A stretch of DNA of 35,682 bases from Candidatus Nitrosopumilus sp. Its GTDB lineage: Archaea > Thermoproteota > Nitrososphaeria > Nitrososphaerales > Nitrosopumilaceae. The first letter of the stretch is position 1, and each line of letters opens with the position of its first letter. Of the stretch, positions 1 to 35,682 are shown piece by piece. The stretch covers positions 1-35,682 of the forward strand of contig JAOTVS010000014.1 of the NCBI GenBank assembly GCA_029863275.1. Direction: 5' to 3'. A model generated the notes under the pieces. The model was not told where the DNA came from and did not search any database. It saw only the letters and a program-made list of their open reading frames with translations. A program made the translations under genes and the position numbers.

Positions 1-1
1 T

Positions 2-526
2 GACATTGTGGGATTTGTTCATGTAAGAGATGTTCTTAAGGAATTAGAAAATGACAACAAAATGAAAAATCTAGAACAAATTTCAAGAAAACCTGTATTT
101 GTCTCACAGGAAAAAATGGTGAGTGCTTTACTAAAAGAAATGAAAGGAAGGAAAACCCACATGGCAATCGTAGTCGATGAGCATGGTGGTGTAGAAGGAT
201 TAGTCACTTTGGAGGATTTGATCGAAGAAATAGTAGGAGAAATTGAGGATGAAACGGATCTGGTAAAACCTAGAGGATTTGAAAGAATTGATCAAAACAC
301 CATCATTACCAATGGCGATATAGATATCGATAAAATTAACAAAATTTTCAAAACTCATGTTCCGGAAGGAGACGATTATGGTTCATTAAGCGGGTTGTTA
401 CATGAAAAATTACAAGACATACCGCAAGCGGGGGATAAAATCGAAGTGGATGATCTTAGAATAGTAGTAGAAAAAGTTTTTAAAAATGTTCCTCAAAAAA
501 TTCGTATTGAGAAAATTAATACTTAA
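2..526 (+). CDS. CNNM/CorC-HlyC family transporter, C-terminal part (5' end outside window)
   Basis: The reading frame is open to the left edge (it begins Asp-Ile-Val-Gly-Phe-Val-His-Val-Arg-Asp), so the upstream membrane domain and first CBS motif are outside the window. What remains is the second half of a CBS pair, including the typical segment VVDEHGGVEGLVTLEDLIEE at about residues 56-75 from the first internal GTG, followed by a CorC_HlyC domain (GDYGSLSGLL-type core, about residues 85-165). In the family this module is cytoplasmic and gates a divalent-cation (Mg/Co-type) transporter of the CNNM class. The stop codon overlaps the convergent gap stop. Family assignment is firm. The transported ion cannot be read from this part. 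Confidence 0.85.
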   Translation, partial: DIVGFVHVRDVLKELENDNKMKNLEQISRKPVFVSQEKMVSALLKEMKGRKTHMAIVVDEHGGVEGLVTLEDLIEEIVGEIEDETDLVKPRGFERIDQNTIITNGDIDIDKINKIFKTHVPEGDDYGSLSGLLHEKLQDIPQAGDKIEVDDLRIVVEKVFKNVPQKIRIEKINT

Positions 527-1575
527 CTTTTTTTAGCAAATCTCTGTTCTAATTTTAGTTTTTTCTCTTTCATATGAAATATAGATTCAGTATGGGAAAA
601 AGATTCCTCATATGATTTGCCAAATAGCATCGATTGCATCAACATATGATTTTCAGGAATTACAATTCCAGTTTGATCATCAGAATACATAATTTGAACA
701 GTGTCTCCGATAGAAACAGTCATGTTTGCATGAATATGAATCATGTTTGTGTCTGTGAAATTAAATCCCATTTCATTTGCATAATCTCGCACATCTTTAG
801 TTCCCTTTGCAGTCCAAAGTGTAGCTACACCAAACTCATTGACAAAAATATTATGAATGTCTGAAGGTCTAGGTGCAATTTCTTTGAACCGAATATCCAT
901 AATGTGTAAGTGCATCTGTCTTGTGGGCACTTTAATAGCTCTAACAAATAATGGAGCATCCTCTCCAAAATATGTTTTCACGTCATCTCCATGATGAGGG
1001 CTCTCCGTCATTTCGATGGTATCTGTTAGTTTTTTTTCTGTTTGTTCAATATCGGCCCATCTCCTTACTAAAGTGACATCAAATCTAATAATTTTACTTC
1101 CAAACTTTTCTCTCAACGGTTCTAAAATTCGACCCATACCAGTAACGTTGCAACTTCCTTGCATGACATGTTTTTTGCCTGCAGATAGGTCATAATTTGC
1201 ACGAGAATTAAACAATAAATCAGATACTGCCTTATCGCCCACAATTGTTTCCCCGCCCTGATAAATTGCCATTAAATTTTTTGGCTCGTAAAGATTTTTC
1301 TTGTTCATAAATCCATGTCCTCCAGGAGAGGCATCAATTATCAAATCACAGTCATCTAGTACAGATTCTATGGTGCCAGAAATTTCAAATCCCTCAAACT
1401 CCCGCAATTTTTTCTCAGGGACATAGACCTTTAATCCTCTTGATATTGCAAGATTTACTTTTTCATCTGGAGAGTATTTACCTACCCCTATAATTGAAAT
1501 TTCAGGATCATCTTTTAGAAATGCTGTAACTCTGCTCCCTATAGAACCATACCCATTTACGAAGATCTTTTTCAT
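523..1575 (-). CDS. gap: Type II glyceraldehyde-3-phosphate dehydrogenase (phosphorylating, archaeal)
   Basis: The 350-residue protein matches archaeal type II GAPDH in length and motifs. It has an N-terminal Rossmann motif NGYGSIGSRV (residues 7-16), DASPGGHG (81-88), the catalytic segment QGSCNVTGMGR with the nucleophile Cys142, and a conserved HHGDD motif at about residues 194-198. It interconverts glyceraldehyde-3-phosphate and 1,3-bisphosphoglycerate using NAD(P). In archaea that fix carbon autotrophically it normally works in the gluconeogenic direction. It is convergent with the CNNM gene, with overlapping stop codons. The ATG start gives the canonical MKKIFVNGYGSIG beginning. A 7-bp dyad lies just upstream of the start. 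Confidence 0.96.
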   Translation of the reverse strand: MKKIFVNGYGSIGSRVTAFLKDDPEISIIGVGKYSPDEKVNLAISRGLKVYVPEKKLREFEGFEISGTIESVLDDCDLIIDASPGGHGFMNKKNLYEPKNLMAIYQGGETIVGDKAVSDLLFNSRANYDLSAGKKHVMQGSCNVTGMGRILEPLREKFGSKIIRFDVTLVRRWADIEQTEKKLTDTIEMTESPHHGDDVKTYFGEDAPLFVRAIKVPTRQMHLHIMDIRFKEIAPRPSDIHNIFVNEFGVATLWTAKGTKDVRDYANEMGFNFTDTNMIHIHANMTVSIGDTVQIMYSDDQTGIVIPENHMLMQSMLFGKSYEESFSHTESIFHMKEKKLKLEQRFAKKS

Positions 1576-1601
1576 GTTTTTGGTAAAATAAAACGGGTTT
1601 A

Positions 1602-1617
1602 TTTAGATTGATCTAAA
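1602..1617. promoter_or_regulatory. Dyad TTTAGAT-TG-ATCTAAA upstream of gap
   Basis: A perfect 7-bp inverted repeat with a 2-nt spacer lies 27-42 nt before the gap ATG, where the TATA/BRE region of a short-leader archaeal promoter would be. It is squeezed into the 43-nt gap between gap and the deacetylase stop. It could be an operator or the 3' end of the deacetylase transcript. No function is shown. Confidence 0.35.
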
Positions 1618-1618
1618 C

Positions 1619-3685
1619 CTAAATTCCAATTATAATTACTCCTAGATTTACAAGATGATTTATCCCTTGAATAAAGTCTTCATCTGAAATTTCGCCTTCA
1701 GCCCACCATCCTGCATTGTTTTTAACCCAGTTAGGGATTTCAGATCCTCCTAATCCTTGAGAAGTTGGAGGAAGTTGAACTATTCCTTTATTAATCAAAA
1801 ACTGAATTCCCTGAATAAAAGTATCATTATCTATATGACCATCCCTCCACCAACCAGCAGTATTTTTAAGCCAAAGTGGAATTGCTTGATTATCAGAAAA
1901 TTTTCCACCAGGTGAAGTAGTAACTTTTGAAACTTTTTGGTTAATTTCGCTAATGTGGACAATATCTATATTTTCAGCCCTAATAAGATCAATTAATTTT
2001 CGAAGTTCTTGAATTTGGGTTAGATTGGGTTCATTTTGAGATTCGCCGTCTCTAAAAACGGCATGTTCTTGAGGTTGAATAGAAACTACAGCAAACCCAT
2101 TTTCTTTTATTGATTTTAGTAGAATTGGAAATATATTCTCAGCAGGTATTCCTATAAAGCTTTTTTGAGCAGGATCAAAAAATGCAGAGGAGGCGACTCG
2201 TGGAAAACTGTACAGTTTTTCATTTTGTAAGGGATATGGAGGTTTATCATAAACATCACTTGAACTGAAATGAGTAAAACCGTTTTCAACGAGTAGTTGT
2301 TTGGTAAAATCAGTAAAAACATTTGTTGCAGGGATGTACACTTTGGGTATTACATTAAATATTTCATTAAATTGTTTTTGAGATGTTTTTATTCTTTGGT
2401 CTAGTTCCTGCTTGTTAAATTCTGTAATAGGTGTATGATCAAGGCCGTGATTTGCAATTTCAATTTGACCATTTTTAATGCCATTTTTTACGACGTTTAC
2501 CAATTGTTCATCAAATTGTAAACCAGTACTTAGTACTCCAAGTGTTACTGGAGTATTGTCTTTTGAGAATTCATTAAGAATTTTTTGTTGAACATCGGTT
2601 AGCCAAAAGTCCTGAACATCATCAAATCTAAATGCAATACAATTACAAGATAGCAAGTGTTCTTTTACAGATGGTTCATATATTTTTGGTGCAGACATTG
2701 GTTTAATCGGTACTGAAATAGGATCTTTGAGCGGTACTACAATTGGGTCTTTAATCGGCACTGAGATTGGTTTGAGTGGTTTCAAGTCATTGTTTTCAAA
2801 TAAATCAAATTTGGTTTTCTTGCCAAAATTATCAATTTTTGTAGGGGTCCAGGTTGATTCTTTTTTACCATCATTTAAAACCAAAACTGAATAAACACCA
2901 GAAGGTATATTTGAAAAATAAATTTCTCCTGTTTTACTCATTGTGGATGTGTGTAAGGGATGAAGGTTTTCATCGGCTAAAACAATAGAGTAATTTCCAT
3001 CATCTTTTAAAATTCGTTGAGATTCTGTATCAAATAGCCTAAAGGTATGCAATTCTTCTACTATTTCAGGAACTGGTACAATTATTTTCTGATTTACAGA
3101 GGTCCCAGTAAAAATCTTAATACCTGAAACACTTTTTACCAGAAAATCATCAATAAAAATATCTAATTCATAATTATCTTCAGCGCGAAGAGTTGGTTGT
3201 AACCAATATCTCAAAGTCTTTCCATCTTGATTGGTATTTCCTACAGATAGCTCTTCATCGCCATTTGATTTTAGTTTTATAGCCGCCTGGCCTATTGGAA
3301 TCTCACCATTCTCATAAAATACATTGAATTGAATACCTCCAGGCAATGGAATTTTTATATCTAATTTTTTTGGAGTATTTTTCAAATCTACATATGCAGA
3401 TTCTGAATAAATACCATCAACAAAGACTTCAATTTTGTATCGGTGGTCCTCAGGTAAAGCGAGCACCTCAGGGTTTGTGGCAAATTGTTTTTCTAAGAAC
3501 GGAGTAATTGCAAAGTCTTGGTAAACAACATAACTTGTTTTGAAAGCGTCTCTTCTATCACCATTTGTATATTTTACTTCAAGCTCTAACGTTTCTAATT
3601 CTTCGCCATAAGATGATGCAATTGGAATAAACAATGAAAAAATAACGGTAAAGGTAATAATTTTAAAAATTTTTGAATTTAACAT
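1619..3685 (-). CDS. Secreted NodB-fold polysaccharide deacetylase with two C-terminal WWxxG repeats
   Basis: A 688-residue exported protein. Residues 1-27 form a signal peptide (MLNSKIFKIITFTVIFSLFI then PIASSYG). Residues 30-300 look like beta-rich extracellular domains (YxxxIFVDG segments). Residues 302-340 are a Pro/Lys linker of VPIKDPI-type repeats. The deacetylase domain spans about 345-585, with FRFDD (Asp355/Asp356) and NHGLDH (His413, His417), the NodB metal-binding pattern. Two copies of a PxWxKNxAGWW-G-I-F-QGI module begin at residues 602 and 650. I recognise this repeat from many secreted Nitrososphaerota proteins; its function is unknown to me. The start codon lies 1 nt after the glycosyltransferase stop (TGAAATG), so the two are probably translationally coupled. 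A likely role is deacetylation of the polymer made by that enzyme; the substrate is inferred. Confidence 0.82.
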   Translation of the reverse strand: MLNSKIFKIITFTVIFSLFIPIASSYGEELETLELEVKYTNGDRRDAFKTSYVVYQDFAITPFLEKQFATNPEVLALPEDHRYKIEVFVDGIYSESAYVDLKNTPKKLDIKIPLPGGIQFNVFYENGEIPIGQAAIKLKSNGDEELSVGNTNQDGKTLRYWLQPTLRAEDNYELDIFIDDFLVKSVSGIKIFTGTSVNQKIIVPVPEIVEELHTFRLFDTESQRILKDDGNYSIVLADENLHPLHTSTMSKTGEIYFSNIPSGVYSVLVLNDGKKESTWTPTKIDNFGKKTKFDLFENNDLKPLKPISVPIKDPIVVPLKDPISVPIKPMSAPKIYEPSVKEHLLSCNCIAFRFDDVQDFWLTDVQQKILNEFSKDNTPVTLGVLSTGLQFDEQLVNVVKNGIKNGQIEIANHGLDHTPITEFNKQELDQRIKTSQKQFNEIFNVIPKVYIPATNVFTDFTKQLLVENGFTHFSSSDVYDKPPYPLQNEKLYSFPRVASSAFFDPAQKSFIGIPAENIFPILLKSIKENGFAVVSIQPQEHAVFRDGESQNEPNLTQIQELRKLIDLIRAENIDIVHISEINQKVSKVTTSPGGKFSDNQAIPLWLKNTAGWWRDGHIDNDTFIQGIQFLINKGIVQLPPTSQGLGGSEIPNWVKNNAGWWAEGEISDEDFIQGINHLVNLGVIIIGI

Positions 3686-3686
3686 T

Positions 3687-5405
3687 TCAATCGCCAGTCC
3701 TCTTCACGCTAGTCCAGATAGCCTTTTTGCCTACCAACTGCTCAAATAAGGCCCTTAGTAATAATAAGTCAACTATCTGTTTATAGCCAAATTGCATAAA
3801 TATTGCATAAGGTATTAAATTAAGATCTTCATTGTCGATCCTTATTGCCAAAACAGTCATTAAAATATGGGCAAGCATAAAAATTGAAATAGCCTGCAAA
3901 ACCCATAACACATCACCGGTAAGCAATCCCCAAAAGACGTTTGTGATAGTTACAAGGCCAATAATCGGGGAAAGTACCATCCCTAGAAATAGATAGGGTG
4001 AGGCTATTTTTTGTAAATTTCCAAACCTAGTATTCCTTAGAGCATCTTTATGTTTTGATAAAACCTGAAGGTTTCCACGATACCATCGTTTTCGTTGTTT
4101 TACAAATTCTGATATTGTGGATGGTGCTTCAGTGTAAGCAATTGCTTCATCGCTTCCTCTTGTAATAAGTCCCGTTTTTAGAATTTTTATAGTTTGATCG
4201 AAGTCTTCTACAATTGTTTCATGACCATACGAACCAGTACTTTTAAAATTTTCTTTTTTGAATGCACCTAAAGCACCTGGAATGATGGTTATAGCACCAA
4301 ATTCGTCAAACGCTCTTCTAACAATTTGAAGTCCCGCAACAAATTCAACGGCCTGACATTTAGTAATCCAATTTACTCTATTTTTTATTTTTACATTTGC
4401 AGCAACTGCACCCACAAATTTGCTTTCCTCAAATCCTTTTACAAGTTCCACAATAGACCTCCTTCCAATAATAGTATCAGCATCAACAATTACTATTATA
4501 TCACCTTTGGCATAAACAATGCCGTAGTTTAATGCCGATGCCTTGCCACCATTTTCTTTATGCAATATTTGAATTTGATTTTTAAATTGTTTTGCGATAA
4601 GCAATGTTCTATCAGTACTCCCATCATCTACAAAAATAATTTCCTTTCGTGGATACTTTGTTTCAATAATTGATTCTAATGTTTTTTTAATTACTACCTC
4701 TTCATTAAACGCTGGAACTATTATTGAAACTAACGGATAATTTCTTAAATCAGGTCGAAGAACTTCTCGACGTTTACTCAGCAGAGCCATTGGAACAAAC
4801 AACATTGTAGTCCAAAATGTAATTGTCAAACCCCAAAGTAAAATTATTCTTGAAGGAGTTTCAAATGAAGTAATTCCTTCATATGCAATTATACCTCCTA
4901 GTAAAAAAGGAGCACCTACCAATACTAAAAAGAAAGCTGAAGGTAGTTTTGACCCTTTTACATTTCTTATAGATTCGATTGATTTATGACTTAAAATATG
5001 ATACAAGGATAATCCTCCCCCAATTGCCATAGTTGCCATGCTTAAAGGTCCTGCAACAAAAAACATTCCCATAACAAGAAAAGTAAAAATCCCAACAGCC
5101 AGAATAAATTGAATAGGATCTATTTTATTTTGTTTTTGGTTATTAGTAGATGAGATTTTATCTGAATTACTCTTCAGAGTTTTTTTTGCTCCTAACATTG
5201 CAAGTGGCTCCTTTGAATCAGTAGATGGATCTATTTTGGTCTGTTGGATTTTTTTTGCTCCTAACATGCCAAGTGGTTCTTTTGAATCAGTAGATGGATC
5301 TATTTTGGTCTGTTGGATTTTTTTTGCTCCTAACATTGCAAGTGGTTCTTTTGAATCAGTAGGTGATTCTGACTCTATTCTTTGTATTCTATCAGGGTTT
5401 ATCAT
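3687..5405 (-). CDS. Processive family-2 glycosyltransferase (polysaccharide synthase)
   Basis: A 572-residue membrane protein of the hyaluronan/cellulose/PNAG-synthase type. The first ~95 residues are cytoplasmic-looking and hold three 23-residue repeats. Hydrophobic segments lie at about 97-137, 155-178 and 186-209. The GT2 domain starts at VSIIVPAFNEE (226-236), with IFVDDGSTD (DD at 260-261), DADT (308-311), the acceptor-site VEDFD (399-403) and QRKRW (437-441), the hallmark of processive synthases. More membrane helices fill about 465-555. It would polymerise a nucleotide-sugar and extrude the chain. Gene order is response regulator (9 nt upstream), this gene, then a secreted deacetylase, which resembles PgaC/IcaA plus PgaB/IcaB logic. 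The sugar is unknown. The ATG start includes the repeats in the protein. Confidence 0.88.
   Translation of the reverse strand: MINPDRIQRIESESPTDSKEPLAMLGAKKIQQTKIDPSTDSKEPLGMLGAKKIQQTKIDPSTDSKEPLAMLGAKKTLKSNSDKISSTNNQKQNKIDPIQFILAVGIFTFLVMGMFFVAGPLSMATMAIGGGLSLYHILSHKSIESIRNVKGSKLPSAFFLVLVGAPFLLGGIIAYEGITSFETPSRIILLWGLTITFWTTMLFVPMALLSKRREVLRPDLRNYPLVSIIVPAFNEEVVIKKTLESIIETKYPRKEIIFVDDGSTDRTLLIAKQFKNQIQILHKENGGKASALNYGIVYAKGDIIVIVDADTIIGRRSIVELVKGFEESKFVGAVAANVKIKNRVNWITKCQAVEFVAGLQIVRRAFDEFGAITIIPGALGAFKKENFKSTGSYGHETIVEDFDQTIKILKTGLITRGSDEAIAYTEAPSTISEFVKQRKRWYRGNLQVLSKHKDALRNTRFGNLQKIASPYLFLGMVLSPIIGLVTITNVFWGLLTGDVLWVLQAISIFMLAHILMTVLAIRIDNEDLNLIPYAIFMQFGYKQIVDLLLLRALFEQLVGKKAIWTSVKRTGD
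5181..5357 (-). repeat. Three 69-bp tandem repeat copies encoding a 23-residue unit
   Basis: The N-terminus of the glycosyltransferase carries DSKEPLxMLGAKK at residues 17-29, 40-52 and 63-75, joined by identical IQQTKIDPST linkers between copies. At DNA level the copies recur every 69 nt (the GCTCCTAAC landmark is at 5188, 5257 and 5326) and are nearly identical, indicating recent duplication. The unit is a short charged motif in a probably disordered tail. Copy number may vary between strains. Confidence 0.9.
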
Positions 5406-5414
5406 AACTATGAA

Positions 5415-6380
5415 TTATCCTGTATTTTTGATTGCAAGCTTGTAATTACAACTAGTTTGCCAATTTACTTCATCAAGTTTAAATTTATTTTCACATTTCA
5501 AACAAAGATATTGAGAGGAAAGTTCTGAAAAGAAGTCACTGCAATTACTACAAATATAATGATTATGCATTATCCTATAATCCACCCCGACTGCTGTAAT
5601 TTTCTTTTTGCAATGTGGGCACGTGTCCTCTTGGTATGTCTGATCTTCTGAGACATTCCCACAACCATAGTGTTCAATTAATTTTCCAATTCTAAAATGA
5701 GAGCTATTGCAGTGAGGGCATGAAAATAATTGAGTGGTTTTAACAGAATTACACTTGTTACATGCAACCTCTTTTTTTTCTCCCAGATTGATAATTTTAC
5801 CAGATGCTTCTAATTCCTTCAAATATGATTTAATTGCATCATCAGAAAATCCTATCATTTGTTCTATTAAATTAAGACTGACCTGTTTGGTGGAATTTAG
5901 AATGAAATTTATTCGGTCTATTAATTTTGTTTTAACTTCATCTTCTGCATCTAATACTGGACTCTTTCTGTCTGAATCCTTTTTGAAGAAGAGATCTTCT
6001 TTTTCAAGTGTTTCAAACACATTTTTTAATGCTTCAAATCTTATTGGCTTTTCTATGTATTGGTAAATGCCTAGTCGTATAAGATCAGTCACACCCTCAT
6101 CATGCTGTTCTGTGGCAGTTTCTAAAATTACTCGAGCGTTAGGTTGAATATCAAGCATTTGAGATAAAATTGAGCGACAGTCCATATCAGGAAGCATGTA
6201 GTCTAAAAGAACAATAGGTGGGTTGTTTTCTTTTACAAGTTTTTTAAATTTCTTGATTGCAGAATATCCATTATCACACGTATGTACATCAGAATATCCT
6301 AATTTATTTAAATAACTATTTAAAAGCAAGGTAACTGACTTGCTATCTTCGACAATCAATATTGAAGGTTTAGAACTCAT
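5415..6380 (-). CDS. Response regulator: receiver domain plus helical and multi-zinc-ribbon output (TackOD1-like)
   Basis: Residues 1-125 form a canonical receiver domain: acidic pair Glu11-Asp12, phospho-acceptor Asp60 (VLLDYMLPD), the Thr88/Thr90 region and Lys111 (IEKPI). Residues about 148-205 are a helical, winged-helix-like segment. Residues 207-311 hold repeated CxxC pairs (207/210, 221/224, 254/257, 277/280, 293/296) plus extra Cys/His. This is consistent with the thaumarchaeal output domain TackOD1, a metal-binding region found fused to receivers in this phylum; I assign that name from memory of the pattern. It is the first gene of a minus-strand operon with a polysaccharide synthase and a deacetylase, so a role in controlling that module, transcriptionally or by protein contact, is a reasonable inference. 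No kinase is present nearby. Confidence 0.85.
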   Translation of the reverse strand: MSSKPSILIVEDSKSVTLLLNSYLNKLGYSDVHTCDNGYSAIKKFKKLVKENNPPIVLLDYMLPDMDCRSILSQMLDIQPNARVILETATEQHDEGVTDLIRLGIYQYIEKPIRFEALKNVFETLEKEDLFFKKDSDRKSPVLDAEDEVKTKLIDRINFILNSTKQVSLNLIEQMIGFSDDAIKSYLKELEASGKIINLGEKKEVACNKCNSVKTTQLFSCPHCNSSHFRIGKLIEHYGCGNVSEDQTYQEDTCPHCKKKITAVGVDYRIMHNHYICSNCSDFFSELSSQYLCLKCENKFKLDEVNWQTSCNYKLAIKNTG

Positions 6381-6683
6381 TCTACATTATTAGCCATATT
6401 TTACATAAATACTCGTGTGTTGCCAATGTGAACAAAATTAACGGTAATTCAAATTCTGTTCTTTAAAGAAATCTATTATGGATAATTCATGAAATATCAT
6501 ATCTGGTGAAAAAAGGAGGCTGTAAATTTAATTGAGATACTTAGTGTGTTCTTATTAGTTGTTCAATTTAATGATAGATTTTAATTCCCATATTTTTGAA
6601 AATGAATTACCTTTTATAATTTCAAAAAAATTAAATTTAATTTTAGGCAATATGTTAAATTAAATATTTTATAAAAACCTAAA
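6381..6683. promoter_or_regulatory. Divergent intergenic region (303 nt) without a gene
   Basis: Very AT-rich spacer between the response regulator (leftward) and the DsbA-like gene (rightward). I find no convincing ORF. On the left side a TATTTATG-like element on the minus strand lies about 25 nt before the regulator ATG. On the right side, AT-rich TTAAATTAAATATTTTATA at about 6655-6674 would place transcription near the TTG start of the DsbA-like gene. The middle holds no recognisable element. Confidence 0.5.
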
Positions 6684-7418
6684 TTGGTTAAATTAAGCAC
6701 AAAAATACTGATTCACGGTCTATCTTTAGTCGCCGGTGCAGGAATCGCATCGGTTACAATAGTAATTGTATTTCTAGTAATAAATGGCATAAATAATGAA
6801 TCAGAACTTGTCTTAAATTCATCTCCAAGTGACCAAGAATTAATTTTGTCAAATACCATAAAATCGATACTTGAGGCAAAGAATATACCATTTCTTGGGG
6901 ATCCTAATGCCCCAATAACACTGGTAGAATTTGGAGATTATCAATGTCATTTCTGTAATGTTCATTTTCACAACACTGAGCATAGTTTATTAGAAAATTA
7001 CATATCTACTGGAAAAGTTAAAATGATTTTCAAAGACTTTACCATTATTGGTCCTGATTCTGTAAATGCAGCCCACGGGTCTCATTGTGCCCACGACCAA
7101 GCAAAATTTTGGGAATACCACGATATTCTTTATAATAATTGGACTGGAGAAAATAATGGATGGGCATCCTCAGATAATCTATTGAGATTTGCTCAAGAAG
7201 TAGATTTAGATATTGAAAAGTGGTCTGATTGTATGATAAATGCAATACATTCTAAAATCATTACTAATAGTAGTAAAGAAGCACGTGATTTAGGATTAAC
7301 TGGCACCCCCACATTTTTTGTTATTGGCCCTGATAACAGTATAACAAAAATTTTTGGCGCCCAACCCTACCAAAGTTTTGAGAAAATTTTTGATAAAGAG
7401 TTAGAAAAACTCAATTAG
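6684..7418 (+). CDS. Membrane-anchored DsbA-family thiol:disulfide oxidoreductase
   Basis: A 244-residue protein with one N-terminal transmembrane anchor (about residues 9-34), then a DsbA/thioredoxin-fold domain beginning near LGDPNAPITLVEFGDYQ. The active site is C88-H-F-C91. The inserted helical domain follows (HCAHDQAKFWEYHDILY), and the cis-proline loop is TGTPTFFV near the C-terminus. It faces the outside of the cell and should form or exchange disulfides in exported proteins. It is monocistronic in this layout. The start is TTG; no in-frame ATG precedes the anchor. Many DsbA-like paralogs are known in Nitrososphaerota. The window also encodes CcdA and an extracytoplasmic thioredoxin, which could keep such proteins reduced. 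Confidence 0.88.
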   Translation: MVKLSTKILIHGLSLVAGAGIASVTIVIVFLVINGINNESELVLNSSPSDQELILSNTIKSILEAKNIPFLGDPNAPITLVEFGDYQCHFCNVHFHNTEHSLLENYISTGKVKMIFKDFTIIGPDSVNAAHGSHCAHDQAKFWEYHDILYNNWTGENNGWASSDNLLRFAQEVDLDIEKWSDCMINAIHSKIITNSSKEARDLGLTGTPTFFVIGPDNSITKIFGAQPYQSFEKIFDKELEKLN

Positions 7419-7439
7419 TTTTATAAAATCGATCCGGTA

Positions 7440-7469
7440 CATGCCTAAAATTTTGAAATTAGAGGCATG
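7440..7469. terminator. Stem-loop after the DsbA-like gene
   Basis: CATGCCT and AGGCATG form a perfect 7-bp stem around a 16-nt AT-rich loop, 21 nt after the stop codon. Position suggests an RNA 3'-end structure. It could equally be an operator upstream of the HMG-CoA synthase gene, whose likely TATA box (TTTAAATATT, about 7511-7520) follows. Confidence 0.4.
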
Positions 7470-7580
7470 AAAAATTGAAATCTAGATCTGTCAAAATCAA
7501 TAAACCTTTTTAAATATTTAGGCACAAAATCCTAACTTGGATGGTTCAGATAGCTAATTTTCATCAGAGTTAATCCTTAT

Positions 7581-8999
7581 ATGAGTACTCAAGAAGCCAA
7601 GCTTATGGCAGCAGGCATTGATGATATTTCCATGTATATTCCACGACTCTATGTTGATGCAGGTGACTTTGCAAAAGCCAGAGGACTTGACCCAAACAAA
7701 CTACAAAAGGGATTAGGGGTGTCTCAGATGGCAATGGTTGACACTAATCAAGATCCTGCATGTCTTGCAGCAAATGCTTGTTTGAAAATAATGCAACAAA
7801 ACAAACTATCTCCAGAAGATATCGGAAGACTTTATGTTTCTACTGAATCCTCTTTTGATGAATCAAAAGCAATGAATTCTTATGTTATTGGAATGCTTGA
7901 ACAAGTATACGGGCAAGGTGCTTTTGAGCATTGCGGAGGCATCGAAACAAAGTTTGCATGTGTTAGTGGGTCTTATGCACTGTATGATAATACAAATTGG
8001 ATACGCGCAGGAGAGGCTGAAGGAAAAGCCGCACTAGTAGTTGTCTCAGATATTGCAAAATATGATATGGGAAGTAGTGGTGAGATGACTCAAGGTGCCG
8101 GATCAATTGCAATGCTTCTTAATGATAGTCCTAGATTGCTAGCATTTGATCCAAAAGTAACTTCAACTTCGATTAAAGACGAATATGATTTTTACAGACC
8201 ATTTGGAAAAGAAACTCCTATTGTGCATGGACAGTATTCAAATTTGCTATACATGATTCAAGTAAAAAAAGCATTAGAGACATTCAAGAAAAAATGCATA
8301 GCATCAGGATTAATAAAATTAGAATCAGGTGAAACGATTTTAGATCATATGGATTACATTAACATGCACTTACCATATAGTAACATGGGTAAAAAAGCAC
8401 TGGCATATCTAGTAAGACATGAATGGAGACAACTCCCAAGATGGAAAAAAATTATTCAAGGAATGGGAATGGAAGAACCCATACCAAAAGATCCTAGAGG
8501 GACAATTGAATCTGTTTTAGGTGATCAAGAATACATGGCCAAAGATCACGAGTTTACAAAATTATTTACAAAAACTCCTGAATTTCAAGAAGTATATGAG
8601 GCCAAATTAGCTAGTTCACTTATAGCGTCAAAAATGATAGGGAATTTGTATACTGCTTCATTATACTTGGGATTTAGAAGTAGTCTTGAGTTTGAGTATC
8701 AAAAAGGAATTGATTTGAATGGCAAGCGCATAGGTTTTGGCTCTTATGGTAGTGGTGCAAGTGCCATGGTATTCAGTGGAGTAATTCAACCAGAATATGT
8801 TGAAATTGTAAAATCTATGAATTTAGAAGCAGAGCTTGGTCCAAGGAGAAAATTAACTCTTAATGAATACGAAAGAATTCATGAAAGTAAACTAGGTCCT
8901 GAGCAATCAATGTTGCATCCAAGACACGAATTCATACTTGTTAATGTTGATAAAACCACCGAGTCTAGAGGTGAACGACGGTATGTTTTCAACGATTAA
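7581..8999 (+). CDS. mvaS: Hydroxymethylglutaryl-CoA synthase, bacterial/eukaryotic-like type
   Basis: A 472-residue thiolase-fold enzyme that condenses acetyl-CoA with acetoacetyl-CoA to HMG-CoA, the entry to the mevalonate pathway for archaeal isoprenoid lipids. The catalytic triad is visible: Glu89 in VSTESS, Cys127 in KFACVSGSYAL, and His263 in MHLPYSNMGKKAL. The N-terminus (GIDDISMYIPRLYVDAGDFA) and the DPNKLQKGLG region resemble bacterial MvaS and eukaryotic HMGS more than the shorter HMGS of other archaea that pairs with a DUF35 protein. It is longer than bacterial MvaS (~390), with extra sequence around residues 290-345. The ATG start follows a leader of roughly 40 nt from a TATA-like TTTAAATATT. 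The downstream gene starts 3 nt after the stop and is probably cotranscribed. Confidence 0.93.
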   Translation: MSTQEAKLMAAGIDDISMYIPRLYVDAGDFAKARGLDPNKLQKGLGVSQMAMVDTNQDPACLAANACLKIMQQNKLSPEDIGRLYVSTESSFDESKAMNSYVIGMLEQVYGQGAFEHCGGIETKFACVSGSYALYDNTNWIRAGEAEGKAALVVVSDIAKYDMGSSGEMTQGAGSIAMLLNDSPRLLAFDPKVTSTSIKDEYDFYRPFGKETPIVHGQYSNLLYMIQVKKALETFKKKCIASGLIKLESGETILDHMDYINMHLPYSNMGKKALAYLVRHEWRQLPRWKKIIQGMGMEEPIPKDPRGTIESVLGDQEYMAKDHEFTKLFTKTPEFQEVYEAKLASSLIASKMIGNLYTASLYLGFRSSLEFEYQKGIDLNGKRIGFGSYGSGASAMVFSGVIQPEYVEIVKSMNLEAELGPRRKLTLNEYERIHESKLGPEQSMLHPRHEFILVNVDKTTESRGERRYVFND

Positions 9000-9002
9000 T
9001 TT

Positions 9003-9551
9003 ATGATTGAGCAACCCAACCCAGTTAAGCAATATCTTTTTGAATTTATAGAAAAATCTGAAGAGAAATTCCAATTGCTATTTTCTCAAACAAAAATGGC
9101 TGAAATAATTGATGATATTTTAACAAATTGCTTTGATAAAGTTTCTTGTATGGCAAACAAAGAAGAAAGTATAGGAGTTTTGATTACCGGAATTTTACAC
9201 TACATGCTTACAAATGCAATGATTCCAAGTCAACGCAAAGTAAAGTATTACGGAGTTGATCTAGACATTGTAATCCCAGACTTGAAAACTTTGGAAAAAG
9301 ATCCTAAAAAAACATTAGTCATTTACATTGCAAAGACTCTAAACAAAAACACCATAAATGAAAACCTAAAACAATTACAAAATATTCAACCTGAAAATCA
9401 AAATGTATGGATTGTATCAAGTCAAGATCTTGGATTTGAAAATACATACGTCATTCAGAAAGAAAAATCCTCGTTTTCCAATATTATTTATGATATTGGA
9501 GAGTTTGTGAATGTTAAAGGTAATAATAAATTTAAAATTTTACCTGTCTAA
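9003..9551 (+). CDS. Conserved-looking unknown protein coupled to HMG-CoA synthase; possible PD-(D/E)XK-like fold
   Basis: A 182-residue soluble protein that I do not recognise. It starts with ATG only 3 nt after the mvaS stop, so it is almost certainly in the same transcript. The N-terminal ~80 residues are helical. The core, VKYYGVDLDIVIPDLKTL then LVIYIAKTLNKN at about residues 79-118, has the order beta-strand with Asp, second strand, then strand ending in Lys, reminiscent of PD-(D/E)XK nuclease-like folds. A second half reads as alternating strand and helix (VWIVSSQDLGF, then YVIQKEKSSFSNIIYDI). The nuclease-like reading is weak and comes from pattern only. It could be an inactive structural relative with no role in isoprenoid synthesis. 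Confidence 0.7.
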   Translation: MIEQPNPVKQYLFEFIEKSEEKFQLLFSQTKMAEIIDDILTNCFDKVSCMANKEESIGVLITGILHYMLTNAMIPSQRKVKYYGVDLDIVIPDLKTLEKDPKKTLVIYIAKTLNKNTINENLKQLQNIQPENQNVWIVSSQDLGFENTYVIQKEKSSFSNIIYDIGEFVNVKGNNKFKILPV

Positions 9552-9604
9552 GCACTATCATGGTATTTTAGCAGATTATTTTGAAATTGTTTTTCGATGA
9601 GAAA

Positions 9605-9619
9605 TGTTAAAGTTTAACA
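9605..9619. promoter_or_regulatory. Dyad TGTTAAA-G-TTTAACA upstream of bioD
   Basis: A perfect 7-bp inverted repeat with a 1-nt centre lies 57 nt before the bioD start. It shares the TGTTAA core of the 32-nt dyad at bioB but not its N14 spacing. It may be an operator. It is not a canonical BirA box. Confidence 0.35.
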
Positions 9620-9675
9620 ATTTGTCAACACTTTATGATTAAAGATTAATCAATAAAAAATAACCACAAAAATTT

Positions 9676-10362
9676 ATGAATTCATTATTTGTAACTGGAT
9701 CTGACACCGATGTGGGAAAAACATACGTTACAGCTGGATTGGCGGTGGCCTTGAGAAAGTTGAGCGTTGATGTAGGAGTTATGAAACCCTTTGCTGCAGG
9801 AATTCCACAAAAAAAAGGTTTCAAATCTGAAGATGCCGAAATTTTAGCTAAAGCCGCACAAGTTTCAGATTCTGAGAGTTTAATTAACCCTCAATTTTTT
9901 AAAATGACAGCATCACCATATACTGCATCAAAGTATTTGAAAATCAAAGTTAAAGTTGATTCAGTGTTATCCTGTTTTAGAAAACTATCCAAATTGCATT
10001 CTATGTTATTAGTAGAAGGGATGGGAGGAATAATGACTCCAATTTTAAAAAATTATTTTGTTTCTGATTTAATAAAAGAAATGAAGTTACCCACAGTTAT
10101 TGTAACTAGAAGCAAGATTGGAACAGTAAACCATACAATCATGACATGTAAAATGTGTGAAAAATATAAAATTCCAATCAAGGGAATTATTATCAATAAT
10201 TTTGATTCAGATGGATATAAGATAAAAATTCTAAAAAGAGACTTGGAAGACTTAACAGGGGTTCCAATCTTAGGCACTATTCCTTATATTGAGAATCTTA
10301 GTGATGAATCTTTGTATAAAAATATCAAAAAAACTATTGATATGAAATATCTTTTTGAATAA
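9676..10362 (+). CDS. bioD: Dethiobiotin synthetase
   Basis: A 228-residue P-loop ATPase that closes the ureido ring of dethiobiotin from 7,8-diaminopelargonate, CO2 and ATP. The N-terminus is diagnostic: LFVTGSDTDVGKTYVTAGLA, with Walker A at residues 7-15, followed by VGVMKPFAAG. Further conserved segments are LLVEGMGGIMTPI (about residues 113-125) and IIINNF, then VPILGTIPY near the C-terminus. Length is typical. It is the first biotin gene here. The other three follow after a gap holding an unrelated secreted protein gene, so it likely has its own promoter. Confidence 0.94.
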   Translation: MNSLFVTGSDTDVGKTYVTAGLAVALRKLSVDVGVMKPFAAGIPQKKGFKSEDAEILAKAAQVSDSESLINPQFFKMTASPYTASKYLKIKVKVDSVLSCFRKLSKLHSMLLVEGMGGIMTPILKNYFVSDLIKEMKLPTVIVTRSKIGTVNHTIMTCKMCEKYKIPIKGIIINNFDSDGYKIKILKRDLEDLTGVPILGTIPYIENLSDESLYKNIKKTIDMKYLFE

Positions 10363-10610
10363 TTTTTAAGACTGTAAATATTGGATTGATTTCTGGAGTT
10401 TTGGTTGGAAGTTCCAATAAAATTAATATCGTAATGTTTATTTTAGCACAATTATTTTTACATGTTTTTATTTTTAAATTTACGGTGTTTCAGGCTTGCT
10501 CTATTAATAAATCATAAAAAAATTTTTGCTACTTTTATGAAAAAAAGGATATAGAACACGTAATTTGAAATCTAGGTTTTTTCCGCACAATAGTATTAAA
10601 CTAAATTCTA
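10363..10610. promoter_or_regulatory. AT-rich spacer with a promoter near its right end
   Basis: About 250 nt with no convincing ORF on either strand. Several T-runs after bioD (TTTTTAAG and later TTATTTTTAC) could end the bioD transcript. TATTAAAC at about 10594-10601 is a likely TATA box for the following secreted-protein gene and would put the 5' end near 10620. Confidence 0.4.
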
Positions 10611-11342
10611 TTGTATAATTTATTGACGTTTAATAACACGCAAATATTGTTAGTAGGGACTTTAGCTCTAGTTCTTATTACAGGATTAGCAAGTCCAGCA
10701 TTTGCCGATGAAAATGGAATCAGAGAGGCCCCTGAAGTAGCAGTTTACGTTGATGAATCAATCACATCAGCGGTTGCTGTATCTCCAAATGGACCTTGGT
10801 ATGAATTTCTTTTCACAGATATCGGAGTTGATGCAGGAGCATGCTCCATCAATTGTACTCCTAGTAGTGGATTAAATTCTGTGTATGCACCTGACTCCCC
10901 TTGGACATTTGAATGTCCTGCTGAAGGTTGTTGGTTAACTGTAACTGACGCTTTTCTTAACGGGGATGAATTTGAAATATTTGATAATTCAGTAAGTATA
11001 GGAAATACATCTGAAGTTGCACCTACAGGAATATGTGAACCAGATGAAACCGATCCTGAAGATTGTCTTATAGACAATAATTCAAGTAGTGGCATGTTTG
11101 TACTAGGACCAGGGTCTCATTCAATTACCATCCAGCCCACGATATCGCCTTTTAAATTGGGAGCAGCTTATTTCAAGATAGAAACTCATGAATCAACAGT
11201 TGCAGGTGAACTCTTGTCACTTGACTCATCAGCACTGGTAATTTCAGGATTGACATCAAGTGCAGTATGGATGATACCAACTTTGGTAGGAATTACAGGT
11301 GCTGGATTATATCTAGTAAAACTCAGAGCAAATAGAGATTAA
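10611..11342 (+). CDS. Secreted protein with C-terminal membrane anchor, unknown function
   Basis: A 243-residue exported protein. A signal peptide occupies about residues 10-32 (ILLVGTLALVLITGLASPAFA). The mature part is acidic, rich in Ser/Thr/Pro/Gly, and has six Cys, suggesting disulfides in a beta-sandwich. A C-terminal hydrophobic segment (SSAVWMIPTLVGITGAGLYLV) is followed by a short basic tail (KLRANRD), the layout of archaeal surface proteins anchored or sorted by their C-terminus. It interrupts the biotin genes without an obvious link to them. Two in-frame TTG codons compete as start (10611 and 10623); the TATA-like box at 10594-10601 fits the second one better as a leaderless start. 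I do not recognise a named family. Confidence 0.75.
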   Translation: MYNLLTFNNTQILLVGTLALVLITGLASPAFADENGIREAPEVAVYVDESITSAVAVSPNGPWYEFLFTDIGVDAGACSINCTPSSGLNSVYAPDSPWTFECPAEGCWLTVTDAFLNGDEFEIFDNSVSIGNTSEVAPTGICEPDETDPEDCLIDNNSSSGMFVLGPGSHSITIQPTISPFKLGAAYFKIETHESTVAGELLSLDSSALVISGLTSSAVWMIPTLVGITGAGLYLVKLRANRD

Positions 11343-11503
11343 TTCTCTTCTTTTTATTAAATTTTAATCATTTGATTTTATGAATCACCAAACATCCTAG
11401 ATTTGCAAAAAATGAGATTTTAAACAGCAGAGGTTTTTACATGGCATAAATCTCAATTGATTCACCGTTTAATTATTAAGATGAAACACTGGTATAACCA
11501 CAC

Positions 11504-12829
11504 TTGAGAAAAAATAGCTTCGTATGGCATCCTAATACCCAGATGAAAGAATGGGAGACATTTGATAAGATTTCTTATGCTAAAGGTATGTGGTTATTTG
11601 ACTCCAAAGGAAACAAAATGCTTGATGCAGTGGCATCAATGTGGTGTAACGTTTGGGGACATTCAAAAAAAGAATTAGTAAATGCAATCATTAATCAGAC
11701 CAAAAAATTACAGCATTCTTCGATATTCAACCTTACTCACGAGCCTGCAGAGCAACTTGCAAAGAAACTTGTACGTATTTCTCCAGGGATGCACAAAGTG
11801 TTTTACTCTGATAACGGATCATCTGCAATGGAGATTGCCCTAAAGTTGGCTTTACAGTTTTGGGTCAACTCAGGTGAGAAACAAAAATCAAAAATAGTAA
11901 CACTTGAGAATGGTTACCACGGAGATACTTTTGGTGCAATGTCAATAGGATATGTACCACAATTTTTTGAAAAATTTAAAAAACAATTATTCCCCACGAT
12001 CCAAATACCAGTTCCAAACCATTATAGAATTCCAAAAGGTTTCACATATGCAGATTATGAAAATTATTGTTTAGAAAAAATTGAAGCCCAGTTTTCCAAA
12101 GACAGCAAGATTGCCGCATTTGTAATGGAAAGTGGCGCACAGATTGCAGGAGGGGTAATAATTTATCCAAAAAATTTTCAAAAAAAGATTAGTCAAATAT
12201 GTAAAACACATAATGTTTTGTTTGTTCTCGATGAGATAGCTACGGGTTTCGGACGGTTAGGCTCTATGGTACAGTATACAGAACAAAAAAGCATACCCGA
12301 TATTGTAGCATATGGAAAAATGTTAACAGGTGGATATATGACAATGGCTGCAACTCTTGCAAATAAAAAAATCTATGATGAATTTTTAGGAGATTTTAAT
12401 GATTGGAGACATCTTTTTCATGGACACACCTTTACTGGAAATCCAATAGCAACAGCGGTTTCACTTGAGAATTTGAATTTATATCAAAAGGATCACTTGA
12501 TTAAACAAATTCAAAAAACATCCAAGGTGTTTACAGAGTATTATGAAGAAATTTTAAAATTAGAACTAGTAGGGGACATTCGTCACAAAGGGATGCTAAT
12601 GGGAATAGAGCTAGTGTCAGATAAAAAGAAAAAAACTCCAATAAACCCAAAAAAATCAATAAATAAGATTTTCTTTGAGGAAGGAAAAAAAAATGGAATT
12701 TACCTTCGAACCCTAGGAAATATAATGATGCTTGTTCCCCCATTGGCCATTTCAGAAAATGACCTAAATTTACTTTTAAATCGAACCATTCAGACCATTA
12801 AATCTGCCCAGAAACATGTGCTAAAATGA
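11504..12829 (+). CDS. bioA: Adenosylmethionine-8-amino-7-oxononanoate aminotransferase
   Basis: A 441-residue class III PLP aminotransferase that makes 7,8-diaminopelargonate, with S-adenosylmethionine as usual amino donor. The BioA-specific N-terminus FVWHPNTQMKEW is present, then SDNGSSAMEIALK (PLP phosphate contacts, about 102-114), NGYHGDTFGAMS (136-147), the PLP Asp243 in FVLDEIATGFGRLG, and the Schiff-base Lys272 in VAYGKMLTGGYM. Length is typical. The start is TTG; the conserved WHPNTQM segment rules out the downstream ATG at 11540 or later. The gene ends at the first half-site of the dyad that precedes bioB. The aminotransferase could in principle use lysine as donor; the sequence alone does not decide. 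Confidence 0.93.
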   Translation: MRKNSFVWHPNTQMKEWETFDKISYAKGMWLFDSKGNKMLDAVASMWCNVWGHSKKELVNAIINQTKKLQHSSIFNLTHEPAEQLAKKLVRISPGMHKVFYSDNGSSAMEIALKLALQFWVNSGEKQKSKIVTLENGYHGDTFGAMSIGYVPQFFEKFKKQLFPTIQIPVPNHYRIPKGFTYADYENYCLEKIEAQFSKDSKIAAFVMESGAQIAGGVIIYPKNFQKKISQICKTHNVLFVLDEIATGFGRLGSMVQYTEQKSIPDIVAYGKMLTGGYMTMAATLANKKIYDEFLGDFNDWRHLFHGHTFTGNPIATAVSLENLNLYQKDHLIKQIQKTSKVFTEYYEEILKLELVGDIRHKGMLMGIELVSDKKKKTPINPKKSINKIFFEEGKKNGIYLRTLGNIMMLVPPLAISENDLNLLLNRTIQTIKSAQKHVLK

Positions 12830-12860
12830 TGTTAACCCCAAAAACTTTGAAGGTTAACCT
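12829..12860. promoter_or_regulatory. BirA-box-like operator upstream of bioB
   Basis: ATGTTAACC-N14-GGTTAACCT, overlapping the last base of bioA and ending 41 nt before the bioB ATG, just upstream of the TATA-like TTTAATGTAAAT (about 12875). This matches the known BirA operator architecture (TTGTwAACC-N14-16-GGTTwACAA; in E. coli TTGTAAACC-N16-GGTTTACAA), conserved in bacteria and reported for archaea. Repression of bioB (and bioF) by biotin-loaded biotin ligase is the natural reading. The regulator itself is outside the window. A 32-nt element of the same design lies before rpl3. Confidence 0.7.
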
Positions 12861-12901
12861 TTCGAGAAATATTATTTAATGTAAATTTCCTCATATTGTT
12901 T

Positions 12902-13879
12902 ATGAGTTATAGTGACTTTATCAAAGAATGTCAAGAAAACGTTCTATCCGGAGTTGGGATTAGTTCAGATAGTGCTGCAAAGCTATTTGAAATTCCAAAA
13001 GAATACATAAAAGAACTTGCAAATGCTGCCAATCAAATAACTCGAGAATTTAATGGAAACAAGGTAGACGTTGAACAACTAAATAACATAAAAAAAAATT
13101 CATGTAGTGAGGATTGTTCTTTTTGTGGCCAGTCTGCATTTTTTGATACTGGAATTGAATCTTATCAGTTACCATCACCAACAGAAGTTGTAAGCAGAGC
13201 ACAAAAAGCAAAAGATGAAGGTGCAAAGTCCTACTGTCTAGTCGCAGCATGGAGAGAGCCATCACCAAAAGATTTTTCTAAAGTTTGTACAATAATTGAA
13301 GAGGTAAACAACAAGGTTGGAATTAGTGTCGAATGTAGCTTAGGATTTCTAACATATGATCAGGCAAAAAAACTTAAAGAACTGAATGTCAAACGATATA
13401 ATCACAACCTAGAGACTGCAAAATCAAAGTTTGCAGAAATCTGTACTACACATACCTATGAAGACAGATTAAGAACTCTGCAAATTGCAAGAGACGCAGG
13501 ATTAGAGTTGTGCACAGGCGGGATTATTGGATTAGGTGAAACACAAGAACAGCGATTAGAGTTGGTGTTAGCACTCGCTGCGATTTATCCTGAGGAAATT
13601 ACAATTAACATTTTGGTTCCTGTTCCTGGGACGCCATTAGAATTGCAAACACCACTTGAAAAATCTGAAATTATTAGAATGTTTTCAGTCATTCGTTTTT
13701 TGTTACCAGAATCTGTGATTAAAATTTCAGGAGGAAGAGAAACAAATCTTGATGATTCAGGTGAAGAATTATTGCAAAGCGGAGCCAATGGCATAATTAC
13801 ATCAGGGTACCTTACTTTAGGAGGGAATGATGCAGACCAAGACATCAAAATGATAAAGAAGATAGGCCTTGAAGTCTAA
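12902..13879 (+). CDS. bioB: Biotin synthase (radical SAM)
   Basis: Radical SAM enzyme that inserts sulfur into dethiobiotin. From the chosen ATG the protein has 325 residues. The [4Fe-4S] motif CSEDCSFC lies at residues 68-75. Further BioB signatures are the YNHNLETA segment (about 157-164), GGIIGLGETQEQR (about 201-213), and the C-terminal SGGRETNL plus GYLTLGGNDADQD. A TTG six nt upstream would add two residues; the ATG at 12902 sits about 26 nt after a TATA-like element, so I prefer it. The gene overlaps bioF by 11 nt and follows the BirA-box-like dyad, so bioB and bioF are likely one biotin-regulated unit. Confidence 0.95.
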   Translation: MSYSDFIKECQENVLSGVGISSDSAAKLFEIPKEYIKELANAANQITREFNGNKVDVEQLNNIKKNSCSEDCSFCGQSAFFDTGIESYQLPSPTEVVSRAQKAKDEGAKSYCLVAAWREPSPKDFSKVCTIIEEVNNKVGISVECSLGFLTYDQAKKLKELNVKRYNHNLETAKSKFAEICTTHTYEDRLRTLQIARDAGLELCTGGIIGLGETQEQRLELVLALAAIYPEEITINILVPVPGTPLELQTPLEKSEIIRMFSVIRFLLPESVIKISGGRETNLDDSGEELLQSGANGIITSGYLTLGGNDADQDIKMIKKIGLEV

Positions 13880-14996
13880 TCTTAGTTTTATTGACTCAGA
13901 ACTTGAGCAGTTAAAGAAAAATCACCTTTTAAGAAAATTAAGATATGGTACAATTAGAGGTGCTACAATTACAATTCAAGGCAAGAATCTACTAAATTTA
14001 TGTTCTAATGATTATCTTGGAATCCCAACAACTAGATTAAAAATAATGCAAATGCAATCAAGTTCGAGATTAATATCTGGAAATCATGAAATTTACAAAA
14101 AATTAGAAAATAAACTGGCTCGACATAAATCTCAAGAGTCTAGTTTAATTTATCCAACTGGATACATGGCAAATTTAGGTGTGATTTCTACAATTGCAAA
14201 AAAAGGTGATTTAATTCTTAGTGATGAATTAAATCATGCAAGTATAATTGAATCATGTAGATTGTCAGGTGCCACCATTTCAATTTATAAACATAATAAC
14301 ATGGAAGATTTGCAGCAAAAATTAAAACGAACATCTAAAAACAAATTTGTAATAACTGAAGGGATTTTTAGCATGGATGGGGATTTCTCTAAATTAAAGG
14401 AAATATCTGAGATTACACAAAAGTCTAATTCAATTTTTATACTTGATGATGCACATGGTGACTTTATAGTTGGAAAGGATGGAAGAGGGACTGCAGATTA
14501 TTTTGGAGTACAAAAGAAGATAGATTTGTACATCAGTAGTTTAAGTAAAGGGTTAGGATCTTTTGGAGGATATGTTGCTTCTTATAAAAAAGTAATCGAT
14601 TTGAACATAAACAGATCAAAATCATTTATCTATACTTCTGCGCTGCCTTCATTTTTAGTTGAGTACAGTTTGAAACGATTTGAATCAAATCGAGAAGTCC
14701 AACGAAGAAAATTGCAAAAAAATGTAGAGTTATTTTTAAAAAGATTAGGCCAAATTGGATATACGATTAAATCTCAAACTCATGTTATTCCAATAATTAT
14801 TGGTAAAGAAAAAACTGCAATGGAGTTTGGAAATTATTTGTTCAAAAATGGTGTATATGCTCAACCAATTAGATATCCTACAGTTCCTAAAAATAAGTCA
14901 AGGTTAAGAATTTCTGTGACAGCCTGGTTAACTCATCAAGATATTGAAAATGCTCTTGTCGTGTTTGAAAAAGCATTTCAAAAATTTTTGAAATAA
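13869..14996 (+). CDS. bioF: 8-amino-7-oxononanoate synthase
   Basis: A 375-residue alpha-oxoamine synthase that condenses pimeloyl-CoA (or pimeloyl-ACP) with alanine. Fold-type I PLP motifs are clear: LCSNDYLG (44-51), SGNHEIYKKLE (70-80), YPTGYMANLG (95-104), DELNHASIIESCRLSG (119-134), LDDAHGDF (192-199) and the PLP Lys227 in SSLSKGLGSFGGY. The TTG start lies inside the bioB end (11-nt overlap), implying coupled translation; the next in-frame ATG would remove conserved sequence. Paralogous glycine C-acetyltransferase (Kbl) is the alternative, but the position next to bioB favours BioF. No pimelate-forming gene (bioC, bioH, bioW, bioI) is visible in the window. Confidence 0.92.
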   Translation: MKSNLSFIDSELEQLKKNHLLRKLRYGTIRGATITIQGKNLLNLCSNDYLGIPTTRLKIMQMQSSSRLISGNHEIYKKLENKLARHKSQESSLIYPTGYMANLGVISTIAKKGDLILSDELNHASIIESCRLSGATISIYKHNNMEDLQQKLKRTSKNKFVITEGIFSMDGDFSKLKEISEITQKSNSIFILDDAHGDFIVGKDGRGTADYFGVQKKIDLYISSLSKGLGSFGGYVASYKKVIDLNINRSKSFIYTSALPSFLVEYSLKRFESNREVQRRKLQKNVELFLKRLGQIGYTIKSQTHVIPIIIGKEKTAMEFGNYLFKNGVYAQPIRYPTVPKNKSRLRISVTAWLTHQDIENALVVFEKAFQKFLK

Positions 14997-15057
14997 AACA
15001 TAAATTTAATTTAGAACCAATCGTAAAGACTTCCATTATCAAGATTTAACAGATTTT

Positions 15058-15084
15058 TTAATTGTTAATCAACAATACAATTAA
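15058..15084. terminator. AT-rich inverted repeat between convergent genes
   Basis: TTGTT-AATC-AACAA, with an alternative outer pairing TTAATT/AATTAA, lies after a TTTTTT run between bioF and the convergent mini membrane-protein gene. The position fits a bidirectional 3'-end signal. Confidence 0.3.
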
Positions 15085-15102
15085 GCCGCTAAAATTATGT
15101 TA

Positions 15103-15219
15103 TTATCTTAGAGCATCAAACCCACCTATAGCAGGTGAGCCTATTAGCACTGCAATGGTAATAACAATTCCTAAAACTATTCCTACCAAGATAAACCGCT
15201 TGTTCACAACAAAAAACAT
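15103..15219 (-). CDS. 38-residue single-pass membrane mini-protein
   Basis: An ATG-initiated minus-strand frame encodes MFFVVNKRFILVGIVLGIVI followed by TIAVLIGSPAIGGFDALR. It has a short basic N-terminus (NKR) and one strong transmembrane helix, then a small polar tail, so it should sit with its N-terminus inside. It is divergent from ccdA and convergent with bioF. The strict hydrophobic pattern and ATG support a real gene; the plus-strand ORF over the same bases has no comparable logic. Function unknown. Similar mini-proteins occur elsewhere in this window (18336-18458, 20551-20661). Confidence 0.6.
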   Translation of the reverse strand: MFFVVNKRFILVGIVLGIVITIAVLIGSPAIGGFDALR

Positions 15220-15296
15220 TTTCACTCATTTAAAAACGAAATGAATTGAGCATAACTTGGAAGAATCTTTTAATTAAAAAATAACAATTCTAATTC

Positions 15297-16028
15297 ATGG
15301 TAGAGATAACTCTAGCATTAGCAATTTTTGCAGGATTAGGCTCATTTGTCGCTCCGTGTATTTTACCATTGATCCCAGCATTTTTAGCATATATTTCAGG
15401 ATCTACCCTAAGTGAACTAAATAACAAAAGTGAAACCAAAACAATTCTAGTAAACAGGACCAAAATCATACTAAACACAATATTTTTTGTTCTTGGTTTT
15501 TCAATAGTATTCTCCACGTTGGGAGTGATAATCAACAGCACATTGGCAAATTCGTCAGGGGTTTTAATAAATAATTTTAACCAACTAGGAGGAGTGATAA
15601 TAATTGGGTTTGGAGCCTTCTTATTGTTATCTTCAAAAATAAACAAATTAAATATTGAAAAAAAATTCATACCTAAAAGATCAAAAGCTAGTTATCCCTT
15701 ATCTTTTGTTTTTGGTTTAGCTTTTGCTGCAGGGTGGACTCCATGTGTTGGACCAATTCTTGGAACAATTCTAACCTTGGCAGCAACTACACCATCTGTT
15801 GCATTCAATCTTTTATTGGCATATTCACTTGGTCTAGGTATTCCTTTTGTTTTAATGGGCATATTTTTTTCAAGAGCTACTAGAATAATAAAGTCAATGA
15901 GTAAACATCTAAAATATTATAATTTAGTTTTAGGTGTATTTATCATAATTCTAGGAGTCATGGTATTTACTAATCAATTAGCATATATTGCAAATTTTCC
16001 TTTACTAAATGAATTATTATTAGGATAA
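15297..16028 (+). CDS. ccdA: CcdA/DsbD-type transmembrane thiol reductant carrier
   Basis: A 243-residue protein with six hydrophobic segments and the two CcdA half-sites: FVAPCILPLIPA (Cys21) and GWTPCVGPILG (Cys150). It moves reducing equivalents from cytoplasmic thioredoxin across the membrane to extracytoplasmic partners. The next gene, 4 nt downstream, encodes an exported thioredoxin-fold protein; together they correspond to the two halves of DipZ. Substrates may include cytochrome-type or copper-site proteins. Length is typical. The ATG start comes soon after an AT-rich promoter region. Confidence 0.92.
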   Translation: MVEITLALAIFAGLGSFVAPCILPLIPAFLAYISGSTLSELNNKSETKTILVNRTKIILNTIFFVLGFSIVFSTLGVIINSTLANSSGVLINNFNQLGGVIIIGFGAFLLLSSKINKLNIEKKFIPKRSKASYPLSFVFGLAFAAGWTPCVGPILGTILTLAATTPSVAFNLLLAYSLGLGIPFVLMGIFFSRATRIIKSMSKHLKYYNLVLGVFIIILGVMVFTNQLAYIANFPLLNELLLG

Positions 16029-16032
16029 CACA

Positions 16033-17145
16033 ATGAAAACAGAATTAAAAATTGCAATGGTTTTAGGAGTTGTAATAGTGGTATCTGTTGGAATTATTAG
16101 CACCATATTTGCTTCACTTGATTCAGAATTTGAATCAAAATCAATTGATGAAAATAATATTGAGCCTACAATTGAAATTGACAAGTCCAAATTTAAAAGA
16201 GCTCCCGATTTGGTCGGTATTGCATATTATTTGAATACAACCCCAGAAACTTTGGCAGAAGAGATTAAAGGTAAAGTCGTATTGTATGATATTTGGACAT
16301 ATAGTTGTATTAATTGTATCAGAACTCTTCCATACATTACTGCATGGAATGACAAATACTCCGATGAAGGATTGTTGATAATTGGAATTCATTCACCAGA
16401 ATTTGAATTTGAAAAAATTCAAGAAAATGTAGAATTGGCAATTTCAAAACATGGAATAACCTACCCCGTTGTAATGGATAATGATTGGGAAACATGGAAA
16501 GCCTTTGAAAATAGATATTGGCCAAGAAAATATATTGCCGACCATGAAGGATTCATTAGGTATGATCACATTGGTGAAGGCGCATACCAAGAAACAGAAA
16601 AAATAATTCAACAATTATTAAAAGAAAGATCTTCATCATTAGGATTGCAAATTGCCGATGCTGAATCTCTTGTAGATATTGAAGAGTTTGAGCATACAAG
16701 TTTTAGAACTCCTGAGCTGTACTTTGGCTACAATCTTGCACAAGGCCGAAATCAATTAGGAAGTTCTGAAGGATTTAATCAAAATAAAATTATTACCTAT
16801 AGTGAACCAGATAATTTGGACCTTCATAAATTTTACCTTGTTGGAATTTGGAATAATCTAAAGGATAGTATGAGATTAGAATCCGATTCAGGTTCAATTA
16901 AAGTTCTATATCATGCCAAAGAGGTAAATATTGTAACTTCAAACAGTGCAGATTTAGAGATTTTCCTAGATGGAGTACCGTTGGATTCAAAATATTCAGG
17001 GGATGATATCGAGAAAGGAAATAAGATTACCGTTTCTGAGCCGGATTTGTATAATATAATAAAAAGTGAAAAATCTGCAACCCATGAATTAGAGATTAAA
17101 ATTAACCAAAAAGGGTTTGAAATTTACACATTTACCTTTGGATAA
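16033..17145 (+). CDS. Membrane-anchored thioredoxin (TlpA/DipZ C-terminal type) with beta-rich C-terminal domain
   Basis: A 370-residue protein. One N-terminal anchor (about 8-28) precedes a TlpA-like thioredoxin domain (about 55-215) with the active site IWTYSC92INC95IRTLPY, the WxYxCxNC form seen in DipZ proteins. Further family segments are GIHSPEFEFEK, VVMDNDWETWKAFENRYWPRKY and the cis-Pro-like region near it. Residues about 220-370 match the layout of the DipZ C-terminal carbohydrate-binding-like domain (TPELYFGY, FYLVGIW, VLYHAKEVNIV, LEIFLDG). It lies 4 nt after ccdA and should be its electron acceptor outside the membrane. It differs from M. tuberculosis DipZ in being a separate polypeptide. 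Confidence 0.88.
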   Translation: MKTELKIAMVLGVVIVVSVGIISTIFASLDSEFESKSIDENNIEPTIEIDKSKFKRAPDLVGIAYYLNTTPETLAEEIKGKVVLYDIWTYSCINCIRTLPYITAWNDKYSDEGLLIIGIHSPEFEFEKIQENVELAISKHGITYPVVMDNDWETWKAFENRYWPRKYIADHEGFIRYDHIGEGAYQETEKIIQQLLKERSSSLGLQIADAESLVDIEEFEHTSFRTPELYFGYNLAQGRNQLGSSEGFNQNKIITYSEPDNLDLHKFYLVGIWNNLKDSMRLESDSGSIKVLYHAKEVNIVTSNSADLEIFLDGVPLDSKYSGDDIEKGNKITVSEPDLYNIIKSEKSATHELEIKINQKGFEIYTFTFG

Positions 17146-17163
17146 ATTGTAACTCACACAACA

Positions 17164-17194
17164 TGTCACTGGAGATACACCAAGACCAGTGACA
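17164..17194. promoter_or_regulatory. 9-bp perfect inverted repeat upstream of the CdvB paralog
   Basis: TGTCACTGG-N13-CCAGTGACA lies 18 nt after the thioredoxin stop and directly before TTTAAAAC (17201-17208), the likely TATA box of the next gene. It is relatively GC-rich against its surroundings. It could be an operator or a stem-loop ending the ccdA transcript. Its place next to the TATA box makes an operator plausible. Confidence 0.5.
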
Positions 17195-17242
17195 AATTAG
17201 TTTAAAACATAATTTCAAAGGAAACCTTGGAGAAAATGGATT

Positions 17243-17896
17243 TTGATTAGTAACTCATGGAACAAAGGTACAGGAGAAAGCTTGTCCCAAAAGGTCATGG
17301 GTAGAGTAAGACCAGATGAGCCATTAAAAAATAAAATAGAGTTTGCCCAAAGAAAATTACAATCGCAAATCACAAAATTAGAAGGAATTGATATAAAATT
17401 ACAAAGAAAGCATGATGTTATTTTTGAAAAAATTGTAAATGCGCAAAAAACTCACAATAACGGTTATGCCAAAGCTTATGCAAATGAACTCTCTCAGCTA
17501 AGAAAGATGAAAAACATGGTAAGTGGTGCAAAATTATCTATGGAGCAAGTTCAACTTAGACTAAGCACCGTATCAGAACTTGGAGATGTAGTAGTAACAC
17601 TCAGTCCTGCAATGTCGCTAATCAAGGGTATAAGTTCTTCATTAGGGGGCATAATGCCAGAAGCAAATGCATCGATGCAAGATTTGTCACAAATTCTAGG
17701 AGATGTTTTAACTGGTTCATCGGTAAATGATTCAGGAATTATGGATGCAGGAATTTCTGAGAATTCAGATACATTAGCAATTCTTGAAGAAGCTCATTCT
17801 GTAATTGAAGGCCATACTAAAGTATCCATACCTGAAGTACCAAATAACCTAAAACATGAAATTGTTCAAAGACGCACAGCAGATGTTTTGTTGTAA
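17243..17896 (+). CDS. cdvB: ESCRT-III-like cell-division protein, CdvB paralog
   Basis: A 217-residue protein with the Snf7/ESCRT-III layout: basic N-terminal helices (KNKIEFAQRKLQSQITKLEG and LQRKHDVIFEKIVNAQ), then a long coiled-coil-like stretch (AKAYANELSQLRKMKNMVSGAKLSMEQVQ) and a more acidic C-terminal part with SISSSLGGIMPEA-like and EEAHSVIEGH segments. CdvB proteins polymerise at the division site with CdvA and the CdvC (Vps4) ATPase. Nitrososphaerota carry several CdvB paralogs; this copy stands alone, without cdvA or cdvC, so which paralog it is stays open. The start is TTG; an upstream ATG is out of frame. A TATA-like box and a 9-bp inverted repeat precede it. Confidence 0.85.
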   Translation: MISNSWNKGTGESLSQKVMGRVRPDEPLKNKIEFAQRKLQSQITKLEGIDIKLQRKHDVIFEKIVNAQKTHNNGYAKAYANELSQLRKMKNMVSGAKLSMEQVQLRLSTVSELGDVVVTLSPAMSLIKGISSSLGGIMPEANASMQDLSQILGDVLTGSSVNDSGIMDAGISENSDTLAILEEAHSVIEGHTKVSIPEVPNNLKHEIVQRRTADVLL

Positions 17897-17907
17897 AATT
17901 TAAGATT

Positions 17908-18249
17908 TTACTTTAATTTCTTTTTGCTTTTTTGAATTAGAATTTTTTTAATTCTAGATATTGTAGGATAACTGTAACCTCTTCGTCGATAATTTGCAAT
18001 CATCATCTTCCAATTTTTCAAACGCCACTGCGCTTGTTCAACTGTAACTGAATGCACTTCTTTTTGAATAATGCTTTTTCTTCCAACCTTCAATGTGCCT
18101 GCATCTTTTGCACTCCATCTATTTTTTGCAAATTTTAGTCCTGTAAGAATTTCTCCTACTGGCATTTCTTTGAAATATTCCTTTAATTTTTTTAACTCAG
18201 CATCGGTTGGTTTTTGTGAGATTGCAAGCTCGATTGATGGTTTTTGCAC
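17908..18249 (-). CDS. Small basic protein of unknown function
   Basis: A 113-residue protein, ATG start, convergent with the CdvB paralog (11 nt between stops). It is helical and basic, with a C-terminal half rich in Lys/Arg and aromatics (WRLKNWKMMIANYRRRGYSYPTISRIKKILIQKSKKKLK, given here as a composition: five Arg and ten Lys). That suggests nucleic-acid or ribosome contact. The YRRRGYSYPTISRIKKIL part resembles a short helix-loop-helix. I do not recognise the family. The overlapping plus-strand frame lacks such a pattern, so I take this strand as coding. Confidence 0.65.
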   Translation of the reverse strand: MQKPSIELAISQKPTDAELKKLKEYFKEMPVGEILTGLKFAKNRWSAKDAGTLKVGRKSIIQKEVHSVTVEQAQWRLKNWKMMIANYRRRGYSYPTISRIKKILIQKSKKKLK

Positions 18250-18335
18250 AAAATAATTGAAACCTGCTAGTTTAAGAAATTCTTGCTAAATCAGAATTAA
18301 CTAAAGTAAAGAAAAAGTGAAATCATTTTACAAAA

Positions 18336-18458
18336 TTAACATCCAAGAAAATCAAAATTTACATTTTTACACAAATTGTTATACATGGCAATTCCCATAA
18401 CAATGACCGCCCCCACGGATAGCGGAATTAAAATAAATACCTTGGTCTTTAACCCCAT
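18336..18458 (-). CDS. 40-residue single-pass membrane mini-protein
   Basis: The frame starts MGLKTKVFILIPLSVGAVIV and continues with MGIAMYNNLCKNVNFDFLGC before the stop. It shows a basic N-terminus, one transmembrane helix, and an outer tail ending in two Cys (positions 31 and 40), which could form a disulfide or bind metal. It has an ATG start and lies between two other minus-strand genes with modest spacing. Function unknown. Confidence 0.6.
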   Translation of the reverse strand: MGLKTKVFILIPLSVGAVIVMGIAMYNNLCKNVNFDFLGC

Positions 18459-18497
18459 GATAGATTTTAAGTGAATTCCTATAAATTTGTCACAGTT

Positions 18498-18914
18498 TTA
18501 CTCGGTGATAATTGTAAAAGTTCCTATTGTTTTTGGATTTTGTAATAATTGGACCATCTCCCGCGGGATGAGATCAGATGTCTTGTCACACTTGACTGCA
18601 AGTGTTCTCGGACATACAAAATCACTTTTTCTAATTACTATATCCTCGTCATGGGTAAGAGTTAGATCATCATGTCCTCTCCCAAATACAAAAAATTCAT
18701 GTGGTCCCACCTTAATTGAGATTTGGATTTTGGATTTTGAATCTTGAAGTTTTTTCTTAAGGAAAATAGGAAGATCTAAGCAGGCAGAGGTTGCATTTAC
18801 TCCGATTATACAATCCCCTTGCACGGAAAGTTCTGAGGCTTTGGTAATTTCAATTGTTTTTTGATGATTTGATCTTATATTTTCATGGCCAGAAAATTTA
18901 ATCTCGAATCTCAC
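18498..18914 (-). CDS. DUF371 family archaeal protein
   Basis: A 138-residue protein matching the archaeal DUF371 family in length and pattern: GHENIRSNHQKTIEITK at the N-terminus, GDCIIGVNATSACLDLP, a central VGPHEFFVFGRGHDDLTL and IVIRKSDFVCPRTLAVKCDKTS towards the end. The family is widespread in archaea and has no established biochemical role that I know of. It is divergently arranged with psmA across 53 nt, so the two share a promoter region. Such pairing with a proteasome gene may be coincidental. Confidence 0.85.
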   Translation of the reverse strand: MRFEIKFSGHENIRSNHQKTIEITKASELSVQGDCIIGVNATSACLDLPIFLKKKLQDSKSKIQISIKVGPHEFFVFGRGHDDLTLTHDEDIVIRKSDFVCPRTLAVKCDKTSDLIPREMVQLLQNPKTIGTFTIITE

Positions 18915-18967
18915 TGTAAATTAAATAGGCTAGACTTAAATTAATCTTCCAAAGCATTCAAAACGAA
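18915..18967. promoter_or_regulatory. Divergent promoter region, DUF371 / psmA
   Basis: A 53-nt spacer with CTTAAATTA (about 18935-18943) placed about 25-30 nt before the psmA ATG, and a CTATTTAATT-type element on the opposite strand (about 18919-18928). Both genes would then have very short leaders. Confidence 0.5.
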
Positions 18968-19705
18968 ATGCTTCCAGCACAACAAGGTTATGATAGAGCA
19001 ATTACTGTTTTTTCACCAGATGGTAGACTATACCAGGTAGAATACGCCATTGAGACAGTACGGCGAGGAACAATTGCTGTTGGTATCAAAAGTAAAGACG
19101 GCATTGTTATCGCAGTGGAAGAAAAACCAAGAAAATTACAAATTTCAGATGTTGCTCAAAAGATATTTCAAATTGACGATCATGTAGGAGTTGCAGCAGC
19201 AGGATACATTCCAGATGCTAGAAGTCAAGTAGATAATGCAAGATTCTTTTCTCAAAGTAATAAATTGATTTATGATGAGCCAGTAGAGGTAGAAACAATT
19301 GCCAAACACCTTGCAGATCAATCACAGCAGTATACTCAATATGCAGGGGTTAGGCCATTTGGAGTTTCATTGATTTTAGGAGGAGTTGTAAATGATTCTC
19401 CTCAATTATATTTGACTGATCCAAGTGGAACATACATTTCATATGATGCAATCGCAATTGGTTCAGGTTCTGATCAAGTGACAGACTTTTTAGAAAAATC
19501 ATACACCAAGGACTTATCTTTAGATGATGCATCAGCTTTAGCAGTCGCCTCCATATATTTATCCAGTGAAGATAAAGAAGGAACCAACCACATTAGAATG
19601 GCCCATATTAAATTAGACACAAAAATGTTTGAATTGGTTTCACAAAAGGATATTGAGAATTTTGCGAAAATGGCAAAAGAGAAATTTCCACATGGAGATA
19701 AATAA
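18968..19705 (+). CDS. psmA: 20S proteasome alpha subunit
   Basis: A 245-residue proteasome alpha-type protein that forms the outer, gating rings of the archaeal 20S core. The N-terminal alpha signature is complete: YDRAITVFSPDGRLYQVEYA then IETVRRGTIAVGIK. Further core segments include GVAAAGYIPDARSQVDNAR and RPFGVSLILGG, then YLTDPSGTYISYDAIAIGSG. It lacks the N-terminal Thr of beta subunits, as expected. The ATG places the Tyr-Asp-Arg gate residues at positions 8-10. No beta subunit gene is present here; in this phylum the genes are usually dispersed. The SPOUT methyltransferase gene follows 30 nt later. Confidence 0.96.
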   Translation: MLPAQQGYDRAITVFSPDGRLYQVEYAIETVRRGTIAVGIKSKDGIVIAVEEKPRKLQISDVAQKIFQIDDHVGVAAAGYIPDARSQVDNARFFSQSNKLIYDEPVEVETIAKHLADQSQQYTQYAGVRPFGVSLILGGVVNDSPQLYLTDPSGTYISYDAIAIGSGSDQVTDFLEKSYTKDLSLDDASALAVASIYLSSEDKEGTNHIRMAHIKLDTKMFELVSQKDIENFAKMAKEKFPHGDK

Positions 19706-19735
19706 TTAATTTATTTTATTTATAGAAAATTTACA

Positions 19736-20548
19736 TTGAACCTATCAATTGCAATTCCCGATTCGTCTCTTTCTGATGAAACCTTAAAAGTAGACAAAAC
19801 GAGAAAAATATCTGAAATTGCAAGAGCGTGTGCTATTTTCAGAGTAAACACCATTTACATCTACCAAGATGGCGACCACAAAGAAGATAGAAATTTGATG
19901 TTGTTAATTTTGAAATATTTAGATACGCCGCAATTTTTGAGAAAGCGCTTATTTCCTAAAATGAATGAACTAAAATTTGCAGGAGTCTTGCATCCACTAA
20001 AGATTCCTAGCCACATCACACCAGCTGATGCAAAAAAAATTAAAAAAGGAGATGTAAGAGAAGGAATCACAGTTAGTTTCAAGGGAAGAAAATATGTAGA
20101 TGTTGGAATAAATCAACTTGTACCATATTTTGGACATGAACCCATTGGAAAAAGAACAACAATCCAATTCAAAACTGGCTATCCAAAATTTGAAGTAAAA
20201 CCCATTTCAAAAGATGAAGCTCCTGAATATTGGGGATTTATGATAAAAGAAAGAGCAAATCTTTTCTCATTGATTTCTGAATGGAAAGGATTAACCATCA
20301 TTACATCAAAAAAAGGAAAAGTCGTAACAAAAGAACAGATCTCAAAGTATGTAACCTCCTCTGACCCAGTCTTAATGGTATTTGGATCGCCCGAAAAAGG
20401 AGTTCATCAGATCTTAGGTGGAAAGATGAGTAATTTGCAAAATTCAAAGACATTGAACTTTTTTCCAAATCAGGCAACTGAAACTGTAAGGTTGGAAGAA
20501 GCCCTAATAGGATCATTATCCATAATTAATGCATATAATGTAGAATAA
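19736..20548 (+). CDS. Putative SPOUT-class RNA methyltransferase (C9orf114/MTH1 family)
   Basis: A 270-residue protein of the archaeal/eukaryotic family annotated as putative RNA uridine-N3 methyltransferase. Features: an N-terminal strand LSIAIPDSSL, then TRKISEIARACAIFRVNTIYIY, DRNLMLLILKYLDTPQFLRKRLFP, an inserted OB-like barrel from about 85 to 165 (GVLHPLKIPSH and GDVREGITVSFKGRKYVDVG), and the C-terminal SAM-binding knot region VLMVFGSPEKGVHQIL with the final LRLEEALIGSLSIIN-like helix. It likely modifies rRNA, fitting its place beside ribosomal genes. The target base is inferred from the family. The start is TTG, 30 nt after psmA. Confidence 0.85.
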   Translation: MNLSIAIPDSSLSDETLKVDKTRKISEIARACAIFRVNTIYIYQDGDHKEDRNLMLLILKYLDTPQFLRKRLFPKMNELKFAGVLHPLKIPSHITPADAKKIKKGDVREGITVSFKGRKYVDVGINQLVPYFGHEPIGKRTTIQFKTGYPKFEVKPISKDEAPEYWGFMIKERANLFSLISEWKGLTIITSKKGKVVTKEQISKYVTSSDPVLMVFGSPEKGVHQILGGKMSNLQNSKTLNFFPNQATETVRLEEALIGSLSIINAYNVE

Positions 20549-20550
20549 AA

Positions 20551-20661
20551 TTGAAGGAAAAAAAGAATTTTCTCATTTTAGCAATCGGAATTGGAGTTAT
20601 CGGAGTAATCATTGGTGGCATAACACTTTGGAATATGATTAATGATATTTTGAATTCATGA
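20551..20661 (+). CDS. 36-residue single-pass membrane mini-protein
   Basis: The frame starts TTG 2 nt after the methyltransferase stop and reads MKEKKNFLILAIGIGVIGVI then IGGITLWNMINDILNS. It has a strongly basic N-terminus, one glycine-rich transmembrane helix and a short amphipathic tail. The tight spacing suggests cotranscription with the upstream gene. Function unknown; SecE/Sss1-like length is tempting but no conserved SecE sequence is visible. Confidence 0.6.
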   Translation: MKEKKNFLILAIGIGVIGVIIGGITLWNMINDILNS

Positions 20662-20676
20662 AATTTGATAAATACT

Positions 20677-20708
20677 TTGTTAACCAGAATTTTTTTGAAG
20701 GTTAACGA
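20677..20708. promoter_or_regulatory. BirA-box-like dyad at the head of the ribosomal cluster
   Basis: TTGTTAACC-N14-GGTTAACGA lies 49-80 nt before the rpl3 ATG and 15 nt after the mini-protein stop. It has the same 32-nt architecture as the element before bioB, and the two share TGTTAACC at the left and TTTGAAGGTTAAC at the right. I found no other GTTAAC dyads in the window. Either BirA or another shared factor may bind. Alternatively the T-rich loop could be part of a terminator for the upstream gene. Confidence 0.55.
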
Positions 20709-20756
20709 TATTCTCACATGGTTTATTAGACGGTTGTCGATGATTTCGTTTTATCC

Positions 20757-21749
20757 ATGGGAGCCAGGAAACACAGTCAACCAAGAAGAGGTAGTCTTGC
20801 ATACTCACCTAGAGGTCGTGCCAAAAGCATGGAAGCAAGAATTAGAGCTTGGCCTAAAGTAAACTCCGAAGAACCCAAAATTTTAGCTCATTGTGGTTTT
20901 AAGGCAGGATGCGTCCAAATTGTAAGTATAGATGATCGTGATAAAACTCCAAATGCAGGAAAACAGCTCGTAAGTCTTGGAACAGTTCTTGTAACTCCAC
21001 CAGTAATTATTTTGGGAATTCGAGGATATTCTAAAGATGTGGATGGGTCTCATGCGGAGTTTGATGTTTATGCAAAAGATATTCCAAAATACATTGCAAA
21101 AGAGATTACACTAAAAAGTAAAGAAGGTGCCATTGAGAATGCAGAAAAACATCTTAAAAGAATTAAAGAGATTTTTGCAGTCGTCGCAGTTTCTCCACGA
21201 GCTGCAGGATTAGAACAGAAAAAACCGTATATTTTTGAAGCATTAGTAAGTGGAGGAGATATTCAAAAACAATTTGCACATGTTAAGGAATTATTGGGAA
21301 AAGAAATAAAAATTGATCAGATTTTTGAGACAGGTTCAACAGTAGATGTTGCGGCAATTACAAAAGGCAAAGGTTGGCAAGGAGTTATCCAAAGATGGGG
21401 AGCAAAGAAAAAACAGCACAAATCAAGAAAAACAGTTAGGGAGTTGGGTTCTCTTGGACCAATTTCTCCTCAATATGTCATGTATACAGTACCTAGAGCA
21501 GGTCAAATGGGATTCCATCAAAGAATAGAATATGATAAACGAATTATGATAATGGGAAATACAGAAGACAGCAGTCTTAAAATAAATCCTGACGGGGGAT
21601 ACAAGCACTTTGGCTTAGTTAAGGGAGACTTTATCATTCTAAAAGGTTCTGTACCAGGAACATATCGAAGATTGATAAAACTACGAAGTCAGATTAGAAA
21701 TGCCCCGCCAAAAATATCAAAACCAAACATTTTGGAGGTAGTGATTTGA
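20757..21749 (+). CDS. rpl3: 50S ribosomal protein uL3
   Basis: A 330-residue archaeal/eukaryotic-type L3, one of the first proteins to bind 23S rRNA. It opens MGARKHSQPRRGSLAYSPRG and carries the central KGKGWQGVIQRWGAKKKQHKSRKTVR extension that reaches the peptidyl-transferase centre (about residues 199-224). QMGFHQRIEYDKRI follows towards the end. It starts a long co-directional cluster whose genes overlap or nearly touch. The rpl4 start overlaps its stop by 4 nt. A BirA-box-like dyad lies upstream. Confidence 0.97.
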   Translation: MGARKHSQPRRGSLAYSPRGRAKSMEARIRAWPKVNSEEPKILAHCGFKAGCVQIVSIDDRDKTPNAGKQLVSLGTVLVTPPVIILGIRGYSKDVDGSHAEFDVYAKDIPKYIAKEITLKSKEGAIENAEKHLKRIKEIFAVVAVSPRAAGLEQKKPYIFEALVSGGDIQKQFAHVKELLGKEIKIDQIFETGSTVDVAAITKGKGWQGVIQRWGAKKKQHKSRKTVRELGSLGPISPQYVMYTVPRAGQMGFHQRIEYDKRIMIMGNTEDSSLKINPDGGYKHFGLVKGDFIILKGSVPGTYRRLIKLRSQIRNAPPKISKPNILEVVI

Positions 21750-22561
21750 TCAAAACTACTTCAATGACACTAACTGGCGATAAAGATACAGAAATTGAAT
21801 TACCGCTAATCTTTTCAACACCATTTAGAAGAGACTTAATACACAAAGCATGGACTAATCTAAATTCACATAAATTTCAAAGGCAAGGTAGGCATCCTAC
21901 TGCAGGAATGGATGTTGTTGCAGATACAAACGATCCACCAACAGGCCAAGGTATTTCTCGTATTGCCAGAATGAGAGGAGGAGGCGGTGGCAGACAAGGT
22001 CAAGCAGGAGAAGTAGCATCTACCAGAGGAGGAAGACAAGCCCATCCACCAAATGTGAACAAAGTTATTTACAAAAAACTAAACAAAAAAGAAAACAAGT
22101 TAGCATTGTGTTCTGCAATTGCAGCTACTGCATCAAAGGAACAAGTGCAATTAAGAGGTCATAAAGTAGACGACATCAAATCATTTCCAATAATAGTATC
22201 AAATGATTTGGAGGCCCTAACAAAGGCTAGTGAAATTTCCAAGGTGTTAGAATCTCTAAAACTCGATAAGGATGTGAAAAGACTTCAATCACGAAAACCA
22301 CGTAGTGGTCAAACCGTCCTAAGGGGAAGAGGTAAAAAAATTGGAAAAAGTGTCTTATTTGTAACCAAAGATTCTGAGAAAATTAACAAGGCATGTGGTG
22401 CAATTCCAGGAGTTGAAGCAAGATCAGTTAAGGATTTGAGTGTGTTAGATTTATCACCAGGGTCTGATCCTATTAGGTTGACAGTGTATTCAAAGGCAGC
22501 AATTGAAGAAATTGCCAAAATAAAATCAACGCATCTTAATTTGATGGAGAAAATAAAATGA
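21746..22561 (+). CDS. rpl4: 50S ribosomal protein uL4
   Basis: A 271-residue archaeal L4. The long internal loop that lines the exit tunnel is obvious: RQGRHPTAGMDVVADTNDPP, then a glycine/arginine-rich RIARMRGGGGGRQGQAGEVA stretch at about residues 70-90. The globular part continues with KENKLALCSAIAATA and a C-terminal KSVLFVTKDSEKINKA-like segment. The start is TTG, overlapping the rpl3 stop by 4 nt; the stop overlaps rpl23 by 4 nt. These overlaps point to translational coupling. Confidence 0.96.
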   Translation: MIKTTSMTLTGDKDTEIELPLIFSTPFRRDLIHKAWTNLNSHKFQRQGRHPTAGMDVVADTNDPPTGQGISRIARMRGGGGGRQGQAGEVASTRGGRQAHPPNVNKVIYKKLNKKENKLALCSAIAATASKEQVQLRGHKVDDIKSFPIIVSNDLEALTKASEISKVLESLKLDKDVKRLQSRKPRSGQTVLRGRGKKIGKSVLFVTKDSEKINKACGAIPGVEARSVKDLSVLDLSPGSDPIRLTVYSKAAIEEIAKIKSTHLNLMEKIK

Positions 22562-22824
22562 ACGTGGATCAAGCCAGTAAAATTATTTTGAAGCCGTATA
22601 TAACAGAAAAAACATTTGCAATGGTAGAAAATGAAAGTAAAATTTGTTTTATTGTACAACGACAGGCAAGTAAACCACAAATTGCCGAAGCCGTTACAAC
22701 ACTTTACAATCAAAAAGCAATTAACGTAAACACTGCACGGACAATTTATGGTAAAAAGGCCTTTGTTCAATTTGAGACAATAGAAAAAGCACGAGACTTG
22801 GCTACAAAGATAGGAATGCTATAA
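22558..22824 (+). CDS. rpl23: 50S ribosomal protein uL23
   Basis: An 88-residue L23, located beside the exit tunnel where it can contact SRP and nascent chains. Typical pattern: ASKIILKPYITEKTFAMVE, then KICFIVQRQASKPQIAEAV and a final FVQFETIEKARDLATKIGML. The ATG start overlaps the rpl4 stop by 4 nt. Archaeal clusters normally continue with uL2; here a 44-nt gap leads straight to uS19. Confidence 0.96.
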   Translation: MNVDQASKIILKPYITEKTFAMVENESKICFIVQRQASKPQIAEAVTTLYNQKAINVNTARTIYGKKAFVQFETIEKARDLATKIGML

Positions 22825-22868
22825 TATGGACCATAAAAACTCACAATCACGGACACAGGAAAAGAACA

Positions 22869-23264
22869 ATGGTTAAAGAATTTTTATACAGAGGACTTTC
22901 AAAAGAGGATCTAGACAATACTTCTCTTGAAAAGCTATTTCAATTATTCAACTCAAGACAAAGAAGATCTCTTACTCGTGGAATTAACGATGGAAAACGA
23001 AAGTTGATTGAAGAGATAAAATCAGCAAAAGCAGGGAAGTTAAAAACACCCATCAAAACCCATCTTAGAGATTTAATTATACTACCATATATGGTAGGTG
23101 TTGCAGTAAATGTTTTCTCAGGAAAAGACTTTGTTCCAGTAGTTATTAAAACCGAGATGGTTGGGCACTATCTTGGTGAATATGTAATTACTAACAAAAG
23201 AGTTAACCACGGTGCTCCTGGTGTAGGTGCATCAAGATCTAGTCTTTATGTGCCGTTAAAGTGA
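22869..23264 (+). CDS. rps19: 30S ribosomal protein uS19
   Basis: A 131-residue archaeal-length S19 near the head of the small subunit. The start MVKEFLYRGLSKEDLD is typical and no in-frame start exists upstream. Basic RQRRSLTRGIN and the conserved C-terminal block GHYLGEYVITNKRVNHGAPG followed by SRSSLYVPLK confirm it. A 16-codon frame opens with ATG at 22826 and ends just inside rps19; I do not count it as a gene. The neighbour upstream is uL23 rather than the usual uL2. Confidence 0.96.
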   Translation: MVKEFLYRGLSKEDLDNTSLEKLFQLFNSRQRRSLTRGINDGKRKLIEEIKSAKAGKLKTPIKTHLRDLIILPYMVGVAVNVFSGKDFVPVVIKTEMVGHYLGEYVITNKRVNHGAPGVGASRSSLYVPLK

Positions 23265-23269
23265 TTTTT

Positions 23270-23728
23270 ATGGGAAGATTCGACTACGCATTTCAAAATT
23301 ATGATACAACAAAACATGTGCGTTCCTCTTTAAGAGAAAAAGATATTTCTCATAAACATGCAAGAGAAATAGCAGTTGCCATCAAAGGATTATCAATCGA
23401 AAAAGCAAGAGACTATCTTCAAGCAGTAGTCAACAAACAAAGGGCAATTGCATTTGGTAGATACAAAAACCAGGTTGGCCATAGATCAGATCCTGGAATG
23501 ATGTCAGGACGGTATCCTCAAAAATCAGCAAGAGAATTTATCAAAGTATTAGATAATTTGGAATCCAATGCAGAGTATAAAGGGATGGATTTAGATAGAT
23601 TAAAAATTATTAATGCAACAGTTCACAAAGGAGTTCTCGTAAAAAGATTTACTCCAAGAGCAATGGGAAGAGCAACTCCAAAAAATAACGTTCTTACTCA
23701 TGTAGAGTTGGTGGCTCAGGAGATTTAA
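23270..23728 (+). CDS. rpl22: 50S ribosomal protein uL22
   Basis: An L22 of 152 residues from the ATG at 23270, which gives the canonical [12 protein letters not shown] beginning. A GTG at 23261 would add three residues and overlap rps19, and is less likely. Family segments: [20 protein letters not shown], the [21 protein letters not shown] loop, [19 protein letters not shown] and C-terminal [15 protein letters not shown], which forms the tunnel hairpin. rps3 begins 1 nt after its stop. Confidence 0.95.
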
Positions 23729-23729
23729 A

Positions 23730-24506
23730 TTGTCATCAGTCAAAAATGTAATTAAAGACAATTACAACATGATGCTACTCAAAGATTATCTAAGAGAAGC
23801 AATTAAAGATGCAGGATTTTCTCATGCCGAAATTTCCAAAACACCAACCGGAACACGAGTAGCTCTTCATGTTACAAGACCTGGTATTGTGATTGGTCGA
23901 AAAGGTTCCGGAATAAGAGAATTGACAGAAAAACTTGCAATAGACTTTGGCTTAAAAAACCCCCAAATTTCAGTAAACGAGATTGAAAAACCTGAATTAT
24001 CTCCAAGTGTAATGTGTAATAGAATGGCATCACATCTTGAACGTGGTACTGCATTTAGAAGAGCTACAATGTGGACATTAAAACAGATAATGGAGGGAGG
24101 AGCTATGGGAGTACAGATTACAATTTCAGGAAAGCTTAGAGGAGACCGTTCTGCTTTTGAAAAACATACTGCAGGGGTTTTGCCACGCGCAGGGCATCAT
24201 GCAGAAGTAATCGTTTCAGAGGATATAGCTCATGTTACAACTGCAATGGGATCGATTGGAATAAGAATTAGAATTGCAATAAAGGATAGATTTGTTCCAG
24301 AATTTGAATTAAAGAAAAAAACAGGAAAAGAAATCCCAAAGCAGATCAAAGTAGAAGAAATACAAATTGACGATGTAAAAGTTGAAGTAGTTAAAGTGGA
24401 AGGAAAAAAAGACACAGCAAAATCCGAATCAGAGAGAATTGCTTTGGAGGCTAAAAAAATGGAAGCTTTAGAAACACTTGAAGAAGAAGAGGCGAAATTA
24501 AAGTAA
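23730..24506 (+). CDS. rps3: 30S ribosomal protein uS3 with charged C-terminal tail
   Basis: A 258-residue S3. The KH domain is clear ([20 protein letters not shown], about residues 50-69), followed by [19 protein letters not shown] and the C-terminal S3 domain ([20 protein letters not shown]). From about residue 205 the protein runs into a Lys/Glu-rich tail ([20 protein letters not shown]-like, ending in an acidic EEEEAKLK), longer than a bacterial S3 and probably disordered. The start is TTG, 1 nt after rpl22. rpl29 overlaps the stop by 1 nt. Confidence 0.95.
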
Positions 24507-24709
24507 TGTCCAGAATAAGTATGAAAACAGTGAGAGCATTAAACGAGAAGGATCTCAAAAGCAAAATTCAAGAGTCTAGAAGTGAACTTGCAAAACTAAG
24601 AGTTGACGGATCAAAGGGAACCCTAAGAAAAGAAAGTGGAAAGATCAAAGCCCTAAGACACGATATAGCACGAATGCTTACAAGATTAAACGAGATGAGA
24701 AAAAAATGA
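24506..24709 (+). CDS. rpl29: 50S ribosomal protein uL29
   Basis: A 67-residue two-helix L29 with the usual pattern (VRALNEKDLKSKIQESRSEL, then KGTLRKESGKIKALRHDIAR and TRLNE). The ATG overlaps the rps3 stop by 1 nt, and the stop overlaps the Rpp29 start by 4 nt. Confidence 0.95.
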   Translation: MSRISMKTVRALNEKDLKSKIQESRSELAKLRVDGSKGTLRKESGKIKALRHDIARMLTRLNEMRKK

Positions 24710-24972
24710 TAACATCAGGGAATATTGTACGTCATGAATTTATTGGGTTAAAAACTCAGATTCTAGATTCTGCAAATCAACAAATCATAGGATTAAATGG
24801 AACAATAATCCAAGAAACAAAATCCATGTTTAAATTAAACACCAAAAAAGGAATAAAACTAATCCCAAAGGCACGAACCATGTGGAAATTCAGCTTAAAT
24901 GAGCAGCGATTAATTGTGAATGGTTCAAAAATTCAGAAAAGACCTTTTGATAGAATAGGAGACAAGCCTTGA
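24706..24972 (+). CDS. rnp1: Ribonuclease P protein component 1 (Rpp29/Pop4)
   Basis: An 88-residue archaeal Rpp29, a Sm-like beta-barrel that binds the RNase P specificity domain and helps 5' maturation of tRNA. Segments: NIVRHEFIGLKTQILDSAN, then GLNGTIIQETKSMFKLNTKK and IPKARTMWKFSL. Its position between uL29 and uS17 is the conserved archaeal arrangement. Overlapping start and stop codons with both neighbours imply tight coupling. Confidence 0.93.
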   Translation: MITSGNIVRHEFIGLKTQILDSANQQIIGLNGTIIQETKSMFKLNTKKGIKLIPKARTMWKFSLNEQRLIVNGSKIQKRPFDRIGDKP

Positions 24973-25292
24973 CTCAAAATATTGGTTTGAATGTAAAGTC
25001 CCCTGCCAAAGAGTGTAACGATGTTCACTGTCCATTTCATGGTAGACTCGCCATTCGCGGTAAATTATTTGACGGTAAAGTAACAGGTGACAAAGCAAAG
25101 CAAACCATTACACTTCAAAAGGAAGCACCAGTATATTTTAGTAAATTTAAAAGATATGCAAGGAGTACAAATACAATTCACGCACATGTTCCTGCATGTA
25201 TCGAGGTCGTAATGGGTGATCATGTGTTAACTGCAGAATGCAGACCAATTGCAAAATCAGTATCATATGTTGTAGTTGAGGTTAAAACATAA
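24969..25292 (+). CDS. rps17: 30S ribosomal protein uS17
   Basis: A 107-residue archaeal S17 with an OB-fold. Family segments: PAKECNDVHCPFHGRLAIRG at the N-terminus (the CNDxHCPFHG form is typical of archaea and eukaryotes), FSKFKRYARSTNTIHAHVPAC and ECRPIAKSVSYVVVE. The start is TTG, overlapping the Rpp29 stop by 4 nt. rpl14 begins within its stop codon. Confidence 0.95.
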   Translation: MTQNIGLNVKSPAKECNDVHCPFHGRLAIRGKLFDGKVTGDKAKQTITLQKEAPVYFSKFKRYARSTNTIHAHVPACIEVVMGDHVLTAECRPIAKSVSYVVVEVKT

Positions 25293-25714
25293 TGGCAAAA
25301 CAAGCAGGTAAAGGTGTTGCAGAATTCCGTCCCTATGTAACTAGAGTAATTCCAGTAGGGGCAAACATTGTTTGTGCAGATAATACAGGAGCAAAAATTT
25401 TAGAAGTAATTAACGTAACAAAATACAAAACAAGAGTATCAAGACTTCCAGCAGGAGGGGTAGGAGATTTTTGTAATGTTGTTGTTAAAAAGGGTCCAGC
25501 CGAACTTAGAAAGCAAGTATTTGGTGCAGTGATAATTAGACAAAAATATGCAGTAAGAAGATTAAACGGTGTTAGAGTATGTTTTGAAGACAATGCTGCC
25601 GTTTTAATAACTCCAGAAGGAGAGGTGAAAGGAACCGACATCAAAGGACCAGTTGCAGCAGAAGCTTCGGAGAAATGGCCAAGAGTAGCTAACTTGGCAT
25701 CAATGGTGGTATAA
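25292..25714 (+). CDS. rpl14: 50S ribosomal protein uL14
   Basis: A 140-residue L14 located at the subunit interface. The family signature appears as VCADNTGAKILEVINV, with RLPAGGVGDFCNVVVKKG, the RQKYAVRRLNGVRVCFEDNA block and a conserved EVKGTDIKGPVAAEASEKWP end. ATG overlaps the rps17 stop by 1 nt; rpl24 starts 1 nt after the stop. Confidence 0.96.
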   Translation: MAKQAGKGVAEFRPYVTRVIPVGANIVCADNTGAKILEVINVTKYKTRVSRLPAGGVGDFCNVVVKKGPAELRKQVFGAVIIRQKYAVRRLNGVRVCFEDNAAVLITPEGEVKGTDIKGPVAAEASEKWPRVANLASMVV

Positions 25715-25715
25715 A

Positions 25716-26189
25716 ATGAAACCAACAAAAATGAGAAACAAGTTAATTTATAGTGCATCACACGTTACTAAAAGTAAACAGATTTCAAGCCCATTATCAA
25801 AGGAACTCCAAAAAAAATATACTAAAAAAAGCATTAGAGTGGTGGAAGGAGATAATATAAAAATTGTCAGAGGAGAGTTTAAGGGAGTAGATGGAAAGAT
25901 TGCAAAAATTTCTGTTCAAAAAAGTAGCATATCTATTGAAGGCGTAAAAAAAGAAAAAACCAAAGGAGACAAGTTCGATGTCTTTGTTCATTCTTCTAAT
26001 GTTATAGTTACAGGTCTAAACTCTGATGATAAATGGAGAATATCAAAACTAGAGGGGAAAAAACCATCACCAAAGAAAAATGAAAATTCCAAAGAGACAA
26101 TAGTCGAAAAAACAAAAAAAGTTGATACTGAACCAGTAAAGAAAGAAACAAAAGTAGAAAAAATAAAACAAAAGGACAGTGAGAAATAA
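25716..26189 (+). CDS. rpl24: 50S ribosomal protein uL24 with long lysine-rich tail
   Basis: A 157-residue L24. The KOW-type core lies at about residues 40-68 (SIRVVEGDNIKIVRGEFKGV), followed by the SISIEGVKKEKTKGDKFDVF block. Archaeal L24 proteins usually end near residue 120; here about 45 more residues form a Lys/Glu/Thr-rich, low-complexity tail (KKNENSKETIVEKTKKVDTE and onward). Such tails are common in archaeal ribosomal proteins and may bind rRNA. ATG start; the stop overlaps the eS4 start by 1 nt. Confidence 0.93.
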   Translation: MKPTKMRNKLIYSASHVTKSKQISSPLSKELQKKYTKKSIRVVEGDNIKIVRGEFKGVDGKIAKISVQKSSISIEGVKKEKTKGDKFDVFVHSSNVIVTGLNSDDKWRISKLEGKKPSPKKNENSKETIVEKTKKVDTEPVKKETKVEKIKQKDSEK

Positions 26190-26905
26190 TGGTAAGCATA
26201 TCTGGAAGTAAAAAACTCAAAAGACAAATGGCACCTCAGTTTTGGGGAATAAATAGAAAAAATAAAAGATTTGTAGTTACGGTAAAACCAGGACCCCATA
26301 AAAAAGAAGCCTCTATCCCAACGGCAGTTTTCTTAAGAGACACATTAAAAATTGTAAGTACCCTCAGAGAGGCAAAGACTGCCATATATAGCGGAAGAGT
26401 GAAGATTGACGGAATTGTTAGAAAATCCCTTCACCATGCAATAGGTTTAATGGATGTTGTAGAATTACAAGATGTTCCAGATATCTACAGACTTGTTCCT
26501 ACCGGTGGCAAAATTCTAAAACCAGTAATAATTAATGATTCTGAAAAAGGCAAAAAAATTGTTAGAGTAAAGAGTAAAACAACTATAAAAAATGGGAAAA
26601 CCCAAATAGGATTCCATGACGGACGTTCTGTAATTTCAGACATTCAAGTCGACGTAAATGATAGTTGTTTAATACAAATTCCTGAAGTAAAAATTCTTGA
26701 AGTGTTAAAATTAGAAAAAAATGTGCATGTTCTAGTTACGCGTGGAGTAAACGCAGGTGAAATCGGCCAAATAGAGGCAATTGAAGAAGGAACATTCATT
26801 CTTCCAAAACGAGTTCTTTTAGCTCTTGAGGAAAGAAAAATCGAAATTCCCTCAGATGTCGTAATGGTGATAGGAAAAGAGGAACCAGTAATTAAAATAA
26901 AGTGA
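26189..26905 (+). CDS. rps4e: 30S ribosomal protein eS4
   Basis: A 238-residue archaeal/eukaryotic S4e, absent from bacteria. It opens MVSISGSKKLKRQMAPQFWG, has the S4 RNA-binding domain (PTAVFLRDTLKIVSTLREAK) and a C-terminal KOW segment (HVLVTRGVNAGEIGQIEAIE). The position between uL24 and uL5 is the standard archaeal order. Confidence 0.96.
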   Translation: MVSISGSKKLKRQMAPQFWGINRKNKRFVVTVKPGPHKKEASIPTAVFLRDTLKIVSTLREAKTAIYSGRVKIDGIVRKSLHHAIGLMDVVELQDVPDIYRLVPTGGKILKPVIINDSEKGKKIVRVKSKTTIKNGKTQIGFHDGRSVISDIQVDVNDSCLIQIPEVKILEVLKLEKNVHVLVTRGVNAGEIGQIEAIEEGTFILPKRVLLALEERKIEIPSDVVMVIGKEEPVIKIK

Positions 26906-26909
26906 TACT

Positions 26910-27431
26910 ATGTCTCAAACTCAAGAAAATCCAATGAAAAAAATTTTCCTAGACAAGGTTGTTCTAAACATGGGTTTAGGCAAATCAGGGGACGTAATTG
27001 AGGTTGCAAAAAAAGCACTCAGTCAAATTTCTGGAAAAACACCATCATCAAGAGAGGCAAAAGAAACACAAAGAGATTGGGGAATAAGAAAAGGAGAACC
27101 AATTGGAGTTGCAGTTACAGTTAGAGGAGAAGATGCAAAGGAATTATTAAAACGTCTTTTAGAAGCAAAAGGAAATCAAGTTAAGGGAAAATCGTTTGAT
27201 AATTTTGGAAACTATTCATTTGGAATAAATGAACACATAGATATTCCAGGAGTAAAATACGATCCTAAAATTGGAATTTTAGGTTTAGGAATATCTGTTA
27301 CCTTAGCACGTCCAGGATATAACATCAGGGTAAGAAGTAAACACAAAGCTAGAGTCGGTAAAAAGCATGTAATAAAATCTGATGAAGCAAAAGATTATCT
27401 AATCAAAGAGTTTGGAGTGACCGTAGCATAA
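26910..27431 (+). CDS. rpl5: 50S ribosomal protein uL5
   Basis: A 173-residue L5 that binds 5S rRNA. Segments: MKKIFLDKVVLNMGLGKSGD, the SGKTPSSREAKETQRDWGIR block, GNYSFGINEHIDIPGVKYDP and the C-terminal LARPGYNIRVRSKHKARVGK. The start is ATG, 4 nt after eS4; the stop shares one base with the uS14 start. Confidence 0.96.
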   Translation: MSQTQENPMKKIFLDKVVLNMGLGKSGDVIEVAKKALSQISGKTPSSREAKETQRDWGIRKGEPIGVAVTVRGEDAKELLKRLLEAKGNQVKGKSFDNFGNYSFGINEHIDIPGVKYDPKIGILGLGISVTLARPGYNIRVRSKHKARVGKKHVIKSDEAKDYLIKEFGVTVA

Positions 27432-27610
27432 TGGCCAAAGATAGATCATATGAGTTTACAGGAAGAAAAAAACATGACTTTGGAAGGGGTTCCAGATGGT
27501 GTAAAAGGTGCGGAGATTATACTGCAGTTATTCAAAAATATGATCTTATGTTGTGCAGGCGATGTTTCAGAGAAGTAGCAGTGTCGTTAGGATTTAGGAA
27601 AAACCAGTGA
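27431..27610 (+). CDS. rps14: 30S ribosomal protein uS14, zinc-binding type
   Basis: A 59-residue protein too short for common ORF cut-offs. It opens MAKDRSYEFTGRKKHDFGRG and carries a zinc ribbon C24-K-R-C27 and C42-R-R-C45, then FREVAVSLGFRKN, the usual S14 end. ATG overlaps the uL5 stop by 1 nt. Position uL5-uS14-uS8 is the conserved order. Confidence 0.94.
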   Translation: MAKDRSYEFTGRKKHDFGRGSRWCKRCGDYTAVIQKYDLMLCRRCFREVAVSLGFRKNQ

Positions 27611-27615
27611 TAAAA

Positions 27616-28008
27616 ATGCCAGCAACAAACATCTTAGCCAATCTATTTGTCACCCTTTACAATAATGAGGCAAGAAGAAATACTGATTGCATTATTCTTC
27701 CAACTTCAAAATTAGGAATTGAAGTTCTTAAATCCTTACAAAAAAATGGTTACATTGGAGAATTTGAACATATAGATGATAAAAGAGGGGGTAAATTTAA
27801 AATAAAATTATTAGCAAAAATTACAAAATGTGGAGCAATTTCACCAAGATTTAAAGTAAAAAAAGACGCATACAATTCTTGGGAACAACAATATCTACCA
27901 GCATACAATAGAGGCATGTTAGTAGTTACAACTAATCAAGGAGTTATGTCACATCATGAAGCAGTATCAAAAGAACTTGGAGGATTTTTAATCGGATATG
28001 TCTACTAA
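27616..28008 (+). CDS. rps8: 30S ribosomal protein uS8
   Basis: An S8 of 130 residues from the ATG at 27616, giving MPATNILANLFVTLYNNEAR. A GTG at 27607 is in frame and overlaps the uS14 stop by 4 nt; it would add three residues and cannot be excluded given the overlaps elsewhere in the cluster. The C-terminal block RGMLVVTTNQGVMSHHEAVS and GGFLIGYVY is typical of archaeal S8. Binds the central domain of 16S rRNA. Confidence 0.94.
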   Translation: MPATNILANLFVTLYNNEARRNTDCIILPTSKLGIEVLKSLQKNGYIGEFEHIDDKRGGKFKIKLLAKITKCGAISPRFKVKKDAYNSWEQQYLPAYNRGMLVVTTNQGVMSHHEAVSKELGGFLIGYVY

Positions 28009-28552
28009 ACCAGATCAATTCCAAGAAATTTTAGAAATTCCTGAAGGAATTAAAATTACAATGAAAAAACACATGATGCAATTTCATGGTCCATTAGGTA
28101 TGACATTTAAAAGCTTTAGAAAAATACCGGTAAATGTTATAGTCAATGAAGACAAAATAACGCTCAAAGCACAAGGAAAAAGAAAAAGCGATTATTCTAT
28201 ATTGCATACTGCACGCTCCTTAATCAAAAATATTTTCGAAGGTTTGACCGAAGGATACACGATTAAAATGAAAGTAGTCTATGCCCATTTTCCTGTTACC
28301 GTCAAGGTAAAGGATAAAATTATTTCAATAGAAAACTTCCAAGGGGAGAGAGCACCTCGAACAACACACATTGTTGGTAATACCAAAGTAGTTCCAAAAG
28401 GAGAAGATGTTATTTTAACCGGCGAAGTTTGGACAGACATAACTCAAACTGCTGCAAATATAGCATTAACAACCAAAGTAAAAAATAAAGATCATAGGGT
28501 TTTCCTGGATGGAATTTATATCTATGAGAAGAAAAAAGGTATTGAAAAATAG
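27998..28552 (+). CDS. rpl6: 50S ribosomal protein uL6
   Basis: A 184-residue L6 with two related alpha/beta domains. Segments: GIKITMKKHMMQFHGPLGMT, KIPVNVIVNEDKITLKAQGK and the C-terminal signature FQGERAPRTTHIVGNTKVVP. It overlaps rps8 by 11 nt. It is the last ribosomal protein of the cluster: the genes that usually follow in archaea (eL32, eL19, uL18, uS5, uL30, uL15, secY) are absent here. Confidence 0.96.
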   Translation: MSTKPDQFQEILEIPEGIKITMKKHMMQFHGPLGMTFKSFRKIPVNVIVNEDKITLKAQGKRKSDYSILHTARSLIKNIFEGLTEGYTIKMKVVYAHFPVTVKVKDKIISIENFQGERAPRTTHIVGNTKVVPKGEDVILTGEVWTDITQTAANIALTTKVKNKDHRVFLDGIYIYEKKKGIEK

Positions 28553-28582
28553 TTTTTTTAATATATTGAGAAAAAAACACCC

Positions 28583-28870
28583 ATGACTTTAGATTCAGAA
28601 TTTCAGCAACAAACTATACAATTAATTAAAGAAACGTTAGACTTGTACAAAGCATCTGGCGCATCTCCTAGAGTTGGACAAGTATGGAACTGTAAAAGTG
28701 TAGGAGATTTTTTGTGTGGTTTTTTTGTAGGTGAGATGGTAGGATCAGCACTCAGTGCTTTCCAAATTATACACAAGAGAGAACCCACTGGGGAGGAACA
28801 TCTTGAGATAATTGAACTGGTTGAAAATTATTCAATTGAAATTAAAGATTTTTTTGCAAAGTTCAATTAA
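28583..28870 (+). CDS. Small protein of unknown function after the ribosomal cluster
   Basis: A 95-residue protein with ATG start 30 nt after rpl6, probably the last gene of the transcript. It is mainly helical, with NCKSVGDFLCGFFVGEMVGS at the centre (two Cys nine residues apart, glycine-rich and hydrophobic) and an acidic C-terminal helix (EEHLEIIELVENYSIEIKDF). The central segment is not long enough to be a clear membrane helix. I do not recognise a family. Codon use and position support a real gene. Confidence 0.7.
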   Translation: MTLDSEFQQQTIQLIKETLDLYKASGASPRVGQVWNCKSVGDFLCGFFVGEMVGSALSAFQIIHKREPTGEEHLEIIELVENYSIEIKDFFAKFN

Positions 28871-28944
28871 GACGATTTAAGGTTCTCCATCTAAATTCAA
28901 TCGTAGCAAGGATTAAATCACTTTTACCAAGGTACAAACATGTT

Positions 28945-29018
28945 GCCGCCCTAGCTCAGCGTGGTAGAGCATCCGACTGTTAATCGGACGGTCGCCAGTT
29001 CAAGTCTGGTGGGCGGCG
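28945..29018 (+). tRNA. tRNA-Asn (anticodon GTT)
   Basis: A complete 74-nt cloverleaf. The acceptor stem is GCCGCCC/GGGCGGC, the D-arm is GCTC/GAGC, the anticodon stem is TCCGA/TCGGA around loop CTGTTAA (anticodon GTT), and the T-arm is GCCAG-TTCAAGT-CTGGT. The discriminator base is G. It is followed by CC but not CCA, so the terminal A is added after transcription. No intron. Internal box A (TAGCTCAGCGTGG) and box B-like (GTTCAAGTC) sequences are present. It follows the ribosomal cluster on the same strand. Confidence 0.97.
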
Positions 29019-29025
29019 CCTAATA

Positions 29026-29047
29026 TTTCCAAATTCGAGATTTGAAA
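29026..29047. repeat. Palindromic element, degenerate copy
   Basis: A 22-nt imperfect dyad centred on TCGA (TTTCCAAAT at the left, ATTTGAAA at the right), 7 nt after the tRNA-Asn 3' end. Related to three better copies at 29085, 29760 and 33131. Confidence 0.55.
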
Positions 29048-29084
29048 CATTTTATTTTCCTCTTTATTTTAAAATTTAATAATA

Positions 29085-29106
29085 TTTCTAAACTCGAAAT
29101 TAGAAA
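29085..29106. repeat. Palindromic element TTTCTAAA...TTAGAAA, copy 2
   Basis: A 22-nt dyad with arms TTTCTAA and TTAGAAA around ACTCGAAA. It is identical over all 22 positions to the copy at 29760-29781. It lies between tRNA-Asn and the zinc-ribbon gene, about 90 nt before that gene's start. Confidence 0.8.
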
Positions 29107-29184
29107 CATAGATCGAATCCAACAATTTAGTGTACTCAATTAGACTGGATAGATCTAATAGATGATCGCATATTACAAATAATG

Positions 29185-29192
29185 CAGGAGGA
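29185..29192 (+). promoter_or_regulatory. Strong Shine-Dalgarno AGGAGG before a TTG start
   Basis: CAGGAGGA ends 5 nt before the TTG at 29198. Most genes in this window have no visible Shine-Dalgarno sequence, so this one supports the TTG as start of the zinc-ribbon protein and indicates a leadered mRNA. Confidence 0.6.
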
Positions 29193-29197
29193 TTACA

Positions 29198-29440
29198 TTG
29201 GCCAGAATTAAAAGGGCTAACAGATATTGTGTTGATTGCGGGGCAAGATTGGTATATTATCCAAGGCTATCAAATCCAAAAGCCCCTAATGAACACAGAG
29301 TCTTGGTGTATGCATGTCCAGACTGCACAAAAGATTTTGAGAAACCAAAAATGTTTTCAATTAAAAGAAATCAGGTCGAGGATCCTCTTGAAACGGTAGA
29401 AATAGAGATTACCCAAATCCATAAAAAAAATTCTAACTAA
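29198..29440 (+). CDS. Small zinc-ribbon protein
   Basis: An 80-residue protein. C11-V-D-C14 and C38-P-D-C41 form a likely zinc ribbon (RYCVDCGARLVYY, then VYACPDCTKDF). The N-terminus is basic (ARIKRANR). The tail from about 55 is acidic then basic. Single zinc ribbons of this size in archaea are often ribosome- or RNA-polymerase-associated, or transcription-factor fragments; nothing here decides among these. The start is TTG behind an AGGAGG site. Palindromic elements lie upstream. Confidence 0.75.
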   Translation: MARIKRANRYCVDCGARLVYYPRLSNPKAPNEHRVLVYACPDCTKDFEKPKMFSIKRNQVEDPLETVEIEITQIHKKNSN

Positions 29441-29457
29441 AATAAGAATATATTTTA

Positions 29458-29706
29458 TTGCCAATTAAAATAGAAAATATTATGTATCCAGAAAAAACTA
29501 GAAGTAATTTTTGGTTTCTATTACCAATATTTCTAGGATTAATTGGCGGGATTATCGCTTTTTTTATTTTACGGCAAGATGACCCTAAAAAGGCAAAAAA
29601 CTGTCTTTATTTAGGAATTATTCTAGGAATAATTGGATTAATATTAAATATTTTGATATTAACACAGGTTCCTGAATTTGAACAAGGATTTAACATCAAT
29701 GTCTAG
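29458..29706 (+). CDS. Small two-pass membrane protein
   Basis: An 82-residue protein with two hydrophobic helices: FWFLLPIFLGLIGGIIAFFI (about 18-37) and LYLGIILGIIGLILNILILT (about 50-69), joined by a charged loop RQDDPKKAKN. This resembles a small helical-hairpin membrane protein. The start is a TTG at 29458; an in-frame ATG at 29482 would shorten the N-terminus by eight residues and keep both helices. Function unknown. Confidence 0.7.
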   Translation: MPIKIENIMYPEKTRSNFWFLLPIFLGLIGGIIAFFILRQDDPKKAKNCLYLGIILGIIGLILNILILTQVPEFEQGFNINV

Positions 29707-29759
29707 TGGTGTTTTGATTTATTTTAAAAGTTCAAGAGTACTATTGTAGATATATAGTA

Positions 29760-29781
29760 TTTCTAAACTCGAAATTAGAAA
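29760..29781. repeat. Palindromic element TTTCTAAA...TTAGAAA, copy 3
   Basis: Identical to the 22-nt copy at 29085-29106. It lies 54 nt after the membrane-protein stop and 69 nt before the next ATG. Confidence 0.8.
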
Positions 29782-29850
29782 TATTAGAAATTGAGCACTG
29801 TAACTTTAGTATCAATTTAGGATAATATAGTACCATAAGAGAGGGAATGT

Positions 29851-30300
29851 ATGAGTAGTAACAGGATGAAAGACAGTATAGAGAGATGGTTGATTCATGA
29901 AAGTCATTCTTTTGAATTTATTAAAAATTCAGAAAATTCTTTCCATATCATGGTAAAACATGCCGGAAAAGAAGGGGTTCCAGTAGAAATATTTGAACCC
30001 AAAAAACAACCAGGCATTATTGTAATCGGATCTAAGGTAATTATGAAAAATAATCAAATTGCCAGATTTTTAGGCTTTAACCAAGAGGAAAAGGAGAGGT
30101 TTGAGAAAAAAATTGGAGATTATTGTTACTCTATTCAGGCCATTCATAAAATTATAGAAGAGGATGGAAAACAGAAAATTGGAGTTTACGTAATCTTGGA
30201 TGATAAAATTGACATTAACCAGCAAACTCTTTTTGAAGCAGTAGATAGAGTTTCACAAATGCATGAAAAAACTGCGAGATTTCTTTTAAAAACCTTTTAA
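29851..30300 (+). CDS. DUF2299-like protein (tentative)
   Basis: A 149-residue soluble alpha/beta protein. The N-terminal helix (MKDSIERWLIHESHSFEFIK) is followed by strands FHIMVKHAG, VPVEIFEPKKQPGIIVIGSK, a helical EEKERFEKKIGDYCYSIQAI and a C-terminal YVILDDKIDINQQTLFEAVD helix. The order resembles archaeal DUF2299, which has a type III secretion chaperone-like fold; the match is from memory and unverified. The start is ATG behind a purine-rich GAGAGGGAATGT. It stands alone, after a palindromic element. Confidence 0.7.
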   Translation: MSSNRMKDSIERWLIHESHSFEFIKNSENSFHIMVKHAGKEGVPVEIFEPKKQPGIIVIGSKVIMKNNQIARFLGFNQEEKERFEKKIGDYCYSIQAIHKIIEEDGKQKIGVYVILDDKIDINQQTLFEAVDRVSQMHEKTARFLLKTF

Positions 30301-30380
30301 AAAATTATAGGCACAAGTTCCCTAGTGTTCCATTAAATACATACAAATTATAAAATCTAAAAAATGCCTAAAATGTCCAA

Positions 30381-30578
30381 ATGAAAGAATATTTTTTACA
30401 GACCAATATGCCTCACTTTAATTTCAGTGAAAAGGGACAAAACATTATCAATGAAACGGATGTTAACAAAACGTTCGAACCTGCAACCAATGCTTTTTCG
30501 GCATTAAGAGAGGGAGGCGACTGGTTTTTTGAATTAATTTCTAATTTTTTGGACCAGGTTTTTGGAAGTATTTGGTAA
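30381..30578 (+). CDS. Short hypothetical protein with amphipathic C-terminal helix
   Basis: A 65-residue frame with ATG start. The first part is polar (MPHFNFSEKGQNIINETDVN), and the C-terminal third (ALREGGDWFFELISNFLDQVFGSIW) is amphipathic with four aromatic residues. An inner ATG at 30408 could be the start. The hydrophobic-aromatic tail looks selected, but there is no family match I know. It might be a small surface-active or membrane-associated peptide. Confidence 0.45.
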   Translation: MKEYFLQTNMPHFNFSEKGQNIINETDVNKTFEPATNAFSALREGGDWFFELISNFLDQVFGSIW

Positions 30579-30724
30579 CAGTAGTATTCATAATAGAACT
30601 TTAATACCTTCTTTCATTATTAGTTTCCAGAAAAATGATATTTGATTAATGAAATATTATTTCAATTATGCCAAGTTTTCGATATTATGAAAAAAATTCA
30701 AACCCATGAAAAAAACAAATTTAC

Positions 30725-30908
30725 GCACAGAAGCTAAACCCCCCTTGAATTTTAGTCATAATAGGCATAATGTGATTTTATTGGAATTGGTGATTTTTGG
30801 GGGGGGTTTAACACCTATGCCTATCCTGTACATGCAATCACAAAACCACCTTGATGTCCCAGCTAAAGAGTTGCTAGTTTTTTTAGCTAGGCGTGAAAGC
30901 TAAACCCC
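30725..30908. other. Intergenic segment with competing long-range stems (possible structured RNA)
   Basis: The 363-nt space between convergent genes (30579-30941) holds no gene I accept. TAAACCCCCC (30735-30744) can pair perfectly with GGGGGGTTTA (30801-30810). The same G-run can instead pair with TAAACCCC at 30901-30908. ATAGGCATA (30761-30769) is complementary to TATGCCTAT (30816-30824), crossing the first stem. TGTGATT (30771-30777) is complementary to AATCACA (30836-30842). GCTAAACCCC occurs twice as a direct repeat (30733, 30899). No matching known RNA family. Confidence 0.4.
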
Positions 30909-30941
30909 AGGATTTAGGTAAAAAATAAAAAAGTTGTAGGG

Positions 30942-31562
30942 TTATGGGCCCTCAACAAATGGAAGACCTACAGGTCCATCAACCAATTCTGTGATTCCAA
31001 GATTTGCAATTGGACAAATTGGTTCCTCATCCTCATCCAATCCCATATCACCAATAGTACCGGTAGCTGCTGCTCCGGCTAAGTCAGATGCTTCAAGATG
31101 TAGGGTATCCTTAAAGACTCTGAAATCTGCTTTGGGACTTTCCAAACCAATTACACAGAAATTTTCATCAAAGAATGCTCTGTGAGGATGGAATCCCTGA
31201 ACAGGAGATGATCTAATTGCTTGACATTGAGGACTTTTATCATCAGGACATGCAACTGCATCGAAAGCTGCTTGATCGTTTATTCTATGATGTATTGTAA
31301 TTGCATCAACTGCTAAAGCGGTTCCTTCTGGTGCATCTTCAGGGGTTTCAATTACCCAAGCCCAAAAGGTCACAAGATCAGGAGCTTCTTTAGAATTGAT
31401 ATGTTGAAGTCTTTCTGCAACTTGCATGGAATGTGTTTCTCCATCTGAAGATGCTTCTTTGATATCTAACATATCAGCTACTGCGGCATATGCGCCTGTA
31501 GAAATCATTGAGACTGCGAAAAGTGCAGCTAATGAAATTCCCGAGATAGTCTTTGTATTCAT
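30942..31562 (-). CDS. Secreted protein of unknown function
   Basis: A 206-residue protein with a classic signal peptide (MNTKTISGISLAALFAVSMI then STGAYA, cleavage near residue 26). The mature part is acidic, with several Cys (about residues 112, 120, 145 and 189), and includes VTFWAWVIETPEDAPEGTAL and a FHPHRAFFDENFCVIGLESP segment. It looks globular, extracellular and possibly metal-binding through the FHPHRAFFD His residues. Its region is visibly more GC-rich than the surrounding spacers. I know no family. ATG start; the gene stands alone. Confidence 0.75.
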   Translation of the reverse strand: MNTKTISGISLAALFAVSMISTGAYAAVADMLDIKEASSDGETHSMQVAERLQHINSKEAPDLVTFWAWVIETPEDAPEGTALAVDAITIHHRINDQAAFDAVACPDDKSPQCQAIRSSPVQGFHPHRAFFDENFCVIGLESPKADFRVFKDTLHLEASDLAGAAATGTIGDMGLDEDEEPICPIANLGITELVDGPVGLPFVEGP

Positions 31563-31735
31563 TGGTACAATTCAATAAAATCCATCATTTAAGATTTTCT
31601 TACTGTCACACCAAAATTACGACAAATGCAGACACCTATTCGACCAAAGTCAAAGCAGCAAAAAACCGCCTTGCTTTTGATCAAAAATCCTACAACAAAA
31701 CATTACATAATGATGTGTTTGCCCAAATGCAACAA

Positions 31736-31981
31736 TTATCGTGGTTCAAAGCAGGATGTCATATCCATATTATACTGCATTTGCTGCTCATCAGTTATTT
31801 TGGTAAATTCTAGAGTCATCGCAAATTCAGTCATCTGCCCACAATCCCAGCCAGACCAGAATTTTGTACCATTTTCCTCAAAGTAGCCTGCAGCCCCATA
31901 CGCAATTATTAATGGAACTGCAATTATTGCCACAATCACTGCAATTTTCATGTAATCTTTCCGTGTGTACTTTTTCTCCAA
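31736..31981 (-). CDS. Small single-pass membrane protein
   Basis: An 81-residue protein with a basic N-terminus (MEKKYTRKDYMK), one helix (IAVIVAIIAVPLIIAYGAAG) and a polar outer part with two Cys (FWSGWDCGQMTEFAMTLEF, then DMTSCFEPR) that could form a disulfide. Transcribed leftward, divergent from the next plus-strand gene. The overlapping plus-strand frames lack such a pattern. Function unknown. Confidence 0.65.
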   Translation of the reverse strand: MEKKYTRKDYMKIAVIVAIIAVPLIIAYGAAGYFEENGTKFWSGWDCGQMTEFAMTLEFTKITDEQQMQYNMDMTSCFEPR

Positions 31982-32173
31982 GTGTATTTTGCAAAAAATT
32001 TCTCTTATTTTACAGTATATTCAGTACATACAAAGTACATACTCTTTACATGTTTTCATCATGCTGTTTATTCTAAATCCCCTTCCCCTTTTTTGAGCAA
32101 ATACATACCCAAAATGAGAAAAGTTCCTTTTCGTTACGCATAGACTATATACTAAATTTATCAAAAATCAGTA
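31982..32173. promoter_or_regulatory. Divergent promoter region with GTACATAC direct repeat
   Basis: A 192-nt spacer between two membrane-protein genes. CTATATAC at 32145-32152 lies about 25 nt before the TTG at 32174, a good TATA position for a leaderless mRNA. Near the left end, GTACATAC is repeated directly with an AAA or CTCTTTACAT spacer (about 32023-32050), possibly an operator for the leftward gene. Confidence 0.5.
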
Positions 32174-32659
32174 TTGGCAGGAATTGGACTAGTTATTGTA
32201 ATTGCAGCAATAGTAATTTCAATGGCAGCTGCCTTGTATACATATACCCAATATCAAACAAATTTCATCACAGTAAATGCTGGAGAAGCAGTGATAGTTG
32301 GCCCCGTGCAGTATTTTATAACATTTGATGGAACCAATTCAGGAAACAAAGAAACCCAACCTGAGAACACCTTTGTGAAGATCCTGATAGATGCGGAGAA
32401 TATTAGTCAAGAGTCTACTAGAATATCAGGAGGTCAATTTTATCTTGTTGATGAAAATGATAAAAAGTATGAAGCAGTTTACGGAGGATTTTCTGAAAAA
32501 GATCTACTCAATCACAAATTTGATCCTGGAAAACCAACCAGTTGGACTACACAGTTTGATGTTCCATATGATGAACAAGAAAAATATCATATTGTTATTC
32601 GCCCATTAAAAGAGCAATCAACAGTTGATACTGCAATGATCTGTATTACAAATTGCTGA
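32174..32659 (+). CDS. Exported or membrane-anchored beta-sandwich protein (DUF4352-like)
   Basis: A 161-residue protein with an N-terminal hydrophobic anchor (IGLVIVIAAIVISMAAALYT, residues 4-23), then a beta-rich outer domain: VGPVQYFITFDGT, FVKILIDAENIS, GGQFYLVDENDKKYEAVYGG and a WTTQFDVPYDEQEKYHIVIR end. The pattern of a strand pair, a VxVDAxNxS-type strand and a D-x-x-G-K-x-Y turn resembles DUF4352 extracellular domains. The assignment is tentative. The final ICITNC pair could form a disulfide. Start is TTG with a TATA box 25 nt upstream. Confidence 0.7.
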   Translation: MAGIGLVIVIAAIVISMAAALYTYTQYQTNFITVNAGEAVIVGPVQYFITFDGTNSGNKETQPENTFVKILIDAENISQESTRISGGQFYLVDENDKKYEAVYGGFSEKDLLNHKFDPGKPTSWTTQFDVPYDEQEKYHIVIRPLKEQSTVDTAMICITNC

Positions 32660-32768
32660 TCGCAAAAAAAATAAAATTTTAGCAAAAAATATTGTCAATA
32701 TTTCCTAATATTGAGGCAATAATGTGTGACTTTAACCATATAACCGCAACGAATAGCCCCGTTTAGTA

Positions 32769-33083
32769 ATGGCATCCACTAAAGCATCACGTGCAGCAGC
32801 CGCAATAAAGGCAGCTCGTACGAGAAAAAGAAATGCAGCACTAAAAGCAGAAGCCGCAGCTAAAGCCGCAGCTAAAAGAAAGCGAAGTCGTGCAGCCAAG
32901 AAAGCAGTAGCTACTAGAAAAGCAGCTCCAAAAAGAAGAGCAGCTCCTAGAAGAACTGCAGCTAAAAGAGCAGCTCCTAGAAGAACTGCAGCTAAAAGAG
33001 CAGCTCCAAAAAGAAGAGCAGCTCCTAGAAGAACTGCAGCTAAAAGAGCAGCTCCAAAAAGAAGAGCAGCAAGAAGACGATAA
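32769..33083 (+). CDS. Histone H1-like Lys/Arg/Ala-rich repeat protein
   Basis: A 104-residue protein made almost wholly of Ala, Lys and Arg with a few Pro, Ser and Thr. It starts MASTKASRAAAAIKAARTRK and turns from residue about 50 into repeats of AAPKRR and AAPRRTAAKR. There is no globular domain. The composition resembles histone H1 C-terminal tails and bacterial H1-like proteins, so non-specific DNA or RNA binding in the nucleoid is likely. It stands alone with its own promoter (TTTAACCATATAACC, about 32732-32746). A T-rich stretch follows. Function is inferred from composition only. Confidence 0.85.
   Translation: MASTKASRAAAAIKAARTRKRNAALKAEAAAKAAAKRKRSRAAKKAVATRKAAPKRRAAPRRTAAKRAAPRRTAAKRAAPKRRAAPRRTAAKRAAPKRRAARRR
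32923..33066 (+). repeat. Tandem 18-bp and 30-bp units inside the H1-like gene
   Basis: The 18-nt unit CAGCTCCAAAAAGAAGAG occurs at 32923, 33001 and 33049. A 30-nt unit starting CAGCTCCTAGAAGAACTGCA occurs at 32941, 32971 and 33019. Copies are identical, giving the order a-b-b-a-b-a. Identity at silent positions shows recent unequal recombination or replication slippage. Confidence 0.92.
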
Positions 33084-33096
33084 GCTGCTTTTACTA

Positions 33097-33120
33097 ACTT
33101 TTTTCTATAATTTTTTTTTG
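33097..33120 (+). terminator. T-rich terminator after the H1-like gene
   Basis: Two T-runs (ACTTTTTTCT and AATTTTTTTTTG) start 14 nt after the stop, as expected for archaeal intrinsic termination. Confidence 0.55.
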
Positions 33121-33130
33121 TTTAAAAAAA

Positions 33131-33158
33131 ATATTTCTAAATTCGAATTTAGAAATAT
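33131..33158. repeat. Palindromic element, perfect 28-nt copy
   Basis: A perfect 28-nt palindrome: left arm ATATTTCTAAATTC, right arm its exact complement. The inner 22 nt match the elements at 29085 and 29760 except at two positions around TCGA. It lies between convergent genes, 9 nt after the stop of the PPOX gene (minus strand) and after a T-rich terminator. Confidence 0.85.
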
Positions 33159-33167
33159 AATAATTTT

Positions 33168-33572
33168 CTAGTCATCCATTTTCATTTCAGGCAAGACAAA
33201 AACATGTGAAGGTTTTATCTTAAGGATAATTCGTTTTTCATTTTCACGTTTGAAAGGATAGTGTGAACGAGCAAGATATTTCCAAGTGAGTTTGTCGGCA
33301 TGTTTATAATCATAATCTGGGATCACTTCAATTACTTTTCCCCTGATGGTCGTCATGTCAAGAGGATTATCATTTGAAACAACAGATACTGCAACACGTG
33401 GATCACTTAGAATGTTTTTGTGTTTGATTCTACCTTCAGCTGTATTTATCAAAATGTATCCATCCTCATAGTTTGCCCAAACAGGGGATAATTGAGGAGA
33501 TCCATCTTTCATTATAGTTGCAATAAATACCAAATTTTTATCTTGAAATAATTTAACAACTTTTTCATCCAT
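33168..33572 (-). CDS. PPOX-class flavin/F420-binding protein
   Basis: A 134-residue split-barrel protein of the pyridoxamine-phosphate-oxidase-like superfamily. N-terminal pattern NLVFIATIMKDGSPQLSPVW (about 13-32), then YILINTAEGRIKHKNILSDP, with RVAVSVVS and a C-terminal IRGKVIEV strand. The form with RIKHKNIxxDPRVAVSV is typical of F420- or flavin-dependent reductases of this class in archaea and actinobacteria. F420 is plausible because Nitrososphaerota make it. The substrate is not predictable. ATG start. It is cotranscribed with, or independent of, the ArsR-type gene 72 nt upstream. Confidence 0.85.
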   Translation of the reverse strand: MDEKVVKLFQDKNLVFIATIMKDGSPQLSPVWANYEDGYILINTAEGRIKHKNILSDPRVAVSVVSNDNPLDMTTIRGKVIEVIPDYDYKHADKLTWKYLARSHYPFKRENEKRIILKIKPSHVFVLPEMKMDD

Positions 33573-33644
33573 ATAATTAATTTAAAATCCCATTAGATAA
33601 TAATCATACCATGTTGAAAAATAAGGGGAATTAAATTAAAGCAG

Positions 33645-34154
33645 TTATTTTTCTTCTTTTTCTAATATATTAGTCACAGCTCTATTCATAATCTCCATCA
33701 CTAAATACTGGGAATAATCTACAGGATCTTTTGTTTTACCCTTTTTTAATTTGGTAGTTTTTGGAACTAAATTTTTTAGAATTTTCTCAATTTTAATCGA
33801 AGTGCTATCTATTACTTTAGAGTATTTTAAATCAAAATCATCTGGGGCTTGATATCCCAAAAGTTTTGTCGATGTACTGTAAAATTTTGTGATTGCACCG
33901 CGAGATTCTTCAATTCTAACAATTTCCACCAAACCAGAATTTTTTAGAATTTCTAAATGGTGTCTTACAGTTGTTAATGCTTTTTTGTATCCTGTCTTTT
34001 TTAATTCGCTACAAATTTGTTCGGCTGACAATGAATGCTGGTATAAAATTTCCATAATTTTTGCACGTAACGGGTCTTCTATTGCACGTGCATGCTCCAT
34101 ACTTGTGGTAACAATTCTATTTACTTTGATTGGTTTTTCTAATAATGTAGACAT
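33645..34154 (-). CDS. ArsR-type winged-helix transcription regulator
   Basis: A 169-residue regulator. The winged helix-turn-helix lies at about 22-95: HARAIEDPLRAKIMEILYQH, the recognition region SAEQICSELKKTGYKKALTT then VRHHLEILKNSGLVEIVRIE. The C-terminal half (about 105-165) is helical and basic and may dimerise or sense a signal; I see no metal-binding Cys pair typical of metal sensors. Two near-identical AT-rich repeats spaced 40 nt lie upstream and could be its own operators. The PPOX gene follows downstream on the same strand. Confidence 0.85.
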   Translation of the reverse strand: MSTLLEKPIKVNRIVTTSMEHARAIEDPLRAKIMEILYQHSLSAEQICSELKKTGYKKALTTVRHHLEILKNSGLVEIVRIEESRGAITKFYSTSTKLLGYQAPDDFDLKYSKVIDSTSIKIEKILKNLVPKTTKLKKGKTKDPVDYSQYLVMEIMNRAVTNILEKEEK

Positions 34155-34399
34155 ACAAAATAGCCTCTAATTCTGATCTAAAAGATCCTTGTATCATATT
34201 TTTTTGTCTAATCGCATTAATTTTTATCCACTATTATAATTATTGAATTGTTATAATAAATAGAATTCCAATATCATAATTATTGTATTGTTATTAGATT
34301 TATTGTTAGCATTACAATGAATATGATATTGATGGAGTCAATATTGTAACAGCGTTAAAAATTATTGGAAATATGAAAAATAACCAATTTGAATAACAT
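34155..34399. promoter_or_regulatory. AT-rich intergenic region with paired direct repeats and a dyad
   Basis: ATAATTATTG-A-ATTGTTAT (34236-34254) and ATAATTATTG-T-ATTGTTAT (34276-34294) differ at one of 19 positions and are exactly 40 nt apart, close to four helical turns, so one protein could contact both on the same DNA face. Further right, ATATTGA-TGGAG-TCAATAT (34326-34344) is a 7-bp inverted repeat. This space precedes the ArsR-type gene (leftward) and a possible small ORF (rightward). Confidence 0.5.
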
Positions 34400-34534
34400 A
34401 TGTCAAAAAATGGTCTAAATCAGGATATGTTGATGGACCTGCAAGAATGTCTTAAAATTAAATTCGAGTTAAACATTAGCTCCCAGTCAACAAACAGTAA
34501 AGAATTAAGAAATTTAGAGGGAATGACCAGTTAA
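34400..34534 (+). CDS. Possible 44-residue protein overlapping the purC end
   Basis: An ATG frame of 44 codons (MSKNGLNQDMLMDLQECLKI, then KFELNISSQSTNSKELRNLE and GMTS) runs into the convergent purC stop, overlapping it by 21 nt. The first half is a plausible amphipathic helix. There is no family match and no strong start context, so it may be a chance frame. Confidence 0.3.
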   Translation: MSKNGLNQDMLMDLQECLKIKFELNISSQSTNSKELRNLEGMTS

Positions 34535-35338
34535 TCGCTCAAACGCTGTCACATATCGGTCAGTCATTTTTTGGATTATTTTGTCAGGTATTGGAGGGGC
34601 AATAGGTTCTTTTCCTGCATTTCGTGCATCCTCAAATTGTTTTTGATATCCGTTAGCAGTCAACCAATCACGAAGTAGTTGTTTGTCATACGCCTCTTGA
34701 ATTTTTCCAGAAGCATAGTTGTTTTTTGACCATAATCTATACTCATCAGGCCCAATAGAATCACCCAATGTAATTTTTCCATCCAAAATTCCAAATTCTA
34801 GCTTCAAGTCAGCCAAAATAAAACCTGCAGCATCAGCTATTTCCGTCATCTTTTTGTAAATGTCAATAGATTTTTTTTCAAGCCAACAGTATTGTTCTTC
34901 AGTTACTAGTTTCATTTCAATGGCCTTGACTTTATTTATTGGAATATCATGTTCTGATTTTGTAGTAGGATCAAAAATTGGTTCAGGTAATTTTGCCGCA
35001 AGTGTTGTATCAGTTTCTTGCGGTAGTTGGACTAGATGATTTTCCCACCTACTAACAAGACTGCCGTAGAAATAACCTCGGACCACACATTCAATAGGAA
35101 GCATGGTCATCTTTTTTACAAGTATTTCAGAATCTGATAGTCTTTTTACAAAGTGGTTATCTATTTGTAATTCATTGAACCAAAATTCAGCAAATTTACA
35201 TAGCACTTCTCCTTTCTTGGGAATATTTTCCTTGAATTTCACATCAAAGGCTGAGACTCTATCTGAAAATTTGAAAACCAGAGTATCTTCATTGTATTCA
35301 TATAGATCTTTTACTTTACCTGATGTAAGAAATTTCAT
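34514..35338 (-). CDS. purC: Phosphoribosylaminoimidazole-succinocarboxamide (SAICAR) synthase
   Basis: A 274-residue purine-pathway enzyme that joins CAIR and aspartate using ATP. Signatures: FLTSGKVKDLYEYNEDTLVF at the N-terminus, SDRVSAFDVKFKENIPKKGE, LPIECVVRGYFYGSLVSRW (about 78-96), ILADLKLEFG and the LGDSIGPDEYRLW motif (about 190-204). The length is of the longer PurC form. The ATG has a Shine-Dalgarno-like GAGGAT about 6 nt upstream on the minus strand. The next gene leftward is convergent. No other purine gene is visible here. Confidence 0.95.
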   Translation of the reverse strand: MKFLTSGKVKDLYEYNEDTLVFKFSDRVSAFDVKFKENIPKKGEVLCKFAEFWFNELQIDNHFVKRLSDSEILVKKMTMLPIECVVRGYFYGSLVSRWENHLVQLPQETDTTLAAKLPEPIFDPTTKSEHDIPINKVKAIEMKLVTEEQYCWLEKKSIDIYKKMTEIADAAGFILADLKLEFGILDGKITLGDSIGPDEYRLWSKNNYASGKIQEAYDKQLLRDWLTANGYQKQFEDARNAGKEPIAPPIPDKIIQKMTDRYVTAFERLTGHSL

Positions 35339-35381
35339 TAAAAATCCTCAAAGCCCATTTGATTTAATTGCTCGGATGTTA

Positions 35382-35681
35382 TTAAGAGCCCATCATTCCA
35401 ACCATTTTTGGCGGAGTTCTGTATTCTTTGCTTGAAAAAATTTCATTATCTGCACTTACCATTACAAATTCCATAGAGTTATCTGAAGGGGGAGAAAGAA
35501 GAATTTTATCACCTGGTTCTAGAATTTTAAGATCTAGCGTATCACCATCTCCAAAATTAACATGAATGTTTGTTAGCGGTTTTGAGCCAGTATTTTGAAT
35601 TGTAACCCGACCAATATCAAATAGATTCTGCTTGTCAATTATTGGATCTACAAAAATTTCATACTCCTGTAATGGAATTGA
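35382..35681 (-). CDS. C-terminal part of a beta-sandwich protein (5' end outside window)
   Basis: A minus-strand frame open to the right edge gives 99 residues: PLQEYEIFVDPIIDKQNLFD, then GRVTIQNTGSKPLTNIHVNF, GDGDTLDLKILEPGDKILLS and a final KEYRTPPKMVGMMGS. The segment VTIQNTGSKPLTNIHVNFGD has the look of a CARDB/NEW1-type immunoglobulin-like fold that recurs in archaeal surface proteins. Orientation matches purC, whose start lies 43 nt after this stop, so they may share a transcript. The upstream part and any signal peptide are unseen. Confidence 0.6.
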   Translation of the reverse strand, partial: SIPLQEYEIFVDPIIDKQNLFDIGRVTIQNTGSKPLTNIHVNFGDGDTLDLKILEPGDKILLSPPSDNSMEFVMVSADNEIFSSKEYRTPPKMVGMMGS

Positions 35682-35682
35682 C

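Follow-up and report, generated by a model that had tools for sequence, protein, structure and literature searches.

The window analysed here, by which we mean the whole stretch of 35,682 nucleotides, contains a biotin cluster and a ribosomal cluster, with two similar inverted repeats, 7.8 kb apart, located in front of bioB and of rpl3, respectively. The features needed for what follows are these:

11504..12829, strand +: class-III aminotransferase (Pfam Aminotran_3), probably bioA, just 5' of the bioB operator
12829..12860, strand +: putative BirA-type operator before bioB, ATGTTAACC-N14-GGTTAACCT, conserved in most genera of the family
12872..12879, strand +: probable TATA box of bioB (TTATTTAA), 13 nt past the GTTAAC arm
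12896..13879, strand +: bioB, biotin synthase (Pfam Radical_SAM and BATS), start at 12896 (TTG) or 12903 (ATG)
13869..14996, strand +: class I/II aminotransferase family protein (Pfam Aminotran_1_2), probably bioF, 3' of bioB
20677..20708, strand +: putative BirA-type operator before rpl3, TTGTTAACC-N14-GGTTAACGA, ending 48 bp 5' of the rpl3 ATG
20722..20729, strand +: probable TATA box of rpl3 (TTTATTAG), 15 nt past the GTTAAC arm; the block CTCACATGGTTTAWTAGA is conserved in relatives
20757..21749, strand +: rpl3 (uL3), first gene of the ribosomal cluster (Pfam Ribosomal_L3, E 9e-70)
21746..28552, strand +: genes for L4, L23, S19, L22, S3, S17, L14, S4e, L5 and L6 (Pfam matches)

Scanning of the window placed the core GTTAACC-N14-GGTTAAC at 20679-20706 before rpl3 and at 12831-12858 before bioB, exactly the pair of like dyads described in an earlier note on this DNA; that note had also found no other such GTTAAC pair in the window, and this extends to the complete genome of 1,763,029 bases, in which these two dyads are the sole matches with spacers of N10-20 (genome-wide scans being done by pattern). 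The arm centres are 22 bp apart, i.e., about two helical turns, so that the two arms would face the same side of the DNA, an arrangement that suits a dimer. The sequence TTTGAA beside the right arm is common to both window sites and was dismissed as a coincidence, as relatives do not conserve it. The BRE of rpl3 presumably lies just upstream of the TATA box, in CACATGG, and the ten further ribosomal genes found downstream of rpl3 on the same strand are probably part of the same operon, its extent being judged from gene spacing. After an RNA methyltransferase gene and ahead of the rpl3 operator there is a short frame (20551-20661, TTG start, ...KEKKNFLILAIGIGVIGVIIGGITLWNMINDILNS), apparently encoding a small membrane protein, and a gene for a Snf7-domain protein of the ESCRT-III/Cdv type is found at 17243-17896, near the biotin and ribosomal clusters.

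Both window sites fall within the range of the published BirA consensus, which PMC545781, citing Rodionov et al. 2002, gives as TTGTAAACC-[N14/15]-GGTTTACAA, and the sites listed there include variants such as aGTTgACAA and GGTTgACgA (PMC545781). Compared with TTGTWAACC-N14..16-GGTTWACAA, the rpl3 site has one mismatch, located outside the core, and the rpl3 site of genome G048 (genus g4) has none. The resemblance of the rpl3 site to the BirA operators of biotin genes thus covers half-sites, spacing, tolerated variants and the presence of one HTH-bearing regulator per genome. In the genome studied here, the only match to the biotin ligase family is encoded at C34:6690-7691; the protein of 334 amino acids contains HTH_11 (residues 13-65, E 2e-14), BPL_LplA_LipB and BPL_C domains, can be aligned with Staphylococcus aureus BirA over residues 14 to 329, and its match to Escherichia coli BirA spans almost the full protein. 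By its domain composition it is a group II, DNA-binding-type BirA, so that the sole ligase does carry the N-terminal DNA-binding domain on which the proposal depends.

Conservation of the rpl3 dyad was followed through 151 genomes of the family, in which exact matches were placed against rpl3 and bioB, and by reading the sequence 5' of some 110 rpl3 genes and some 100 bioB genes. The exact dyad occurs in 8 of the 10 genomes belonging to the genus of the window, each match being situated before rpl3 or bioB. All 53 genomes read from g1, g4, g12 (Nitrosopumilus), g14 and g15 (Nitrosarchaeum), a set that includes the genus of the window, carry the dyad before rpl3, the spacer being always N14 and the start codon 45-48 bp away; every close relative examined has thus kept it. 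Fourteen of the 18 arm bases (positions 1, 3-8, 25-30 and 32) are invariant in these genomes and the spacer drifts freely. Among the relatives compared, a TATA-like TTTAWTAG starts at a fixed 12-13 nt after the end of the 9-base arm at rpl3, and at bioB the arm mostly ends 8-11 nt before the TATA box. Among titled records, the dyad is found in 66 full-length rpl3 loci, that of the window included, which make up the clade, and is absent from 11 that lie outside it. In a tree built from nine ribosomal genes for 29 representatives, the carriers form one clade with support of 100/99. A single-gene L3 tree had put g16 within this clade on a long branch; this was rejected, the nine-gene tree having placed g16 outside. 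Read from this distribution, the rpl3 dyad is a single gain with no loss seen.

How exclusive the two positions are was determined using the relaxed pattern GTTAACY-N13..17-RGTTWAC on 30 near-complete genomes, which gave 51 sites, 48 of them at rpl3 or bioB as checked by coordinates. Relaxed sites precede rpl3 in 30/30 genomes, and they precede bioB in all 18 genomes of three genera vs none of 12 Nitrosarchaeum genomes; the other three are strays with differing spacings. The stray dyads L401-L403 were considered as BirA targets and rejected as unrelated. The third site of genome G142 comes directly behind a frame, at the end of a contig, that resembles a class-III aminotransferase, and is probably another bioA/bioB junction. 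A class-wide search outside the family yielded only two matches, both in family f3; an exact GTTAACC-N14-GGTTAAC is present at G190:C1:7418-7445 (L398) in a genome of f3, another family of the order.

Rodionov et al. reportedly described, in 2002, BirA operators at biotin genes in archaea too, along with a link between HTH and operator in bacteria and archaea, and this link was re-tested in the present family. Here the bioB operator occurs in most genera, at its best as a perfect TTGTAAACC-N14-GGTTTACAA, and the HTH of the ligase is decayed or lost in g5, g7, g11, g16 and G031 (L327-L335), which probably happened several times independently. Operator presence tracks HTH presence across genomes: the bioB operator is found in 0 of 8 genomes with a decayed HTH vs 75 of 95 with an intact one (Fisher p = 1e-5 with kinship ignored, and with the HTH state beyond the aligned genomes taken from ligase matches and counted as intact in genomes that gave no such match). 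This co-absence identifies the bioB dyad as a BirA operator. The 20 genomes with intact HTH that lack the operator comprise 16 of Nitrosarchaeum, G022 (g14), G133, G062 (its bioB site is degenerate, with five mismatches) and G025; 19 of them carry the rpl3 dyad. The remaining one, G025 (g17), has an intact HTH, although a stop interrupts the frame of its ligase, and neither an rpl3 nor a bioB dyad was found in it. The bioB operator has been lost several times, unlike the rpl3 site with its presence in all 53 genomes.

The case that bears most directly on rpl3 is that of Nitrosarchaeum (16 genomes), G022 and G133, from which the bioB operator is absent and in which the rpl3 site is kept. Whole-genome search of 12 Nitrosarchaeum genomes showed the dyad at rpl3 to be the sole recurrent one, and the same was found genome-wide in G022 and G133 with one mismatch allowed. 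No other recurrent BirA target was found in Nitrosarchaeum using GTAAACC arms, RGTTWAC variants or one mismatch, nor was there any dyad within about 3 kb 5' of bioB in G040 and G104; such fixed-dyad scans are blind to divergent motifs, for which the Nitrosarchaeum HTH might be kept. Upstream of bioB in Nitrosarchaeum (L068, L070-L075, L077-L079 and others) there is a conserved stretch containing ACGCA, 5' of a TATA-like TTTTTTAAT. Within the Nitrosarchaeum ligase, conservation is highest in the HTH, which is under strong purifying selection (pN/pS 0.051 vs 0.155 for the catalytic ligase domain; the values for Nitrosopumilus are 0.046 and 0.215), and its helix SRVAVWKHIKKI is unaltered in 11 of 13 aligned Nitrosarchaeum sequences. 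Since lineages devoid of the operator lose the HTH, and Nitrosarchaeum retains it with only the rpl3 site visible, this implies that rpl3 is the target, which is the strongest, though indirect, support for BirA acting there; the rpl3 dyad is confined to one clade in which the HTH is intact throughout where tested. Together with the co-loss of HTH and operator, the Nitrosarchaeum case lends support to the reading of the rpl3 dyad as a BirA-type operator that was put forward in the earlier note, and binding of BirA to this site, with control of the ribosomal operon, is in our view highly probable.

Other origins of the repeat have to be weighed against this. GTTAAC is a short AT-rich palindrome, and two such words could meet by chance in AT-rich DNA, but 0 dyads were expected vs 2 found in the window (100 dinucleotide shuffles) and the pair keeps its position in every relative examined from the five genera, which leaves this account with a negligible probability. 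An RNA hairpin, acting as a terminator of the upstream gene or as a leader structure, would suit arms that can pair and a short frame that ends just upstream; it is very improbable and was rejected, as covariation is absent at positions 2 and 9 of the arms (position 2 pairs in 18/53 genomes and position 9 in 31/53, it being the sequence and not the pairing that is conserved), there is no T run after the dyad, and the element lies upstream of the TATA box and is common to bioB. Harder to set aside, though still unlikely, is a different winged-helix factor whose recognition sequence equals the BirA half-site and spacing by chance: the rpl3 sites have the outer bases T-N-GTTAAC...GTTAAC-N-A, with T1 and A32 invariant where bioB sites are loose, and their spacing is always 14 vs 14-16 at bioB. 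Against such a factor, rpl3 and bioB share seven-base arms, inner-base variants (C/T and G/A) and spacing class and are similarly placed relative to TATA, and the BirA HTH of Nitrosarchaeum, G022 and G133 would be left with no visible target, despite being, in Nitrosarchaeum, the part of the ligase under the greatest constraint.

The preferred explanation is that the 32-bp rpl3 dyad would be bound as an operator by the BirA of the same cell, a bifunctional biotin ligase and transcription factor. In bacteria the active form is the BirA dimer loaded with biotinoyl-AMP, and here such a dimer would bind the two GTTAACC half-sites just upstream of BRE/TATA and control transcription of the large ribosomal-protein operon, presumably as a whole, from uL3 on; the same BirA would control bioB via the twin site. 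Ribosome production would in this way be tied to the supply of biotin and to the consumption of biotinoyl-AMP by freshly synthesised acceptor protein of the carboxylase, a dependence on biotin that is itself predicted.

With BirA taken as the binding protein, we lean somewhat towards activation at rpl3. Archaeal activators typically bind upstream of the BRE and aid weak promoters, and repressors overlap BRE/TATA or sit downstream (PMC5512572); the lean to activation comes from the position of the rpl3 site upstream of the BRE, like the sites of archaeal activators, and from the fact that no loss of it was seen, unlike at bioB. The archaeal activators Ptr2 and EarA likewise have their site just upstream of BRE/TATA, but these proteins and their targets are unrelated to the BirA case, in which activation is a proposal (PMC5512572). 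The opposite sign of control is less probable but a real possibility: biotinoyl-AMP would build up when no new apo-carboxylase is made, i.e., in growth arrest, and the BirA dimer would then block TFB/TBP at both bioB and rpl3. BirA represses bacterial biotin genes (PMC545781), the operators end about 8-13 nt before the TATA box and could clash with TFB at the BRE, and the similar placement relative to TATA at bioB and rpl3 argues against opposite signs at the two genes, favouring repression; in g18, moreover, the TATA box of rpl3 lies within a BirA-like dyad. If the site served repression alone, one would expect it to be as dispensable at rpl3 as the operator is at bioB, but at rpl3 it is present in 53/53 genomes.

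To our knowledge, the targets of BirA are genes for the synthesis or transport of biotin, together with some genes of carboxylases, and no ribosomal operon is known among them. The dyad in front of bioB conforms to this picture, with the same motif ahead of a biotin gene in the same genome; the genes behind the rpl3 site are ribosomal and have no part in biotin synthesis, transport or carboxylation. The ribosomal target is accordingly a new kind of target, the biotin criterion being a description of the known regulon and not of the operator as such. A further difference is that the rpl3 site precedes an archaeal BRE/TATA, whereas bacterial BirA operators lie over -35/-10. Our literature search on BirA with archaeal ribosomal proteins or Nitrosopumilus maritimus returned nothing relevant and no ribosomal BirA target. 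The new element is an operator of BirA type that has become fixed, across an entire clade of archaea, where the ribosomal operon begins. A parallel is the control of ribosomal protein L31 by Zur in E. coli, in which a nutrient-specific sensor likewise acts on ribosomal-protein genes, but Zur switches single zinc/non-zinc paralogues, whereas here a vitamin sensor would sit at the head of the main ribosomal-protein operon of an archaeon (PMC9825181).

The link between BirA and rpl3 may be older than the dyad clade. Outside the clade, the rpl3 promoters of g3, g6, g8, g13, g17, g18, g19, g21 and g22 contain TATAATGGGGTTWACRA or nearly so, an element that amounts to a conserved BirA-like half-site GGTTWACRA directly after the TATA box (e.g., L172, L170, L166 and L432), and its W base agrees with the right arm of the bioB operator in the same genus (T in g6, g8 and g21, A elsewhere). 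In g18 a whole dyad lies over the rpl3 TATA box, at its best TTGTTATCC-N15-GGTTAACAA. The post-TATA half-site is missing in all genera with a decayed HTH, and also in G010, g9, g10 and g20 with their HTH intact; it may be some other promoter or start-site element, as the CGA behind it persists in promoters that no longer have the WA.

We know of no transcription factor that sets ribosomal-protein synthesis in Thaumarchaeota, and a literature search for factors setting it found none. The carbon fixation cycle of these archaea has as its key enzyme an acetyl/propionyl-CoA carboxylase, which needs biotin. We give about an even chance to the combined view that BirA is a growth regulator of ammonia-oxidising archaea, in which free biotinoyl-AMP would report biotin supply relative to new carbon-fixation carboxylase and set ribosome synthesis, this being the only recognisable DNA-binding task of BirA in Nitrosarchaeum, with a link that may be older. 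Nitrosarchaeum would then represent a natural case in which the DNA-binding domain of BirA has seemingly been kept for rpl3 alone. In the ammonia-oxidising Nitrosopumilus and Nitrosarchaeum, the rate at which ribosomes are made is probably determined in part by the supply of biotin, and, if this is true, carbon fixation and growth would be coupled through a biotin sensor acting on the ribosomal operon, in a simple circuit made up of one protein.
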